Shown here one piece after another: positions 1 through 64,000 of a stretch of 64,000 nucleotides of DNA. Every line of letters begins with the position of its first letter. The first letter of the stretch is position 1. This DNA comes from Candidatus Eiseniibacteriota bacterium (lineage in GTDB: Bacteria > Eisenbacteria > RBG-16-71-46). The notes under the pieces are model-generated. The model was not told the origin of the DNA and ran no database searches. It was given only the letters and a program-made list of their open reading frames with translations. Where the stretch lies: NCBI GenBank assembly GCA_016215625.1, contig JACRIW010000048.1, forward strand, positions 1 through 64,000. The letters run 5' to 3'. Both the position numbers and the translations under genes were made by a program.

Positions 1-801
1 GAGCGTGCGGTAGTTCGCGTTCACCCACGGCATCAGTTCCTCCGTCATGAACTTCAGGTACTCGGGGGATCTGCCTCCGCCTCGAGGGCCGCCGTTTTCC
101 CAGGTGTACTCGTCCACGCGCGCGGATGTGTTCGGGATCCCGACCAGGATGACCGGCGGGATCCGGTGGGCGCGGATCAGCCCGTCGGCCGCCTCGTCCG
201 CGCGCCATTCCTGCCCGGGAATGAAGCTCGTCGCGCCGTCGAAGACGTTCTGTCCGTCGTGGAAGTAGACGACGGGATAGCGCCTCGTCACGTCGCGCTC
301 GTAGGCCGGCGGGAGCCAGACGAGGATGTCGCGCGAAGCCACGTGCTTCGAGACGAAGAGTTCGTGGCGCCTGAGCGTTCCGGTGATGGTGTGTTCGCGC
401 GAGGCCGGCTTCTCGGTCTGGTCGCGCCACGCCGCGACCTTCACGCGCACGGTGTCCTCACCCCCGCTCGCGGTGGCGCGCCGGTTCGCCAGCTCTCCTC
501 CCTGCGCATCCTTCTCGACGCTGTCCCAGCTGCCGCGCGTGACCTTGAACTCGAAGGCCGTCCCCGCGGCCAGCTCCAGCGAGCCTCGCCACAGACCGTC
601 CTGCCCGCGAACGAGCGCCAGGCCCGTTCCGCTCCAACTCCCCAGTTCGGGCCGGTCGCCGGAAAGGTGCAGCACGCCGGCGGCGGGAGTGCGGGCCGGG
701 ACCTCGACCACGAAGCGCACGGCGGCATCCGAAGCGCCGGTCGTCGAGAACGTCATGAGCAGCACGCCGAGGGCCACGATGGAACGCGGCGGCTGGGTCA
801 T
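1..801 (-). CDS. CBM-like domain plus putative esterase (partial, 3' end outside window)
   Basis: Only the first 267 codons are present and the frame is open to the window edge. Residues 1-27 are a signal peptide. About residues 28-110 look like a starch/glycogen-binding (CBM20/48-like) beta-sandwich, with the pattern LSGDRPELGSW then FEFKVTRGSW. From about residue 140 the protein matches the Fes/EstD putative esterase fold: DILVWLPPAYE, YPVVYFHDGQNVFDG and ILVGIPNT are typical of this alpha/beta-hydrolase branch. The catalytic GxSxG serine lies beyond the window, so activity cannot be judged. The ATG overlaps the stop of the upstream lipoprotein gene (ATGA), so the two are translationally coupled. 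The substrate is unknown; an exported carbohydrate or siderophore esterase is the family expectation. Confidence 0.8.
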   Translation of the reverse strand, partial: MTQPPRSIVALGVLLMTFSTTGASDAAVRFVVEVPARTPAAGVLHLSGDRPELGSWSGTGLALVRGQDGLWRGSLELAAGTAFEFKVTRGSWDSVEKDAQGGELANRRATASGGEDTVRVKVAAWRDQTEKPASREHTITGTLRRHELFVSKHVASRDILVWLPPAYERDVTRRYPVVYFHDGQNVFDGATSFIPGQEWRADEAADGLIRAHRIPPVILVGIPNTSARVDEYTWENGGPRGGGRSPEYLKFMTEELMPWVNANYRTL

Positions 802-1145
802 CGCGGCACCTTGGTGACCTTGAGCGTGACCTGCGTGTCGGACCCGAGGTGCAGCAGGCTCGGATTGCGCACGATGAGCTTGCCCTCTCCGTCGATCCGG
901 CAGCGGCTGCGCCACTTGCGCACCGGGCCCGTCCCCGGGCAGTCGCAGCCTTGCCACTGGACCGAGGCTCCATCCCCACCGGCGGTCATCTCGACCTGGT
1001 AGGTGCCAGCCTTCAAGGGGAACTCCCACTTGCCACCGTCCTTGAGGAGCCCCTTGTTGTCCACGACCACGCGGGAGCAGCCCGAGAGCGTGATGAGGAC
1101 CATCGAAAGCACGAGAGCGGGTACGGCCATTGTCTTGCGGCGCAT
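798..1145 (-). CDS. Small lipoprotein of unknown function
   Basis: This 115-residue protein has a type II signal peptide: MRRK, a hydrophobic stretch and the lipobox LSGC. The mature part is short and beta-rich, with a CDCPG segment and no domain I recognise. The ATG at 1145 was chosen because a strong ribosome-binding site (AAGGAGGA) sits a few bases upstream; the frame stays open further upstream but lacks such a site. Its stop overlaps the start of the CBM/esterase gene, so it probably acts in the same envelope pathway. Function not recognised. Confidence 0.75.
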   Translation of the reverse strand: MRRKTMAVPALVLSMVLITLSGCSRVVVDNKGLLKDGGKWEFPLKAGTYQVEMTAGGDGASVQWQGCDCPGTGPVRKWRSRCRIDGEGKLIVRNPSLLHLGSDTQVTLKVTKVPR

Positions 1146-1489
1146 GACCTTCCTCCTTGAGCGTTGCGCGGCATCTTGCCACAGGTCGCGTCGGATCAAC
1201 GAGCGATTCAGCCCGCGCCCATGCCTGCCGAAACCAGTATGCGACTGGATTCGCATGGGCGTGAGACCGCAACCGAGGACATTCCGCTGAGGGCGAGATT
1301 GCGTTCTTCAATCTTCCGCACGCCGAAATGCGATGGACGCGCGACCGCCGCGGCCTCAACTGCAGGCGCAGCAACGATGGCGATATTGGCCCCGCGGTTG
1401 CAGGGCAGGGTGGGTCCCCGTCCGTTGCGGACGTGTACCGCCGTGGACCGTCGAGCTTCTCGCTTCAAACCTGATTCGGAGTACTCGCC
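1146..1489. other. Divergent intergenic region
   Basis: This 344-base region lies between the minus-strand lipoprotein gene and the plus-strand pilin operon. Apart from the sigma-54-like element at 1387-1402 and the ribosome-binding sites at each edge I see no gene, repeat or RNA structure. I looked for a c-di-GMP (GEMM) riboswitch because of the pilus genes and found no match. Confidence 0.6.
1387..1402 (+). promoter_or_regulatory. Sigma-54-like -24/-12 promoter for the pilus operon
   Basis: The sequence TGGCCCCGCGGTTGCA has the invariant GG (1388-1389) and GC (1400-1401) at the spacing required by RpoN and otherwise fits TGGCAC-N5-TTGCA well. It ends 87 bases before the first pilin start. 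Sigma-54 control of pilin genes is established in Pseudomonas, Geobacter and Myxococcus. No RpoN or activator gene is in the window, so this rests on sequence and context only. Confidence 0.5.
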
Positions 1490-1915
1490 ATGACGGCACC
1501 GCATCACTCCAACAAGGGATTCACGCTCCTCGAGCTGATGATCGTGCTCGTGGTGTTGGGCGTCGTCGCGGCCATGGTGGCTCCGCCGGTGGCCGGCATG
1601 CTGCGCTCGAGCCGGCTCGCGGGCGCCACGAACACGCTGGTCTCCGACATCTACTACGCGCGCTCCCTGGCCAACCAGCAGCGCCGCACGTTCACGATTC
1701 TCTTCACCGACAGCGTGCACTACACGCTCGCCCGCACGTCGCCGGCACAGGTGTACCGCACGCGCGCGCTGCCGCGCGGGGTCCGGGCGACGGCCACCGA
1801 CACCGTGACCTTCTACGCGTGGGGGCTCACCGAGCCCGTCGCGGTGACGCTCCGTGCCGATTCCAGCTCGCGCGTGCTGCGCGTGGGCGCGAACGGGAGT
1901 GTGACCCGTGACTGA
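1490..1915 (+). CDS. GspH/FimT-type minor pseudopilin
   Basis: This 141-residue prepilin has a class III signal: a short basic leader, NKG before the cleavage site, then FTLLELMIVLVVLGVVAAM with Glu at +5. The rest fits the GspH/FimT fold (a helix followed by a small beta domain). It is expected to sit in the inner membrane and prime assembly of the type IV pilus tip. It is the first gene of a pilus-tip operon and its last bases overlap the next start by 8 bases. GGAG lies upstream of the ATG. A type II secretion GspH is the alternative, but the PilY1 gene downstream favours the pilus. Confidence 0.88.
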   Translation: MTAPHHSNKGFTLLELMIVLVVLGVVAAMVAPPVAGMLRSSRLAGATNTLVSDIYYARSLANQQRRTFTILFTDSVHYTLARTSPAQVYRTRALPRGVRATATDTVTFYAWGLTEPVAVTLRADSSSRVLRVGANGSVTRD

Positions 1916-2270
1916 CCGCACGATGCGACGCATGGACGGATTCACGCTCATCGAGGTCATGGTCGCCCTCGTCTTCATCGCGATCGGCGTGATGGCGCTC
2001 TCCGGACTGCAGACGCGCTCGTCTTCCGACGTCTACCGCACGGGTCGCCAGTCGCGAGCGCTCACGGTGGCACAGGAGCGGCTCGAAGTCGCGCGTGCCG
2101 GCGGCTACGACGCGCTCGCGCCCGACACGGGTTCCGTCGACCAGTTCGACTACATCACGAGCATCGCCGACGTGAACCCGACCCTGCGCAGCGTCACCGT
2201 GACGGTGCGCTGGCGGGAAGGGCTCGACACGACGTCCGTGCGACTCCAGACGCTGGTGGCGGACCGATGA
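1908..2270 (+). CDS. pilV: PilV-type minor pilin
   Basis: This 120-residue prepilin is cleaved before FTLIEVMVALVFIAIGVMAL, which carries the +5 Glu. After the helix, the stretch around residues 40-60 resembles the PilV pattern in which the remainder of the helix runs into a short C-terminal domain. PilV works with FimT, PilW and PilX to form the tip complex that carries PilY1. The start overlaps the end of the upstream pilin gene and its stop overlaps the PilW start (ATGA), so all three are translated together. Confidence 0.85.
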   Translation: MTDRTMRRMDGFTLIEVMVALVFIAIGVMALSGLQTRSSSDVYRTGRQSRALTVAQERLEVARAGGYDALAPDTGSVDQFDYITSIADVNPTLRSVTVTVRWREGLDTTSVRLQTLVADR

Positions 2271-2860
2271 CGGCGCGCAGGCAGGGTCCCGATCGATGCT
2301 CGGGCGGCTTCTCGCTCGTCGAGCTGATCGTCACGATCGCCATCCTCGCGACGGTGCTGCTGGTCGCGAGCAAGATCCTGATCGGCTCGAACCGCATGGA
2401 GCGGAACACGGCGGAACGCGCGGACGTCCAGGCCGCGGCCCGCCAGACGTTGTTCCTCATGACTTCGGAGATCCGCCAGGCCGGCGCCGATCCGAGCAGC
2501 CCGCCCGTGGGCATCGTCGGCATCGTGTCCGCCGACTCGGTGCGCCTGCGCGTGCGCGCGGACCTGAACGGCAACGGCACGATCCAGACCGCCGAGCCTT
2601 CGGAGGACGTCACCTATTCGTGGAGCGACACGTCGGGCGTCATCTCCCGCGATCCGGGAACGGGCGCGATCCCGCTCCTGTCCGGTGTCACGTCCCTTCG
2701 GGTGCGCTACTTCGACGCCACGAACACCGAGATCACGGCGCTGCCGCTCAGCACCACCGACGCGGCACGCGTGCGCTCCGTCGCGCTGAGCTTCACCTCC
2801 GCGAGCGGGAGCGCGCAGCCGCTCACCCTTTCGACCCGCATCACGCTCCGCAACATGTAG
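2267..2860 (+). CDS. pilW: PilW-type minor pilin
   Basis: This 197-residue prepilin has a 16-residue leader, the GG/FSLVELIVTIAILATVLLVAS cleavage region and +5 Glu. The sequence TLFLMTSEIRQAGADPS after the helix is typical of PilW, where the helix is followed by a conserved 'EIRQAGA' turn and a beta-rich globular domain. It is a minor pilin of the tip complex. Its start overlaps pilV by 4 bases; 40 bases separate it from the next gene. Confidence 0.87.
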   Translation: MTARRQGPDRCSGGFSLVELIVTIAILATVLLVASKILIGSNRMERNTAERADVQAAARQTLFLMTSEIRQAGADPSSPPVGIVGIVSADSVRLRVRADLNGNGTIQTAEPSEDVTYSWSDTSGVISRDPGTGAIPLLSGVTSLRVRYFDATNTEITALPLSTTDAARVRSVALSFTSASGSAQPLTLSTRITLRNM

Positions 2861-2900
2861 TCAAGGCCGCGCGCGTGCGCGGCCGGGAGGAACCGACCCG

Positions 2901-3347
2901 ATGGACCGACGACTCGACGACGAACGCGGCGCCGCACTGGTGATGGTGCTCGGCGTGCTGGCCGTCCTGGCCGTGCTCGCCGCGATCGCCATCACGATCG
3001 TGACCTCGGAGAAGAAGACCGCGCTCTCGGACTACACGAACCAGCGCTCGTTCTACTCCGCCGACGCGGCGAGCGAGGCCGGCGTGAACTGGATCCAGCG
3101 GCAGACGAGCCCGCCGTCGCTGGTGGACACGCTCAGCCACGTCTTCAAGGCGAACGAGTACGTGACGCTCGAGGGCGACAATCGCTACCAGTACGACGTC
3201 ACGTACACGCGCAAGCGGTTCCGTCCGGGCTGGAGCGTGGAATACAAGGACTACGAGTACACGGTGGACGCGCGTGGCGCGAGCGCGCAGCAGTCGGAGG
3301 CGGCCGTCCAGGTCACCGCAACGCGCCTGTATCGGGAGGGTTACTGA
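2901..3347 (+). CDS. PilX-like minor pilin
   Basis: The 148-residue protein starts with a short acidic leader, ERG, then AALVMVLGVLAVLAVLAAIAI. This matches the PilX N-terminal type, which lacks the usual F+1 and Glu+5. The next segment (SEKKTALSDYTNQRSFYSADAASEAG) is the PilX pattern in which an A-rich helix is followed by 'AxxAAEAG'. It sits directly before pilY1, as in Pseudomonas and Geobacter, and probably anchors PilY1 to the minor pilins. The rest of the globular domain is not recognisable. Confidence 0.82.
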   Translation: MDRRLDDERGAALVMVLGVLAVLAVLAAIAITIVTSEKKTALSDYTNQRSFYSADAASEAGVNWIQRQTSPPSLVDTLSHVFKANEYVTLEGDNRYQYDVTYTRKRFRPGWSVEYKDYEYTVDARGASAQQSEAAVQVTATRLYREGY

Positions 3348-3349
3348 CC

Positions 3350-6052
3350 ATGCGCAAGAACGCGAAGATGCAGGTGTGGGGACTCGTCCTCGCGGCGCTC
3401 GCGAGCATGCACGCGACGATCGCGGGCGCGGTGTGCGACGTGCCGCTCGTCATCAGCACGGGCGGCGGCGAAGCGAACGTCATGATCCTTCTCGACAACT
3501 CGGGCAGCATGAACGAGGTCGTCTGGCACTCGGCCTACAACCCGAACACGAACTATTCGGGCAACTTCGACCGCACGCAGACCTATTCGATCTCCTCGGA
3601 CGGCACCTATTCCCCGCGCAGTTTCAACCGCCGCTGGGCGACCACTCCGACCGCGTATCTCGTCAACAGCGACGGCGGTTACGACGGCGACTACCCGGGC
3701 AACTACCTCAACTGGATCTTCTACAACGCGACGACGGCGCAGCGAGCCGCGATTCCGACCGTCACGCGCATCCAGGCCGCGAAGGCCGCCGTGAACGCGG
3801 TGTTCGCCTCGAGTTCGAGCGTCCGCTTCGGCATGTACAAGTTCAACGGGGGCACCGGAGGCACGAAGGTGGCCGACGTCGGCACCCCGATCGCGACGAT
3901 CCAGGCGAACATGGCGGGCATCAACGCGGATTCGTGGACGCCGCTGGCCGAAACCATGGTCAACATCCTCGACTACTACAAGACCACGGGAGCCGGCGCC
4001 CCCATCGTGGCGAGCTGCCAGCGCTCGTTCGTCGTGATCGTGTCCGACGGTCACCCGACCCAGGATCTCGATGTCCCGGCCTACCTGCGCGATTACGACG
4101 GTGACGGTCTCGACCCGGGCAACTGCACGAGCCTCGGCGCGCCGTTCGGCAACAGCTACAACTGCTCGCACTACCTCGACGACGTGGCCACGTACATGTA
4201 TCGCAACGACCTTCGCCCCGACATGGACGGCATGCAGAACGTGGCGACCTTCGTCATCGGGTTCGGCATCAACGCCCCCATTCTCCAGCTCACGGCGGAC
4301 AAGGGCGGCGGCGACTACTACAGCGTGAACAGCGTCGAGGGGCTCGGCGCCGCGCTCACGGCGGCGTTCAGCACGATCGAGACCCGCATCTCCTCGGGCG
4401 CGGCCGTGTCGGTCGTGTCGGCCGAGGACCGGACCAGCAACCGTCTCTTCCGTGCGCGCTACGAGTCCCAGACCTGGCGCGGCTTCGTCGAGTCGTTCGA
4501 ACTCCCCTACCACGCGGGCAGCCAGCCGCTCTGGGAGGCCGGGTCGCAGCTCGCCTCGCGCGCGACGAGCTCGCGCTCGATCTTCACGTCGACGACGGGG
4601 ACGGACAGCTACACCTTCACCGCGACGAACGCCGCCACGCTGCGCACGCTGCTGGGCGCGGCGGACAACACCGAGGCCGCGAACATCATCAACTTCACGC
4701 GGGGCGACTCCATCGCGGGCTACCGGAGCCGCAACGGCTGGCGTCTGGGCGACATCGTGGATTCGGCGCCGATCATGGTCGGCAAGCCGACGGGATTCAC
4801 GTCGCTCAACAACTACGCGGCGTTCCGGTCCGCGAATGCCAACCGCACGGAAGCGCTCTACCTCGGGGCCAACGACGGCATGCTGCACTGCTTCAACGCG
4901 GCCGACGGCTCGGAGATGTGGGGCTACGTTCCGAAGCTCATGCTGCCGCGTCTTCGCGAACTGACGTCGCCGACCTACTGCCATGCGTACTACGTCAACC
5001 TGTCGCCGATGGCGTTCGACGTGTACACGAGCAACGCGTGGCGCACGATGCTCGTCGGCGGATACGAACGCGGCGGGTCCGGCCTCTTCGCGCTCGACGT
5101 GACGAGTCCCGAGCATCCGTCGGTGCTCTGGGACGTGTCGATCCCCGCGCTCAACAACAGCTGGAACGTGCCCACGCTCATCCGTGACCGCACGCTCAAC
5201 AAGCACCTCCTGCTCGTCGGCACCGGGCTCGTGGGCGGCTCCGCGCAGACGAACCTGCTCGCCGTCGACCCCGCGAGCGGCAGCGTGGTCACGACGCTCG
5301 CCCTGGGCTCGCCGGTCACCTACAACAAGACCACGCGTGCCACGTCGATCGACGTCAACTTCGACGGCTACGACGACCTCGCCTACCTCGGCGATCTCAA
5401 GGGCCGGCTCTGGCGCGTCAATCTCCAGGCCAATCCGTGGACCGTGAGCCTGCTCTTCGACTGCGGCAAGCCGATCCAGGCGGCCCCGGCCGTGACGATG
5501 GACGCCGTCGGACGGCCGATGGTGTTCTTCGGCACGGGCCAATACCTGTCCGTCTCAGACGTCGCCACGACCACGCAGCAGACGATCTACGCGGTGACCG
5601 ACTGGGGCACGGGCGCGACCGTCTCGACGTCGGACCTCGCGGACCAGACCACCACGCTCCATTCGATCACCAGCACCCAGAAGGGCTGGTACGTGAACAT
5701 GGTCGAGCACTCGGGCGAGCGTGTGACGCGCGCGCCGGCGCTCATCGCCGGCACGCTCTACGTTCCGAGCTTCCTGCCGAACACGGACGCCTGCGCGGGC
5801 GGAGGGCAGTCGTGGCTCTACTCGCTCGACTACAACGACGGCTCCGCACCCGACCACGCGACCGAGACCGAGAACAACGTGCTCACGGGGCGCGTCCAGT
5901 CCATGGGCGACGGCATCCTCGCCGACCCGTCGGTCGACCTCGTGAACGAGGCGCTCGTGCTGCAGTCCTCGAACGCCGTGCTGCTGACCCACCAGATCAA
6001 CACGGGGCTCCGCAAGATGGCGGTGCGTTCGTGGCGCCAGATGTTCCGGTGA
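3350..6052 (+). CDS. pilY1: PilY1-type pilus tip adhesin with VWA domain
   Basis: This 900-residue exported protein has a signal peptide (about residues 1-27) and, directly after it, a von Willebrand A domain with a MIDAS motif, D49-N-S51-G-S53. The C-terminal half (about 430-870) is the PilY1 beta-propeller. It carries the calcium loop DVNFDGYDDLAYLGDL followed by KGRLWRVNL, the family hallmark. PilY1 caps the pilus and controls extension/retraction, adhesion and surface sensing. The gene starts two bases after the PilX-like stop. It is shorter than Pseudomonas PilY1 (about 1,160 residues), mainly because the N-terminal region before VWA is absent. Confidence 0.92.
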   Translation: MRKNAKMQVWGLVLAALASMHATIAGAVCDVPLVISTGGGEANVMILLDNSGSMNEVVWHSAYNPNTNYSGNFDRTQTYSISSDGTYSPRSFNRRWATTPTAYLVNSDGGYDGDYPGNYLNWIFYNATTAQRAAIPTVTRIQAAKAAVNAVFASSSSVRFGMYKFNGGTGGTKVADVGTPIATIQANMAGINADSWTPLAETMVNILDYYKTTGAGAPIVASCQRSFVVIVSDGHPTQDLDVPAYLRDYDGDGLDPGNCTSLGAPFGNSYNCSHYLDDVATYMYRNDLRPDMDGMQNVATFVIGFGINAPILQLTADKGGGDYYSVNSVEGLGAALTAAFSTIETRISSGAAVSVVSAEDRTSNRLFRARYESQTWRGFVESFELPYHAGSQPLWEAGSQLASRATSSRSIFTSTTGTDSYTFTATNAATLRTLLGAADNTEAANIINFTRGDSIAGYRSRNGWRLGDIVDSAPIMVGKPTGFTSLNNYAAFRSANANRTEALYLGANDGMLHCFNAADGSEMWGYVPKLMLPRLRELTSPTYCHAYYVNLSPMAFDVYTSNAWRTMLVGGYERGGSGLFALDVTSPEHPSVLWDVSIPALNNSWNVPTLIRDRTLNKHLLLVGTGLVGGSAQTNLLAVDPASGSVVTTLALGSPVTYNKTTRATSIDVNFDGYDDLAYLGDLKGRLWRVNLQANPWTVSLLFDCGKPIQAAPAVTMDAVGRPMVFFGTGQYLSVSDVATTTQQTIYAVTDWGTGATVSTSDLADQTTTLHSITSTQKGWYVNMVEHSGERVTRAPALIAGTLYVPSFLPNTDACAGGGQSWLYSLDYNDGSAPDHATETENNVLTGRVQSMGDGILADPSVDLVNEALVLQSSNAVLLTHQINTGLRKMAVRSWRQMFR

Positions 6053-6063
6053 AAGGAGCGATC

Positions 6064-6501
6064 ATGCGCAACCGCATTCTGTCCACCCTGCTGCTGCTGA
6101 CCGTCGGGGTCACGATCGTCGCCGCACCCGCCGATGCGCAGTTCGACAAGCTGCGCGGGAAGCGCCGCTCGTCGCGCCCCCCGGGCCCGGTGGCGCCCGC
6201 CTACCCGACGTTCGCCGCGACCGGTGAATGGGGTGGCGTCCTCAGCGGGGAGATCGTCCTCAACGGACGGCCCTATCGCATCGCACCGAGCGCGGCGATC
6301 TACGAGGTCGGCCGCGGGCCCATGCCCGTCGGCACGTCGTACGCGAACCGCATGCTGTTCGTGACCGGATTCGAGAGCTCGACCGGCTCGATCGTCACGA
6401 GCGTGATCGTCCGTCCGGCGCGCGACGTCGCCCTGGGGGGAACGGACGGCTCGATGTTCATCAAGGTGCGTCCCATCGATTCGCCGGGGAATCCCCAGTG
6501 A
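6064..6501 (+). CDS. Exported protein of unknown function in the pilus operon
   Basis: The 145-residue product has a clear signal peptide (MRNRILSTLLLLTVGVTIVAAPADA) and a basic linker (KLRGKRRSSRPPGP). A small beta-rich domain follows from about residue 60. No family is recognised. The ATG at 6064 follows AAGGAG eight bases upstream, only 11 bases after the pilY1 stop, and the end overlaps the next gene (GTGA). Its place suggests a periplasmic or surface accessory of PilY1, but that is inference from context. Confidence 0.72.
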   Translation: MRNRILSTLLLLTVGVTIVAAPADAQFDKLRGKRRSSRPPGPVAPAYPTFAATGEWGGVLSGEIVLNGRPYRIAPSAAIYEVGRGPMPVGTSYANRMLFVTGFESSTGSIVTSVIVRPARDVALGGTDGSMFIKVRPIDSPGNPQ

Positions 6502-7400
6502 AGCGTCTCCGGGCGATCGCGCTCGCGGCCCTCGCGGCGACGTCCTGGGGATGCGCTCCAAAGGCGACCCCGGGGCTGGCCGCTCGCGCTTCGGATGCGG
6601 GGCTCACCGGAGTCTTGCTGGCTCCGGAGCGGCCCTTCGTCACCTCGACGCTCAGCGCTCGCCTCGGGCACGAGGTCCAAGCCCCGGCGGGCACGCGCTG
6701 GGAGTGGCGCCGCAACGGGGCGCCGGTCGCAGGCGTCGATGAGCCCACGCTCGCCGCGGGTCAGTTCCGCCGCGGGGACCGCATCCAGGCGTGTGCGGTG
6801 CTGCCGGACGGGCGCCGAGCGGAGAGCGCCGAGGTCACGATCGAGAACTCTCCCCCTCACCTGACGCGCGTCCACGTGATCAACGCGAGCGGCGCGCTCG
6901 AGGCCACCGTCGAGGCGCTCGATCCCGACGGTGACGCCACGTCCGTTTCCTACCAGTGGTATCGCAACGGCCAGCCGGTTGCCGGTGCGAATGCCGCGCG
7001 CTACTCGGCGAGCGCGGCCTCGTTCGGGGACAAGGTGGCCGTCGAGGTCGTCGCCCGCGACGGGCAGGCGGAGTCCGCGCCACTGCGCGCCGATCCCGCC
7101 GCGCTCGACAATCGCGCGCCCATGTTCTCGTCCACGCCGGCCAATCCCACCGCGGACGCGCCGGTCTACCGCTACCAGGTCGCGGCGAGCGACGCGGACG
7201 GAGACGCACTGACGTACGCGCTCGTGAGCGGCCCCGCCGGCATGACCGTGTCACCTTCGGGTGCGCTCGAATGGCCGCTGCCTCCCGCGGCCGACCGCAA
7301 GGGTGAGTACCGTGTCGTCCTGCAGGCGTCCGACGGCAAGGGCGGCGACGTGACGCAGGAGTTCACGCTCCGGCTCGGCATGCCCAAGCGCGCGAACTGA
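6498..7400 (+). CDS. Lipoprotein with Ig/cadherin-like domains
   Basis: The 300-residue protein starts at a GTG that overlaps the preceding stop. It has a lipoprotein signal, ending in the lipobox-like TSWGC. Two Ig-like repeats follow, each with the pattern 'WxRNGxPVAG...PTL' then 'YQWYRNGQPVAG'. A cadherin/dystroglycan-type domain completes it (about 215-300: 'ASDADGDALTYALVSGPAGM'). The acidic DxDGD loops suggest calcium binding. As last gene of the pilus operon it may present an adhesive or structural partner for PilY1 at the surface. A strong terminator follows. Confidence 0.78.
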   Translation: MKRLRAIALAALAATSWGCAPKATPGLAARASDAGLTGVLLAPERPFVTSTLSARLGHEVQAPAGTRWEWRRNGAPVAGVDEPTLAAGQFRRGDRIQACAVLPDGRRAESAEVTIENSPPHLTRVHVINASGALEATVEALDPDGDATSVSYQWYRNGQPVAGANAARYSASAASFGDKVAVEVVARDGQAESAPLRADPAALDNRAPMFSSTPANPTADAPVYRYQVAASDADGDALTYALVSGPAGMTVSPSGALEWPLPPAADRKGEYRVVLQASDGKGGDVTQEFTLRLGMPKRAN

Positions 7401-7416
7401 GGCGGTCCCGACGCAC

Positions 7417-7453
7417 GAAGAGGGGCGCCGGAACCACTCCGGCGCCCCTCTTC
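7417..7453. terminator. Bidirectional terminator
   Basis: A perfect 15-base-pair stem (GAAGAGGGGCGCCGG paired with CCGGCGCCCCTCTTC) with a 7-base loop is followed by a pyrimidine run. It lies between the convergent ends of the pilus operon (stop at 7400) and the FG-GAP protein gene (stop at 7467), so it should serve both. Confidence 0.85.
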
Positions 7454-7466
7454 TTCTTCCCCCGCG

Positions 7467-9986
7467 TCAGCGCGTGACGAAGATCTTCCGCGTCGCGGTG
7501 ACTTCGCCCGCGCGCACGCGCGCGAAATAGACCCCGCTCGGTGCGCGGCGGCCGTCCGGCAGGCGCAGGTCCCACTGCACGCGATGCGCCCCGGCGGCTT
7601 GCATGCGTGCCGGGAGCAGGTCGCGCACGAGACGCCCATTCACGTCGAGCAACTGGGCGGAGGCGACGGCGCCCGAACCGAGGCGGTACTCGAGCGTGAC
7701 CGGGCCGTGCGCGGGATTCGGCGCGGGCGCACGCAGGAAGAGTGCGCCTTCCGCCTGCGGTCCGGGCCCGGCCACGCTTCCCGGGGACAGCGTCCTGTTC
7801 CGCAGCCACTGGATGTGCGAACTGCCGTGCGATGCCGCGACGAGATCGAGATCGCCGTCGTCGTCGACGTCGGCGGCTGCGACCGACCCCGCCTGGGCCA
7901 TCACGCCGAAGCGCCCGGCGTTCTCGAGCGTCCCGGATCCCGGCAGGCCGCGGTGTACGGCCAGATGCGCCGAATACGACAGCGCCATCACGTCCTTTTC
8001 ACCGTCGCCGTCGACGTCCGCCACCGTGAGGCGCCGCGGCGTGTGAACGCTCGGGAAATCGACCGGCGCGTCGAAGGAACCGCCGCCGAGGTTCGGCAGC
8101 ACGGACAACACGCCGTTCTGCCCGGCCGAAACGATGTCGAGCTCACCGTCGCCCGTGATGTCCGTCAGCGCGACGTCCTGCGGCGGACCGACGGACGTGA
8201 GGAGGAGCAGCGAAGGATCGAAGCCGTACGCTCCGTCGCCCGGGAACACTTCGAACGTCGAGCTGCAGAGCATCGTCACCACGATGTCCGGAATGCCGTC
8301 CATGGTGACGTCCCCGATCGCGGCGCGCGAAGGGCAGGAGCCCGTGGCCGGGATGAACGTCGGGTTGGAGTACCCGCTCGAACTGAGATGCACGCTGATG
8401 CCGGGAGTGAACTGCGGACGCGAGGGCGCCCCGAGTCCCGGGGCGGTCTCGATGCCACCGCTGCACACGAGCACGATGTCGTCCTGCCCGTCACCGTCGA
8501 GGTTGCCGACCGCGATCGAGATGGGATACCCGGTGATGCTGCTGGACACGTCGGGACCGAAATCGCGGTTGTGGCCGTTCGGCATGATCAGCAGGCCGCC
8601 GCTCGTGAAGCACATGGCCACGTCCGGATAGTCGTCCGAGTCGAACTTGCCGACGGCGAGACCGCTCGGGGCCTGCGGGAGCGGATAGGACACCGGAAAG
8701 CCCAGCGTGTGGAAGGGCGTCTGCCAGAGCACGGACACGGCGGGATCCCCGTCCCCGCCCTGCACGAGGTCCGTGCGTCCGTCGAGGTCGAGGTCCGCGG
8801 CGAGCACTTCGGCGCCGAAACCGGCCGTGATGCGCTCGTCCTGCCCGAACGTGCCGGCGCCGTTTCCGTGGAACGCGAGGAGTCCGGCGCCGTCGCTCGA
8901 GTACGTCAGCAGGTCGAGCGGGCCCCCGTCCCAGTCCGCGAGCACGAGCGCGTCGTTCGCATGGACGTCCGGCAACAGGCCGAAATCGGGCGTGAACGCC
9001 CCGGTGCCGTCGCCCAGCAGCACGCGGGACTGGTTGCCTCCGAGGACGAGGTCGGGATGCGTGTCACCGTTCACGTCGGCGACTCGCAGGACGAAGGCCA
9101 CGCGTGCCGGATCGGCGCCGTGGAACGAGGGGTACGAGAATCCCCCCGCACCGTCGGCGAGGTACACGCCGACACCGTAGCCGTCACCGGAGCTCATGAG
9201 GAGGTCGCGCCGCCCGTCGTGGTCGACGTCGGCACACGCGAGGCTCGTGCCGTAGAGCGACGGATTGGGCAGCGTCCAGGTGGAGGTCGTCCCGCCACCG
9301 GGATCGGTGTACAGGATCGAGAGCACGTGAATGAAGTCGTGCGACAGCACGAGATCGTCGAGCCCGTCCCCGTTCAGGTCGCCGGCCGCGATCGCCGCCG
9401 GACCCGAGAGCGTCGCCTCCGAAAGCGGCGCGACGAGCGCTCCGCCGGGCGTCGCGAAATACTTCTGGAGGGACGCCGAGTAGTACGAGAGCGAGACGAG
9501 ATCGATCGGCGCGGCCCCATCGAGGTCGGCGGTCACGAGCCACAGCGCCCCGAAGGGGGCCGGGCGTGTGTACGAGGACGGGAAGGCGCCCGTGCCGTCG
9601 CCGGACAGCACGAGCAGTTCGTCGGCGGACGTCAGGCATGCGAGGTCGAGGTGGCCGTCGCCATCGAGGTCGGCCGAAAGCATCTCGTGCACGAGGGTCG
9701 TGAGCGGCAGTCGCGCGTTCTCCTCGAACTCGTGCGAAGGAGCCTGGCGCAGGAAGACGAGTTCCATGCCGGTCGAGGCGACGACGGCATCGATGCGCCC
9801 GTCCTCGTCGAAGTCGCCCGTCGCGAACGCGGAGTTCTGGAGCGAGGCCGGGAACTCACGGAAGGGCGCATTGAAAGGCGCGAGGGCGAGCGCGGGGGCC
9901 GCGAGCACGGCGCAGGCGAACCCCGTGAGTGCGACTGCGGCCCGAAGGCGGACGACGAATCCGGAGCGAACAGCTCGAACGGCCAT
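7467..9986 (-). CDS. Secreted FG-GAP/VCBS-repeat protein with FlgD-like C-terminus
   Basis: The 839-residue protein has a signal peptide and then about a dozen FG-GAP/VCBS repeats forming a beta-propeller. Each repeat has a calcium loop of the type DLDGDGHLDL, DVDHDGRRDL or DVDGDGEKDV. The last 80 residues are a FlgD-type Ig domain (LLDVNGRLVRDLL, then GVYFARVRAG), which in FCB bacteria is found at the C-terminus of exported proteins and is thought to act in surface retention or sorting. I placed the start at the ATG at 9986, just before the signal peptide, although the frame is open 93 codons further. It stands alone, with a terminator at its end. Binding partner unknown. Confidence 0.88.
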   Translation of the reverse strand: MAVRAVRSGFVVRLRAAVALTGFACAVLAAPALALAPFNAPFREFPASLQNSAFATGDFDEDGRIDAVVASTGMELVFLRQAPSHEFEENARLPLTTLVHEMLSADLDGDGHLDLACLTSADELLVLSGDGTGAFPSSYTRPAPFGALWLVTADLDGAAPIDLVSLSYYSASLQKYFATPGGALVAPLSEATLSGPAAIAAGDLNGDGLDDLVLSHDFIHVLSILYTDPGGGTTSTWTLPNPSLYGTSLACADVDHDGRRDLLMSSGDGYGVGVYLADGAGGFSYPSFHGADPARVAFVLRVADVNGDTHPDLVLGGNQSRVLLGDGTGAFTPDFGLLPDVHANDALVLADWDGGPLDLLTYSSDGAGLLAFHGNGAGTFGQDERITAGFGAEVLAADLDLDGRTDLVQGGDGDPAVSVLWQTPFHTLGFPVSYPLPQAPSGLAVGKFDSDDYPDVAMCFTSGGLLIMPNGHNRDFGPDVSSSITGYPISIAVGNLDGDGQDDIVLVCSGGIETAPGLGAPSRPQFTPGISVHLSSSGYSNPTFIPATGSCPSRAAIGDVTMDGIPDIVVTMLCSSTFEVFPGDGAYGFDPSLLLLTSVGPPQDVALTDITGDGELDIVSAGQNGVLSVLPNLGGGSFDAPVDFPSVHTPRRLTVADVDGDGEKDVMALSYSAHLAVHRGLPGSGTLENAGRFGVMAQAGSVAAADVDDDGDLDLVAASHGSSHIQWLRNRTLSPGSVAGPGPQAEGALFLRAPAPNPAHGPVTLEYRLGSGAVASAQLLDVNGRLVRDLLPARMQAAGAHRVQWDLRLPDGRRAPSGVYFARVRAGEVTATRKIFVTR

Positions 9987-10166
9987 GAGGGGACTCTCCG
10001 TGGGGGAAGGGTTGCGGGCACCATGACCGGCTGCGAGGTCCACCTCAAGAGCGAAGTACATCCATCCGAGGGCGGGGGCGAGCGATCGAGTTCCCGACCG
10101 GCATGACGTTTTCCCGTGCGGAACTCCGGCGCATGGGAGCAACCCTTCCGGCGCTCCCGGATGGGC

Positions 10167-10196
10167 TTGAGACTTCCTCGGGCACGCCCCTATCCT
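10167..10196 (+). promoter_or_regulatory. Sigma-70 promoter of the OPT transporter gene
   Basis: TTGAGA at 10167-10172 and TATCCT at 10191-10196 are separated by 18 bases. The ATG at 10228 is preceded by GGAGG. The expected transcript has a leader of about 25 bases. Confidence 0.6.
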
Positions 10197-10227
10197 GCCG
10201 CGTCGCGTACCCCACACCGGAGGATGC

Positions 10228-12237
10228 ATGGCGATCGAGTCGCTCACCGAAGAACAGGTCCGCACCTGGACGCGCGCGCAGAAGGATCGCTGGTGGCTGC
10301 AGAACGTCTACCGCGGCGACATGCCGCAGCTCACGTTCCGCGCCGCCCTCACCGGCTTCATCCTCGGCGGACTGCTCAGCGCGACGAACCTCTACGTCGG
10401 GGCCATGACGGGTTGGTCGCTCGGCGTCGGACTGACCTCCGTGATTCTTTCCTTCGCGATCTTCCGTGTCTTCGCGCGGCTCGGCGCGAACGACATGACC
10501 GTGCTCGAGAACAACGCCACGCAGTCCGTCGCGACCGCCGCGGGCTACATGACCGGGCCGCTCATCTCCGGCATGGCCGCGTACATGTGGATCGAGAACC
10601 GGCCGATGCCGTGGCTTCCGATGCTCGGCTTCAACGTCGTGTTGTCTCTGCTCGGCGTCCTCGTGGCTTTCCCCATGAAGCGCCTCTTCATCAACGACGA
10701 GCAGCAGCCCTTCCCGCAGGGCCGCGCGTGCGGCGTGGTGCTCGACACGCTCTACTCCGCCGATGCGGCGGTCGGGCTCTTCAAGGCGCGCGCGCTCGCG
10801 GGCGCCGCGGCGATCGCGGGGACCATCACGTTCCTCTCCGGTGAGAACTACATGAAGTGGCTCCAGGAGCGAGTGCTCGGGCGAGCGCACGCGTGGAAAC
10901 TGCCGCGCGAGCTGGATGCCTGGTACTACGACCTCGTCGAGAAAGGTTCGGCGCAGGTCATCCGGCTCGCGAACGTCGACATCCGCCAGCTGGGCCTGCG
11001 GCCCGCGATGGACTTCGCCATGTTCGGCGCCGGCGGCCTCATGGGCATCCGCACCGCGAGCAGCATGATGCTCGGCATGGTCGTCAACTTCGTGATCCTC
11101 GTGCCGTGGATGATCGCGCTCGGCGAGATCCTGCCCAAGTCCGGCTCGGTCGCCGAGGGCACGGCGGTCTTCGGCCGCGTGCACGTCGTGAACTCGTGGT
11201 CACTCTGGTGGGGCATCGCGATCATGGTCACCGCCTCGCTCGTGTCGCTGTTCGCGAAGCCGCAGATCTTCGTGGACGCCTTCCGCATGCTCACGCGCAG
11301 GCGCGCGGGCGCTTCCTCGACCGCGACGGAGCCGGACGTGCTCGCGGACATCGAACTACCGCTCTGGGTTTCGTACGCCGGCATCCCCGTCGTGGGCGGC
11401 ATCGGCGTGTGGATGGCGTGGTACTGGTTCGGCGTGCACCCGCTCTTCGGGGCGCTCGCCATTCCGCTCATCGTGCTGCTCACGCTCATCGCCGCGCGCA
11501 GCACGGCGATGACGAGCATCACCCCCACGGGCGCGCTCTCGAAGATCCCGCAGTTCACCTTCGGCGCCATGGACCCGACGCACCCGCCGACGAACCTCAT
11601 GACCGGCGTCATGTGCGTGGAGGTGTCGTCGAACGCGTCGAACCTGCTCATGGACATCAAACCCGGCTACATGCTCGGCGCGAAGCCGCGCCAGCAGGCG
11701 ATCGGGCATGCGATCGGCATCTTCGCCGGCGCGCTCGCCTCGACCCCGCTCTTCTACCTGCTCTTCCTCTCCGAGTGGAAGCCGGGCATGAACCTGCAGG
11801 CGGTCATGGCCCCCGAGGGCGGGCAGTTCAGTTTCCCCTCCGCCGTGCAGTGGAAGGGCGTCTCCGAGCTGGTCACGTCCATCTTCGCGCCGGGCGGTCA
11901 CGGCACGCTGCTCACGGGCTCGATCCTCACCTCGATGATCGTCGCGGCCGCGGTCGGACTCGTGTTCGAGGTCGCGCGCATCGTGACGAAGAACCGCTTC
12001 CCCTTGAGTCCGCTCGCCATCGGTCTCGGTGTCCTCGTGCCGCCGGACTCGGTCATCGCCATGTTCGCGGGCGCTTCGTTCTTCGCGATCATGGAGGCGA
12101 TCTACGGCCGCAGGCGCGAGTCCTTCGGCAACAAGCTGTGGCTGCAGACGCACGAGCCGATCTGCGCGGGACTCGTGGCGGGGGCCGCGCTCGTGGGCAT
12201 CGGCGACACGATGATCAAGGTGTTCGTGCTGCGCTGA
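10228..12237 (+). CDS. OPT-family oligopeptide/metal-chelate transporter
   Basis: The 669-residue integral membrane protein starts with a soluble segment (about 1-35) and has some 14-16 hydrophobic segments. It shows the OPT signature GFILGGLLSATNLYVGAMTGWSLGVG near the N-terminus, and in the second half ALSKIPQFTFGAMDPTHPPTNLMTG. OPT proteins are proton-coupled importers of peptides or metal-peptide chelates in the inner membrane. The length is normal for a bacterial OPT. It is transcribed alone from a promoter at 10167-10196. The substrate cannot be told from sequence. Confidence 0.92.
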   Translation: MAIESLTEEQVRTWTRAQKDRWWLQNVYRGDMPQLTFRAALTGFILGGLLSATNLYVGAMTGWSLGVGLTSVILSFAIFRVFARLGANDMTVLENNATQSVATAAGYMTGPLISGMAAYMWIENRPMPWLPMLGFNVVLSLLGVLVAFPMKRLFINDEQQPFPQGRACGVVLDTLYSADAAVGLFKARALAGAAAIAGTITFLSGENYMKWLQERVLGRAHAWKLPRELDAWYYDLVEKGSAQVIRLANVDIRQLGLRPAMDFAMFGAGGLMGIRTASSMMLGMVVNFVILVPWMIALGEILPKSGSVAEGTAVFGRVHVVNSWSLWWGIAIMVTASLVSLFAKPQIFVDAFRMLTRRRAGASSTATEPDVLADIELPLWVSYAGIPVVGGIGVWMAWYWFGVHPLFGALAIPLIVLLTLIAARSTAMTSITPTGALSKIPQFTFGAMDPTHPPTNLMTGVMCVEVSSNASNLLMDIKPGYMLGAKPRQQAIGHAIGIFAGALASTPLFYLLFLSEWKPGMNLQAVMAPEGGQFSFPSAVQWKGVSELVTSIFAPGGHGTLLTGSILTSMIVAAAVGLVFEVARIVTKNRFPLSPLAIGLGVLVPPDSVIAMFAGASFFAIMEAIYGRRRESFGNKLWLQTHEPICAGLVAGAALVGIGDTMIKVFVLR

Positions 12238-12352
12238 CCGCGCCGCGCACGCCTGTCGAGAGCGTGACGAATCGCAGGCACGCCCAGCGGCATCTGTGGG
12301 ACTGTCCGCCGCAGTCCATCCCGACGCTCCGCCCCGTTTCGCCGGAGGAAAC

Positions 12353-13261
12353 ATGTCCATCCGCCCCGTTCGCCGCATCGTCGAAGCCACGCCCACCGTC
12401 GAAGGCGCCGGCGTGAAGCTGCGCCGCGCGTTCGGGTTCGGCGACACCGACGAGACCGACCCGTTCCTGCTCTTCGACGACTTCCGCAACGACGTGCCCG
12501 CGGACTTCATGGCCGGCTTTCCGTGGCATCCGCACCGTGGCATCGAGACCATCACGTACGTGCTCGCCGGTTCGGTCACGCACGCCGACAGCCTCGGCAA
12601 CGAGGGACTGCTCGGGGCCGGAGACGTGCAGTGGATGACCGCGGGACGCGGCATCATGCATCAGGAAATGCCCAAGGGGGACGCCCTCGGCCGCGTGCAC
12701 GGCTTCCAGCTGTGGGCGAATCTTCCCTCGTCGCTCAAGATGACGGCGCCCCGGTACCAGGACGTCGCCTCGAAGGACATTCCGGAGATCACGGACGACG
12801 ACGGTACGCGCGTGCGCGTCATCGTCGGTGACTTCTGGGGCAAGAAGGGGCCGGTGGACGGCATCGCCGCCGAGCCGCAGTACGTCGACGTGTGGGTGCC
12901 GCCGGGCAAGCGCAAGACGCTGCCGATCGACACGCGCCGGAACGCCTTCGCGTACGTGTTCGAAGGCGGCGGCACGTTCCGCGATTCGTCGGCGCCGCAG
13001 GGCGTGCTGCACGAGGTGCAGAAGGACGGCGAAGAAGTCGTCGTGCGCGAGCAGGCGGGCGATCGCAATCTCGTGATGTTCGGCTCCGGCGACGAGATCG
13101 TCGTGCAGGCCGGAGAGCAGGGCATCCGCTTCCTGCTGTGCTCCGGCCGTCCGATCGAGGAGCCCGTGGCGTGGTACGGGCCGATCGTGATGAACACGAA
13201 CGACGAACTGCGTCAGGCCATCACCGAACTGCGCTCGGGGACGTTCATCCGGCCGGAGTGA
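12353..13261 (+). CDS. Pirin-family protein
   Basis: The 302-residue cytoplasmic protein is a bicupin of the pirin family. The N-terminal cupin carries the metal ligands in PWHPHRGIETITYVL (H59, H61) and in the downstream GRGIMHQEMP stretch. The C-terminal cupin has the pirin-type segment ending with an RFLLCSGRPIEEPVAWYGPIVMN block. Family members include quercetinases and redox-responsive regulators, so the activity is uncertain. GAGGAA lies just upstream of the ATG at 12353. Its 3' end overlaps the convergent nitronate monooxygenase gene by 17 bases. Confidence 0.92.
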   Translation: MSIRPVRRIVEATPTVEGAGVKLRRAFGFGDTDETDPFLLFDDFRNDVPADFMAGFPWHPHRGIETITYVLAGSVTHADSLGNEGLLGAGDVQWMTAGRGIMHQEMPKGDALGRVHGFQLWANLPSSLKMTAPRYQDVASKDIPEITDDDGTRVRVIVGDFWGKKGPVDGIAAEPQYVDVWVPPGKRKTLPIDTRRNAFAYVFEGGGTFRDSSAPQGVLHEVQKDGEEVVVREQAGDRNLVMFGSGDEIVVQAGEQGIRFLLCSGRPIEEPVAWYGPIVMNTNDELRQAITELRSGTFIRPE

Positions 13262-14642
13262 CCGCCGCAGGCGACAGCAACCACTGCAGCGCATCGCCTG
13301 CGGAGTAGCGGGTCCGCCCGTCGAGGAACCGGCCGAGTCGCACGAGTTCGTCGCCGCTGGTGACGAGCGGCGGCTCGGCGGGCCCGTCCTTGCGCTCCTG
13401 CGGCTGGCCGATGGTCGAGAGCAGCGCGTTGCAGAGACACTTGCGCCCCACCGTCTCCTCGATCGCTCCGCCCTTCGCCACGAACTCGGCTTCGGGTTCG
13501 CTCGGGCAGCGGTAGCCGACACGGCCGTTCGGCATCGCGTACGCGACGCGCAGGTAGCCGAGGTCGCAGACGCGCTTGCGGTTCACCTTCGTGGCCGGGT
13601 CACCATCCCACTGCACGACCTTGAACGGGAATCCCGTCGGCGAAGCGAGTGCGTCCGTCTTCACGTCGGCTTTCCCCTGCACGACGGCGGCGAGCACGGA
13701 GCGCTTGAGTTCGGGCGTGATGCCGGACTCGTCGCAGTAGGCGAACAACGTGCCCACCTGGATGCCCTGCGCACCGAGCGCGCGGGCCTGCGCGAGGCCT
13801 TCCGGCGTGCCGGTGCCTCCCGCGATCCAGAACGGCAGGCCGAGTTCGGCGATCTTGGCGAAGTCCGCATCGTCGCGTTCGCCGTAGATGGGTTAGCCGC
13901 GGTCGTTGAGCTTGAGCTCTCCGCGCGGCGGCGCATTGTGCCCGCCGGCGGTCGGCCCTTCGACCACGAAGCCGTCCACGCGGCCGTCGGCCTTGCGCAC
14001 GAGCATGGTCGCGAGCGAGTGGCTCGAGATGATGGGCAGGAACTTCGGGCGCTTCAGCGGCGGCGGGGTGCCTTCCCAGTGGACGCGTGGATCGAGCGAG
14101 AACACCTCGGGCGTGTCCGCCTGGCGGTCCTCGACCTCGAGCCGGACGGCGACCATGCGCTGCTCCGCGAAGGCGTCGAGCACCTTGGGGATTTCACGCG
14201 GGATACCGGCGCCCATGAGCACGAAGTCCACGCCCGCGAGCATCGCGCCGTAGAGCAGCGCGAGGTTCGGGAGCTGGACCTTCGTGAGGAGGTTGACGCC
14301 GACGGGGCCGTCGTGGCCCTCCTTGGCGAGATGCACTTCGACGAACGCCGCGAGGATCGCGAGCTGCTCGCGGCCCTTGTCCACGATGTGCTGGTACATG
14401 GGCAGCTGCTTGTACGGCGTGCCGGGCGGACGTCCTTCCGGGCGGAAGAACTGCTGCATCACGCGCTCGGCCACACCCGGGATCGGGAATGCGGCCATGG
14501 CGCGGCGCATGTGGCCACCGGGATCGCCGTCCTGGAGACGGCGCACGAAGACGGTGTCCACGACCGTGCAGGACACGACGCCCAGTTGACCGAGGCTCGA
14601 AACCGCGCGCGCGAGCGTCCAGTTGGACACACCGACTCCCAT
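13245..14642 (-). pseudogene. Nitronate monooxygenase-like gene interrupted by in-frame TAA
   Basis: A flavin (FMN) TIM-barrel protein of the nitronate monooxygenase/2-nitropropane dioxygenase family (about 466 codons) is split by a single in-frame TAA at 13893-13895. Upstream codons encode IIQGGMGVGVSNWTLARAV and the barrel. Downstream codons, in the same frame, encode PIYGERDDADFAKIAELG, the FMN phosphate loop FWIAGGTGTPEGL and GIQVGTLFAY. There is no other lesion. The N-terminus is also uncertain: PAIIQGG continues upstream of the ATG at 14642 in frame, where no ATG, GTG or TTG with a ribosome-binding site is visible. It could be a recent pseudogene or a sequencing error; function would be oxidation of nitronates. 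Confidence 0.8.
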
Positions 14643-14956
14643 GCCGCCCTGAATGATGGCGGGAAGTGCCGGGCTGGGCTGCGGCTCGCCTTCCGTGGAC
14701 TGCGTGGGGAAAGTCAGGGGGAGCGCTTTCGATCGAGTGAGTGTCGGGCACCTCGTGCGCCCGCCTGGCCCTTTGCCAAGTGCCGCAGCATAACCGAGCC
14801 CGGCCCGAAAGTAACCCCAGTTTCATCCCGCCGAACCACTTTGCGGGCTCCTCCGCCCGGGGACGAAACGGGGCGAAGCGGGCGATTGCGCTCGCATTCG
14901 CCCCATGGGGTGGCTCCGGGATCCGCTCGAAAGGGTCGCCCGGCCTCCCCCGAGCT
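14643..14956. other. Intergenic region upstream of the broken monooxygenase
   Basis: Of these 314 bases, the part next to 14643 keeps the monooxygenase reading frame open (PSPALPAIIQGG), so the real start probably lies in it. A hairpin at 14870-14904 is the likely terminator of the dehydrogenase-cytochrome gene. I see no other gene or repeat. Confidence 0.5.
14870..14904 (-). terminator. Terminator of the dehydrogenase-cytochrome gene
   Basis: GGGGCGAA pairs with TTCGCCCC (8 base pairs). Inside, GCGGGC pairs with GCTCGC (6 pairs, one G-U), with one bulged base and a 6-base loop. On the minus strand the stem is followed by GTTTCGT, a weak T-tract. It is 53 bases past the stop of the gene ending at 14957. 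Confidence 0.55.
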
Positions 14957-17900
14957 TCACCTCAACCGGACGAGTCGCTGCACGAGGCGTGTGCGGTCGG
15001 TCGGGACGACGGCCCAGAACACGCCGGCGCCGACGTCGCGTCCGGTCGCGTCGCGGCCGTCCCAGAACAGCCGGTGCTCACCCGCGGCGAGCCGGCCGCG
15101 CGGTTGCCGCACGACGATGCGCCCGGTCACGTCCACGATCTCGAGCGTGACGTCCTGCTCGACCGGCAACGCGAGCGCCACCTGCAGCGAGCCGCGGAAC
15201 GGGTTCGAGATCGCGCGCAGCGAGGCCTGCTTCGGCACCGCCGGGCGCGGCGTGTCGAGCACGTCGAACACGAGCGAGTCGCGCGCCATCAGCACCGGCG
15301 GCGACTTGCGGTTCGCCGCCCACGCCGCATGGAATGCGGTGCCGGCCGTGTTCGTGACGTTTTCGTCGCGCAGGAACTCGACGTACTCCTTCGACGAGCT
15401 CTGGTACCACAGCGTCGCCGAGACCGAGCGCGCCGTGGAGGGCAGCGCGTACGTCGCGAGGTCGAAGTTCTGCCCGTCGGCGTAGCGCGTGCCCGGCACC
15501 TCGGGGTCCACCGGCATGCCGCCGAACGCATGGAACGCCGCGTTCGTGAACCCCGCCGGAGGGATGCGGTTGTCCTTGTAGACCGAGTCGTTGAGCGTGA
15601 AGTGGAAGCTCGGTCCCGCGCTCATGCCGAGCGTCGAAGCGAGCCGCGACGAGATCCCCAGGTGCATCTCGTACACGCGCGCCGAGCCGTCGTGCGCCAG
15701 CACGCCGGTCGCCGTGTCGTACGGCGCCGACTGGTAGACCACCTGTCCGTTCGCGTCGCGCGCCGTGACGCTGATCCACATGCGGCGCCCTTCGGGGTAG
15801 CCGGTCGGCAGCTTGTGGCCCGTGTGGTTCGTCACCTTCACCGTCGCGAGGAAGCTGTCGCCGGCCGCCGTCACCGTCGCGCGCACGGTCGCCGCCGCCT
15901 GCAGCATCGCCGTCGCACGCGAGGCGCCCGAGGCGATCGCCGCCGCGTCCGTCTCTCCCGGGTAGAGCGTCTGGATCACGCCGCCCATCCACGCGTTGCC
16001 GCCCGTGAAGTCGTGCAGCGGAAGGTTGTTGCGCACCGGCACGTCGGGAGCGTTCGCGCCCTTGCCCGTCACCTTGCGCATGTGACAGTCCTGGCACGAC
16101 GAGACGATCCCCCCGGGAGCGTTGCCCGCGAACTCCGGTGCGTACACGCCCTGCGGGAACGCGCTGTTCAGCCACTCGCTGTACGTGCGCTCGAGCGGCA
16201 TCAGCACCGACGCGTGCATCGAGTCGGGCGCCGCGTCGAACGGCGCGGGCTCGTAGCGCCGCTCGCCCCGGCGCACGAACACCGGGTTCGACACGTCGTG
16301 GCATGTCGCGCAGATCTCGCTCTTCGAGTGGAACGCCGACTGCAGCCACGAGTGCGGCGTCACCGGATCGCTGAATGGCCCGCGCCGGCGCGTGTTCGGG
16401 TCCACGACGTACTGCCCCGTGCCGCGCGTCACCGGCACGTGCGCCGGGAACATCGCCCCGAGCAGCGCCTGGTCCTCCGGCGGCGAGACGCCCGGCTGGT
16501 AGATCGGGTCCACCATGCGGTGGCAGAAGTCGCACGAGACGCCGTCGCGGTTCGACGCGTCGATCGACGCGCCGTTCGTCGGCTGGCTCTTGCCCGAGAG
16601 CCACGCCATCGGCACGTGGCAACGCAGGCACAGGTCGCCCGAAGAGGGCGCGTCCTGCTCCGCCACCGCCAGGCACGCGTAGAAGATCGGGTCGCGACCC
16701 GCGTGCGCCATCATCGTGCCCTTGAACCCGTGACCCGGCTCGACGTTCGCGTCGTAGCCGCCGTGGCAGCTCGTGCAGTTCGAGCTGTTCGAGAACGTCC
16801 CCGCGCTCAAGGGCTGCGAGCCCGGAAGCTGGAAGTCGCGCAGCGTCGTCGGTGCCTTGCCGCCCGGCGTCCGCACGATCGTGAAGTCCGCGTTGCTCGA
16901 GTCCGCACCCACGTTGCCCGCCGTGTCGTGCGCACGCACGCGCACGCGCGCACCCGTGCTCGGGGTGTTGTGCACCGGCCACGTGAAGCTGCCCGTGTTC
17001 GACAGGTCGAGCGCCAGCGGGATCCACCGCCCCCCCGCGCTCTCCTTGTAGTCCACGTCCACGCTCGTCACGCCGATGTTGTCGCTCGCCGTCCACGTGA
17101 TCGCGTGCGACGAACCACCCGTCCACGCCTCGCCCCCGTTCGGTGACGTCACGTTCACGCTCGGAGCGGTGTCCACCGGGTTCCAGTTGCCGCCGCCGAA
17201 ATCGTCGAAGATCGACGACGAGTTCCCCGTCAACGTCAACCCGAGACGGCCACCGTTCGCGTAGTACGGCCAGCCGGTCACCGACACGGTGCCGAGCAGG
17301 ATGCCGCTCTTGTAGACCTCGACCGTGCCGTTGGCGAAGGCGCGCGCGCCGAACTGGTCACCCGCGCCGAAGCTGGCGCTGTTGATCACGCCGCGAGTCG
17401 CCCAGCCCTGCGTCGGGTGGTACGTGGAGACGGTGATCTTCGAGAGCGTCGGCTCGTAGCGCACCTCGATGTGACCGCTGCTCCAGGTCGTGCCCTGCAG
17501 CTTGAGCATGAGGTCGAGTTCCGTCGCGTTCGGCGTCACGGCCTGCAGCGTGAGGAAGCACTCCTGATCGGGCCCGTAGGTCCCGCCGTTGTAGACCGTC
17601 GTCGCGCTCAGGCTGATCTGCCGCATCGTGTTCGAATTGATCGACAGCCCGGCCGCGTCGTCGAGCCACAGTGCGCCGAGCGAGCCGTTCGCTCGATTGA
17701 AGTCGTCGAGTACCGCGCTCGTCGGGAAGCTCGAGGTCGCGCCCACGGTGATGGGCACCGTGGCGAGCGACGAACCGCCCTGTCCGTCGTTGACGGTGAG
17801 CGCCGCCGTGTAGTTGCCGGCGATCTGGTAGGTGTGGAGCGGATTGGGCTGCGACGAAACCCCGCCGTCCCCGAAAGACCACGCGTACGTCAGCGTGTTG

Positions 17901-19387
17901 CCGTCCGGGTCGTACGTGCCCGCGCTCGAGAAGCTCACGTCGAGCGGCACGAGGCCCGCCGTGGGTGAAGCCGTCGCGGCCGCGACCGGCGGGTTGTTGC
18001 CGCCGCCGCCACCACCGGTGTAGCGGATGCGGCGGATCTGGCCCGTGCTGATCGACACGTACCAGAGGCAGCCGTCGCTCGGATGGCGCACGACACACAC
18101 GGGCATGTCCATCGCCGTGCCGAAGTCCTGGATCGAGAGCAGCGCGTTGTTCGCGTCGAACGTCGCGACCTTGATCCACTGGGCCGCGTAGTCGGCGAAG
18201 AAGTAGCGATTGCGGTAGGCCGCCGGGTAGAGCGTGTCGGGATAGAACGCGCCGCCCACCGACGCGTTGCCGATGAAGTTCGGGGGCGAACTCAGGTTCT
18301 GCGTGCTGTGGTGCCACGCCGCGACGGGATTCGTGAACGTGGCCGGATTCGTGGACGTCCCGGTGCTCGAGCAGCCGTTGTGCGAGGGCTGCACGAGCGG
18401 GTAGATCGCCTGCGCGAGCATGCCCTCGCGGCACGGCCAACCGAAGTTCTGTCCCGGGGCGCTGACGACGTTCAGCTCCTCGTAGGTGTCCCAGCCGACG
18501 TCTCCGAGACAGAGCACGCCGGGATTTCCCGCGGTGGTGTCCACGCTGCCCGTGCCGGGCTTCACGGTGAACCGGAACGGATTGCGCAGGCCGTACGCGT
18601 ACACGCGAGAGCGGACCGACATGAGGTCGCCGTCCGAGTACGGATTGCTCGCGTAGCCATGGCCGTTCGCCGGATTGATGCGCAGGATCTTGCCGCACAG
18701 GCTCGTGATGTCCTGCGAGCGGTAAGCGCCGATGTCCTCGTTCGGGTCGGTCTTCGTGGGACCGAACGCCGACGGGTAGAGCCCGCCGTTGTCCGCGTAC
18801 TGGAAGTTCGCGCCCTCACCCACCGAGACGAGCAGGCTGCCGTCCCTGCCCCAGCGCAGCGAACCAATCGTGTGCGAACCCGTCGCGATGAGCGGACCAT
18901 GCCGCCAGTCGGTGCCGAACAGGATGGTGCGCGTGGAGGGCGTGACGACGTTCGTGTCGCCGCTCACGTTCATGCGATAGCGCGTGAGCCGCGCGAACGA
19001 GGGCACGTCCGTGTCCACGCCGTTCGTGTCGGGGTCCACGGTGTAGAGCACGTAGATGAAGTGATTGACGAAGTAGTTCGGGTCCACGGCCACGTCGAGC
19101 AGCCCGCGATCGTTGAGGTCGAGCACTTCGTTCGAGAGGTCCACGACCGCCGTGGCCCTCGTGACGTTGTTCACGACCATGCGGACCTTGCCGCCCTTCT
19201 CCGCGACGAGGTAGCGCCCGTCGGGCAGGAAGGTCACGGCGGTCGGGACGGTGAAGGTGGTGCCCGGGACCATGTTCTCGACCGTGAAGCCGGAAGGCAC
19301 GGTGAGCGCCTGGGCCGCACGCACGCCGAAAGTCACGAGCGCGAAGCCGGCGAGCAACACGAGGGCACGGCGAAGCCAGAGGGGCAC
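14957..19387 (-). CDS. PQQ-type sugar dehydrogenase fused to a five-heme cytochrome and FlgD tail
   Basis: This 1,476-residue exported protein combines domains rarely joined. After a signal peptide, about residues 30-460 form a glucose/sorbosone dehydrogenase six-bladed propeller (LNDRGLLDVAVDP, HTIGSLRWGRDGSLLVSVGEG, YAYGLRNPFRF, QNFGWPCREG). Next come a GGGGGG linker, a PKD domain (about 465-545: YAWSFGDGG), a lectin-like region, an Ig-like domain (about 740-840), and a cytochrome region with five CxxCH motifs: CTSCH, CLRCH, CDFCH, CATCH and CQDCH (about 871 to 1102). A FlgD-type Ig domain ends it. The GTG start at 19387 is preceded by AGGAG at good spacing, whereas the ATG further upstream has none. 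Likely role: periplasmic or surface oxidation of a sugar or alcohol with electron transfer through the fused hemes. Confidence 0.87.
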   Translation of the reverse strand: MPLWLRRALVLLAGFALVTFGVRAAQALTVPSGFTVENMVPGTTFTVPTAVTFLPDGRYLVAEKGGKVRMVVNNVTRATAVVDLSNEVLDLNDRGLLDVAVDPNYFVNHFIYVLYTVDPDTNGVDTDVPSFARLTRYRMNVSGDTNVVTPSTRTILFGTDWRHGPLIATGSHTIGSLRWGRDGSLLVSVGEGANFQYADNGGLYPSAFGPTKTDPNEDIGAYRSQDITSLCGKILRINPANGHGYASNPYSDGDLMSVRSRVYAYGLRNPFRFTVKPGTGSVDTTAGNPGVLCLGDVGWDTYEELNVVSAPGQNFGWPCREGMLAQAIYPLVQPSHNGCSSTGTSTNPATFTNPVAAWHHSTQNLSSPPNFIGNASVGGAFYPDTLYPAAYRNRYFFADYAAQWIKVATFDANNALLSIQDFGTAMDMPVCVVRHPSDGCLWYVSISTGQIRRIRYTGGGGGGNNPPVAAATASPTAGLVPLDVSFSSAGTYDPDGNTLTYAWSFGDGGVSSQPNPLHTYQIAGNYTAALTVNDGQGGSSLATVPITVGATSSFPTSAVLDDFNRANGSLGALWLDDAAGLSINSNTMRQISLSATTVYNGGTYGPDQECFLTLQAVTPNATELDLMLKLQGTTWSSGHIEVRYEPTLSKITVSTYHPTQGWATRGVINSASFGAGDQFGARAFANGTVEVYKSGILLGTVSVTGWPYYANGGRLGLTLTGNSSSIFDDFGGGNWNPVDTAPSVNVTSPNGGEAWTGGSSHAITWTASDNIGVTSVDVDYKESAGGRWIPLALDLSNTGSFTWPVHNTPSTGARVRVRAHDTAGNVGADSSNADFTIVRTPGGKAPTTLRDFQLPGSQPLSAGTFSNSSNCTSCHGGYDANVEPGHGFKGTMMAHAGRDPIFYACLAVAEQDAPSSGDLCLRCHVPMAWLSGKSQPTNGASIDASNRDGVSCDFCHRMVDPIYQPGVSPPEDQALLGAMFPAHVPVTRGTGQYVVDPNTRRRGPFSDPVTPHSWLQSAFHSKSEICATCHDVSNPVFVRRGERRYEPAPFDAAPDSMHASVLMPLERTYSEWLNSAFPQGVYAPEFAGNAPGGIVSSCQDCHMRKVTGKGANAPDVPVRNNLPLHDFTGGNAWMGGVIQTLYPGETDAAAIASGASRATAMLQAAATVRATVTAAGDSFLATVKVTNHTGHKLPTGYPEGRRMWISVTARDANGQVVYQSAPYDTATGVLAHDGSARVYEMHLGISSRLASTLGMSAGPSFHFTLNDSVYKDNRIPPAGFTNAAFHAFGGMPVDPEVPGTRYADGQNFDLATYALPSTARSVSATLWYQSSSKEYVEFLRDENVTNTAGTAFHAAWAANRKSPPVLMARDSLVFDVLDTPRPAVPKQASLRAISNPFRGSLQVALALPVEQDVTLEIVDVTGRIVVRQPRGRLAAGEHRLFWDGRDATGRDVGAGVFWAVVPTDRTRLVQRLVRLR

Positions 19388-19514
19388 GGAAGGACTCCTG
19401 GATCTCGAGGGCCGGGGCGATGCGTCCCCGGCAGGTGGGGATGACGGCATTATCGGGAGGAAGCGGGTCCGTCTCCAGCGGCGATTTCCATTCCGGCCAA
19501 CATCTTCCGGGGCT

Positions 19515-19991
19515 TCACTCGTCCCGGATGGGAACCTCCAGCACGCGCTCTCCGCCGTCCTGGAAGAGCAGGGTCAGGCGGACCGTCTTCCCCGCCTGCA
19601 GGGGCGCCGCGAGCCCGAACAACATCACGTGCAGGCCGCCGGGCTTCAGCTCCACGGGCTCGTCTTCCGGCAATGCGAGCCACGGCACGGGACGCATTTC
19701 CATCTGCCCTGCCGCGTTCTGCACGATCCGGTGGATCTCGACCTTCTCGGCGACGTCCGGCGCCACCTTCACGGCGCGCAGGGTGTCGCCGAGCGGTGCC
19801 GTGATCGTGCCGAAGATGGCTCCGACCGTGGCTCCGTCCGGAGTGGGCCGGGCGTGGAACCCTTTCAGGTTCACGGCGGCCTCTCCTCTCAGCCCCTCGC
19901 TGGCCATGGGGTGGCGCTCGCGCTTCGTACAACTTCCCAGGCTGACCAGGGCGAACAGCAGCACCAGGACAGGCAGAACGTTGCGATTCAC
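19515..19991 (-). CDS. PCu(A)C-type copper chaperone lipoprotein
   Basis: The 158-residue protein is a periplasmic Cu(I) chaperone of the PCu(A)C/DUF461 family. The metal motif is H-x10-M...H-x-M, seen as EIHRIVQNAAGQMEM and then GGLHVMLFGL. A lipobox (LGSC) follows the hydrophobic signal, so it is membrane-anchored. The start is the GTG at 19991, supported by GGGAGGT upstream and a 4-base overlap with the end of the upstream SCO gene. Together they would load copper into the CuA centre of cytochrome c oxidase. Confidence 0.9.
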   Translation of the reverse strand: MNRNVLPVLVLLFALVSLGSCTKRERHPMASEGLRGEAAVNLKGFHARPTPDGATVGAIFGTITAPLGDTLRAVKVAPDVAEKVEIHRIVQNAAGQMEMRPVPWLALPEDEPVELKPGGLHVMLFGLAAPLQAGKTVRLTLLFQDGGERVLEVPIRDE

Positions 19992-20629
19992 TTCGTACCT
20001 CCCGCGTTGCGGGCGAGGAGCAGGCGCAGGTCGTGCGCGAGATCGGCGGGCGAGGTGCCGTAGTCCCACTCCAGCAGCACCGCGCCGTGCTCGTCCACGA
20101 GGTAACTGAGGGCCGTGTGCGCCACGTCGACGTCGCCGTCCGCCTTGCGAGTGACGGACGAGGCGGCGCCGAAAGCCGCCTGCACGGCAAGGAGTTGCTC
20201 GTTGTCGGCCGGTCGAAGTGGGTGCCCGCCGGTGAAGAACGACCCGAGGTAGCGTGCCATGGCCTCGCTGCTGTCGCGGCCGGGGTCCACGGTCACGAAC
20301 GCCACGTCGACCTTGTCCGCTCCGGGGCCGACCTTTCGAAGCGCCTTGCGCAGGTCCCCGAGGGTCGTCGGGCAGAGGTCCGGGCAGTTCGTGAAACCGA
20401 AGAACACGAAGAGAAGACCGCCACGCTTCGCCCGGAACGTGAACGTGGTGTCGGGCTTCCCGAGCCTCGCCTCGGACATGCTCAGTCCTCCCACCTGCTT
20501 CGGGATCGGGCGGGTGTGGCCGACGAGCTTGCCGCTCGTCCTCGGGCCGCAGGCGGAGGCGGTCAGGAGCGCCAGGAGCAGGCAGGCGAAGGCGAGCGGG
20601 ATACGGCGGGCGGCAGGACGATCGGACAT
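19988..20629 (-). CDS. SCO1/SenC copper chaperone for cytochrome oxidase
   Basis: The 213-residue lipoprotein (TASACG lipobox) has a thioredoxin fold with the copper ligands of SCO1/SenC: CPDLCP (CxxxC) after FFGFTN, and the distal histidine in AHTALSYLVDEHG. It delivers copper to, or reduces, the CuA site of subunit II of cytochrome oxidase. It overlaps the PCu(A)C gene by 4 bases (GTGA), a common pairing. No oxidase genes are in the window. A promoter is visible at 20670-20698. Confidence 0.92.
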   Translation of the reverse strand: MSDRPAARRIPLAFACLLLALLTASACGPRTSGKLVGHTRPIPKQVGGLSMSEARLGKPDTTFTFRAKRGGLLFVFFGFTNCPDLCPTTLGDLRKALRKVGPGADKVDVAFVTVDPGRDSSEAMARYLGSFFTGGHPLRPADNEQLLAVQAAFGAASSVTRKADGDVDVAHTALSYLVDEHGAVLLEWDYGTSPADLAHDLRLLLARNAGGTK

Positions 20630-20669
20630 GGGGAGCACCCCGGGCGGATGGGATCCGGAAACGCGGGGC

Positions 20670-20698
20670 AAGTTACACCGGCTGACGCGGTTTGTCGC
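20670..20698 (-). promoter_or_regulatory. Candidate sigma-70 promoter of the SCO-PCu(A)C operon
   Basis: On the minus strand GCGACA and TAACTT are separated by 17 bases (20693-20698 and 20670-20675). The box similarity is moderate. The SCO start at 20629 is about 40 bases downstream. Confidence 0.45.
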
Positions 20699-20785
20699 AC
20701 GACCGGCGTTAGGTCCGTCCCCCTCCGCCGTAGGTCGTACGTCGATCCCATCGTCCCGTGCCATCCGAACATCGGGGGTTCCCTC

Positions 20786-21715
20786 ATGCGCCTTTCGACT
20801 GCTGCTTCCACCTTCCTGCTCCGCACCGTCGTCGCGCTCTCGCTCTTGGCCGCCGTGGCCGCCTTCGCCGCCCCCGGCGACCTCTACGTCACGAGCGACG
20901 CCTCGAACAAGGTGCGCCGTTACCACGGCACGTTCGGCAACTTCCTGAGCGTGTTCTCGATCTCCGGCACGCCGAACGGCCAGATGGCGATCCACTTCGG
21001 CGCGACGAACAACCGCGTGCTCATCGGGCACAACGCGTTCGGCGTCGAGGAGCGCGACGTCGCGACCGGAGCGCTCATCAAGGTCTACAACCCGACGGGC
21101 GGATGGCAGTGGGCCGGGCTCTACGCGCCGACCGGCGAGGTCTACATCGGCGACATGCTCACGAACGACGTGCGCGCCTACGACGCGAACACGGGCGCCT
21201 TCATCCGCGTCGTGTGCTCGGTCGGCATGCCCGCCGACATGGACTTCGGCCCCGACGGCAACCTGTACGTGTGCTCGTGGCTCACGAGCAACGTCGAGAT
21301 CTTCCACGGCGTGACCGGCGCACCGCTCGGCACGATCGTGCTTCCCGTCGGCGCGCTTCCGAACGACGTCGCGTTCCACCCGATCACGGGCGACATCCAC
21401 GTGACGAGCATGAACACGAACATGGGCTACCGCTTCGACTGGACGAGCCACCTCATGAACGGCGTGTTCGTGGGCACGGGCTGGGCGCGGCCGCACGGCA
21501 TCGCGTTCTCGCCGGTCAACGGCCGCATCCTCGTCGTGGACGGCGTCACGGGCCAGGTGCACGAGTTCTCGCCGAACACCCTGCTCGAGACGAATCCTGC
21601 GTTCCTCGTGCCCGCGCCGGGCGACAAGATCGTGGACCTCGCGTTCCAGCCCGCCGGCGGGCCGGTGCCGACCACGAACTCCACGTGGGGCCGCGTGAAG
21701 ACGCTCTACCGCTGA
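20786..21715 (+). CDS. Secreted beta-propeller (NHL/SMP-30-like) protein
   Basis: The 309-residue exported protein has a signal peptide (about 1-28). Six repeats of about 40 residues follow, with motifs such as [32 protein letters not shown] and [16 protein letters not shown]. This is the pattern of NHL or SMP-30-like propellers. No catalytic residues are obvious. The end [12 protein letters not shown] is a short basic-aromatic tail after the last blade. The gene stands alone, divergent from the SCO operon, and is followed by a strong terminator. Confidence 0.8.
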
Positions 21716-21736
21716 CGCTCCGGTCCACGCGGTACG

Positions 21737-21784
21737 CGCCACGGTGCGCCGGGCCCCCGAGGCCGGCGCACCGTGGCGTTTTCG
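21737..21784 (+). terminator. Intrinsic terminator
   Basis: CGCCACGGTGCGCCGG pairs with CCGGCGCACCGTGGCG (16 perfect pairs), with a 10-base loop and a TTTT tract. It lies 20 bases past the stop of the propeller gene. Confidence 0.92.
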
Positions 21785-21796
21785 GGCCTTCGCGGC

Positions 21797-21825
21797 TGGA
21801 CACACCGCGCCCGATGGCGTTATGT
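21797..21825 (+). promoter_or_regulatory. Candidate promoter for glnS
   Basis: TGGACA at 21797-21802 and TTATGT at 21820-21825 are 17 bases apart, directly after the terminator and about 90 bases before the glnS start. Box similarity is moderate. Confidence 0.4.
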
Positions 21826-21914
21826 CACCGGTTCCGATTCCACCACCGCCCGTACCGGGCGCCGTCCCCGTCCGCGGGCGGCGCCGCCGCGGCGTCGCAC
21901 CTTTCGAGATCGTC

Positions 21915-23720
21915 ATGTCCGAGCACGACATTCCCGCTCCCGGCACCGAACGCGAGGACTTCATCCGCGAGATCGTCAAGGCCGACCTGGCCTCCGGCGC
22001 CCACGCGAAGATCGTCACGCGCTTCCCTCCCGAGCCGAACGGCTACCTGCACGTCGGTCACGCCAAGGCGATCTGCCTCAACTTCGGCATCGCGCAGCAG
22101 TTCGGCGGCCGCTGCAACCTGCGGATGGACGACACGAATCCCGCGAAGGAAGACATCGAGTACGAGGAATCCATCGTCGCGGACGTGAAATGGCTGGTGG
22201 GCGGTTGGGCCGAGCACTGCCTCGCGTTCAAGCCGAGCGGCTCGACGGCGACGGCGAACGGCGCGGATTTCCATCAGGCCGCCGCCGAGGGCACCGGGCC
22301 CGGCACCGAGCCCTTCCGCGCGTCCGACTCCTTCGACGCGCTGCACGCGTTCGCCGTGCGCCTCATCGAGAACGGCAAGGCGTACGTCTGCGACCACACC
22401 GCCGAGGAAGTGGACCGCATGCGCGGCGCGCCGGGCCAGCCGGGCGAGCCGAGCCGCTATCGCGACCGCCCGGTCGCCGAAAGCCTCGAGCTGTTCGCCC
22501 GCATGAAGGCCGGCGAGTTCCCGGACGGCGCCCGCACGCTGCGCGCACGCATCGACCCCGCTTCGCCCAACGTCTGGATGCGCGATCCGCTCCTGTACCG
22601 CATCCGCCACGTCGAGCACCACAACACCGGCGCCGCGTGGTGCATCTACCCGATGTACGACTACGCGCACGGGCTTTCCGACTACATCGAAGGCGTGACG
22701 CACTCCATCTGCACGCTCGAGTTCGTCCCGCACCGTCCGCTCTACGACTGGTTGCTCGAGGCGCTCGACCTGCCGCGCCCGCTGCCGCACCAGTACGAGT
22801 TCGCGCGCCTCAACCTCACGCACACCGTGATGAGCAAGCGCAAGCTCCTGCGGCTCGTGACCGACGGCTTCGTGAGCGGCTGGGACGATCCCCGCATGCC
22901 GACGATCAGCGGCATGCGCCGCCGCGGCTATCCCGCGGCCGCGCTGCGCGACTTCACCGAACGCATCGGCGTCGCTCGCCGCGAGAATCGCGTCGAGCTC
23001 GCGCTCCTCGAAGCGTGCGTGCGCGACGACCTCAACGCCCGCGCGCTGCGGCGCATGGCGGTGCTCAAGCCCGTCAAGGTCGTGCTCGAGAACTATCCCG
23101 AGGACCAGGTCGAGCACTTCGAGCTCGGCAACAATCCCGAGGACCCGGCCGCCGGTACGCGGCAGGTGCCGTTCTCGCGCGAGCTCTGGATCGACGAGGA
23201 GGACTTCCGCGAGGTGCCGCCGCCGAAGTACTTCCGGCTCTCGCCCGGCACCGAGGTGCGCCTGCGCGGCGCCTACTTCATCCGCTGCACCGGCGTCGTG
23301 AAGAACGAGGCCGGCGAAGTGACCGAAGTGCGCGCGACCTACGATCCGGAGACGCGCAGCAGCAACGCGCCCGACGGCCGCAAGGTGAAGGCCACGATCC
23401 ACTGGGTCTCCGCGAAACACGCGGTGGACGCCGAAGTGCGCCTCTACGAGACGCTGTTCGCCGCCGAGGATCCCGAGACCGCCGCCGAAGGCGCGGACTT
23501 CACCACGATCCTCAACCCCGCCTCGCTCACGACGCTCACGGGCTGCAAGGTCGAGCCCGTGCTCGGTGGCGCGACGCCCGGCGCGCCCGTGCAGTTCGAG
23601 CGTGTGGGTTACTTCGTGGCGGACGCCCGGGATTCGAAGCCCGGCGCGCCCGTCTTCAACCGCACCGTGACGCTCAAGGACGCCTGGGCGCGCATCGAGA
23701 AGAAGCAGGGCGGCAAGTGA
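21915..23720 (+). CDS. glnS: Glutaminyl-tRNA synthetase
   Basis: The 601-residue enzyme charges tRNA-Gln. It has the class I signatures [16 protein letters not shown] (HIGH motif as HVGH) and VMSKRK (KMSKS). The active-site block [22 protein letters not shown] is typical of GlnRS, not GluRS. The C-terminal two-barrel anticodon-binding domain follows (about 350-590). Around residues 95-135 there is an extra loop relative to E. coli GlnRS. The start has only a weak ribosome-binding site. The stop overlaps the ABC-F start by 4 bases, so the two translation-linked genes are co-expressed. Confidence 0.96.
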
Positions 23721-25360
23721 TCGTCTTCAACAACGTCTCCAAGCAGTATGGCTCCCAGATCCTGTTCGTCGAGACCGGCTTCCAGCTCAACCCGGGCGAG
23801 AAGGTCGGACTCGTCGGCCCGAACGGCGCCGGCAAGACCACGGTGTTCCGCCTCATCGTCGGTGAGGAATCCCCCGACGAGGGCGACGTCACCGTGCCGA
23901 AGCGCATCTCGATCGGCTACTACCGGCAGGACATCGGCGAGATGTCCGGCCGCTCCGTCCTGGACGAAGCCATCGCCGGCAGCGGCAACCTCGGAGAGCT
24001 GCACCACGAGCTCAAGGATCTCGAGCACGCGCTCGCGGATCCCGAACGCGCGGACGAGATGGAGGCCATCCTCGAGCGCTTCGGCCACGTGCAGGACGAG
24101 TACATGCGCCAGGGTGGCTACGACCTCGAGTCCCGCGCGAAGGAGATCCTGCACGGCCTCGGCTTCGCGGACGAGCAGATCGAGGGTGACGTGGGCGCGC
24201 TGTCCGGCGGCTGGAAGATGCGCGTCGGCCTCGCCCGCATCCTCCTCGGCCGGCCCGACGTGCTGCTCATGGACGAGCCGACGAACCATCTCGACATCGA
24301 ATCGATCCTCTGGCTCGAGAAGTTCATCGGCGGCTACGCCGGCGCCGTGCTCATGACGTGCCACGACAAGGACTTCATGAACCGCATCGTGGACCGCATC
24401 CTCGAGATCGACACGGGCGAGTTCACGAGCTACTCGGGCGACTACGACTTCTACGTGCGCGAGCGCGCGATCGCCGAGGCGAACCGCGAGGCCGCGTACG
24501 CGCGCCAGCAGGCGATGCTCGCCAAGGAACGCCGCTTCATCGAGCGTTTCGCCGCCCACGCCGCGAAGGCCGCTCAGGTGCAGAGCCGCGTGAAGAAGCT
24601 CGAGAAGATCGAGCAGGTCGAGCTTCCCCGCCACCGTCACGTGGTCGAGTTCCGCTTCCGCCAGCCCGCGCGTTCCGGCGAGGACGTCGTCGAGATGAAG
24701 GGCATCCGCAAGGCCTACGGCGAGCGCGTGATCTACGACGGCTTCGACTTCCGCGTGCGCCGCACCGAACGCTGGTGCGTGATGGGGCGCAACGGCGCGG
24801 GCAAGAGCACGCTCCTCAAGATGGTCGCGGGCGTGTCGGAGCCCGACTCGGGTTCCGTGCGGCTCGGCGCGTCGATGCGCATGGGCTACTTAGCGCAGCA
24901 GTCGCTCGAACTGCTCGATCCCTCGCGCACCGTCTTCGAGCAGATGCAGCACGACTTCCCGCTCGAGTCGCAGGGCGTCGTCAAGAACCTGCTCGGGGCG
25001 TTCCACTTCTCCGGCAAGGACGTCGACAAGCCGATCCGCGTGCTCTCCGGCGGCGAGAAATCACGGCTCGTGCTCGCCGGCATCCTGTTCGACCCGCCGA
25101 ACTTCCTCGTGCTCGACGAACCGACGAACCATCTCGATCTCGAGACCAAGGAGATGCTCGTCGAGTCACTCAAGGACTTCGAGGGCACGATGCTGTTCGT
25201 GAGCCACGACCGCACGTTCCTGCGTGGCCTCGCGAACCGCGTGCTCGAACTGCGGCCCGGCACCGAGACCGAGGCGGCGCAGCCGCCGTTCGAGTACCTC
25301 GGGTCGTACGCGGAGTACGTCGAGCGCTCGGGCAACGAAGCCTCGGGCGTCCACGGGTAG
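23717..25360 (+). CDS. ABC-F family ATPase
   Basis: The 547-residue cytoplasmic protein has two nucleotide-binding domains and no membrane segment. It shows Walker [10 protein letters not shown] and GRNGAGKST, signatures LSGGWKMR and LSGGEKSR, and Walker [10 protein letters not shown] and LVLDEPTNH. The linker (about 240-320) is the charged P-site tRNA interaction motif, rich in Lys and Arg. ABC-F proteins rescue or regulate ribosomes at translation initiation or elongation. The start is a GTG overlapping the glnS stop. It is nearest to the Uup/YdiF-like group; a precise subfamily would need a tree. Confidence 0.93.
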
Positions 25361-25361
25361 T

Positions 25362-26261
25362 TCAGGCGTCCACGACCCAACCCGTCACGCCCTGCGCCTC
25401 CAGGAACGCACGCGCGCCACGGCCCTGCAGGATGGCCAGCGTCGCGAGCGTTCCCGCTTCGATGCAGGTCGCGGCCAGCACGGTGACCGCACGCGGCGCG
25501 TCCACCACGGGCCAGCCGGTGCGCGGGTCCAGGATGTGGCCGAGGCGTCGCCCGCGCCACGTCACGTAGCGTCGCGCGTCCCCGCTCGTCGCGAGCGCGC
25601 CGCGTTCGAGTTCGATGCGCTGGACGACGCCCTCGCCGGTCCGCTCCGGATCGTCGACGCCGACGATCCAGGGCGCTCCGCCACGACGCGGCGCGTTGGC
25701 GACGAGGTCGCCCCCGAAGTTCACGAGGCACGCCACCGGCGATCGCTCCGCGAGCAGCGCCGCCGCGCTGTCCACCGCGTACTCCTTGCCGATGCCGCCG
25801 AAGTCCAGTTCCATGCCCTCGGGCAGCACGAGCGTCCGGCCGTCCCACGTCACGCGCAGCCAGCCGACGTGTAAGAGCGCTTCGGCGATCACGGTTTCGT
25901 CGGGCGAGGCCTCGCCGCCGTCGAAGCGCCACGCGCGCCGCAGGACGCCCGAGGTGACGTCGAACGACCCACCCGAAAGTTCGAAGCAGGCGGCCGCGTA
26001 GCCCAGCAGCCGGGCCGTCTCGGCGTCGGGTTCCCATGGCGTCCCACGCGCCGCCTGAATGTCGTGTACGACGCTGTCGTCGCGGTAGCGGCTGAACTTC
26101 TTCTCGATCCGCCGCGCTTCCGTGCGTGCGGCGCGCACGAGGTCGGCGGCCACGCGCCTGTGGTCGGTGTCGACGAGCACCTCGCACGGACTCGCCATCG
26201 CGGTGAAGCGCCCGGCCCAGACGTCGCCGAGACGCTCCAGCCGCGGCGTGTTGCCGTTCAC
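25362..26261 (-). CDS. apbE: FAD:protein FMN transferase (ApbE)
   Basis: The approximately 299-residue protein attaches FMN covalently to Ser/Thr of target proteins. ApbE hallmarks are GGSFDVTSGVL, DFGGIGKEYAVD, VNFGGDLVAN and GHILDPRTGWPV, the last close to the magnesium site. I chose the GTG at 26261, which overlaps the stop of the DUF3570 gene (GTGA). A GTG at 26264 and an ATG at 26276 are alternatives. No signal peptide is seen with any of them, whereas many ApbE proteins are exported, so the true start or location needs checking. It is the last gene of the thioredoxin-DUF4266-DUF3570 operon. Confidence 0.92.
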   Translation of the reverse strand: MNGNTPRLERLGDVWAGRFTAMASPCEVLVDTDHRRVAADLVRAARTEARRIEKKFSRYRDDSVVHDIQAARGTPWEPDAETARLLGYAAACFELSGGSFDVTSGVLRRAWRFDGGEASPDETVIAEALLHVGWLRVTWDGRTLVLPEGMELDFGGIGKEYAVDSAAALLAERSPVACLVNFGGDLVANAPRRGGAPWIVGVDDPERTGEGVVQRIELERGALATSGDARRYVTWRGRRLGHILDPRTGWPVVDAPRAVTVLAATCIEAGTLATLAILQGRGARAFLEAQGVTGWVVDA

Positions 26262-27529
26262 CACCCCACCGACCATCCGAGCATCAGCGTCCCGGTGTTC
26301 ACCGCGGGCGCGAGGTTGTACGTGCGCTGCGAACCCACCGCGTCGCCGGGGAAACCGCGCCCCCACTGGCGCATGTATTCGCCACGTACGGTCAGTTGTC
26401 CGGGTACGCTCACGAGATCGAAGCCGTACGTCACGCCCACGGTGGCGGTGTTCAGGTCACCGAGGCGGTAGTCGCTCGTCGCGAACCGCGGCTTCTCCCG
26501 GCCCTCGACCAGCCCGTAGCAGTAGAAGTCCGCAGCGCCCTGGCGCGAGAAGCGCAGGTGCGGCTGCACGAAATGCGACGCGTCGAAGTCGTGGCGCAGC
26601 CGGAAGTCGGCGGTGTGCGCCTCAACGCCCCAGTCGTCCCAGTAGTACCGGTACGAGAGGTACGAAACGTCCTCGGTGTGGTGGTAGACCGAAGACAGCA
26701 GCACGTCGCGGCGCACGCGGCGGTCCGGCCGCTTCTCGTGCAGTTCGCCGGTCGTGTGCCCCGTGAGCGGGTCGATCGTGCTCACGACCTTGTACGGATC
26801 CGTGAGGTAGCCCCACTCCTCGCCGTACGTGCCGGTCGCGCCGAGCAGCCAGCGGCGCGTCATCACGCGCGACGTGCCCACGAGCCAGCTGCGCGCGTGC
26901 TTGTCGTTCGCGTTCACGCCGGTGCGATCGTCGGCGGTGAACGGCTCGCGAGTGCCGTCGAGCGGTGTCACGACGTCCGCGTTCGCGGACGCGCCCAAAG
27001 TGAACGTGGACAAGCGCTGGAAAGCCTCGAGCGAGAGCTGGCCGCGCTCGCCGAGCGAACGGTAGTCCGACTCCTTCGAGAAGTGGCCGCCCACGCTCGC
27101 CGTCAGGTGCGAGCCGAAGGGCTGCGCGTATTCGAGGTCCACGGCGCCGCGCATGTCCCGGAAGTCCGTGAGCGGCAGCTTGCCGGCGGGCACGGTCTTC
27201 GTGTTGCCGGACGGCGTCGTCGTGGTCTGCACGAGGCCCGAGGGCTGCGCGCCGCTCGGCGAAGCGCCGGTGATCGCATCGAAGTCCACCTGCGCGGTGA
27301 AGCTGTTGCCCTTCGCGAACGTCCGCGTGACGCGCGCCATCGGCTCGACGACGCTCGTGCGCTGCAGCTCGCCGTAGAGCAACCCGGACGTGTCGAGCTG
27401 CCAGCGCGGAACGTCGGAAGCGGCAGCGGTCGTCGCGACGGCGCCGCCCGCGAGCAACGCGAGCGCCGCCCCGCGCAGCGCGGCACGCAGCGGCGAGGGT
27501 GCCGGGACCGGGGAGTCCGTCAGTTGCAT
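26258..27529 (-). CDS. DUF3570 family outer-membrane barrel with ApbE-type motif
   Basis: The 423-residue exported protein matches DUF3570. A signal peptide (about 1-37) precedes many amphipathic strands with aromatic girdles; the last residues (LMLGWSVGW) suit an outer-membrane beta-barrel. Family landmarks include EWGYLTDPYKVVSTID and HEKRPDRRVRRD. At residues 84-90 the sequence DAITGAS nearly fits the ApbE flavinylation motif DxxTGAT, in a family always seen with ApbE nearby. It overlaps the DUF4266 gene by 10 bases and the ApbE gene by 4 bases. Its function is unknown; a flavinylated barrel is an inference. Confidence 0.85.
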   Translation of the reverse strand: MQLTDSPVPAPSPLRAALRGAALALLAGGAVATTAAASDVPRWQLDTSGLLYGELQRTSVVEPMARVTRTFAKGNSFTAQVDFDAITGASPSGAQPSGLVQTTTTPSGNTKTVPAGKLPLTDFRDMRGAVDLEYAQPFGSHLTASVGGHFSKESDYRSLGERGQLSLEAFQRLSTFTLGASANADVVTPLDGTREPFTADDRTGVNANDKHARSWLVGTSRVMTRRWLLGATGTYGEEWGYLTDPYKVVSTIDPLTGHTTGELHEKRPDRRVRRDVLLSSVYHHTEDVSYLSYRYYWDDWGVEAHTADFRLRHDFDASHFVQPHLRFSRQGAADFYCYGLVEGREKPRFATSDYRLGDLNTATVGVTYGFDLVSVPGQLTVRGEYMRQWGRGFPGDAVGSQRTYNLAPAVNTGTLMLGWSVGW

Positions 27530-27753
27530 CCACAACCTCCGCCACCCACGGACATGCCGCCCACGGCGGCCTCCTTGCTGAAGTAGATGTGGCCGTCGAC
27601 GGCGGTCTCCAGCGGCAGCGCCGCGAATCGCATGCGCTTGTCCGCCATGAGATCGCGGTCCCACGGCTTCACCGACATGGCGGCGCATCCGGACGAGAGG
27701 GCCGCCAGTGCGGCGGCGAGCCACAGCACGAACAAACGACGGGATCGGTTCAT
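27520..27753 (-). CDS. DUF4266 lipoprotein with Gly/Cys tail
   Basis: The 77-residue protein is a short lipoprotein (LSSGC lipobox, lipidated C23) of the DUF4266 family. The mature 55 residues contain MSVKPWDRDLMADKRMRF and HIYFSKEAAVGGMSVGG and end in GGGGCGCN. The codons for the tail also provide the GGAGG ribosome-binding site of the DUF3570 gene, whose start overlaps by 10 bases. It follows the thioredoxin gene with an ATGA overlap. Function unknown; it may be a partner or substrate of the flavin/thioredoxin pair. Confidence 0.85.
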   Translation of the reverse strand: MNRSRRLFVLWLAAALAALSSGCAAMSVKPWDRDLMADKRMRFAALPLETAVDGHIYFSKEAAVGGMSVGGGGCGCN

Positions 27754-28271
27754 CGGGCCAGTTCCTCCTCGATGCGCTTTTCGAACTCCGCGGTCTTCGC
27801 CGGATCGAACCCGACGTGCGCGTACACGACGCGGCCGTCACGACCGACGAGGAACGTGGACGGCATGCCCTTCACGCGGTAGGCGGACGCCACCTTGCCC
27901 GCAGGGTCGAACGCGATGGCGAAGGGCGCCGGGACCTGCGCGAGGAACGCGTCCGCGGCTCCACGCGACTTGTCGACATTGACGCCGACCACGCTCAGCC
28001 CCGCATTCGCGTGCTTTTCCTGCAGCGCGGCGAGCCACGGAAACGACTTGCGGCACGGCACGCACCACGACGCCCAGAAATCCACGAGCACGACGCGTCC
28101 GCGGAGCGAATCCGAGACGACCTCGGCGCCGCGGCCGGGAAGCCGGAATGAAGGAGCGAGCGCCGCGGGCTCGTCCTTCGGGGCACCCGCGAAGGCGACG
28201 GCGCACGTGAGCACGAGCAGGAACAAAACGGCGAACCACGGCGGGCGGCATTGCGACACTGGTCGGGACAA
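27750..28271 (-). CDS. TlpA-like thioredoxin-fold protein
   Basis: The product (173 residues from the TTG at 28271) is exported: a signal peptide is followed by a TlpA/ResA-type thioredoxin domain. The active site is WCVPC after VVLVDFWAS, the cis-proline loop is GMPSTF, and a GRVVYAHVGF segment is typical. GGGGGAG lies five bases upstream of the TTG, which is why I chose it; a GTG at 28259 or one at 28346 are alternatives. It would reduce disulphides in the periplasm, perhaps those of the DUF4266 CGC tail. It is the first gene of the ApbE operon. Confidence 0.85.
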   Translation of the reverse strand: MSRPVSQCRPPWFAVLFLLVLTCAVAFAGAPKDEPAALAPSFRLPGRGAEVVSDSLRGRVVLVDFWASWCVPCRKSFPWLAALQEKHANAGLSVVGVNVDKSRGAADAFLAQVPAPFAIAFDPAGKVASAYRVKGMPSTFLVGRDGRVVYAHVGFDPAKTAEFEKRIEEELAR

Positions 28272-28352
28272 GCGTTCTCCCCCGGTACGGGACGGGAGAA
28301 TCGCGTCCGTCACCGGACGCGCGTGCGCATGTGGGGTGGACCGCACGCACGG

Positions 28353-28381
28353 AACTTACACGCGAACCCCGTCCGGGTTCC
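28353..28381 (-). promoter_or_regulatory. Candidate promoter/operator of the thioredoxin-ApbE operon
   Basis: On the minus strand a TAAGTT box (28353-28358) lies 17 bases from a poor -35 (GGAACC, 28376-28381). An exact inverted repeat GAACCC-N5-GGGTTC (28364-28380) overlaps the spacer and -35 and would suit a dimeric regulator. The -35 is weak, so an activator might be needed. Confidence 0.3.
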
Positions 28382-28395
28382 CGCCGGCCGTCACC

Positions 28396-28438
28396 CGGCG
28401 AGTGAGAGTTTGCAGAACGAAAAACTCTCGATTCGCCG
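28396..28438 (-). terminator. Hairpin after the alkyltransferase-like gene
   Basis: An 8-base-pair AT-rich stem (GAGAGTTT/AAACTCTC, 10-base loop) is extended by a 6-base-pair outer stem (CGGCGA/TCGCCG). It is 17 bases past the stop at 28455. There is no clear T-tract after it on the minus strand, so it may instead be a regulatory or mRNA-stabilising element. Confidence 0.45.
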
Positions 28439-28454
28439 GATGCAACACGTGCGC

Positions 28455-28808
28455 TCAGCGCGCCGGCGGTCCCTTCCACCGGTGGTGTTCCATGCGCACG
28501 CGCCCGCGCGCGTCGAAACGCACGCCTTCGGCTTCGAGTCGCAGCCGCTGGGTGAGCGCGCCGGAAGGATCGAGCTTGCCCAGACTGAGCACGCCGGCCG
28601 CGTTCACGACGCGGTGCCAGGGCACGACGTCCGCGGCGGAGGCGTGCAGCGCGTAGCCCACGAGCCGCGCCTGCCGTGGCAGGCCGCTCCACTCCGCGAC
28701 CTGCCCGTACGAGGCGACCTTTCCTTTCGGGATGCGCCGCACCATCGCGAAGATGCGGCGGTAGGTTTCGCCCTTCGTGGCCTTCGGGGCCGGGCGCGGA
28801 ATCTTCAT
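28455..28808 (-). CDS. Alkyltransferase-like (ATL) DNA-binding protein
   Basis: The 117-residue protein has the fold of the C-terminal domain of O6-alkylguanine-DNA methyltransferase: RIPKGKVASYGQVAE and the arginine-finger region. The reactive PCHRV is replaced by VPWHRVV, so cysteine is Trp. That makes it an ATL protein, which binds O6-alkylguanine and flags it for nucleotide excision repair without repairing it. GGAGG precedes the ATG at 28808, which overlaps the TPR protein's stop by 4 bases. The length is typical of ATLs (100-120 residues). Confidence 0.9.
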   Translation of the reverse strand: MKIPRPAPKATKGETYRRIFAMVRRIPKGKVASYGQVAEWSGLPRQARLVGYALHASAADVVPWHRVVNAAGVLSLGKLDPSGALTQRLRLEAEGVRFDARGRVRMEHHRWKGPPAR

Positions 28809-30610
28809 CGGCCCTCCATGAGCGACGGCAGCACCGAGCGTGCGGTGGCCGCGAGTGCGGGATTGAGCGCGAGCGCACGCTCGAGGCTCGTGCGTGCCCC
28901 TGCTTCGTCGCCGAGGGCGTGCCGCCCCATCGCGCGCTGCAGCCAGAGCGCGGGTTCGTCGGGATGTGTCCGCTCCAGCGTGTCGAGCACCGCCAGTGCT
29001 TCCGGCTCGCGGCCCGCCGCGTGCAGCGCGAACGCGAGCTGCAGCCGGTACTCGGGCCGCTCGGGCCGCAGCGCGATCCCCGCGCGGTACGCCCGCACCG
29101 CGATCGCCGGCTGACCCTCGAGCAGCGCGATGCGCCCGTACAGGTCCACCGCCCGGATGTTGCCGGGATTCGCGCGCAGCGACCGCTCGATCCACATGCG
29201 CGCGCTCGCGTGATCCCCGCGCTGCATGTGCCACCACGCCAGTGTGCTCTCGGTGCGGCCCAGCCCGAGCGGCAGCGTCGCGAACCGTGCGGCCGAAGCG
29301 CCGATGGAGTGATTGACCGCCACCCACGGAAGCGTGTGCAGGAGCGTCACCGCGCAGGCGGCGGCCAGCAGGCCGTGTCGCGCCCGGTCCGCGCGCACGA
29401 GAGCGAAGAGCATGGCGAGCGCGAGCGCGGCGAGCGTCACGCCCACCGCCGCGAACACGTCCCAGTCCCGCGCGTAGCCGAGCGGCATGTCGGGCGTGAA
29501 CCACGTGGCGGCGCCGAGCGTGACCACCCCCGTGCCGACGAAGGCGCGCAGCGATGCGCGCACGCGCCCCTCGAGCGCGAAGGGCACGAGCAACGGGAGC
29601 GCGAGGAACAGGCCCAGCGGACCGAGCAGCGCGTGTTCGTTGGTGAAGTCGCGCACGTGCGCGCGAGACGACAGGTAGGCCAGGTCCGCGCGGTTGCTCT
29701 TCGCGAGCTCGCGCACGTGATGCGCGAGGTCATAGTCCGCGCCGAGCCGCAGCGCGACCGCCGCCGTCGCGACCGCGGCGAGCACCAGCGCCACGTCGCG
29801 CAGCGCGGCGCCGCGGCGCTCGCGCACGGTGAAGCTCGCGACGGTGGTCACGACGGCCATCGGCAGGAGCACCAGTGAGGAGAAGTGCAGCGCGAACGCG
29901 AGGGCGAGACACGCGAGCGGTGCGAACAGCGGCCCCTTCCCCGCAAGCGCGCGCAGCGCCGTCCACACGAAGAGCGCGCTGCACGCGGCCGGCCACGCGT
30001 AGTGCTCGACGTAGCCGAAGAAGACCAGGGCCGCGCCCGGCGCGGCGAGGGTCACCGTGGCGAGCGCGACCGTCGCGCGGTCGTCTCCGGGTGTCTCGCC
30101 CGGGAACGACCGCGCGAGTTCACGCGCGATCCCCGCGGCGGCGGCGGCGTAGAGCGCACCCGCCGCGACACTCACGACCGCGACCACGTCCTGAACCACG
30201 AGTTCGCGAGCCCGGCCCGGGTCGGCGAAGTACGGCCCCAGCGCCGACCACGCACGATGCAGCAACCACGACGAGAGCGGTTCACGCGGGTGCAGCGCGG
30301 CCGTGTCCGGCAGCGTGCTCGTGATCGGGATGCCGTCGCCGAGGAACACGTGCCCGACGCGGAAACACCAGGCGAGCACCGTGAAGCATGCGACGAAGAC
30401 CGCCGTGGCGGCGGGCGCGGGCAACCGGAGGCGACGGCCCACCGGCGCGAGCAGCAGCATCGGCGTGCCGAGCGCCAGGAGCACGAGCATGGCCCGTGTC
30501 GGGGCCGGCAGGAAGCGGGCGGCATCCAGCCCCCACGCGGCGCCGGCCGGGGCCGCAGGGGCCGCCACCACGGCGATCGCGGCGCAGGCCAGCACGCCGG
30601 CGGTGAGCAC
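28805..30610 (-). CDS. Multipass membrane protein with C-terminal TPR repeats
   Basis: The approximately 601-residue protein has about ten hydrophobic segments in its first 430 residues. Tandem TPRs then follow (about 455-595: AWWHMQRGDHASARMWIERSLRANPGN, YRAGIALRPERPEYR). The layout is that of O-mannosyltransferase/TMTC-like or O-antigen-type TPR membrane proteins, but I see no clear catalytic motif. The start is a GTG at 30610, with AGGAGG about 11 bases upstream. It lies between the VOC-family gene and the ATL gene on one transcript. It probably transfers or assembles glycans at the membrane; this is weak. Confidence 0.72.
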   Translation of the reverse strand: MLTAGVLACAAIAVVAAPAAPAGAAWGLDAARFLPAPTRAMLVLLALGTPMLLLAPVGRRLRLPAPAATAVFVACFTVLAWCFRVGHVFLGDGIPITSTLPDTAALHPREPLSSWLLHRAWSALGPYFADPGRARELVVQDVVAVVSVAAGALYAAAAAGIARELARSFPGETPGDDRATVALATVTLAAPGAALVFFGYVEHYAWPAACSALFVWTALRALAGKGPLFAPLACLALAFALHFSSLVLLPMAVVTTVASFTVRERRGAALRDVALVLAAVATAAVALRLGADYDLAHHVRELAKSNRADLAYLSSRAHVRDFTNEHALLGPLGLFLALPLLVPFALEGRVRASLRAFVGTGVVTLGAATWFTPDMPLGYARDWDVFAAVGVTLAALALAMLFALVRADRARHGLLAAACAVTLLHTLPWVAVNHSIGASAARFATLPLGLGRTESTLAWWHMQRGDHASARMWIERSLRANPGNIRAVDLYGRIALLEGQPAIAVRAYRAGIALRPERPEYRLQLAFALHAAGREPEALAVLDTLERTHPDEPALWLQRAMGRHALGDEAGARTSLERALALNPALAATARSVLPSLMEGR

Positions 30611-30648
30611 GACCGCCGAACCCTCCTGTGGGCCGGTGCGAGGAGCGC

Positions 30649-31179
30649 TCAACGCGCCGCGTCCTCGTCTCGCGCGGGGAGCGGCGGCTCGGCGAGCAGG
30701 CCGTCCAGGTCGAGCGCGTCGGTCACCATCCGGAGGCGGCCTTCGGGGTCGCGTGGCCACTCCACCTGCGGACGGTCCCAGTACAGCTCCACCCCGTTGC
30801 CGTCCGGGTCCGAGAGGTAGAGCGCCTCGCTCACGCCGTGATCGCTCGCGCCCTGCAGCGGAACGCGCGCGGCGATCAGGCGGCGCAGCGCGTCGGCGAG
30901 CGCGGCGCGAGTCGGGTACAGGATCGCGACGTGATACAGGCCGGTCGTGCCGCGAGGCGGCGGGGACCCACCGCGGCTCTCCCACGTGTTCAGGCCGAGG
31001 TGATGGTGATAGCCGCCCGCGGAGATGAACGCGGCGCCCGGCCCGTAACGCTGCACGAGCTCGAAGCCGAGCACGCCGCACCAGAAGCCGAGGGCGCGCT
31101 CGATGTCCGCGACCTTCAGGTGCACGTGGCCGATGCGGACGCCGGGATGGATCGGTTGCTGCGTCGGGATGTGCGACAC
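30649..31179 (-). CDS. VOC-family dioxygenase/glyoxalase-like protein
   Basis: The 176-residue protein has the two beta-alpha-beta-beta-beta repeats of the vicinal-oxygen-chelate fold. Metal-ligand positions are the His in [19 protein letters not shown], the [12 protein letters not shown] segment and the Glu in [14 protein letters not shown]. This combination is like CatE/catechol-2,3-dioxygenase-type members. The GTG start at 31179 follows GGAGG at good spacing. It heads a three-gene minus-strand group (VOC, TPR protein, ATL). Ring cleavage or a glyoxalase-like role cannot be separated here. Confidence 0.85.
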
Positions 31180-31328
31180 GAGTCCTCCGCGAATGTGCGA
31201 GGGTGAGCGCGCAGATTGGTGTGGAGTGGCCCGTCCGCGCAAGGTGCCCTCACCGCGGCGCCACACTTTCGCCTCGCGTCGCACGAACGCTCCGGCTAGC
31301 CTGCGCACTCTCGAGGAGGAATGTACGC

Positions 31329-31802
31329 ATGACAGAAGGCCACACGCAGTCCGGGGACATCCGCGTCCGCATCCGCCGCTTCGACCACGGCGAGGGATTG
31401 CCGCTGCCTTCCTACGAAACCGAAGGCGCCGCCGGGATGGACGTACGCGCGGCGATTCCGTCGGCCATCACGATCGCGCCCGGCACGATCGCGCGCATCC
31501 CGACGGGCTTCGCGATCGAGCTGCCGGCGGGTTTCGAGATGCAGATTCGTCCGCGCTCGGGGCTCGGCACGCGCCACGGCGTGACGCTGCCCAACAGCCC
31601 CGCCACGATCGACAGCGACTATCGCGGCGAGATCGTCGTGGCGCTCGTCAATCACGGGCACGAACCCTTCGTGGTCGAGCCCGGCATGCGCATCGCCCAG
31701 ATGGTGCTCGCCCGCGTCCCGCGCGCGCTCTGGTCCGAAGTGAAGGAACTCGGCGAAACCCGCCGCGGCGCCGGTGGCTTCGGGCACACCGGGCACGCCT
31801 GA
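31329..31802 (+). CDS. dut: dUTP diphosphatase
   Basis: The 157-residue enzyme hydrolyses dUTP to dUMP and PPi, keeping uracil out of DNA. The trimeric dUTPase motifs are in order: [10 protein letters not shown] (1), RPRSGLG (2), IDSDYRGE (3), RIAQMV (4) and [11 protein letters not shown] (5). GAGGAGG lies upstream of the ATG. Its stop faces that of the CBS gene across two bases, and the two stops form a small palindrome (TGAGGTCA). Confidence 0.96.
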
Positions 31803-31804
31803 GG

Positions 31805-32245
31805 TCAGACCGCGTACTCCCCGCGGATGTACGCGGCGAGGTAGCGCAGTTCCACCTCCTGCTCGCTCGCGACGCACTTCACGAGGTCACCGATCGAGAC
31901 CACGCCCTTCACCTCGCCGTCCTGCACGACGGGAAGGTGACGCACGCGCTGCTGCGTCATGAGCGCCATGGCGTCGGAGATCCGCGTTTCGGGCGCGATG
32001 CACAGCACCTGCGGCGTCATCACCTCACCCACGCGCGTCGCCGCGGGATCGCGGCCCTGGAGCGTCACGCGCCGCGCGAGGTCCCGCTCGGTGAAGATGC
32101 CGGCCACGTCGCCACCCGACTGCACGACGAGCGAGCTCGCGTCGTGCCGAGCCATCTCCGCCACGGCGGCAAGCACGCTCTCCGCGATGCCGATGCGGTA
32201 CACCTGACTGCCCTTGCGCGCGAGAATGTCCGAGATTCGGTGCAT
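31805..32245 (-). CDS. CBS-domain protein
   Basis: The 146-residue protein consists of two CBS motifs making one Bateman module (about 5-60 and 75-130): VYRIGIAESVLAAVAEMARHD then GIFTERDLARRV, and ISDAMALMTQQRVRHLPVV then GVVSIGDLVK. Such small proteins bind adenosine nucleotides and regulate an unknown partner. GGGAGG precedes the ATG. It is a single gene between dut and the PilZ gene. The partner is not evident from context. Confidence 0.9.
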   Translation of the reverse strand: MHRISDILARKGSQVYRIGIAESVLAAVAEMARHDASSLVVQSGGDVAGIFTERDLARRVTLQGRDPAATRVGEVMTPQVLCIAPETRISDAMALMTQQRVRHLPVVQDGEVKGVVSIGDLVKCVASEQEVELRYLAAYIRGEYAV

Positions 32246-32349
32246 GGTCCCTCCCGAGGAAGGTGCGACGCGAAACGGCCCTGACGGAAGAGTGCACCCA
32301 CGGAGCGAGCGGCGCCACGGCGAAATCGCCGGCAGGCCCGAAATGCGGA

Positions 32350-32375
32350 AGGCCCGCGCCAGTGGGCACGGGCCT
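32350..32375 (-). terminator. Weak terminator hairpin after the PilZ gene
   Basis: AGGCCCG pairs with CGGGCCT (7 pairs) around an inner GCC/GGC stem. It is 27 bases past the PilZ stop. The T-content after it on the minus strand is low (TCCGCATTTCGG), so efficiency is doubtful. Confidence 0.4.
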
Positions 32376-32401
32376 CGTCTTTCGCCGCCGGGCGCGGTCG
32401 C

Positions 32402-32785
32402 TCAGCCCGCCTTGCGGATCCCGATGTGTTCGCGGAACTCGCGTTCGACCTGTGCGGGGTCGTGCGAGTTCAGGAGCACCATGTTCCGGAGGTGCTCGAA
32501 GCTCTCGAGCGGAAGCTCGAAGAACTCGATCCCCATGCCGTCCGGGTCGGACCGCACGATCCGCGCTTCGACCGTGAAATGAAGCGCGCTGTCCTCATCC
32601 TCCGTGAACAGCGTCAGGTGATAGCGCCCGCCTTCGGGGAGCCCCTCGAACGTCGAGGAGTGGCAGCCCCGCATGCTGAGGTTGTTGATCTCGGCCGTCA
32701 GGAGTTCGCCCGAGTCGTCGCGAAACGTGCCCCAGATGTGGATCGGGACGCGGGTGAACTCCCGGTGGAACGGAAAGTCGGTCAT
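32402..32785 (-). CDS. PilZ-domain c-di-GMP-binding protein
   Basis: The 127-residue protein is a single PilZ domain. It has RxxxR (R8-EFT-R12) and NxSxxG (NNLSMRG), the two c-di-GMP-binding elements. The remaining beta-barrel ends with a C-terminal helix. Such stand-alone PilZ proteins transmit the c-di-GMP signal to motility or envelope systems. The window has a type IV pilus operon, although distant. A GGGGGGC run before the ATG at 32785 decides the start over an ATG five codons earlier. Confidence 0.88.
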   Translation of the reverse strand: MTDFPFHREFTRVPIHIWGTFRDDSGELLTAEINNLSMRGCHSSTFEGLPEGGRYHLTLFTEDEDSALHFTVEARIVRSDPDGMGIEFFELPLESFEHLRNMVLLNSHDPAQVEREFREHIGIRKAG

Positions 32786-32944
32786 CGCTCTGCCCCCCAT
32801 CGGCGCGCTCCGGCGCTGGCCTGCCCCCTGCAGTCGCGAGGCCCTTCGAGTTTCGGTTCCCCTGGTGCCGCGCTGGAGGGGCGATTTGCCCCCTCCGGCG
32901 GCTGCCCTTCCGAGCGCGCGAGCGGCTCTGCTAGTTTTCCTCCC

Positions 32945-34324
32945 ATGACGACTTCCCACCGCGTTTTGCCCGCCCTCGCGCTCGCCGCGATGCTGCTCAC
33001 GACCGCCGCGCCGGTGTCGTCGGCGCCCGCCGCCCACTCCGCCCCCGCCGCGCCTTCGGCGCCTTCGGCGCCCGTACGCTGGCTCCACGACGACTACGCC
33101 CGCGCCGTCGCGATCGCTCGTGAGCGCAAGGTGCCCCTCTTCGTCGACATCTGGGCGCCGTGGTGCCACACCTGCCGGTCGATGTGGGCCTTCGTCCTCA
33201 ACGACCCGACGCTCGCACGGCACGACCGCGAGTTCGTTTTCCTGAGCGTGGACTCGGAAAAGCCGAAGAACGCCGCCTTCCGGGCGAAGTACGTGACCGA
33301 CGCCCTCCCCTCGTTCTACGTCATCGATCCCGTGGCCGAGCGCATCACCGTGCGCTGGGTGGGCGGCATGACCGTGAACCAGCTGCATGCGCTGCTCGAC
33401 GACGCGGCCCACGGAGGCCATGCCCCGCGCGCCCTGCTCGCCGTGATCGCACGCGCCGACAGCCTCTACGGCGTCCGCGACTTCTCCGGCGCCGCGGCCG
33501 CGTTCGGCGAGGTGCTCGCCGCGGCCCCGACGGACTGGAAGGGCTGGGCGCGCATCGTCGAGTCGCGCATGTACGCGCTGACGAGCTCCGGCCAGTACGC
33601 CGCGGGCGTCGAGTTGGCCGAAGCCACGCTCCCGCGACTCGGCCGCTCGCCCTCGGCGCTCAACGTGGCCGCGAGCGCACTCGGCTGCGCGCGAGAGCTT
33701 CCCGCCGGCGACTCCTCCCGTCCGGCGCGCGTCGCCGCGCTCGAGAAGGCGACCCGCGAACTGGTCGCGGACTTCACTTTCGCGACGTCCGACGACGACC
33801 GCTCGGGGGCCTGGATCGAGATCCTCTCGACGCGGCAGGATGCGAAAGACTCGCTGGGCGCCCGGACCGCCGCGCTCGACTGGGTGGCCTTCCTCGAAGG
33901 CGCCGCGCGGGCCGCGAAGACGCCGGAACAGCGCGCCGTGTTCGATGCGCACCGGCTGACGGCCTATCTCGAGCTGAACGAGCCCTCGCGCGCGGTGGAC
34001 ATGCTGCTTCAGACCCAGCGCGACTTCCCGGACGACTACAACCCTTACCAGCGGCTCGCGACGGCCTACAAGGCCATGGGCCGCTGGGAGGACGCGCTCG
34101 CCCAGTCCGATCTGGCGATGGCGCGGAACGACGCCGGTCCGCGGAAGATGCTCCTCTTCACCACGCGGGCCGACATCTTCGCCGGCAAGAAGGACCGCGC
34201 GATGGAGAAGCGCGCGCTCGAAGAGGCCATCGCGTTCGGCGAGAGCATCCCGGCGTCCCAGCGCCCGGCGCGCACGATCGACGGACTGCGCAAGCGCCTC
34301 GAGAAACTGAACGCGACGCCCTGA
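32945..34324 (+). CDS. Exported thioredoxin-like protein with TPR repeats
   Basis: The 459-residue protein has a signal peptide and then an Ala/Pro-rich linker. A thioredoxin-like domain follows (about 45-160) with the active site WCHTC after LFVDIWAP and the cis-proline loop ALPSF. It resembles the DsbD C-terminal/thioredoxin_7 type. TPR-like helices make up residues 165-450 (GWARIVESRMYALTSSGQYAAG, NPYQRLATAYKAMGRWEDA). It probably acts in periplasmic redox or cytochrome maturation as a scaffold. A -10-like TAGTTT ends seven bases before the ATG and no ribosome-binding site is seen. Confidence 0.85.
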   Translation: MTTSHRVLPALALAAMLLTTAAPVSSAPAAHSAPAAPSAPSAPVRWLHDDYARAVAIARERKVPLFVDIWAPWCHTCRSMWAFVLNDPTLARHDREFVFLSVDSEKPKNAAFRAKYVTDALPSFYVIDPVAERITVRWVGGMTVNQLHALLDDAAHGGHAPRALLAVIARADSLYGVRDFSGAAAAFGEVLAAAPTDWKGWARIVESRMYALTSSGQYAAGVELAEATLPRLGRSPSALNVAASALGCARELPAGDSSRPARVAALEKATRELVADFTFATSDDDRSGAWIEILSTRQDAKDSLGARTAALDWVAFLEGAARAAKTPEQRAVFDAHRLTAYLELNEPSRAVDMLLQTQRDFPDDYNPYQRLATAYKAMGRWEDALAQSDLAMARNDAGPRKMLLFTTRADIFAGKKDRAMEKRALEEAIAFGESIPASQRPARTIDGLRKRLEKLNATP

Positions 34325-34338
34325 GCGGGGCGTCGCGT
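34311..34338. terminator. Bidirectional terminator overlapping stop codon
   Basis: ACGCGACGCCC pairs with GGGCGTCGCGT (11 pairs). The 6-base loop TGAGCG contains the stop codon of the thioredoxin-TPR gene. The apt gene ends at 34344 on the other strand. Confidence 0.65.
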
Positions 34339-34343
34339 TCCGC

Positions 34344-34862
34344 TCACTCCTTCACGTCGAACTTGAGCAGCGCTTCGACGCGCGTCGGCGCGAGCTTGTC
34401 GCGCCCGCCGAGGCCGGAGAGTTCGATCGCGAAGAGCGCGGCTGCGACGCGCGCGCCCAGCTGTTCGACCAGTCCGATGGTCGCCGCCGCCGTTCCGCCC
34501 GTGGCGAGCAGGTCGTCCACGACGACCACCTCCCAGCCTCGCCGCAGTGCGTCCGCATGCAGCTCGAGCGTGTCCTCGCCGTATTCGAGCGAGTACACTT
34601 GGCGCACGGTCTTGCCGGGCAGCTTGCCGAACTTGCGCGCCGGCACGAAGGGCACGTTCCAGTGCTGCGCGAGCGGCGCACCGAAGATGAAGCCTCGTGA
34701 TTCGATCGCGACCACGGCGTCCGGCTTCGGGACGCGGTTCGCCAGCTGCTTCACCGACTCGGCGAACGCGGCCGGATCGCCGATGAGCGGCGTGATGTCC
34801 TTGAAGAGGATGCCCTTGCGGGGGAAGTCGGGAACGTCGCGGATGTACGAGCGAAGATCCAT
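34344..34862 (-). CDS. apt: Adenine phosphoribosyltransferase
   Basis: The 172-residue cytosolic enzyme converts adenine and PRPP to AMP (purine salvage). The PRPP-binding motif is VVVVDDLLATGGTAAA. The N-terminal RDVPDFPRKGILFKDITPL block is characteristic of Apt. It starts 9 bases after the sigma-factor stop, so it is in one transcript with the acylphosphatase and sigma genes. A terminator follows. Confidence 0.97.
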   Translation of the reverse strand: MDLRSYIRDVPDFPRKGILFKDITPLIGDPAAFAESVKQLANRVPKPDAVVAIESRGFIFGAPLAQHWNVPFVPARKFGKLPGKTVRQVYSLEYGEDTLELHADALRRGWEVVVVDDLLATGGTAAATIGLVEQLGARVAAALFAIELSGLGGRDKLAPTRVEALLKFDVKE

Positions 34863-34871
34863 GTCGGGCTC

Positions 34872-35960
34872 CTAGAGTACGGCGGTTCGGGACGAGCCTT
34901 CGGTCGCGGGACCATCGGCGAGAGTGATGGCTTCGCGCAACTTCTCGAGCGCCCGCGCCTCGATCTGGCGCACGCGTTCGCGCGAGATCCCGAAGTGGTC
35001 GCCCGTCTCCTGCAGCGACCGCGCGTCACCATCGTAGAAACCGTAACGAATGCGGATGACCTGCTCCTCGCGCTGTCCCAGCGAGCGCAGCAGCCGGTCG
35101 ATCTTCTCGTGCTCGAGCTGCAGCTCGACCAGCCGCTCGACCGAGGCCGGCGCCTGTCCGAGCTGCTCGGCCGAAAGTTCCTCGAACGCGTCCACGCCTT
35201 CGTTCGTGTCGAGCGACTGCATGCCCGCCACGAGCGCGCGCAGGCGCTCCGCGCGCACCACGGTGACCTCGAGCTCGCGCGCGATCTCGTCGATCGACGG
35301 CTCGCGCCCGAGGCGCATGGTGAGCTGGCGCTGCACGCTCACGTAGCGGTTCATCTGCCGGAACATCTGCACCGGGATGCGCACGGAGCGCGACTGCTCG
35401 GCGAGGCCACGCAGGATGGACTGGCGGATCCAGATGGACGCGTAGGTCGAGAAGTGCAGCCCGCGGTCGGCCTCGAAGCCGTCGACCGCGTGGATGAGCC
35501 CGATGTTCCCCTCCTCGATCAGGTCGAGGAACGCGAGCCCGCGATTGCGGTATTGCCTCGCGAGGTGCACGACGAGGCGCAGGTTCGCGAGGATGAGCTG
35601 CTTGCGCGCGCCCTCGTCGCCGTTGCGGGCACGGACGGACAGCGCGAGCGTCTCGTCGTGCGCGATCAGCTTCACGCGTCCGATCTGGTCGAGGTAGATG
35701 TCGAGCAGGTCGCGCTCGGCCTCACCCGCGCTCGTGCGGCGTTCGACCCGGCGCGGCGCCGATTCGTCGTCGCCGGTGTCGGGCAGGCGCACTCCGTCGG
35801 CGAGCAGCGCCGCGCGGAAGCGCTCGAATGCGGCGGCGTCGAAGTCGTCGTCGAGCAGGAGTGACTCGTATTCCTTGCCCGACAACTCGCCACTCGCGAG
35901 CGCATCCTGCCGGGCCGCCACGAGGCGGCTCCGGAACGGCACCAGCACGGGTCCTTCCAT
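34872..35960 (-). CDS. RNA polymerase sigma-70 family factor (RpoD/RpoS type)
   Basis: The 362-residue protein has regions 1.2-4.2 of a group 1/2 sigma factor. Region 2 contains [47 protein letters not shown] and region 3.0 follows; region 4 is [38 protein letters not shown] in segments. The N-terminal 85 residues are divergent and acidic, not the full region 1.1. The length (362) suits RpoS-like group 2 better than the larger housekeeping SigA. AAGGAG precedes the ATG at 35960. It lies between acyP (8-base gap) and apt. Which stress it serves is not visible. Confidence 0.9.
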
Positions 35961-35968
35961 GGTCTCCT

Positions 35969-36241
35969 TCACGCCAGAATCCGGAAATCCGTGTGCCGCG
36001 ATCCGCCCTCGTCCCAGTACTCCTCGACGAGATCGACCCGCGCGTACGTCGGTCCTGCGAGCACCCGGGCTCGGAACTGCTCGAGCGCTTCGCGCGCACC
36101 TTCGGCCCGCACTTCGACCGTGCCGTTCGGGAGGTTGCGCACCGTACCGAGCACGCCGAGTTCTCGCGCGCGCTGCCGCGTGAACACGCGGAACCCGACA
36201 CCCTGCACTCGCCCTCCGACGACCAGATGGAGATGGTGCAT
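35969..36241 (-). CDS. acyP: Acylphosphatase
   Basis: The 90-residue enzyme hydrolyses carboxyl-phosphate bonds. The signature GRVQGVGFR carries the catalytic Arg; the Asn in the [11 protein letters not shown] block is the second catalytic residue. The length is normal for the family. The ATG at 36241 was chosen because the protein begins just before the first strand and a possible leaderless promoter (36248-36277) ends six bases earlier. The gene leads an acyP-sigma-apt group. Confidence 0.93.
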
Positions 36242-36247
36242 GGGAAC

Positions 36248-36277
36248 AGGATGGCCTTTGCGCGGGTCGTGAAGCAA
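36248..36277 (-). promoter_or_regulatory. Candidate leaderless promoter of acyP-sigma-apt
   Basis: On the minus strand TTGCTT (36272-36277) and CATCCT (36248-36253) are 18 bases apart. The -10 ends six bases before the ATG, which has no ribosome-binding site. Confidence 0.4.
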
Positions 36278-36297
36278 GCGGCTCGGGGCGGACGAAC

Positions 36298-36329
36298 GAG
36301 CGGACCCGTCCGGAAGAACGGGTCCGCTC
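36298..36329 (-). terminator. Terminator of tRNA-Pro(CGG)
   Basis: GAGCGGACCCGT pairs with ACGGGTCCGCTC (12 pairs, 8-base loop). It lies 8 bases after the end of the tRNA. The T-tract is weak (GTTCGT). Confidence 0.7.
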
Positions 36330-36336
36330 GATGAAA

Positions 36337-36413
<77 letters not shown>

Positions 36414-36561
36414 ACGAAGAGAGCTTTGTAGGTGCCGAACGGTGGGCCGACCGTCGCGAGGGCGATCGGCCCGTGCGGACTTGCGGTACCCGGCGGGAAC
36501 CCTCATCGCGAGCTGGGCGGATGCGGGATCCGGGTCGGCAGGACCGTTGCAGCGGCGGGGA

Positions 36562-36591
36562 AACTAGCACACGGGTCGAAGTCCTGCCAAG
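36562..36591 (-). promoter_or_regulatory. Candidate promoter upstream of tRNA-Pro(CGG)
   Basis: On the minus strand TTGGCA (36586-36591) and TAGTTT (36562-36567) are separated by 18 bases, starting right after the surE stop. The predicted leader before the tRNA is about 140 bases. Confidence 0.4.
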
Positions 36592-36602
36592 CGAGGGCGG
36601 GC

Positions 36603-37349
36603 CTAGAGACCCAGCGACCAGCTCTCCATGGCATCGATCGCCGCGTGGTCCGTGAGATCCAACTGCATCGGCGTGACCGAGACGAAACCCGCGTGCACCG
36701 CGTGATAGTCGGTGCCGGGTTCCGGCCGCCACACGGGATCCTCCCCGCCGATCCAGTAGTACTCCTTGCCGCGAGGGTCGACCTTGCGCACGAGCGTGTC
36801 CTCGTACACCCGGGTCCCGAGCCGCGTGAACTGCACGCCGGCCAGGTCCGCCATCGAACGGAAGGGAAAGTTCACGTTGAGCAGCATGCGCGGGGGCAGT
36901 CCGCGCACGAGCACCTGCCGGAGCAGCCGGCCCACGATCTCGGCAGGCTCGCGGAAATCCGTCGGCTGTCGCGTGACGAGCGACGCGGCGAGCGCGGGGA
37001 CGCCCTGGAGCGTGCCTTCGATGGCGGCGGCCACCGTGCCCGAGTAGAACACGTCCTCACCCATGTTCGGGCCGTGGTTGATGCCGCTCACGACGAGGTC
37101 CGGCCGCTCGACGAGCTTGCCGTGGAAGGCGACGAGCACGCAGTCGGTCGGCGTGCCGTCCACGCTGTACACGTCCTCCTGGAGCGCGTGGATGCGCAGC
37201 GGACGGTGCAGCGTGAGCGCCTGCGAGGTGGCGCTCTGGTTGCGGTCGGGGGCGATGATCGTGACGCGGCCGAACTGCGAGAGCTGCGCCTTGAGCTGCA
37301 GCAGCGCCGGCGAGCCGATGCCGTCGTCGTTGGTGACCAGGATGTGCAT
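36603..37349 (-). CDS. surE: 5'/3'-nucleotidase SurE
   Basis: The 248-residue metal-dependent phosphatase dephosphorylates nucleoside monophosphates, with the SurE signature ILVTNDDG at the N-terminus (Asp-Asp metal ligands) and SGINHGPNMGEDVFYSGTVAAA. TGAGGAGT precedes the ATG. It lies 8 bases after the glycosyltransferase stop, so the two are co-transcribed. It is a survival or repair protein in many bacteria. Confidence 0.96.
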   Translation of the reverse strand: MHILVTNDDGIGSPALLQLKAQLSQFGRVTIIAPDRNQSATSQALTLHRPLRIHALQEDVYSVDGTPTDCVLVAFHGKLVERPDLVVSGINHGPNMGEDVFYSGTVAAAIEGTLQGVPALAASLVTRQPTDFREPAEIVGRLLRQVLVRGLPPRMLLNVNFPFRSMADLAGVQFTRLGTRVYEDTLVRKVDPRGKEYYWIGGEDPVWRPEPGTDYHAVHAGFVSVTPMQLDLTDHAAIDAMESWSLGL

Positions 37350-37357
37350 GGAACTCC

Positions 37358-38035
37358 TCAGGCCCGGGGCCGCGGTTCGAACGTCAGGCGCAGCATCATG
37401 CCGACGATGCGCGGAACATCGCGCGTCGGCGAAAGGTGGCTCGTCTCGTCGCCGTAGACGGTGGGAATCTCGACGTGCGAGAACCGGAAGCCCAGCCGGG
37501 CCGCGCGCACGACCATCTCGGTCTCGACTTCGTAGCGGCTCGCCTGCACGGGGGTGCGCTGCAGCACCTCGCGGCGGTAGAGCCGGTAGCCGCATTGGCT
37601 GTCCGCGATGCGCTGCCCTGCGATCGCCGAACACCACGCGCTGCTGAACGCGTTCGCGAAGCGCCGCGCCGGCGGCATGTCGGGCGTCAGTTCGCGGGCC
37701 CCGAGCACGAGGTCCGCCCCCGCCTCGGCTGCCGCCACGAAATCCGGCACGCACTCCGGCGGATGCTGGCCGTCGGCGTCGAGCGTGACGACGGCGTCGT
37801 AGTCCGCCAGCAGCTTGAAGCCTTCGATGAGCGCATGCCCCTTGCCGCGGTTCGCCGCGAAGGTGTGCACCTGCACGCCATGCTGGCGTGCGACCTCGGA
37901 CGTGGCGTCGCGCGAGCCGTCGTCCACGACGAGAACGTGCGGTGGGCTCGGCAGGGCGCACAGCGCGAGCAGGACCTCGCCCAGGTGGGCAGCGGCCTGA
38001 TAGGCGGGCACCAGGGCCGCGACGCGCAAGCTCAC
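37358..38035 (-). CDS. Family 2 glycosyltransferase (DPM-like)
   Basis: The 225-residue protein is a soluble GT2 enzyme with N-terminal nucleotide-sugar binding (ALVPAYQAAAHLGEVLLAL, VVDDGSRDATSEVA) and the DxD metal motif in VTLDADGQHPPE. The later block RIADSQCGYRLYRREVL is typical of dolichol/undecaprenyl-phosphate mannosyl- or glucosyltransferases. It has no C-terminal membrane domain, which some relatives have. The start is a GTG at 38035 (a TTG at 38029 is an alternative). It is downstream of tRNA-Pro(GGG) and upstream of surE. Confidence 0.9.
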   Translation of the reverse strand: MSLRVAALVPAYQAAAHLGEVLLALCALPSPPHVLVVDDGSRDATSEVARQHGVQVHTFAANRGKGHALIEGFKLLADYDAVVTLDADGQHPPECVPDFVAAAEAGADLVLGARELTPDMPPARRFANAFSSAWCSAIAGQRIADSQCGYRLYRREVLQRTPVQASRYEVETEMVVRAARLGFRFSHVEIPTVYGDETSHLSPTRDVPRIVGMMLRLTFEPRPRA

Positions 38036-38101
38036 GCGGGACTCGGAGCCGTGAAGAACACGAGAACGGCGAGCATGCGAGGCATCGTGTGAGAGGGAAG
38101 A

Positions 38102-38178
<77 letters not shown>

Positions 38179-38208
38179 ACCGGTCACAACAGGGAAATGC
38201 GGGGCCGG

Positions 38209-38237
38209 AATGTAGCTTGCGCGCCCGGCGCACGCAA
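38209..38237 (-). promoter_or_regulatory. Sigma-70 promoter of tRNA-Pro(GGG)
   Basis: On the minus strand TTGCGT (38232-38237) and TACATT (38209-38214) are separated by 17 bases. The tRNA begins at 38178, about 24 bases after the predicted start. The downstream glycosyltransferase and surE genes may use it too. Confidence 0.6.
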
Positions 38238-38249
38238 GCCGCCGCCGGT

Positions 38250-41200
38250 TCAGACTTGCGCGCGCGACCCGAGCGCGCGCCGCACCCCCTGCCCCAGCGC
38301 GTCGAGCGAGAACGGCTTCGGCAGGTAGGGCGCCCCGCCGGCGCTGAGCCGCTCGATCGTCGCCGAATCGTGCGTGTAGCCGGTCACGAAGAGCACCGGC
38401 GTGCCCGGCCGCACGCGCCGGAACTCCGACGCCAGTTCCGGCCCGTTCATGCCACGCATCACGACGTCCGAGAGCAGCAGGTCGACCACCTGCCCCGGAT
38501 CCCGGCACAGCCGCAGGGCGTCCTCACCGCTCGCGGCCGCGAGAGTCCGGTAACCCAGCCGCTCGAGCATCGCCACCGTGATCGGACGCACCATGTCGTC
38601 GTCCTCGACGACGAGCACGCGCTCTCCCCGTCCATGCGGGCGGATCGAGGGCGTCGCGGCGCTCTCCTGCGCGCCGAAGACCCGCGGCAGGAGGACGTGG
38701 AACGACGATCCCTCGTGGAGTGCGCTCCTCACCCAGATCGTGCCGCCGCTCTGCCGGACGATGCCGTACACCGTCGCCAGACCGAGTCCCGTCCCCTTGC
38801 CCGGCTCCTTGGTCGTGAAGAACGGCTCGAAGATGCGCGGCACGACGTCGGGCGGCATGCCCTCCCCATCGTCGCTCACCGTGAGCAGCACGTAGGCGCC
38901 CGGCGCCACTTCGGGATGCCGCACGAGGAAATCCGGGGTCGTGTCGAAGTTCGCGACCTCGAGGGTGAGATGGCCGCCGTGAGGCATCGCGTCGCGCGCA
39001 TTGACCACGAGATTGAGCAGCACCTGCTCGACCTGCACCGGGTCGGCCTTCACGAGCCCGAGATTGCCCGGCAGGCGCAGGACGATCTCGACGTCTTCGC
39101 CGATGAGCCGGCGAATCATCTTCTCGGTGTCGGTGAGCACCTGCCCGAGGTCGAGCACGCGCGGCTCGAGCACCTGCTGGCGGCTGAACGCGAGCATCTG
39201 CCGCGTGAGCGAAGCGGCGCGATCCGCGGCCCGCAGCACCTGCGAGAGGGCCGCCGCGTCGGCTTCGGTCTGCGCTCCGGCGGACTGCACGATCTGCGTG
39301 TACCCCTGGATGACCGTGAGGAGGTTGTTGAAATCGTGCGCCACGCCGCCGGCGAGCCGCCCGATGGTCTCCAGCTTCTGGGACTGGATCAGCTGCTGCT
39401 GGGTCTGGCGCAGGGATTCGGCCGTCGCGCGCTGCGCGCTCAGGTCGAGCACGACCGCGATCGAGCGCGCGTGCTCGCCCGCGAGATGCACGCGCCCGAC
39501 GAAGACGCCGATCCGCGAGCCGTCCGCTCTCGTGAAGTCCGTCTCGAAAGGCGTGCTGAACGTGCACGGCATCGGCCGGCCGTCCGCCCCCATGCACGTG
39601 CAGAACTCCATCCAGTTCACGGCGCCGCTCACGACCTCGTCGTGGGAGCGCCCGATGATGCGCAGGAACTCGTGGTTGGCCTCGGTGAGCCGGTCGCCCG
39701 GGTCCATGACCGCGATCCCGACGGGACCCGACTCGAACAACGCCTGGAGCGTGGCCTCGAGCTCCCGGCGCGCCGTACGCTCACCGATCGACTCGACCGC
39801 GAAGCCGACGTCGCGCACGACGTTCTCGATCAGCGTGCGCGATTCGGGCTCGAACTCGGCTTCGCTCCGTGCGAGCAGGAGCACCGCGCCCCATTGGCGG
39901 CCGCTCACGCGCACCGGTACGCACAGGGCGGCACGCACTCCCGCTTGGAGCCACGCACGCTCCGGCTCGCCAGGTGGCGTGTTTTCCGCGCCGAAGGTCC
40001 GGCAGACGGTCTCGGCCGAGGCGATGGCTTCGTGCGCGAGGGCGTCCGGCAAGGCAAGCCCGGGATCCGCCGCCCCCGGCGCGTGAGCCCGCGCGGCCCA
40101 GCGGAGGGACTCCGGCCCCGTGGCGACCGCGACTGCGGCGACCTCGATGCCGCCGTGGGCCACCACGAGGGCGACGGATTCGTCGATCAACCGCGCCTCG
40201 TCGTCCTCGCGCATCGCCGCGGCGCCGACCGCCGCCGCCGTCCGGAGGTTCCGGTTCAATCGAAGCAGCCGGCGCTCCTGCTCGATGCGCTGCTGGACAT
40301 CGCGTACGAGAGCGACCGTGATCGTCCGCTCTCCGGCCTCGGCGCGTTTGGCGCTCACTTCGACCGCGGTCGCCGAACCACCCGCGGTGCGGTGCACGGC
40401 CTCGTGCAGCCCATCCGTCAGCGGCGTCGGCGGACCGGTCACCGTGAGGTCGCGGGCGAGCTGGAGTCCCGTGAGACCACCCGAGGCGACACCGTAGAAC
40501 TCCTCCGCGCGCTGGTTGCAGCGCAGGACGACGCCGTTGTCGTCGAGGAACAGGATGGCGTCGTTCGCATGCTCGAGCAGGAGGCTGAAGCGGGCGCGGC
40601 TGCGCTGGACCGCGGCTTCGATCGCACGGCGCTGCCCCCACGCGAGGGCATGCACGAGCGCGGTGATCGCCGCGAGGAACGCCAGCGTGCCGAGTTCCCA
40701 CCCGCGCATCCGCGCGATCGTTCCGGCCAGCGGCTTCGACTCGGGCACCGCGATCTCGAGATACCACGCGGAACCCGGGATGGACGTTTCGCGCCGGAGC
40801 AGGCGCTCGCCGGGCGCCACGGCCGGCACGCGACCGAGCATCACCCGGTCTCCTTCGCGCGTGCGTTCGACGAGGCTGATCTGCGCCCCGGGGATCGGAA
40901 GGGCGCTGCTCGCCAGCAGCGCGGTGAGCCATCGCTGCGGCGTGTGTGTCGTGTACACGTGCCCGCCACCCGGTGCGACGGGCACGCGAATGGCGACGGT
41001 CGGCTCCCCGTTCGAGAGCGCCACGAACGCCACGTACTCGTCACCGCGCCCGGGCTGCGGATATCGCAGCGACGACCACGCTTCGTCGGCGAACCGGTGA
41101 GCGGTCGTCGAGGCCCTGAGCCGGCTCAGGGAGTCGAACACGCCGATCGACGCGATCTCGTGCTGTCGCGCGAACTCGTTCAGGATTCCCGTGAACTCCC

Positions 41201-41495
41201 GATCGATCTCGTGCCCGGACGCCGGATTCACGAGCGCGCGTGAGCTGGGAAAGCTGGCCACGGTTTTGGCGTCGGCCATGCCGTCGATGATCCAGCGCTC
41301 GATGGCGCCACGGCGCACCTCGAGCACCATCGCCATCTCGTGCTCGACCCTCGACACGGTGTCCCGGCGGACACGGGGCAGCAGGAGGAACTCGAACAAC
41401 GCGGCGGCGGCCACGAGCACGGCGATCAACGTGAGCGCGAAACGGCCGATGGGGCGAACTCGGCTGCGCGATCCCGCCGTCGAAGACAGAGGCAT
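38250..41495 (-). CDS. Hybrid sensor histidine kinase with response regulator domain
   Basis: This 1,081-residue membrane protein has TM helices at about 20-40 and 267-287 around a periplasmic sensor domain (dCache-like by size). Then come PAS (about 300-400), GAF (about 430-580), PAS (about 590-695), HisKA with the phosphorylated His in GGVAHDFNNLL (about 720), a HATPase with NARDAM and GKGTGLGLA, and a receiver domain at the C-terminus (LLLSDVVMRGMNG, phosphorylated Asp). The fused receiver implies an additional phosphorelay partner. It is last in a group with a MerR-like gene 43 bases upstream. The signal is unknown. Confidence 0.95.
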   Translation of the reverse strand: MPLSSTAGSRSRVRPIGRFALTLIAVLVAAAALFEFLLLPRVRRDTVSRVEHEMAMVLEVRRGAIERWIIDGMADAKTVASFPSSRALVNPASGHEIDREFTGILNEFARQHEIASIGVFDSLSRLRASTTAHRFADEAWSSLRYPQPGRGDEYVAFVALSNGEPTVAIRVPVAPGGGHVYTTHTPQRWLTALLASSALPIPGAQISLVERTREGDRVMLGRVPAVAPGERLLRRETSIPGSAWYLEIAVPESKPLAGTIARMRGWELGTLAFLAAITALVHALAWGQRRAIEAAVQRSRARFSLLLEHANDAILFLDDNGVVLRCNQRAEEFYGVASGGLTGLQLARDLTVTGPPTPLTDGLHEAVHRTAGGSATAVEVSAKRAEAGERTITVALVRDVQQRIEQERRLLRLNRNLRTAAAVGAAAMREDDEARLIDESVALVVAHGGIEVAAVAVATGPESLRWAARAHAPGAADPGLALPDALAHEAIASAETVCRTFGAENTPPGEPERAWLQAGVRAALCVPVRVSGRQWGAVLLLARSEAEFEPESRTLIENVVRDVGFAVESIGERTARRELEATLQALFESGPVGIAVMDPGDRLTEANHEFLRIIGRSHDEVVSGAVNWMEFCTCMGADGRPMPCTFSTPFETDFTRADGSRIGVFVGRVHLAGEHARSIAVVLDLSAQRATAESLRQTQQQLIQSQKLETIGRLAGGVAHDFNNLLTVIQGYTQIVQSAGAQTEADAAALSQVLRAADRAASLTRQMLAFSRQQVLEPRVLDLGQVLTDTEKMIRRLIGEDVEIVLRLPGNLGLVKADPVQVEQVLLNLVVNARDAMPHGGHLTLEVANFDTTPDFLVRHPEVAPGAYVLLTVSDDGEGMPPDVVPRIFEPFFTTKEPGKGTGLGLATVYGIVRQSGGTIWVRSALHEGSSFHVLLPRVFGAQESAATPSIRPHGRGERVLVVEDDDMVRPITVAMLERLGYRTLAAASGEDALRLCRDPGQVVDLLLSDVVMRGMNGPELASEFRRVRPGTPVLFVTGYTHDSATIERLSAGGAPYLPKPFSLDALGQGVRRALGSRAQV

Positions 41496-41538
41496 GCGTA
41501 CTCCACCTGCTCCCGGGCGAGGAGCGGTCGCGGGTTCC

Positions 41539-41955
41539 TCAGCCCTCGAGCGTGGGCTCGAGATCCTCGGCCGCGGGCCGCGCCTGCCGGCGCAGTTTCG
41601 CGACGATGTCGCGCAGGCCTTCCTTCACCTCGAACAGGAGCAGCTTGCGCTCGGCCGAATCGAAGCCCATCTCGACCTGCGGCGACTCCTCCCGGCGTTC
41701 GGCGAGCAGCGTGCGCTTCGCGCCCTCGATCGTGAAGCGCTTGGCGTACAGCAGCTCCTTGATGCGGAGCAGCAGCTTCACTTCGTCCGGGCGGTACATG
41801 CGATTGCCGGCCCGGTTCTTCTTGGGCCGCAGCATGCTGAACTGCGTTTCCCAGTAGCGAAGCACGTGCGGCTTCACGTCCAGCATCTCGCTCACTTCGC
41901 TGATCGAGCGGTAGAGCTTGCTGTCCGTCTCGGGTGCCGTCTTGCGGATCGCCAA
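41539..41955 (-). CDS. MerR-family transcriptional regulator
   Basis: The 138-residue protein has an N-terminal winged-helix of the MerR type: YRSISEVSEMLDVKPHVLRYWE (helix-turn-helix), then RPKKNRAGNRMYRPDEVKLLLRIKELL. The C-terminal part (about 90-138) is a coiled-coil-prone helix without obvious metal-binding cysteines. This subtype is often found beside gpsA/plsY in FCB and related bacteria. The start is a TTG at 41955, preceded by AAGGAG; a GTG two codons earlier would lie on top of that site. Its target is unknown. Confidence 0.9.
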   Translation of the reverse strand: MAIRKTAPETDSKLYRSISEVSEMLDVKPHVLRYWETQFSMLRPKKNRAGNRMYRPDEVKLLLRIKELLYAKRFTIEGAKRTLLAERREESPQVEMGFDSAERKLLLFEVKEGLRDIVAKLRRQARPAAEDLEPTLEG

Positions 41956-41957
41956 GT

Positions 41958-42968
41958 TCACTCCTTCCGGCGCGCGTCCTCGCTCTCGCTGCGGAGGTCG
42001 CGCGTCATCAACGTCCGGATCGCCTCGCGAGGGTCCCTTCCCTCCAGCGCGATCGCGCACACCTGCTCGGTGATGGGCAGCTCCACCCCTCGCTCGGCCC
42101 CAAGGTCGCGCGCCGCGCGGGCGGTGTTCACGCCCTCGGCGACCATCACCATGCCGCCGAGAACCTGCTCCAGCGTTTCACCCTTGCCCAGCCGTTCGCC
42201 GACGTGGCGATTGCGGCTGTGGCGGCTCATCGCCGTGGCGATGAGGTCACCCATGCCCGTGAGCCCCGAGAACGTCTCGCGGCGGCCGCCCATCGCCATG
42301 CCGAGCCGGCTGATCTCGGCCAGCCCGCGCGTGAGCAACGCGCCCTTCGTGTTGTCCCCGTAGCCCAGCCCGTCGCAGACCCCGGCGGCGATCGCCATCA
42401 CGTTCTTCAGCGCTCCGCCGTACTCGCAGCCGACGACGTCGTCGTTCGTGTACACCCGCAACCTCGGCGTGGCGCACAGCACCTGCACCGCCTTCGCGCG
42501 CGATTCGTCCGCGCACGCGGCCACGATGCTGGTGGGAATGCCCACGGCCACTTCCTCGGCATGACTCGGTCCCGTGAAGGCGACCGGCGCCGGGTCCCCG
42601 AGCGCTTCGCCGAGCACTTCGGACATCCGCTTCAACGTACCGAGCTCGAGGCCCTTGCTGGCGCAGACCGGGATGGCCGAGGCCCCCAGTTCGCGGATCC
42701 GCCCGGCGACCGAACGCACCGCTTGCGAAGGCACGACGTAGAAGTGGAAGTCCGCCCCGGCGAGGGCGGTTTCGAGTTCCGGCTGAACCTTAATGCTCTC
42801 CGGTAGCGAGATGCCAGCCAAAAACTTGGAGTTCTGGCGGGTGGTGGCCATCTCGTCGAGCTGGGCGAGGTCGTTGCCCCAGATCCGGACGTCGTGACCG
42901 GCTCCCGCGAGGTGGATCGCGATGGTCGTACCCCACGAGCCCGCACCCAGGACCGCGACCGTGCTCAT
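41958..42968 (-). CDS. gpsA: NAD(P)-dependent glycerol-3-phosphate dehydrogenase
   Basis: The 336-residue enzyme makes sn-glycerol 3-phosphate from dihydroxyacetone phosphate for phospholipid synthesis. The Rossmann motif is VAVLGAGSWGTTIAIHLA. The substrate/catalytic block GALKNVMAIAAGVCDGLGYGDN includes the catalytic Lys. The C-terminal domain is helical. It overlaps plsY by 4 bases (ATGA), so the enzyme that makes G3P and the enzyme that first acylates it are made together. Confidence 0.97.
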   Translation of the reverse strand: MSTVAVLGAGSWGTTIAIHLAGAGHDVRIWGNDLAQLDEMATTRQNSKFLAGISLPESIKVQPELETALAGADFHFYVVPSQAVRSVAGRIRELGASAIPVCASKGLELGTLKRMSEVLGEALGDPAPVAFTGPSHAEEVAVGIPTSIVAACADESRAKAVQVLCATPRLRVYTNDDVVGCEYGGALKNVMAIAAGVCDGLGYGDNTKGALLTRGLAEISRLGMAMGGRRETFSGLTGMGDLIATAMSRHSRNRHVGERLGKGETLEQVLGGMVMVAEGVNTARAARDLGAERGVELPITEQVCAIALEGRDPREAIRTLMTRDLRSESEDARRKE

Positions 42969-43606
42969 GACTTGGCCCTCCTGAAGGCGAAGCGGTTCTC
43001 CTTCCCCTGCAGCAGCCGCGCGATGTTGTCCTTGTGCCGGACGATCACGACGACGGCGAGGAGCGCCCCCAGCATGACGCTCGGGTTCGACCAGCCGCCC
43101 GGGCTGAACTTCCAGAGCGCGATCGTGAACGCCACCGCCCCGAGCATCGAGCCCAGCGACACGAACCTCGTGGCGAGGAGCGTCACGAGGAAGACCGCGA
43201 GGAAGACGCCGAAGGACGGCGGCGACAGCGCGAGCAGCACGCCCACCGTGGTGGCGACACCTTTGCCGCCCTTGAAGCCGGCGAGAAAGGTCCAGACGTG
43301 GCCCGCGACGGCCGCGAACGCGACGGCGACCTTGCACCACTCGGGCCCGCCCGGGAACGCGGCGGCGAAGGGCGCGGCCGGCACGAGGAACACGGGCACG
43401 GCGCCTTTGGCGATGTCGAGCAGGAGCGTCGCGACCCCGATCCCGGGTCCGAGCGAGCGGTAGACGTTCGTGGCGCCGAGATTGCCCGACCCCATGGTGC
43501 GCACGTCCACGCCCTTGAACCACTTCCCGAGCCACAGCCCCCAGGGCAGCGAACCACTCACGTATCCGGCGGCCAGCGCCGCCACCAGCGCGATCATCGC
43601 GGGCAT
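42965..43606 (-). CDS. plsY: Glycerol-3-phosphate acyltransferase PlsY
   Basis: The 213-residue inner-membrane enzyme transfers acyl groups from acyl-phosphate to glycerol 3-phosphate. It has about five membrane segments. Conserved motifs are GSLPWGLWLGKWFKGVDVRTMGSGNLGATN-type (in segments) and HVWTFLAGFKGGKGVATTVG. It starts 3 bases before the end of der and overlaps gpsA, giving a der-plsY-gpsA-merR group. Confidence 0.97.
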   Translation of the reverse strand: MPAMIALVAALAAGYVSGSLPWGLWLGKWFKGVDVRTMGSGNLGATNVYRSLGPGIGVATLLLDIAKGAVPVFLVPAAPFAAAFPGGPEWCKVAVAFAAVAGHVWTFLAGFKGGKGVATTVGVLLALSPPSFGVFLAVFLVTLLATRFVSLGSMLGAVAFTIALWKFSPGGWSNPSVMLGALLAVVVIVRHKDNIARLLQGKENRFAFRRAKS

Positions 43607-43608
43607 GC

Positions 43609-44919
43609 CTACTCGCTCTTCTTCACCTTGAACCGGAGCGGCGTGCCCTTGAACCCGAAATGCTCCGTGAAGTTGCCCCACAGGTAACGGCGGTAGTTCT
43701 CGTTGAGCCGTGAGGGCGCGTTCACGAAGAACGTGAAGGTGGGCGGCCGGATTCCCGTCTGGGTGACGTAGTAGATCTTGGGCGCGCGGCCTTCCGAGTT
43801 GCTCGGCACCGCACGGCGGCGCTGCACCTCGGCGAGCCAGTCGTTGAGCTTGCCGGTCGAAATGCGCCGGGTGTTCTCCTCGGCCCGCTGCGCGATGTAT
43901 TCGGGCAGCTTGACGAGGTGGATGCGTTCCGTCGCGGAGACCGGGTGCGCAGGCAGGTCGGCGAGCGTCGGGAAGCGCCGCTCGCGCTCCTTCTGCACTT
44001 CCTTCCACGCCTGCTCGCGGTCCTCGACGAGGTCCCACTTGTTGTACAGCACGAGCACCGCGCAGCCGGCGTCGAGCGCGTGGTGCGCGAGGCGGGCTTC
44101 CTGCTTCTGGAATCCTTCCTTCGTGTCCACGACGAGGACCGCGACGTCCGCGCGTTCGAGCGCGTGCAGCGCGCGCATCGTCGCATAGAACTCGGCCTGG
44201 TCCTCGAACTCCGCCTGACGGCGGATGCCGGCCGTGTCCACGAGCACGAACTTGCCGTGCGGCGTGTTCCACGGCGCGTCGATCGCGTCCACGGTCGTGC
44301 CGGCGCGCGGCTCGACGAGCACGCGTTCTTCGCCCAGGAGCGCGTTCACGAGGGACGACTTGCCCACGTTCGGACGGCCCACGATGGCGACGCGCGCGTC
44401 GGGCTTCTCCTCGGGCTCGGCGTCCTCGGGCAGCATCGCGAGCGTGGCGTCGAGCATGTCCCCGATGCCGAAACCGCCTTCGGCGGCGATCGCCATCGGT
44501 TCTCCGAGACCGAGCGAATGGAACTCGTGCACGATCGTGTCGCCGGGCTTGTCGACCTTGTTCACGATCACCCGCGTCGGCCGGCCCATGCGCCGCAGCT
44601 GCGTCGCGATCGCCTGGTCGAGGTCGGTGACGCCGGTGTGCGCGTCCACGACGAAGAGGATCGCGTCCGCGAGCCCGATGGCCATCTCGGCCTGGCGGCG
44701 GATGTCGGCGTCACGCCCCTCGGAGGAAGCCGGCAGGAAACCGCCGGTGTCCACGAGGACGAACGGCCGCGTGAGCCATTCCGTGCGCACCGCGTTGCGG
44801 TCGCGCGTGACCCCGGGACGGTCGTGCGTGACGGCGCGACGCTCCCCGATCACTCGGTTGAAGAGCGTGGACTTGCCGACGTTCGGGCGGCCGATGATGG
44901 CGACGACGGGAGCGGACAT
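43609..44919 (-). CDS. der: Ribosome-assembly GTPase Der (EngA)
   Basis: The 436-residue protein contains two consecutive GTPase domains and a C-terminal KH-like domain. The Walker A motifs are GRPNVGKSTLF (about 10-20) and GRPNVGKSSLV (about 185-195), with G2-G5 motifs such as DRPGVTRDR, NKVDKPGD, DTAGIRRQ and YNKWDLV. Der is required for 50S assembly. The ATG at 44919 was chosen because the MSAPVVAIIGRPN start matches the family; the frame is open 26 codons further upstream. Confidence 0.97.
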   Translation of the reverse strand: MSAPVVAIIGRPNVGKSTLFNRVIGERRAVTHDRPGVTRDRNAVRTEWLTRPFVLVDTGGFLPASSEGRDADIRRQAEMAIGLADAILFVVDAHTGVTDLDQAIATQLRRMGRPTRVIVNKVDKPGDTIVHEFHSLGLGEPMAIAAEGGFGIGDMLDATLAMLPEDAEPEEKPDARVAIVGRPNVGKSSLVNALLGEERVLVEPRAGTTVDAIDAPWNTPHGKFVLVDTAGIRRQAEFEDQAEFYATMRALHALERADVAVLVVDTKEGFQKQEARLAHHALDAGCAVLVLYNKWDLVEDREQAWKEVQKERERRFPTLADLPAHPVSATERIHLVKLPEYIAQRAEENTRRISTGKLNDWLAEVQRRRAVPSNSEGRAPKIYYVTQTGIRPPTFTFFVNAPSRLNENYRRYLWGNFTEHFGFKGTPLRFKVKKSE

Positions 44920-44998
44920 GCGCACTCGGGGAATGGGGCGAAAACAGGACGGCGCGCCGCCAGTGAGTGGGCCGACGCGCCGGAGGTCCTGGAACACA

Positions 44999-45074
44999 TG
45001 GAGCGGGCAACGGGGTTCGAACCCGCGACCTCAAGCTTGGGAAGCTCGCGCTCTACCAACTGAGCTATGCCCGC
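44999..45074 (-). tRNA. tRNA-Gly (anticodon CCC)
   Basis: The 76-base cloverleaf has acceptor stem GCGGGCA/TGCCCGC, D-arm GCTC/GAGC, anticodon loop TTCCCAA, a T-arm with GGTTCGAACCC and an encoded CCA. Anticodon CCC reads GGG. It lies between miaA and der, behind its own promoter. Confidence 0.96.
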
Positions 45075-45100
45075 GAAGGTGCCGTATCAAGCGTCGGCGC

Positions 45101-45129
45101 AAGATAGGGACGGCTCCGGGGGGTGTCAA
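45101..45129 (-). promoter_or_regulatory. Strong sigma-70 promoter of tRNA-Gly
   Basis: On the minus strand TTGACA (45124-45129) and TATCTT (45101-45106) are 17 bases apart. The -35 overlaps the stop codon of miaA. The predicted start is about 20 bases before the tRNA. Confidence 0.8.
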
Positions 45130-46070
45130 ACCCCGGCCGGGAAGAGCGCCGCGCGGGCCGCCGCGAGCAGCGCCGCGAAGTCCGGGCCGCCGGCGACGCG
45201 GGTGGCGGCGAGCTGGTGGCGGAACCACGTGCGCTGGCGCTTGGCCATGGACCGCGTCCGGTCGTTCATGACCGCTTCCCCCTCGCTCCGGCTCATCCGG
45301 CCCTCGAGGATCGCGAGTGCTTCGTCGTACCCGATCGCCTTCAGCGCGACGAGGGCATCGCGCCGGCCCGCATCGACCAGCGCCCGTGTCTCCTCGAGCA
45401 GGCCGGCCGCGAACATCGCCCGGGAGCGAACCGCGATCCGCTCCGCGAGCGCCTCCGCGTCCACTTCGACCTCGATCACGCGAAAGGTGGCGGAGAGTCC
45501 CGCGCGCGTTTCCTGCGCGTGCCACCAGGACAGCGGCCTGCCGCTCGCCTCGTGCACTTCGAGCGCGCGCGTGATGCGCTGGCGGTCGCGTGGCGCGAGC
45601 CGCGCAGCCGTCACGGGATCGACGGCCGCCAGCCGCTCGTGCAGAGCCTCGGGACCGGAAGCTTCGAGTTCCGCGCGCAGCCGCAGGCGCACGCCCTCGT
45701 CGTGCGGCGGCTCCGCGTGCAGCCCTTCGATCAGCGCCCGCAGGTAGAGCCCCGAACCGCCGACGAGCACGGGCGTGACGCCGCGCGCGAAGAGTCGCTC
45801 GCAGGCGTCCGACGCCGCGCGTGCGTACCATCCGGCGCTCGGCTTGTCCCCGAGCGAGAGCGCGTCGAACAGGTGGTGGGGACGCGCGGCGCGCTCCGCG
45901 GCCGTGGGCTTGCCCGTGCCGACGTCGAGTTCGCGGAACACCTGGCGAGCGTCCGCGCACACGACCTCGCCGCCGCACTCGGCGGCCAGCGCGGCGCCGA
46001 GATCGGTCTTGCCGGTGGCGGTGGCGCCGGCGATCACGACGACGGTCCGCGGCGGCACGGCGGCGCTCAT
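45126..46070 (-). CDS. miaA: tRNA dimethylallyltransferase MiaA
   Basis: The 314-residue enzyme adds a dimethylallyl group to A37 of tRNAs reading codons starting with U. The P-loop is IAGATATGKTDL, with the conserved DARQVFRELDVGTGKP and HHLFD blocks and the tRNA-binding region around LVGGSGLYLRALIEG. The start overlaps the mutL stop (ATGA). It is followed by tRNA-Gly. Confidence 0.97.
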   Translation of the reverse strand: MSAAVPPRTVVVIAGATATGKTDLGAALAAECGGEVVCADARQVFRELDVGTGKPTAAERAARPHHLFDALSLGDKPSAGWYARAASDACERLFARGVTPVLVGGSGLYLRALIEGLHAEPPHDEGVRLRLRAELEASGPEALHERLAAVDPVTAARLAPRDRQRITRALEVHEASGRPLSWWHAQETRAGLSATFRVIEVEVDAEALAERIAVRSRAMFAAGLLEETRALVDAGRRDALVALKAIGYDEALAILEGRMSRSEGEAVMNDRTRSMAKRQRTWFRHQLAATRVAGGPDFAALLAAARAALFPAGV

Positions 46071-47827
46071 GACCGGCCGAAGCGGCGGTGCAGTTCCTCG
46101 AGGTCGAGTCGCACGAACGTCGGCCGGCCGTGCGGGTCGCCGTGCGGGCGCGACGTCGCGAAGAGCTTGTCCACGAGCGCGCGCATCTCCTCGCGCGAGA
46201 GCGTGTCCCCCGCGCGCCACGCCGCGTGGCAGGCGTGCGAGCACGCGAGCCTTTCGACGAGCGAGTCCTGGGCGGTGGGCACTCCCTCGCCGATGCCGTC
46301 GAGCACGTCCTGCAGGAGCTGCCCCGGGTTTTCGACGCGCAGCCCGGAAGGCACGCCGTTGATCACCACGGTCGGGGCGCTGAGCGGGGAAAGATCCCAG
46401 CCGAGCTGGCGCAGGTGCGGTCCCACCTCGAGCAGCAGTTCGAACTGCGCGCGCGTGAGGTCCACGAGCACCGGGAACAGCAGTCCCTGCGCCGTGCCCT
46501 GCGTGCCCTCCAGCCGCGCGCGCGCCTCCTCGTACAGGATGCGTTCGTGCGCCGCGTGCTGGTCCACGATCACGAGCCCGCCGCGCACCGGCGCGAGGAT
46601 GTACGTGCGGTGCAGCTGCCAGAGTTCGGGTTCCGGCGCGGCCGGGCGCGGGGCGGGCGCGGGCGTGGCCCCCTCGCCGTGCGCCGCCGCCGGCGACGGT
46701 TCGGACGCCGGTGAGGCCGGCAGCGCGAGCCCGAGCTGCGACTCGTCCACGACGGGCTGCTCGCGCACGCGTTCGGCCCACGCGGGCAGCGCTTCGTCGC
46801 CGCCCTGGCGCCCGGGCACCACGGTGAACGGCGGGTAGATGCGCGTGAGCGGCTGCGCCGCCGTGCCCGCGACGAACGAGAAGACCGTGTCGTCGTCCGC
46901 GAAGCGCACCTCGCGCTTCGTCGGGTGCACGTTGACGTCGAGCCGGTCGGCGGGCACGTCGAGCCACACGACCGCGCTCGGGAACCGTCCGCCCGGAAGC
47001 AGGTTGCCGTACGCGTGGCGGAGCGCCTGCGAGAGCGCCGGGCTCTGCACCCAGCGGCTGTTCACGAGGAACACCTGGCCCTCGCGCGTCGAGCGCGCGT
47101 GCTCGGGCAGCCCGAGCAGCATCGAGAGCCGCATGCCCGCGCGTTCCCCGTGCGCCTCGAGCAGCTGCTCGGCGTGACGCTGTCCCCAGATCTGCGCCGC
47201 GCGCTCGCGCTGCGACGCGACCGCGGCCCAGTCGAAACGTTCCTTCTGGTCCACGACGAGACGGAAAGCCGTCGTCGGGAGCGACAGGGCGTAGCTCTCG
47301 ATCATGCGGATCGCGGCGCGCAGCTCGCCACCGGGCGAGTGCAGGAACTTGCGGCGCGCGGGCGTGTTGAAGAACAGGTCGCGCACCTCGACGGTGGTGC
47401 CGAACGCGCGCGCGGCCGCGCCCTTCTCGCGCAGCTCCCCGCCCTCGACCGCGACGAACGTGGCGGCTTCCTCGCCCGCGGGCCGCGACGTGATGCGCAT
47501 GCGGCTCACGGCGGCGATGCTCGGCAGCGCCTCGCCGCGGAAACCCAGCGTCGCGAGCAGGTCGAGGTCGTCGAGCGATTTCAGCTTGCTCGTGGCATGC
47601 CGCTCGAGCGCCAGCTCGAGATCGCCGGGCGCGATCCCTCCCCCGTCGTCCGCGACCAGGAAGCCGTGATCGAGCGCCTTGTCCACGCGCACTTCGACGG
47701 CGTGCGCCCCGGCGTCGAGCGCGTTCTCGAGCACTTCCTTGAGTGCCGAGAGCGGACGTTCGATCACTTCGCCGGCGGCGATGCGCGAGGCGGTCTCGGG
47801 AGAAAGGCGCAGGATGGGACGAGCCAA
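46067..47827 (-). CDS. mutL: DNA mismatch repair protein MutL
   Basis: The 586-residue protein has the GHKL ATPase in the N-terminal part (IAAGEVIERPLSALKEVLENALDAGA in segments, DDGGGI, GFRGEALPSI) and the endonuclease motif DQHAAHERILYEE (D-Q-H-A-x2-E-x4-E) in the C-terminal domain. The second motif means that it nicks DNA itself, as in bacteria lacking MutH. The start is a TTG at 47827: it gives the usual short leader before LRLSPETASRIAAGE and has GGAGG just upstream. It overlaps miaA by 4 bases. Confidence 0.95.
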   Translation of the reverse strand: MARPILRLSPETASRIAAGEVIERPLSALKEVLENALDAGAHAVEVRVDKALDHGFLVADDGGGIAPGDLELALERHATSKLKSLDDLDLLATLGFRGEALPSIAAVSRMRITSRPAGEEAATFVAVEGGELREKGAAARAFGTTVEVRDLFFNTPARRKFLHSPGGELRAAIRMIESYALSLPTTAFRLVVDQKERFDWAAVASQRERAAQIWGQRHAEQLLEAHGERAGMRLSMLLGLPEHARSTREGQVFLVNSRWVQSPALSQALRHAYGNLLPGGRFPSAVVWLDVPADRLDVNVHPTKREVRFADDDTVFSFVAGTAAQPLTRIYPPFTVVPGRQGGDEALPAWAERVREQPVVDESQLGLALPASPASEPSPAAAHGEGATPAPAPRPAAPEPELWQLHRTYILAPVRGGLVIVDQHAAHERILYEEARARLEGTQGTAQGLLFPVLVDLTRAQFELLLEVGPHLRQLGWDLSPLSAPTVVINGVPSGLRVENPGQLLQDVLDGIGEGVPTAQDSLVERLACSHACHAAWRAGDTLSREEMRALVDKLFATSRPHGDPHGRPTFVRLDLEELHRRFGRS

Positions 47828-47868
47828 CGGGCCTCCGGCGGAAGGAACGGCAGGTGCGGGAACCGGCA

Positions 47869-47898
47869 CCAATACCCTTCGCCTCGGCGGGCGGTCAA
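47869..47898 (-). promoter_or_regulatory. Candidate promoter of mutL-miaA
   Basis: On the minus strand TTGACC (47893-47898) and TATTGG (47869-47874) are 18 bases apart, about 40 bases before the TTG start at 47827. An alternative TTG at 47872 would lie inside this -10 and is therefore unlikely as a start. Confidence 0.5.
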
Positions 47899-47929
47899 GC
47901 GCGCACGAAAACGCCCCGTGCGTGCGCGC

Positions 47930-49258
47930 TCAGCTCAGCCAGTCGTGCGCGGCGGCGAGGAACGCGTCGGCGTCTTCGGGGCCCGCCATCGTCACGCAGT
48001 GGTCCACGATCGCGGGGGCCGGAGTGCTCGGGCCGTTCTCGCGCCAGACGCGGTCCCAGAGCTGCAGCAGCCGGCGTCGCAGGTGCGAGAACCCGTCCGC
48101 CTGGCCGGCGGTGAGCAGCAGCAGGCTGGAGCCCTTCCCGCGCATGAGGCAGTCCGTGTCGCGAACCTGCGCGGGGAACTGCTCGAACAACGCCTGCAGC
48201 GCGACGGGATGATCGGGGAACTCGATCCGGTGCAGCTCGAAGCGCATCCGGTCGTGACGATTGCGCTCGAGCGCGAGCTCGATGCGCTTGCGGAACTCGG
48301 GCGCGTCGAGCCACCCGGACTCGCGCAGCGGCGTGTACGGGAAGGATGTGCCCGCACGCTCGCGGTCCTCCTCGTCCCACGTGTTTCGCAGGTCCTCGAC
48401 CATGCTCTGCCACTGGCCCATGCCCTGCGGCGATTCGATCGCGGCCACGGCGAGCACGCCGCGGCGCTGGGTCGTGCGGAACGGCCACGCGCCCCAGGTG
48501 CGGCCCTTGCCGGGCTCGGAGAGCCGCGTCACGACCTGGGGCGTGCCCAATTCGCTCGCGAGGTCCACGAGCCCCTTGAGCAGCTTGTCCTCGGGACCGA
48601 CCTGCGCGACGAGCTGGAGCGGCCCCGTGTCCCCCGCGTGCAGTTCGGCGGTGTTCGCGCCAGAAGCGCCCACGAGTTCCTTGAGCGCGCTCTCCAGCCG
48701 GGCCCGCGATTCGGGCGAAGGGAAATCCTCGAGCGAACTCACCCGCCAGTGCGGCTGCGCGGGTTCCGGTACGGGCGCGGGCGCGACCGGCGCGTCGGCG
48801 CCGAGATCGGGCAGCGCCTGCTCGAGCAGCGCGTCGTAGTCGCCGCCGCCGAGCGTGTGCTCGAGCGTCGCCGCATGCAGCGCGAGTGGTGCCTCGATCG
48901 CCGGGGACTCGTCCGCCGACTCCGCCGTGCCCTGCATGAACTCCTGCAGCGTCTGGCACGGCGTGCCGAGCGCGAGCAGCAGGCTCTCGAGCTGGGTGCG
49001 GCGCGAGCTGCGTTCGCCCACGATCGCGAGGTCGAAGATCTCGCGTGTCAGGTCGGCGAGGTCGAGCGTGCGCGGCAGGCCGCAGAGCTCGGCCACGCGT
49101 ACGCCGGGGTCGTGCACACGCTCACCCGCCACCAGGCGCACCGAGACGCCGGGTCGCTTGAGCAGTTCGGGCAGCAGGTCCGCGTCCTGCCAGTCGAAGT
49201 CGATGAGTACGACTCGACGGGGCATGTCGTGCGCGTGCTCCGGGGTTGGGGTCGCCAT
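47930..49258 (-). CDS. Protein of unknown function, possibly GAF/GGDEF-related
   Basis: The approximately 442-residue soluble protein is not recognised. The first 110 residues look like an alpha/beta segment (RRVVLIDFDWQDADLLPELL) with a response-regulator or nucleotide-binding flavour. A Pro/Ala-rich linker (150-165) follows. About 185-310 read as a GAF-like sheet and 320-440 as a degenerate nucleotide cyclase-like fold (RKRIELALERNRHDRMRFELHRIEF) without GGDEF or EAL residues. The start could be the ATG at 49258 or one at 49225. It stands alone between mutL and the PpiD-like gene. A degenerate signalling protein is a guess. Confidence 0.7.
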   Translation of the reverse strand: MATPTPEHAHDMPRRVVLIDFDWQDADLLPELLKRPGVSVRLVAGERVHDPGVRVAELCGLPRTLDLADLTREIFDLAIVGERSSRRTQLESLLLALGTPCQTLQEFMQGTAESADESPAIEAPLALHAATLEHTLGGGDYDALLEQALPDLGADAPVAPAPVPEPAQPHWRVSSLEDFPSPESRARLESALKELVGASGANTAELHAGDTGPLQLVAQVGPEDKLLKGLVDLASELGTPQVVTRLSEPGKGRTWGAWPFRTTQRRGVLAVAAIESPQGMGQWQSMVEDLRNTWDEEDRERAGTSFPYTPLRESGWLDAPEFRKRIELALERNRHDRMRFELHRIEFPDHPVALQALFEQFPAQVRDTDCLMRGKGSSLLLLTAGQADGFSHLRRRLLQLWDRVWRENGPSTPAPAIVDHCVTMAGPEDADAFLAAAHDWLS

Positions 49259-49379
49259 GGTCGGGGGATCGCTCCGGTGGGTGGCCGCTGGGTCACCCCG
49301 ACTATCGGCCGGCCGGGGGCCGGACGTGAGTCCGACGTCGCGGGGCGGCCACCCGAGGGCGCCGCCCCGCGCGCGGAGA

Positions 49380-52379
49380 CTAGGGAACCGGGGCTCCCGG
49401 CGGGGGGCTCGCCAGCTGCATGTCCCTCATCCGGGCCTCGAGGATCTTGACCGGATAGCGCTTCTTGAGTTCCTCGAAGTACTCGCGCAGCCCCTCTTCC
49501 GTCTCGGCGGCGCGAATGTTGGCGGCGCGCTCGGCGAGCTGCTGCGCGCCGGGCTGGACGCGCTCGGCGATACGCAGGCGGACGCTGCCGTTCGGGAACT
49601 GCACCCAGCCGGTCACCTCGCCCACGGGAAGCGCCGGGCTGCGCGACGTGCCGAACGCGAGCGAATCGAAGATCGCGAAGTTGCCCATGCCCGCGAGTCC
49701 CTTGCCGGGCGCGAGTTCGCGTGTGCGCTCCGGGCCGCCCCACAGCGCGGCCAGCGAATCGAAGGCCCAGCCCGCGGCCGACATCGAGTCCAGTTCGGCG
49801 CGCTTCGCGTTCATCGCCCGCTCGCCGGCGCCACGCCGGAAGGCGTCGATCGCGTACGGACGGGCTTCGTCCCACGTCGGCGTGCGCGGCGGCGCGACGC
49901 TGTCGACCCAGGCGATCCAGTAGCCCTGCCCCTTCATGCGGAAGGGCTCCTTCACGAACTGCCCCGCCTTCAGGCCCTCGAGTTCCTGGAAGAAGGGACG
50001 GACGGCGGAGGAGTTGATCACCTCGCCGACCTTGTGCTGGTTCGGCACGGCCATGTAGCCGAGGCGCTCGGCGAGCTTGAGCAGCGCCGCCGGCGTGCGC
50101 GCGACACGGCGCATGCTGTCGGCGGTGGCCTGCGCCATGCGCTCGGCCTTCGCGATCGCCGCGTCCGACGACACGCTGGAGTAGATCCACGCCAGCGGCT
50201 GCACGACCGCGGGTTCGTGGTCGAGGACCTGGATCACGTGCCAGCCCACTTCGGTGCGCACGGGATCCGGCACGAGTTCGCCGGCCTGCATCGAGAACGC
50301 CGCGCGCTCGAACTCGCCGAGCATCGTGCCGCGCCCGAACGTGCCGAGGTCGCCGCCCTTGTCCTTCGTGGCGATGTCCATGCTGAACTGCTTCGCGAGC
50401 GCACCGAAGTCCTCGCCGTTGCGGATCCGCGCGAGCACCTGCTCCGCCTGCGTGCGGGCGGCGGCATCGGCCTCCGGGGTCTGCGCGGTGGGCTCGATCA
50501 GGATGTGACGGGCGCGCACGAGTTCGGGAGCGGAGTACTTGTCGAGGTTCTCGCGATGGAACTGTTCGACCTCGGCGCGCGTGAGCGGCACCTGCAGGAT
50601 CGGCGGAGGCGAGACGATGATGCGCGTGTACGAAAGCACGTCGCCGCGGCTGAACTGCTTCGCGTTGGTCTCGTAGAGCGCACGGGCGCCTTCGAGTTCC
50701 TCGGCCTCGCGCTGGCGCTGGCGCGCGGCCGCCAGGGCCGAGCGCGCCTGCGCGAAGCTCGGCACCGCACGCGGCACGCGTGCGATCGCCTGCCACACGA
50801 CCCAGCCGCCACGGAGCGGGAACTCGCTCGTGCGCGGAACCGGGTTCGACCAGACGGAGTCCGCGACGACGCTGCCCTCGAGCGTGGAATCGAGGTCGGC
50901 GCCCTCGGGCGCGACCGCCTCGCGCACCTGCGTGAGCGCTTCGGTCGCCGCGTCCCGCTTCCCCGCCGCCCACGCCCGCGTGAGCAGGTCGGCCGCCGAA
51001 CGCGCGGCGCGGATGCGGGCGTCGCGCAGGAACCGCGTGCGCACGTCGTCGCGCACGTCGGCCAGCGGCTTCGCCACGACGCCGCCGGAAGCCGCGTCGA
51101 AGGACGAATAGTCGGCGAGGTGCCCGCGGTAATAGCGATCGAGGTCGGCCGCGGCCGGCTCGGGCACGCGCATGGCGGCCGTGTCGAACACCGCCCAGCG
51201 CACGCGCATGCCGGGCGCGGCGAGCGAATCGCGCAGCGTCGCGTAGAGCGCGCGCTGCACGTATTCCTCGGCGTGCAGCTTGCGGTCGCGGCGCAGCACG
51301 CCACGCACCTCGCGCGCGACGTCCTTGAGCGGCGCGACGTGCGCCGGCTGCACTTCGTCCACGCGCACGATCATCCAGCCTTCCTCACCGGCGATCGGCT
51401 CGGGGAACACCACGCCCGTCATGCGCGGATCGAAGAGACGCTTCTGCTGCGCGGCGGTGCCCCGCCAGTAGCCCGGGAAGTTGTCCGACGTCACGACGAC
51501 GCCCTGCCTCGGGCTCAGCCAGGCGACGACCGACGAGAACTCCGCCCCCTTCGCGACTTCCGCGAGCAGGCTGTCGGCGACCACCTTCATGCGCTTCGTC
51601 CACGCGTCGAGCGCGCCGCTTTCGCGACGCTGCTCGTCGGAGAGGCCGGGCGAGTTCACGAACACGACCGTGAGCTTGGCGCGGTCCGGGCGCTCGTAGT
51701 CGCGCTGGTGCGAGCGGTAGTACGCGACGACGTCGGCCTCGCGCGGCTCGGGATAGCTGCCGTCGAACTCCGATTTGCGCAGCGTGAGGTGCTCGGCGGT
51801 CACGCGCATCAGCGTCCGCGCGGCGAGCGCACGCGCATCCGCCTCGCTCGGCGTGTACTTCGACGCGGTGCGGTCGGCGAGCTTGCGCCCGGCGAGCTGC
51901 GACCGGATCGAGGCGATCGCGGCGTCGTAGGACGCCTTCTGCGTCGTCTTCACGGCGTTGAAGCGCGTGGGATCGAACTGCCCGCCGGGATTGAAGAACG
52001 GCTCGCGCTTGAGGATCTCCTCCGCCTCGGCGACCGACGCGGTGACCCCCGTCCGGTTCGCCTCGAGAGTGAAGAGTTCCTGGCGGATGAGCGACTCGAG
52101 CACCTGGCGGCGCACGAGGTCACGCATCTCGGGAGGAAGCTCGCGGTTGCCGCTGCGCTGGGAGAACTCGGTCACGGCCGCGGCGGTGCGGCGGTCGAGG
52201 TCGTCCTTGAAGATGCGGCGCGGTCCGACGGTCGCGGCGGCCGGCCCCGTGGGCGCGGCGGGCGACGCGGCGGCCGGAGCGGGACGGGCCGTGCGCGCGC
52301 CCGGCGGTGCGAAGACCAGCGCCGCCTGCGCGGCGCAGGCGACGATCACGAGCAGTGAAAGTCCACGACGAGCATTCAC
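49380..52379 (-). CDS. SurA/PpiD-like periplasmic peptidyl-prolyl isomerase
   Basis: The approximately 999-residue exported protein has a signal or anchor segment (about 1-25) and a SurA_N-type helical chaperone domain (about 60-170: VLESLIRQELFTLEANRTGV). It has two parvulin-like regions: a poor one (about 210-340) and a typical one (about 625-720: RARHILIEPT, GEDFGALAKQFSMD, GGDLGTFGRGTM). Helical arms follow. It should help outer-membrane proteins fold, like SurA or PpiD. It is much longer than either (about 430 and 620 residues). The start is a GTG at 52379. It is divergent from pgeF. Confidence 0.88.
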   Translation of the reverse strand: MNARRGLSLLVIVACAAQAALVFAPPGARTARPAPAAASPAAPTGPAAATVGPRRIFKDDLDRRTAAAVTEFSQRSGNRELPPEMRDLVRRQVLESLIRQELFTLEANRTGVTASVAEAEEILKREPFFNPGGQFDPTRFNAVKTTQKASYDAAIASIRSQLAGRKLADRTASKYTPSEADARALAARTLMRVTAEHLTLRKSEFDGSYPEPREADVVAYYRSHQRDYERPDRAKLTVVFVNSPGLSDEQRRESGALDAWTKRMKVVADSLLAEVAKGAEFSSVVAWLSPRQGVVVTSDNFPGYWRGTAAQQKRLFDPRMTGVVFPEPIAGEEGWMIVRVDEVQPAHVAPLKDVAREVRGVLRRDRKLHAEEYVQRALYATLRDSLAAPGMRVRWAVFDTAAMRVPEPAAADLDRYYRGHLADYSSFDAASGGVVAKPLADVRDDVRTRFLRDARIRAARSAADLLTRAWAAGKRDAATEALTQVREAVAPEGADLDSTLEGSVVADSVWSNPVPRTSEFPLRGGWVVWQAIARVPRAVPSFAQARSALAAARQRQREAEELEGARALYETNAKQFSRGDVLSYTRIIVSPPPILQVPLTRAEVEQFHRENLDKYSAPELVRARHILIEPTAQTPEADAAARTQAEQVLARIRNGEDFGALAKQFSMDIATKDKGGDLGTFGRGTMLGEFERAAFSMQAGELVPDPVRTEVGWHVIQVLDHEPAVVQPLAWIYSSVSSDAAIAKAERMAQATADSMRRVARTPAALLKLAERLGYMAVPNQHKVGEVINSSAVRPFFQELEGLKAGQFVKEPFRMKGQGYWIAWVDSVAPPRTPTWDEARPYAIDAFRRGAGERAMNAKRAELDSMSAAGWAFDSLAALWGGPERTRELAPGKGLAGMGNFAIFDSLAFGTSRSPALPVGEVTGWVQFPNGSVRLRIAERVQPGAQQLAERAANIRAAETEEGLREYFEELKKRYPVKILEARMRDMQLASPPPGAPVP

Positions 52380-52408
52380 CTTGTGCAATCCCCCTGATGC
52401 GGCCGCGC

Positions 52409-52437
52409 TTGACCCTGCGCGCACCGCTCCCTAGCGT
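52409..52437 (+). promoter_or_regulatory. Candidate near-leaderless promoter of pgeF
   Basis: TTGACC (52409-52414) and TAGCGT (52432-52437) are 17 bases apart. The ATG at 52449 follows the -10 by 11 bases, with no ribosome-binding site. Confidence 0.55.
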
Positions 52438-52448
52438 GCGGCCCACTC

Positions 52449-53222
52449 ATGTGGACACTGACCCGGAACTCCGAACTTCCGCTCTGGCGCCGCGCGGCCT
52501 CCGCCCACGGCGCCGTGCTCGCCTTTTCCACCCGGCGTGGAGGAGTCTCCCTCCCGCCGTTCGACACCTTGAACCTCGGCCGCTCCACCGCGGACGAACC
52601 CGACGCGGTATCGGCGAACCGTGGCCGATTGCTCACCACGCTCGGCCTGGATCCGGCTTTCCTCGCGACGGCGGGCCAGGTGCACGGCACGCGCATCGTC
52701 GAGGTGACGGGGCCGGGCCACCAGCTCGAATGCGACGCGCTCCTCACGAGCGTGCCGGGACTCGCCCTGGCGGTGACCACCGCCGACTGCATGTCGCTGC
52801 TGTTCGAAGCGCCCGGGGTCGTGGCGGCCGCGCACTCCGGCTGGCGCGGCGCCGCGGACGGGATGCCCTTGGCGGCGCTGCGTGCCGTGTGCGAGCGGGC
52901 CCGCTGCGGTCCCGAACGCGTGCATGTCCATTTCGGTCCGTGCAACCGCGGCTGCTGCTACGAAGTCGGCGAGGAAGTCGCGGAGCGCTTCCCGGAGCCC
53001 GCGCTCCGTCGCGAAGGTCTCCCGAACCCCCACCTCGACCTGCCGACCGCCACCCGCATCGCGCTCGTCGCGGCCGGACTGCCCGACGCTCAGGTGCACG
53101 ACACGGAAGCCTGCACGTCCTGCGAACCTTACTGGTACTTCTCTCACCGCCGCGACGCCGGGCTCACCGGGCGACTCTGGGGAGTCGCCGCGCTGTCCGG
53201 GGACGGCGGTTCGAACGGATGA
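52449..53222 (+). CDS. pgeF: PgeF/laccase-domain protein (YfiH family)
   Basis: The 257-residue protein is a copper- or zinc-type PgeF/YfiH member. The conserved metal and substrate residues lie in AGQVHGT, TTADCMSLLF, AHSGWRGAAD and FGPCN. PgeF corrects peptidoglycan by removing wrongly inserted serine, and others in the family act as purine nucleosidases or polyphenol oxidases. It is divergent from the PpiD-like gene. A candidate promoter gives an almost leaderless mRNA. Confidence 0.93.
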   Translation: MWTLTRNSELPLWRRAASAHGAVLAFSTRRGGVSLPPFDTLNLGRSTADEPDAVSANRGRLLTTLGLDPAFLATAGQVHGTRIVEVTGPGHQLECDALLTSVPGLALAVTTADCMSLLFEAPGVVAAAHSGWRGAADGMPLAALRAVCERARCGPERVHVHFGPCNRGCCYEVGEEVAERFPEPALRREGLPNPHLDLPTATRIALVAAGLPDAQVHDTEACTSCEPYWYFSHRRDAGLTGRLWGVAALSGDGGSNG

Positions 53223-53383
53223 CCGTGGGGGTGCGCAGAGGGCGGGGAGTATAACAGCATCACCGCGTGCGAAACGCGGATTCACCCGGCCCCCGAGGTC
53301 TTGACCCTTTCCTCACGCTTCGCTTCACTGCCCGGTGCCACCCCCGGCGACTCCGGGTCGCCGTCCCTTCTCACGGAGGTCGA

Positions 53384-54124
53384 ATGTCCCGCGCGTTCCT
53401 GCCCGTCCTGTCTCTCGCCCTGACCCTGCCGATCGCCGCCTTCGCCGGCACGCCCGCGGCGAAGCCCGCCGCGCCGGCGCGCGCCGCGGCACCGGCGGCG
53501 ACGGCGGCGCCCTCCGAACCTATGGCGGTCGTGCTCGAGACCGCCCGCGGCCGGATCGTGATCCAGCTCGCGGACAAGGACGCGCCGAAGACGGCCGCGA
53601 ACTTCGTGAAGCTCGTCAAGCGCGGCTTCTACGACGGCACGACGTTCCACCGCGTGATTCCCGGCTTCATGATCCAGGGCGGCGACCCGAACTCGAAGGA
53701 CTCGAACATCTTCAACGACGGCCAGGGCGGTCCCGGCTACACCGTGCCGGCCGAGATCAAGCTGCCGCACCTGCGCGGGGCGATCGCCATGGCGCGCATG
53801 CCCGACGCGGTGAATCCCAAGCGTGAGTCGAGCGGCTCGCAGTTCTTCATCTGCGTGGCCGATCGCAAGGACCTCGACCGCGGCGGCTACACGGTGTTCG
53901 GCAAGGTCGTCCAGGGCATGGACGTCGTGGATGCGATCGTCGCGCTCGCCGACCGCAAGGACATCGGCCGCACCGCCATGGGTGCCAACCCCGGCACGCT
54001 CGCGCTCATCCGCAAGGCGACGCTCGAGCCGCTCTCGAAGTACGCCGGGGCGCCGGCCCAGGCGGCGCCGGCCCAGCCGGTGGCGCCGCGCGCCACCCCC
54101 GCGGCGGCCGACAGCTCGCGCTGA
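53384..54124 (+). CDS. Exported cyclophilin-type peptidyl-prolyl isomerase
   Basis: The 246-residue protein has a signal peptide, an Ala/Pro linker, and a cyclophilin domain (about 46-210) with the catalytic Arg in FHRVIPGFMIQGGD and the conserved SSGSQFFICVAD. It has short A/P-rich tails at both ends. As a PpiA-like enzyme it speeds proline isomerisation in the periplasm. GGAGGT precedes the ATG at 53384. It is a single gene, convergent with the M28 peptidase operon. Confidence 0.94.
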   Translation: MSRAFLPVLSLALTLPIAAFAGTPAAKPAAPARAAAPAATAAPSEPMAVVLETARGRIVIQLADKDAPKTAANFVKLVKRGFYDGTTFHRVIPGFMIQGGDPNSKDSNIFNDGQGGPGYTVPAEIKLPHLRGAIAMARMPDAVNPKRESSGSQFFICVADRKDLDRGGYTVFGKVVQGMDVVDAIVALADRKDIGRTAMGANPGTLALIRKATLEPLSKYAGAPAQAAPAQPVAPRATPAAADSSR

Positions 54125-54161
54125 CGCACGACGTCGAGGCACGCGCGCGGCGCGCCGGCGG

Positions 54162-56063
54162 TCACTCCCGCCAGCGCGCCGCGCCCATTTCGGCGACGAG
54201 CGCGAACCACTCCTCGAGCGCTTCGTCGCCCACCTCGTGCCCCTCGTCTCGCACGAGTTCGGCGATCTCCGGAATCGCGCGCTCGCCGTTCGCGGCGAAC
54301 CACGCCACTTCGAACGCGAGGTAGCCGCCCGCCTGTTCTTCGAGCGCCACGAAGCGCTCACGCGCGTCGTGCGGCAGCGCCGAGAAGCCCGACTGGTGCG
54401 TGAGCATGGGCACGATCGGGGTGCGCTGGAGCCGCACGGGCACGCGTCCCGGACGCGCGGCCGCGGGCACCGGTTCCACCGGCAGCGTGGGCGCGATTTC
54501 GGAATCGAAGTGCCCTTCCATGCCGTCCGCGGCCGCCAGCACGGCCGCGCGCAGCGCGGCGCGCACGGGATGCGCCGCGTCGAGGCCGATCGCGAGGCGG
54601 TCGAGCGAGGCGAGCGCGGTGTGCCCCGCGAGCCGCGCCGCACGCGCGGCGCGGAGCGGTTGCGGTGAATCGAGTGCGGCGCGCAGCCGCCGGCGCGTGC
54701 GGGCTTCGATCTCGGCGGCGAGCGTCCGCAGGTCGTCCGCTGCCGGCGCGGCGACCGTCAGCGCGAACGCGCACGCGATGCGCGCGGCGTGCGCGAGCGA
54801 GCGCGGATCGCAGCGCTCCGGGCCGTCGAGGTTGGAATGGTAGTAGCGGTCCGGCCACTGGATGAGCATGCCGCAGGGCACGCCGCGGGCAGGATCGAGC
54901 CACACCGCATGATCGCTGCCCCCACCGTAGCGCACTTCCTCGTGCGCGAAGGGCACGGACTCACCCCAGCCCTCTTGGCGCAGCCGCGCGAGCAGTTCCT
55001 CGACGAAGCTCGACGCGAAATGCGGCGCTCGCTCGAGCTGCTGCACGCTCGCGCACTGCGCCTGGTCCTCGCCCACCATGTCGAGATTGAGCGCCGCGAT
55101 CGTGGCGCCGGCCGCCTCGGGGCGCGCCGCGATCCAGGCATGCGTGCCGGTGAACTCCGGCATCCACAACCAGCGCACGGTCCGCCGTTCCGCGGGCAGG
55201 CGCCCGCCGGCGGCGAGCGCGGCGACCACGCGCGCGCATTCGAGCGCGGCGGCGACGCCCGAGCCGTTGTCGTTCGCCCCCGGTTTCGGATGACAGAGGT
55301 GCGCGGTCACGAGCACCTCACCGGGCAGCGGGCCCGGCACGACCGCGCTCACCAGTTCGATGTCGCGCGGCGCGAACGCCGCCGCGATGTCCACCTCGAG
55401 CTCGACGGCCTCACGGGCGGCGAGGCGGCCACGCAGCCGCTCGCCTTCCCCGGGAGAAAGCACCACGCCCCAACCCGACGGCGCGGCATCGCCCCACCAG
55501 AACGACGTGTAGGCGAGCGAGTCCGGGTCGGTCTCGCGCGTTCGCGCCGGCGGCACGAGCCGGCGGCCGTCCGACAGCAGCCCGGCCGCGCCGCGTTCGA
55601 GCACGGCGAGCTGGTGCACGCGCATCACCGCGCCGTCGGTCAGCACGACCTTGCCGCGCACGTCGATCCCGTCGTAGTGCGACGCGCTCGCGCCGTCCGC
55701 GAGCGCGACCACGGGCCAGCGCCCCGCGGCGCTCACGCTCCGCTGGACCAGCGAGAGCGGCTCGTCGGCGAAGGACGCGACCGCGCGCGGCCCGTCCGTG
55801 CCGTGCAGCGTGGCCGAGCCGCGCTCGCAATCCCAGCCGAGCGGCATGACGCACCCCGCGAGCGCGGTGGCGCCGTCGCCGCTCACGCGCACGACCTCGG
55901 GCTCGAGCCCCGCGGCGCGCAGTGACGCCACGAGCCAGGCGGCGGCGTCCGAGTAACCGGGTGACGACTGGATGCGATGGTGCCGCGCGATCTGTTCGAC
56001 GTCGCGCAGGGCGCGGTCGCCCGAGACGAGCGGGAAGACGAGCGCGAGACGGGGGTCACTCAT
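54162..56063 (-). CDS. M28-type aminopeptidase-like protein (DUF4910-related)
   Basis: The approximately 633-residue protein has an N-terminal PA-like insert (about 60-190) in a M28-type metallopeptidase fold. Metal ligands are seen in TAHLCHPKPGANDNGSGVAA (His, Asp) and PEFTGTH, and LDMVGED; the SNLDGPE segment near 425 is typical of the catalytic side. The layout matches DUF4910 aminopeptidases. The C-terminal 180 residues are additional. No signal peptide is visible, so it is probably cytoplasmic. The start at 56063 overlaps the upstream glycosyltransferase by 8 bases, so it is the end of the S55 operon. Confidence 0.85.
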   Translation of the reverse strand: MSDPRLALVFPLVSGDRALRDVEQIARHHRIQSSPGYSDAAAWLVASLRAAGLEPEVVRVSGDGATALAGCVMPLGWDCERGSATLHGTDGPRAVASFADEPLSLVQRSVSAAGRWPVVALADGASASHYDGIDVRGKVVLTDGAVMRVHQLAVLERGAAGLLSDGRRLVPPARTRETDPDSLAYTSFWWGDAAPSGWGVVLSPGEGERLRGRLAAREAVELEVDIAAAFAPRDIELVSAVVPGPLPGEVLVTAHLCHPKPGANDNGSGVAAALECARVVAALAAGGRLPAERRTVRWLWMPEFTGTHAWIAARPEAAGATIAALNLDMVGEDQAQCASVQQLERAPHFASSFVEELLARLRQEGWGESVPFAHEEVRYGGGSDHAVWLDPARGVPCGMLIQWPDRYYHSNLDGPERCDPRSLAHAARIACAFALTVAAPAADDLRTLAAEIEARTRRRLRAALDSPQPLRAARAARLAGHTALASLDRLAIGLDAAHPVRAALRAAVLAAADGMEGHFDSEIAPTLPVEPVPAAARPGRVPVRLQRTPIVPMLTHQSGFSALPHDARERFVALEEQAGGYLAFEVAWFAANGERAIPEIAELVRDEGHEVGDEALEEWFALVAEMGAARWRE

Positions 56064-57339
56064 GAACGGCCTTTCGGGTCCGGTGCAGCGCGAGCGCCAG
56101 CAGCGCCGGCGCACCGTATTCGACGATTCTCCAGGGAAGCGACAGGTGGAAGGCGCCCCCTTCCGCCGGCGCGGCGAGCACACCGTAGTTGAGGAGTGCG
56201 AGCGCCGAAAGCAGCAACCACGGCAGCGACGGCGCCACGCCGTCCCACACGAGCGCCCAGCCGAGGTACCACGGGTGCAGCACCGGGCCGAGGAGCAGCC
56301 CCGCGCGGAAGGCCGCCCGCGCTCCCCGCACGAGTTCGGCGCCCCGCGCGGCCGCCACGGTGGCCACGACGAACGGGGCGGTGATCGCGACGGCGCGCGC
56401 CACGGGCTCGCCGAGCACACGTTCGACGCCTTCGAAGGCGAGCGCGTTGTTGCGCCACGTTCGTGCGTACGCTTCGAGGCCGCTCGCTTCGCCGCTCGCG
56501 GCGCGCAGGAACCACGCGAGCCCCGCGCCGCTCGCGACGACGGCGATCGCACGCGCCCCGGCCGGCCAGCGCCGCCAGAAGAGCGGGAGCGCCGCGAGCG
56601 GCAGGAGCTTGCCGAGCACCGCCGCGGCGAAGCACGCCGCCGACCACTTCGGCCGCGATTCGAGCAGCAGCACGGCGAGAGCGAGAGGCAAGAGCGCCGT
56701 CGGATCGTGGTGACCGCTGCCCGCGTACTCGATCACGACGAGAGGATTCCACGCGTAGGCGATCGCCGGGAGGGCGCTGCCGCAGCGCCGGCGGCTGAGC
56801 ACGGCGAGCACCCACACGAGCGCCACGTCGTTCAGGGCGATCCAGCCCTTCATGCCGAGCCAGCCCGGGTGCACGCGCTCGGCGAGCGCGAAGCCCGCCT
56901 CCGCGAAGGGCGGGTAGATGGTGCGCAGCGAGGGATGGTTGATGCGCGGGTGCACTTCCGTCTCGCGCATCGCCGCGAGCGCCGGTGCATCGGGCGCGTG
57001 CGCGTACGGGTCGAGGCCCGCGAGCACGACGCGGCCGTCCCACACGTACCGCCAGAGGTCGTCGGACAGCTCCGGGATGCGCGGCAGCACGGCGAGGCGC
57101 ATCGCCACCGCGGTCACGACCACGAGCGCGACGTCGCGCGTCACGCGCCATCGCGCCAGCCGGATCAGCGCCAGCGCGAGCACGGCGCTCGCGCCCCAGG
57201 CGAGCGACTGCAGCGCACCGAGCTGTGCCGTCCACGACGGCAGTCGCCCCATCGCCACGCTCGCCGCGACCGCGAGCATCGCCACCGCCACGCCTTCGGC
57301 GAGCGAGCGGCCCGGCGAGAGCGTGGCGGTGCGGGTCAT
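56056..57339 (-). CDS. GT-C-type membrane glycosyltransferase (GT87-like)
   Basis: The 427-residue integral membrane protein has about 10 segments. Between the first segments it carries the GT-C pattern LSDDLWRYVWDGRVVLAGLDPYAHAP (acidic DD-type motif) and NHPSLRTIYPPFAEAGF. This is the arrangement of GT87/DUF2029 and MptA/MptB-like polyprenyl-phosphate-sugar mannosyltransferases. It would transfer a sugar from a lipid carrier in the periplasm. It follows the propeller/Ig gene by 6 bases and overlaps the peptidase. Confidence 0.85.
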   Translation of the reverse strand: MTRTATLSPGRSLAEGVAVAMLAVAASVAMGRLPSWTAQLGALQSLAWGASAVLALALIRLARWRVTRDVALVVVTAVAMRLAVLPRIPELSDDLWRYVWDGRVVLAGLDPYAHAPDAPALAAMRETEVHPRINHPSLRTIYPPFAEAGFALAERVHPGWLGMKGWIALNDVALVWVLAVLSRRRCGSALPAIAYAWNPLVVIEYAGSGHHDPTALLPLALAVLLLESRPKWSAACFAAAVLGKLLPLAALPLFWRRWPAGARAIAVVASGAGLAWFLRAASGEASGLEAYARTWRNNALAFEGVERVLGEPVARAVAITAPFVVATVAAARGAELVRGARAAFRAGLLLGPVLHPWYLGWALVWDGVAPSLPWLLLSALALLNYGVLAAPAEGGAFHLSLPWRIVEYGAPALLALALHRTRKAVHE

Positions 57340-57345
57340 CGGGCC

Positions 57346-59433
57346 CTACTTCCCGCGCGGCACCTGCACGGTCACGGCGCGCGTGGCGGCGTTGCCCGCC
57401 ATGTCGACGGCGCGCACGCTCACGAGGTGTTCGCCCGGCGCGAGCGAGGGCAGCGTCACGCGGAAGCGCGCCTCGCGGCTGTCCGCCAGCCCCGTGTCCG
57501 TCGCGAGCGAGCGCCAGTCGCCGTCGTCCACCGCGACCTCGAGGCGCACGATCGGGCTCGAGTCGTCGTCGGCCGCTCCCTCGAGGCGCGCGCCCTGTCC
57601 GCTCAACGCCTTCCACGCGGGCGGCGTGTTGTCCACCGCGAACGGCCGGCTCACGGCGAAGCCCGTGCGTTCCTCACCCACGGCGTTCGAGACGCCGTCG
57701 GTCGCGGTGACGCGCACGCGGTAACGGCCGTCGGGGAGCGAGTTCGTGTTCCAGGTGTAGAGCGTCGCTTCGAGGTCCTTGCCGATCTCGACCCATTCGC
57801 CGCCGTCCTCGCGCTTGACCTCGATGCGGTAGCGCAACGCGTCGCCGTTGGGGTCGCTGCCGCGCCACTGCAGCGTGCGGAGTCCGCGGGCCCAGACCGG
57901 AAGTTCGCGGATGGGCTTGTTCGAGGGCAGCGACACCGAGTACTCGACCTTCTGGCCGCTCGGCAGCGCCTGGGTCACGGCCTCACTGCGCGGGCCCAGC
58001 TCGCCGTCGCGGAAGCCCTGGGCCTGCGGCGCGACGCCGAGGTCGTCCACGCGCGGCGCCATGTTCTCCTCGCGCCAGGCGACCGAGAGCTCCTCGAGCC
58101 GCGCGTCGGCCGAACCCAGCTCGAGCTTCCACTGCAGGAAGCGCGCGGCCGGGGACTGCACGCGGCCGCCACCGTCGGCGGCCGAGACGTCCTGCCACTT
58201 CGACCACGTCGTGTCCGGCGTCTCGCTGTTGCCGCTCCGCGTGGAGAGCGCGAGCGCACCCGAGCCCGCCCAGCGCGCATGCCCGAAGCGCGCGAAGCGC
58301 TTGGCGTCGAGCGGTGCGGACGTCAGCGTCCCGCCCGCGGCGCGCGCGGGCCCGACGCGCCAGAGCGCCACGGGGTTCGCCGTCGCGGCCCACACGGCGC
58401 CGTCGGCGCCGGATGCGAGCGCGGTCACCTGCGCCTGCGAAGGGGCCAGCAGCTGCGAAGCGGCGGTCGCGTGCTCGATGCGGAAGAGCCCCGCGCGATT
58501 GCCGCTCGCCGCGATCAGTCCCTGCGGCGTCGAGGCGAGCGCGAAGACGAGCGGCTGCGGCGACGTCCACCAGGCGACCGCGGCGCTGTCCGGCGCGATG
58601 CGGTAGACGACCGATCGCCCTCCCGCGACGGGTGTGGTCACGGGCGCGGGCGTCTGGTCCTCGTCCTCTCCGTCCGTGTCGGTCGAGGCGACCGAAAGGG
58701 CCGCCGCCCACAGCACGCCGTCGGCGCCCCGCGCGAGCGCGCGCACTTCGTCCTCCGGCGCGTCGAAGAGCGTGCGCGCGACGCCGGCCGCACTCACGTG
58801 ATAGATGCGGCCGCGCGAATCCCCGCCCGCGTACACGCCACCCGCGCCGTCGGAGACGAGCGAGACGAGGTTGCTCTCCTCGGAATCGAACACGACCGAC
58901 CCACGGCCCTTCTCGATCCGCAGCAACCTGCCCCGCGTTCCGGTCGCGGCCCAGATCGCGCCGTTCGTGCCGGGCGCCAGCGCCCACACGTAGCGCTCGT
59001 CGGTCGTCGCCACGCGCGTCGTGTCGCCGCGGGGCGAGATGCGGAAGATCGCGCCGCGCGGCCCCGTGCCCGCGAGCAGGCCGTCGCCGTCGCGCACGAG
59101 CGCGAACACCTGGCCGCCGCCGAGCTTCACCCACGGCTTCAGTCCTCCGGCCGCGGTCCAGCGGTCGACGCGGCCGTGGTCGGCCGCGACCGCGACCGAC
59201 CCGTCGGCCAGCACGGCGATCGCCCACGCCGAGCGCACGCTGTCGGAGGGGAACATCGTGGCGCGCGGGCCGGCCTCGAGCACGCCGTCGGCGCGCACGA
59301 CCACGCCCATGGCCTCGGCCTTCGCGTAATCGGCGAACGCCTGCGACGTCCACCATTGCGTCTCGGTCGCACCCACGGCACCGGCGGCGAGCGTTCCGGC
59401 GAACAGCACGGCGGCAACGGCGAGTCTGCGCAT
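57346..59433 (-). CDS. Exported beta-propeller protein with C-terminal Ig-like domains
   Basis: The 695-residue exported protein has a signal peptide. A propeller of about seven repeats follows (about 40-380: GTNGAIWAATGTRGRLLRIEKG, GADGVLWAAALS, GAVWAATANPVALWRV), of the WD40-like/YVTN or two-component-regulator-propeller type. A region with TWSKWQDVSAADGG and two Ig/fibronectin-like domains (about 490-695: LQWRGSDPNGDALRYRIEVKREDG) completes it. No enzyme motif is seen. The ATG overlaps the stop of the S55 gene (ATGA), so the two are made in equal amounts. Confidence 0.82.
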   Translation of the reverse strand: MRRLAVAAVLFAGTLAAGAVGATETQWWTSQAFADYAKAEAMGVVVRADGVLEAGPRATMFPSDSVRSAWAIAVLADGSVAVAADHGRVDRWTAAGGLKPWVKLGGGQVFALVRDGDGLLAGTGPRGAIFRISPRGDTTRVATTDERYVWALAPGTNGAIWAATGTRGRLLRIEKGRGSVVFDSEESNLVSLVSDGAGGVYAGGDSRGRIYHVSAAGVARTLFDAPEDEVRALARGADGVLWAAALSVASTDTDGEDEDQTPAPVTTPVAGGRSVVYRIAPDSAAVAWWTSPQPLVFALASTPQGLIAASGNRAGLFRIEHATAASQLLAPSQAQVTALASGADGAVWAATANPVALWRVGPARAAGGTLTSAPLDAKRFARFGHARWAGSGALALSTRSGNSETPDTTWSKWQDVSAADGGGRVQSPAARFLQWKLELGSADARLEELSVAWREENMAPRVDDLGVAPQAQGFRDGELGPRSEAVTQALPSGQKVEYSVSLPSNKPIRELPVWARGLRTLQWRGSDPNGDALRYRIEVKREDGGEWVEIGKDLEATLYTWNTNSLPDGRYRVRVTATDGVSNAVGEERTGFAVSRPFAVDNTPPAWKALSGQGARLEGAADDDSSPIVRLEVAVDDGDWRSLATDTGLADSREARFRVTLPSLAPGEHLVSVRAVDMAGNAATRAVTVQVPRGK

Positions 59434-61223
59434 CAACGGTTCTCCGCGCCCGCGGGCGCCTTGTGATCCACGTTCAGCTCCAGCAGGACTTCCCCGCGAA
59501 GCATGCCATCGATGGGTGCAACGGGCCCGGGGAACACCGCCCACGTCGCGCGGCGCGTCTGCTCACCCGCGTTCTGCGGAGCGGCGAGCACGGCGAGCGC
59601 CGAGGACGGGAGTTCCGGGAAGTCGTCGCCGTCACGCGTCACCTCGGGAGCGCGCGCCCACAGCGTCGCGTAGAGCGCGTTCGCGGCGCGCAGCCTGCCG
59701 AGCTTGTCGAAACCGTCGGCGAGCGACACGGGCCGGAAGCGTGAGGGCAGCCGCGTCGCGAGCGCACGGTCGGCCTCCGCCCCACCGCCGATCGCGAGCG
59801 GGTAGCGGCCGTCGGGCAGTTCCTGGGGCACGGGCACCCGCAGCTCGATCGTGCGGCGCTCCCCGCGCCAGCGTTCGATCTCGGCGCGCACGAGCGCCTC
59901 CCCGCCCGGGCGCACGGCGTTCGTGAGCAGCGTGGCGCTGCGCAGCGTCCACTGCCGGCGGCCGGGATGCACGCGCAGCACGATCGAAAGCGAGTCGAGC
60001 GCGAACGGCTCGAACGAGTTCGCGTACAGGAAGCGCAGCGGTCCCGTCAGCACGGCGGTCGCCTCGGCGAGCGGCTGCTCGCCCGCGACCACGTCGGACG
60101 TCGTGAACACGCGGCCCTTGCGGTGCGTCGTGAGCGACCACTCCACCGTCTGCATCGGCGTGCCGCCGCCCGCTTCCATGACGCAGTTGGTCGCCGCCGC
60201 GTTCACGAGCTGCGGCAGCAGCAGCCGGTCCTCGACGGCCTCGAAGCGGAAGTCCTGCGTGCGGCCGTCCTGCTCGACGCGCACGGTGAACGGCAGCAGG
60301 CGCGGCGAAGGACCGAGACGGCCCGCCACCGCGGCGCGCCGGTCCTGCGTGGCCGTGCCGACGGGCGTGCCCGCCATGCCGAGCTTGAACGAAGTGTTCA
60401 CGCTCGGGAGGATCGTGACGATGTGCGCGGTCGAGAGCGGCAGCCGCACGGGGCCGGCCTGGAAGAACGGGTGCCCGAAGATGAGCACGCGATCGCCGTC
60501 CACGTACGTGACCGTGCCGATCGCAGAGAAGTTGAGGTCGCCGCGCAGCAGGTCCACCGCGACCGGGCTCCCCGGCACGAGCGGCGTTTCCCGCGCGCCG
60601 CTCACGCGGCCGCCGGGCGTCACGGTGAAACCCGACGCGTCGAACAACGAGCGCACCGCGTCGAACGCGGCCGGGTGCAGCCCGCCCGCGGCGAGCGGCA
60701 GCTTGAGCGGCATCGGACGCGCCGGATCGGCGGTGGGCGCCGCCTCCGTGACGAGCGAGTCGCCGGCCCACGTGAGTCCGCGATACGACGTGGAACGCCG
60801 CTCGTCGACCCCCGAGGGTCCGCCGGCGGCCTCGGCCGCTGGCGCGTCGGGACGCTCGAGCACGTCGAGCATCTCACCGATCGGCGTGATGCCGAAGATG
60901 GGTTCGCGGCTGAACGCCCAGCCGCTCGAGAGCGCGCCGACGAGCTTGCCGTCCACATACACCGGCGAGCCGCTCATGCCCTGGGCGACGCCCGAGGCGA
61001 TCACGCGTTCGGAGGTGGCGCGGGCGAGGATGATCCTGCCGTCGCTGCGTCCGCCGTCCATGACCCCGAGGATCACGGCGTCGAACGTCTCGATCGAGTC
61101 GCCCGCGAAGACCGTGCGGACGACGGCGCTCTGTCCCGGATGCAGCGCGGAGGGAGGCAGCGTGGGAACGTTGGCGGTGACGGCGGAAAGCGCGAGCACG
61201 AACAGCAGGGCGGTTGGGTTCAC
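59433..61223 (-). CDS. S55 (SpoIVB)-like serine protease, catalytic elements in swapped order
   Basis: The approximately 596-residue protein has a signal peptide and two S55 elements. GMSGSPVYVDGKLVGAL (catalytic Ser about 84) comes first, then IGTVTYVDGDRVLIFGHPF (catalytic His about 251). In Bacillus SpoIVB the His (H236) precedes the Ser (S378), so the order is reversed here, consistent with circular permutation or gene fusion. The rest is beta-rich with no PDZ seen. The GTG at 61223 was chosen because a promoter -10 (TACATT, 61234-61239) ends ten bases before it and leaves no room for an upstream start. It heads a four-gene coupled operon with the propeller, GT-C and M28 genes. Confidence 0.8.
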   Translation of the reverse strand: MNPTALLFVLALSAVTANVPTLPPSALHPGQSAVVRTVFAGDSIETFDAVILGVMDGGRSDGRIILARATSERVIASGVAQGMSGSPVYVDGKLVGALSSGWAFSREPIFGITPIGEMLDVLERPDAPAAEAAGGPSGVDERRSTSYRGLTWAGDSLVTEAAPTADPARPMPLKLPLAAGGLHPAAFDAVRSLFDASGFTVTPGGRVSGARETPLVPGSPVAVDLLRGDLNFSAIGTVTYVDGDRVLIFGHPFFQAGPVRLPLSTAHIVTILPSVNTSFKLGMAGTPVGTATQDRRAAVAGRLGPSPRLLPFTVRVEQDGRTQDFRFEAVEDRLLLPQLVNAAATNCVMEAGGGTPMQTVEWSLTTHRKGRVFTTSDVVAGEQPLAEATAVLTGPLRFLYANSFEPFALDSLSIVLRVHPGRRQWTLRSATLLTNAVRPGGEALVRAEIERWRGERRTIELRVPVPQELPDGRYPLAIGGGAEADRALATRLPSRFRPVSLADGFDKLGRLRAANALYATLWARAPEVTRDGDDFPELPSSALAVLAAPQNAGEQTRRATWAVFPGPVAPIDGMLRGEVLLELNVDHKAPAGAENR

Positions 61224-61233
61224 GATGGCGCGC

Positions 61234-61262
61234 AATGTAGCGACAGAACCGGCCGCGGCCAA
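61234..61262 (-). promoter_or_regulatory. Leaderless promoter of the S55 operon
   Basis: On the minus strand TTGGCC (61257-61262) and TACATT (61234-61239) are 17 bases apart. The -10 ends ten bases before the GTG start, with no ribosome-binding site, so transcription should begin at or within a few bases of the start codon. Confidence 0.65.
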
Positions 61263-61287
61263 GCATCGGAAGTACGGGCGCCGCCGC

Positions 61288-61316
61288 TTGAACCCCCGGC
61301 GCGCGGCCCGTAGATT
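61288..61316 (+). promoter_or_regulatory. Leaderless promoter of the methyltransferase/MTHFR gene
   Basis: TTGAAC (61288-61293) and TAGATT (61311-61316) are 17 bases apart. The -10 ends nine bases before the ATG at 61326, with no ribosome-binding site. It is divergent from the S55 promoter, with only 25 bases between their -35 boxes. Confidence 0.7.
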
Positions 61317-61325
61317 GCCGCCCAC

Positions 61326-63176
61326 ATGTCCACTTCCTCCCCCTTCCTCGCCCGCCTCGCCCAGGGCCCCGTCCTCGCGGACGGCGCCATGGGCACGCTC
61401 CTGTTCTCCCGGGGCGTCGGTTACGACCGCTGTTTCGACGAACTCAACCTCTCCCAGCCCGGCCTCATCGAGGGAATTCACCGCGAATACCTCTCCGCGG
61501 GCGCCGAGTTGATCGAGACCAACACCTTCGGCGCGAACGCCGTCCGACTCGCGACGCACGGGCTCGCGGACAAGGCGCGCGTGATCGCTCGCCAGGGCGT
61601 GAAGGTGGCGCGCAACGCCCGCGAGATCGTCGGCACCACGGCCTTCGTCGCGGGCTCGATGGGTCCGCTCGGCACGCACATCGAGCCCTTCGGCGAGATC
61701 GCGGTGGCCGAGGCCGAGAAGGCGTTCCGCGAACAGGCCGAGGGCCTGCTCGAAGGCGGGCTCGACGTCTTCCTCCTCGAGACGTTCCAGGACCTCAACG
61801 AGATCCTCGCCGCGCTCCGCGCCATCCGCTCGGTCACGACCGAAGTGCCGGTCGTCGCGCAGATGACGTTCGGCCTCGACGGCAAGACGCGCTACGGCCA
61901 CACGCCGCAGCTCGTCGCGAAGGCGCTGCGCACCGCGGGGGCGTCGGTGATCGGCGTGAACTGCGGCGTCGGTCCGCAGCCGACGCTCGAAGTCCTCGAG
62001 GAACTCGCCGCGGCGGCCTCGGGGCTGCCGCTCTCGGTCATGCCCAACGCCGGACTGCCGCAGTTCGTGGACGGGCGCTACGTCTACCTGTCGAGCCCGG
62101 AATACTTCGCCGATTTCGCCGCACGGGCGGTCGCTCTCGGCGCACGCATCGTCGGCGGCTGTTGCGGCACGACGCCGGCGCACACGCGCGCGATGCGCGA
62201 GCGGCTCGCCTCGCACCTGCCGGCCGAGACCCTCCCCTCCGGCGCCGAAGTGCACATCCTCGAGCGCACCCCGGTCGAGGAAGCGCCCGCCGAAGCCACC
62301 GAGCCGACGCTGCTGCAGAAGATGCGCACGAAGTTCACGGTGAGCGTCGAGATCGACCCGCCGCGCGGCATCAACACGCAGAAGGTCCTCGCCGGCGCGA
62401 AGCTCATGGCCGAGCGCGGGGTGGACTGCATCAACATCGCGGATTCGCCCATGGCGCGCATCCGCATGAGCGCGATGTCGCTCGCGTTCCAGATCCACGG
62501 ACTGTTCCCGCAGGTCGAGGTGATCCTCCACTACACGACCCGCGACCGGAACCTCATGGGCCTGCAGAGCGACCTCCTGGGCGCGCACGCGCTCGGTCTG
62601 CGCAACATCCTCTGCCTCACGGGCGATCCGCCGAGCCTCGGCGACTACCCGAACATGACGGCCGTGTACGACACGAACTCGGTCGGACTCATCGGCATCG
62701 TGAACAAGATGAACCGCGGCACGGACGACTCGGGCACGTCCATCGGCGCGCCGACCGGCTTCAGCATCGGTTGCGCGGTGAACCCGACCGCCGAAGACCT
62801 CGACCACGAGCTCGACCACTTCCGCAAGAAGATCGACGCGGGCGCGCAGTTCGTGATGACGCAGCCCGTGTACGAACTGTCGTGCTGGGAGCGCTTCCTG
62901 GAGCGCCTCGGCGGCATGCCGCCGATCCCGCTCATGATCGGGATCCTGCCGCTGCAGTCGTTCCGCCACGCCGAGTTCCTGCACAACGAAGTGCCCGGCA
63001 TCCACGTGCCCGACTGGATCCGCGCGCGCATGCACGACGCGGGCAACGAGGGCCAGAAGGTCGGCGTCGATCTCGCGCGCGACCTGCTCGCGCAGTGCCG
63101 CGGCATGGCGAACGGCGTCTATCTCATGCCGTCGTTCGGGCGCTACGAGAACTGCCTCGAGGTGCTCGAGAAGTGA
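61326..63176 (+). CDS. Bifunctional homocysteine S-methyltransferase / methylenetetrahydrofolate reductase
   Basis: The 616-residue fusion has two domains. Residues 1-300 form a zinc-dependent homocysteine methyltransferase (LADGAMGTLL, the GVNCGVGP zinc Cys and GGCCGTTPAH for two further Cys ligands). Residues 315-616 form a 5,10-methylenetetrahydrofolate reductase (VSVEIDPPRGINTQKVL, CLTGDPPSLGDYPN and FVMTQPVY). This is the architecture of YitJ-type proteins: they make methyl-THF and pass the methyl to homocysteine, giving methionine. No B12-binding domain is present. The stop overlaps the next gene by 4 bases. Confidence 0.93.
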   Translation: MSTSSPFLARLAQGPVLADGAMGTLLFSRGVGYDRCFDELNLSQPGLIEGIHREYLSAGAELIETNTFGANAVRLATHGLADKARVIARQGVKVARNAREIVGTTAFVAGSMGPLGTHIEPFGEIAVAEAEKAFREQAEGLLEGGLDVFLLETFQDLNEILAALRAIRSVTTEVPVVAQMTFGLDGKTRYGHTPQLVAKALRTAGASVIGVNCGVGPQPTLEVLEELAAAASGLPLSVMPNAGLPQFVDGRYVYLSSPEYFADFAARAVALGARIVGGCCGTTPAHTRAMRERLASHLPAETLPSGAEVHILERTPVEEAPAEATEPTLLQKMRTKFTVSVEIDPPRGINTQKVLAGAKLMAERGVDCINIADSPMARIRMSAMSLAFQIHGLFPQVEVILHYTTRDRNLMGLQSDLLGAHALGLRNILCLTGDPPSLGDYPNMTAVYDTNSVGLIGIVNKMNRGTDDSGTSIGAPTGFSIGCAVNPTAEDLDHELDHFRKKIDAGAQFVMTQPVYELSCWERFLERLGGMPPIPLMIGILPLQSFRHAEFLHNEVPGIHVPDWIRARMHDAGNEGQKVGVDLARDLLAQCRGMANGVYLMPSFGRYENCLEVLEK

Positions 63177-63724
63177 GCGGCCCCGACGACACCACGGTGC
63201 TCGAGGACGGGCGCGACGCGATCGACCTGACCGCGGACGAGAACGCCGACCTCTGCGCCGGATGCACGCGCTGCTGCGAGACCGTGAGCATCGAGATCGA
63301 CGCTCCCCGTTCGCCGTGGGAATACGACCAGTGGATCTGGGTGCTCCACCACCGCAACCTCGAGATCTACCTCGAGAAGCCGGAGGCGTGGTACCTGCAC
63401 ATCGAGGCGAAGTGCGAGCAGCTCAAGCCCAACGGGCATTGCGCGGTGTACGAGGAGCGCCCGGTGCTCTGCCGCGAGTACGACCCGCGCGGCTGCGAGC
63501 GGCGTGCGCCGCTGTCGGACATCACCGCGTGGTTCAAGACCGCGGCCGACCTCGAGCGCTGGCTGCAGGAGAAGCGCCCCGCGCACTGGAAGCGCCTGGT
63601 CGAGCACCGCCGGACGCGTTCGGGCGCGACGGGCGGAGGCTCCGCACTCGCGCACGCGCTCGTGCAGCTCGCCGAGCCGAAGGCCCACGAGCCGGCGACC
63701 CGGCTGCGCCGCGGCAAGCGCTGA
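63173..63724 (+). CDS. YkgJ-family cysteine-cluster protein
   Basis: The 183-residue cytoplasmic protein has the C-x2-C-x2-CC motif (CAGCTRCCETV) and later Cys in CEQLKPNGHCAVYEERPVLCREYDPRGC, the pattern of YkgJ/UPF0153 proteins thought to bind zinc or an iron-sulphur centre. Its exact function is unknown. The start is a GTG overlapping the preceding stop (GTGA), so it is co-expressed with the methionine-synthesis fusion. Confidence 0.88.
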   Translation: MSGPDDTTVLEDGRDAIDLTADENADLCAGCTRCCETVSIEIDAPRSPWEYDQWIWVLHHRNLEIYLEKPEAWYLHIEAKCEQLKPNGHCAVYEERPVLCREYDPRGCERRAPLSDITAWFKTAADLERWLQEKRPAHWKRLVEHRRTRSGATGGGSALAHALVQLAEPKAHEPATRLRRGKR

Positions 63725-63740
63725 GCGCACCCGCTCAGCG
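63719..63740. terminator. Stop-codon-embedded convergent hairpin
   Basis: CGCTGAGCG pairs with CGCTCAGCG (9 pairs, CACC loop). The left arm contains the TGA stop of the cysteine-cluster gene and the right arm contains the TGA stop of mutS. There is no T-tract. Confidence 0.5.
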
Positions 63741-64000
63741 GCCGCCGAACTCCTTCTTCCACTCGCTCAGCTTCTGCAGCGCCTGCATCGGCGTGAGCGC
63801 GTCCGGATCGAGCGCGCGCAGCGCCTCGGCCACGGGATGCTCGGCAGGCGCCACGCTCTCGAAGAGCGGCAGCGCGGCCGCAGGGGCCGGCGCCGCGCCC
63901 TTGCGCGGCTTCTTCGCGTGCTCGAGGTGCTCGACGGTGCGCTCGCTCTCGAGCTCGGCGAGCACTTCCCGCGCGCGCGCGAGCACGCTCTCCGGCAGCC
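63735..64000 (-). CDS. mutS: DNA mismatch repair protein MutS (C-terminal part, gene runs off the window)
   Basis: The last 88 codons are present: the GLPESVLARAREVLAELES segment is the MutS C-terminal helix that follows the ATPase. An Ala/Pro linker and a short C-terminal helical tail with LTPMQALQKLSEWKKEF (the MutS tetramerisation helix) follow. The start and ATPase are outside the window. It converges on the cysteine-cluster gene with 10 bases between stops. Confidence 0.9.
   Translation of the reverse strand, partial: LPESVLARAREVLAELESERTVEHLEHAKKPRKGAAPAPAAALPLFESVAPAEHPVAEALRALDPDALTPMQALQKLSEWKKEFGGR

Follow-up and report, generated by a model that had tools for sequence, protein, structure and literature searches.

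A DUF3570 flavinylation cluster with a predicted outer-membrane barrel and a signal-less ApbE clade lacking the magnesium-binding aspartate

Known DUF3570 clusters and the operon in the window

Gene clusters encoding ApbE, DUF3570, a thioredoxin and DUF4266 were described by Meheust et al. in 2021, as 'DsbD systems' together with 316 clusters lacking DsbD, and ApbE was shown by experiment to flavinylate DUF3570 in Chlorobium luteolum (PMC8238504). That paper makes no mention of a barrel or porin. It was the only paper returned by a full-text literature search for DUF3570 or DUF4266, and DUF3570 is not discussed in a follow-up from 2024 (PMC11334425).

The locus considered here lies in a window of 64,000 nucleotides, the whole stretch of DNA analysed, from a Candidatus Eiseniibacteriota bacterium (contig JACRIW010000048.1). 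A preliminary description of this DNA had placed four overlapping genes there, and this is confirmed: all are on the minus strand, each has a strong Pfam match (Table 1), and the overlaps, in the order thioredoxin, DUF4266, DUF3570 and ApbE, are of 4 (ATGA), 10 and 4 (GTGA) bases. The overlaps suggest translational coupling, not stoichiometry, and the accompanying statement that the products are made in a fixed ratio went too far.

Table 1. Features of the operon, in window coordinates
Feature	Position	Strand	Evidence
TlpA-like thioredoxin, periplasmic, with signal peptide; starts with TTG at 28271, preceded by the ribosome-binding site GGGGGAG, alternative GTG at 28259, stop end at 27750	27750-28271	minus	Pfam Redoxin 1.5e-23, AhpC-TSA 1e-20
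Thioredoxin CVPC active site	28053-28064	minus	
DUF4266 small lipoprotein	27520-27753	minus	Pfam DUF4266 1.8e-19
DUF4266 lipobox Cys23	27685-27687	minus	
DUF4266 C-terminal CGC	27526-27534	minus	CxC conservation
DUF3570, predicted 16-strand outer-membrane beta-barrel, ApbE substrate	26258-27529	minus	Pfam DUF3570 7.3e-83, AF2 pLDDT 93.5, Foldseek porins
DAITGAS (flavinylation motif 1), residues 84-90, with Ser90 predicted to carry FMN; at the lumen-facing end of strand 3	27260-27280	minus	motif in 82/82 relatives, orientation
VQTTTTPSG, residues 100-108, a degenerate second motif where two-site relatives have motif 2	27206-27232	minus	
FMN transferase of the ApbE family, lacking a signal peptide; dedicated subfamily; GTG start	25362-26261	minus	Pfam ApbE 2.5e-63, tree
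ApbE Gly in place of the catalytic Asp that binds Mg (Asp301 in FmnB, Asp285 in V. cholerae ApbE)	25452-25454	minus	
ApbE clade-specific Cys in MASPC	26184-26186	minus	
Second clade-specific ApbE Cys, that of TCxEAG, which precedes the EAG Glu by two residues	25464-25466	minus	

The operon resembles the published clusters in that the same four families occur together, DUF3570 carries a flavinylation motif, DUF4266 ends in a CxC and DsbD is encoded elsewhere in the genome. It differs from them in several respects. DUF3570 has two [S/T]GA[S/T] motifs in the published clusters, whereas the window protein has one canonical motif and a degenerate motif 2; the operon is filed as a variant of the described system because of this degeneracy. 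The ApbE of the window lacks both signal peptide and catalytic aspartate, and its DsbD is not adjacent; DsbD directly adjoins the operon in 10 sampled loci. Finally, the thioredoxin family listed by Meheust et al. is PF13899 (PMC8238504), while that of the window belongs to the Redoxin/AhpC-TSA type. Since the latter falls below the NCBIfam cut-offs for ResA (88 against 170 bits), DsbE (79 against 123) and TlpA (65 against 230), 'TlpA-like' is the right level of description. A large protein combining a Thioredoxin_7 (PF13899) domain with TPR repeats is encoded about 4.2 kb from the operon (32426-34324, plus strand).

The preliminary description had named a conserved neighbourhood in related genomes as a test of its reading, and such a neighbourhood was found. 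Among 97 sampled loci from several phyla, many of them on contigs that end inside the cluster, DUF4266 lies directly upstream of DUF3570 in 94, ApbE directly downstream in 70, and all four genes stand in order in 63; judged from these loci, the gene order is conserved far beyond chance. Loci with the DUF3570 type of the window occur in the GTDB genome set in Eisenbacteria, Acidobacteriota, Nitrospirota, Zixibacteria and many Proteobacteria, and a search for plasmid relatives found none. Its nearest relatives place the window itself in the Eisenbacteria. In a Zhongshania locus (L125, 6180-10450) the thioredoxin–DUF4266–DUF3570 part is duplicated in tandem, with DsbD and one ApbE behind it.

The cluster is very likely a DUF3570 flavinylation module. 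The four-gene cluster and most of what the preliminary description made of it were already published in 2021. Its statement that no known ApbE substrate is encoded here was wrong, given the result in C. luteolum. The suggestion that DUF3570 or DUF4266 is flavinylated survives for DUF3570, on the strength of the C. luteolum experiment and the retained DAITGAS, and finds no support for DUF4266; the idea of a thioredoxin-maintained envelope redox component agrees with the published proposal (PMC8238504). What does appear to be new, and undescribed in the literature searched, is the pairing of a single-site barrel with an ApbE clade devoid of both signal peptide and catalytic aspartate.

The predicted barrel and its flavinylation motifs

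An AlphaFold2 model of the window DUF3570, built from an alignment of 66 relatives, has a pLDDT of 93.5 and a pTM of 0.88. It consists of 16 long strands joined by long loops, all on one side, and by short turns on the opposite side, as is typical of an outer-membrane barrel; the term 'barrel', already used in the preliminary description, is now backed by a structure model. Foldseek searches of the PDB with this model returned OmpG, FadL, Occ channels, AlgE and others at E values of 1e-13 to 1e-10. The query TM-scores were all below 0.5, so that DUF3570 belongs to the general barrel class while being close to no single solved member. The sole match sought as a solved sequence relative had an E value of 0.5, which is chance level, and was discarded. 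Most DUF3570 relatives end in Phe, Trp or Tyr. DUF3570 can be predicted with high confidence to be an outer-membrane barrel.

Residue alternation in the strands separates a lipid-facing from a lumen-facing side. The invariant in-strand residues fall on the lumen side, as do Asp84 and Ser90 of the flavinylation motif, which matches D-x-x-T-G-A-S perfectly. Ser90 stands where strand 3 leads into a long loop, and on these topological grounds it is strongly predicted to lie near the extracellular end of the barrel. There is good reason to expect that this serine carries the FMN.

Three types of DUF3570 can be distinguished by their motifs. In type A, to which the window protein belongs, motif 1 is present as D-x-x-[TS]-G-[ASP]-[ST] in 82/82 sequences (the window and an 80-locus sample, counted from the alignment), while the second position mostly reads Q-T-F-T-x-P-S-G and an Asp-containing motif 2 was found in 0/82. 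Type B, which is frequent in the same bacterial family, keeps only the second motif (V-D-A-I-T-T-A-S). Type C has both, for example D-x-I-S-x-A-S with D-G-V-T-S-A-T (L036, L136, L139, L140 and L141 among others). Some 15 sequences define type B and about 10 type C; a mixed alignment of the types contained no stretch conserved enough for scanning, so that the 80-locus sample is biased towards type A. Types A and B occur together in two genomes, G004 (L030 and L044, contig C89) and G009 (L029 and L043), and in the former a single contig carries both, approximately 18 kb apart at most. As the three types keep different motifs, lineages probably differ in how many flavins each barrel carries. The serine kept at the degenerate second position of type A could serve as a non-canonical second site.

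The ApbE clade linked to type A barrels

The window ApbE is an unmistakable family member by profile (PF02424, 2.5e-63) and matches ApbE structures in the PDB at E values down to 2.4e-36. It nevertheless departs from other ApbEs in two features that it shares with its clade. The first is the absence of an export signal: a hydrophobic signal segment was seen in 0 of about 70 ApbEs adjoining type A DUF3570, in which no more than a few dozen residues, mostly polar, precede the conserved domain, whereas 10/11 scored enzymes linked to types B and C have one. The second is the replacement of the Asp in the A-D-x-L-x-T motif of other ApbEs by Gly, found in all alignable type A enzymes (73 including duplicates, 68 non-redundant) and accompanied in 63/68 of the non-redundant ones by two new cysteines, in MASPC and TCxEAG. 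A tree built from 116 ApbEs sets the Gly group on one side of a branch with an SH-aLRT of 100, where a single change suffices. The ApbE of one divergent DUF3570 cluster (L142, 4375-5325) seems to have no signal peptide and keeps the catalytic Asp, so that the two losses can occur apart.

The missing residue is Asp301 in FmnB and Asp285 in Vibrio cholerae ApbE, where it coordinates both Mg ions, and enzymes with Ala in place of the Mg-coordinating residues lose most or all of their activity (PMC8906456; PMC12052999). Type A ApbEs could therefore be inactive or altered. One alternative holds that the operon homologue has ceased to be an FMN transferase, having become for example a flavin chaperone or a thiol-regulated regulator, and that DUF3570 is flavinylated in the periplasm by a second, canonical ApbE. 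It draws on the loss of the Asp, needed in FmnB, from every alignable member, and on the genome of the window itself, in which a second ApbE with a Tat-like signal could act as an alternative modifier. This enzyme (L159, G000:C39:14000-26000, 7499-8698, minus strand) lies in an RNF operon that also encodes an FMN_bind (RnfG-like) substrate for it. The clade has, however, kept the Ser and His of the Asp-Ser-His triad and the conserved Lys, only the Asp being missing. Furthermore, in eight genomes, mostly MAGs of which the completeness is not established and including three Thermoanaerobaculia and one Zixibacterium, the single ApbE match is of this kind and no FMN_bind protein was found; DUF3570 is thus the only recognised candidate substrate there, and its motif is kept in 82/82 type A sequences. 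On this evidence the non-transferase alternative is unlikely, and transfer of FMN by the dedicated ApbE is moderately favoured.

Where the transfer would take place is less clear-cut, and the cytoplasm, ahead of export, is given an even chance. Nearly all known ApbEs that act on exported substrates are periplasmic (PMC12052999), and the type A enzymes might likewise reach the periplasm by a route invisible in the N terminus, whether through a wrong start call, a carrier protein or some other means, with flavinylation occurring there as usual. This is improbable: in many type A loci the ApbE frame opens right after the DUF3570 stop, leaving 17-31 polar residues ahead of the conserved domain, and the conserved cysteines suit the reducing cytoplasm. 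The cytoplasmic reading assumes, on the other hand, that the Sec channel lets a chain carrying FMN pass, and a literature search on how far this channel tolerates bulky groups on side chains found no paper.

The closest precedent for an ApbE without a signal peptide is the cytosolic enzyme of Klebsiella pneumoniae, which flavinylates a soluble fumarate reductase (PMC12052999). That substrate is cytosolic, whereas the one candidate in the window is exported to the outer membrane; in addition, the window enzyme lacks the Mg-binding Asp.

A proposed redox path and its relation to known systems

The window DUF4266 ends in GGGGCGCN (CGCN), as the preliminary description had given it, and residue 23 is a Cys of the lipoprotein type. 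Nearly all of its relatives share the C-terminal CxC. A lipobox was recognised by pattern in 105/113, with mature chains of 51-62 residues and three cysteines, one for the lipid anchor and two in the terminal CxC, in 104/105. The flavinylation motif was found in 0/118 family members, on which ground DUF4266 was rejected as a flavinylation target. AlphaFold2 leaves the protein unfolded when modelled alone (pLDDT 55.9), with the Gly-rich tail the least ordered part, so no function can be read from a fold. The near-universal CxC fits a thiol-redox (or metal-binding) role, and we infer that DUF4266 is a tethered, flexible dithiol arm.

These elements can be assembled into an outer-membrane redox module, a reading which, taken whole, is slightly favoured. 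The dedicated ApbE would attach FMN to unfolded DUF3570 in the cytoplasm, in an active site remodelled after the loss of the Asp, perhaps by means of the two new cysteines; Sec export and barrel insertion would follow. The FMN on Ser90 would then point into the lumen, near the outside, among the invariant residues lining it. Electrons could pass from cytosolic thiols through DsbD and the TlpA-like thioredoxin to the CGC dithiol/disulfide of DUF4266, the flexible tail of which would reach into the barrel from the periplasm and exchange them with the FMN; such an exchange is given slightly less than an even chance. The flavin might give electrons to, or take them from, a partner at the cell surface, possibly a metal or an oxidant. 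The thiol part of this chain follows the published proposal (PMC8238504), whereas the step in the barrel lumen is put forward here.

The same components might instead handle metal, with the CxC tail of DUF4266 binding iron or copper, the thioredoxin keeping it reduced and the flavin barrel reducing or admitting the metal for uptake. CxC motifs can bind metals, and they also work as disulfides. QseBC/PmrAB-like two-component genes adjoin the operon in many gammaproteobacterial loci (L101, 3732-5803; L095, 2106-4164; L126, 9240-11401; and others), either divergent from it or directly downstream of apbE, and the VIT1 iron transporter is present in 25 published clusters (PMC8238504). Set against this, no metal transporter family recurs in the sampled loci, and none is present in the window operon. 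Metal handling as the function of the system is accordingly regarded as unlikely, while the two-component neighbours and the VIT1 links make metal a reasonable surface partner for the redox module, proving nothing. Genes resembling those for MsrP and MsrQ, of periplasmic methionine sulfoxide repair, were noticed by eye near the operon in 7-8 loci (L069, 4525-5490; L083, 3935-4549; similarly elsewhere).

In its most specific form, the proposal states that the flavin of an outer-membrane barrel is attached in the cytoplasm, ahead of export, by an Asp-less ApbE subfamily that has gained a Cys pair, the lumenal flavin being wired to a periplasmic dithiol lipopeptide. This remains tentative and would be held somewhat below even. 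To our knowledge, no pre-export covalent flavinylation of an exported protein is known so far; if true, the proposal would provide the first case, together with a second catalytic solution for ApbE. A natural clade without a supposedly essential residue and the usual export signal opens to direct test both the ApbE mechanism and the rule that places the flavinylation of exported proteins outside the cytosol. For a widespread envelope redox system, a concrete structural hypothesis is also provided: a lumenal flavin in an outer-membrane barrel, offering a heme-free electron path to the surface.

Barrels that hold a redox cofactor at the outer membrane, or across it, are familiar from the MtrB/PioB-type barrels of extracellular electron transfer. 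The comparison concerns how the systems may work, as they have no sequence relation. The cofactors are hemes in MtrB/PioB, whereas in the window their place would be taken by a covalent flavin in the barrel together with a dithiol lipopeptide.
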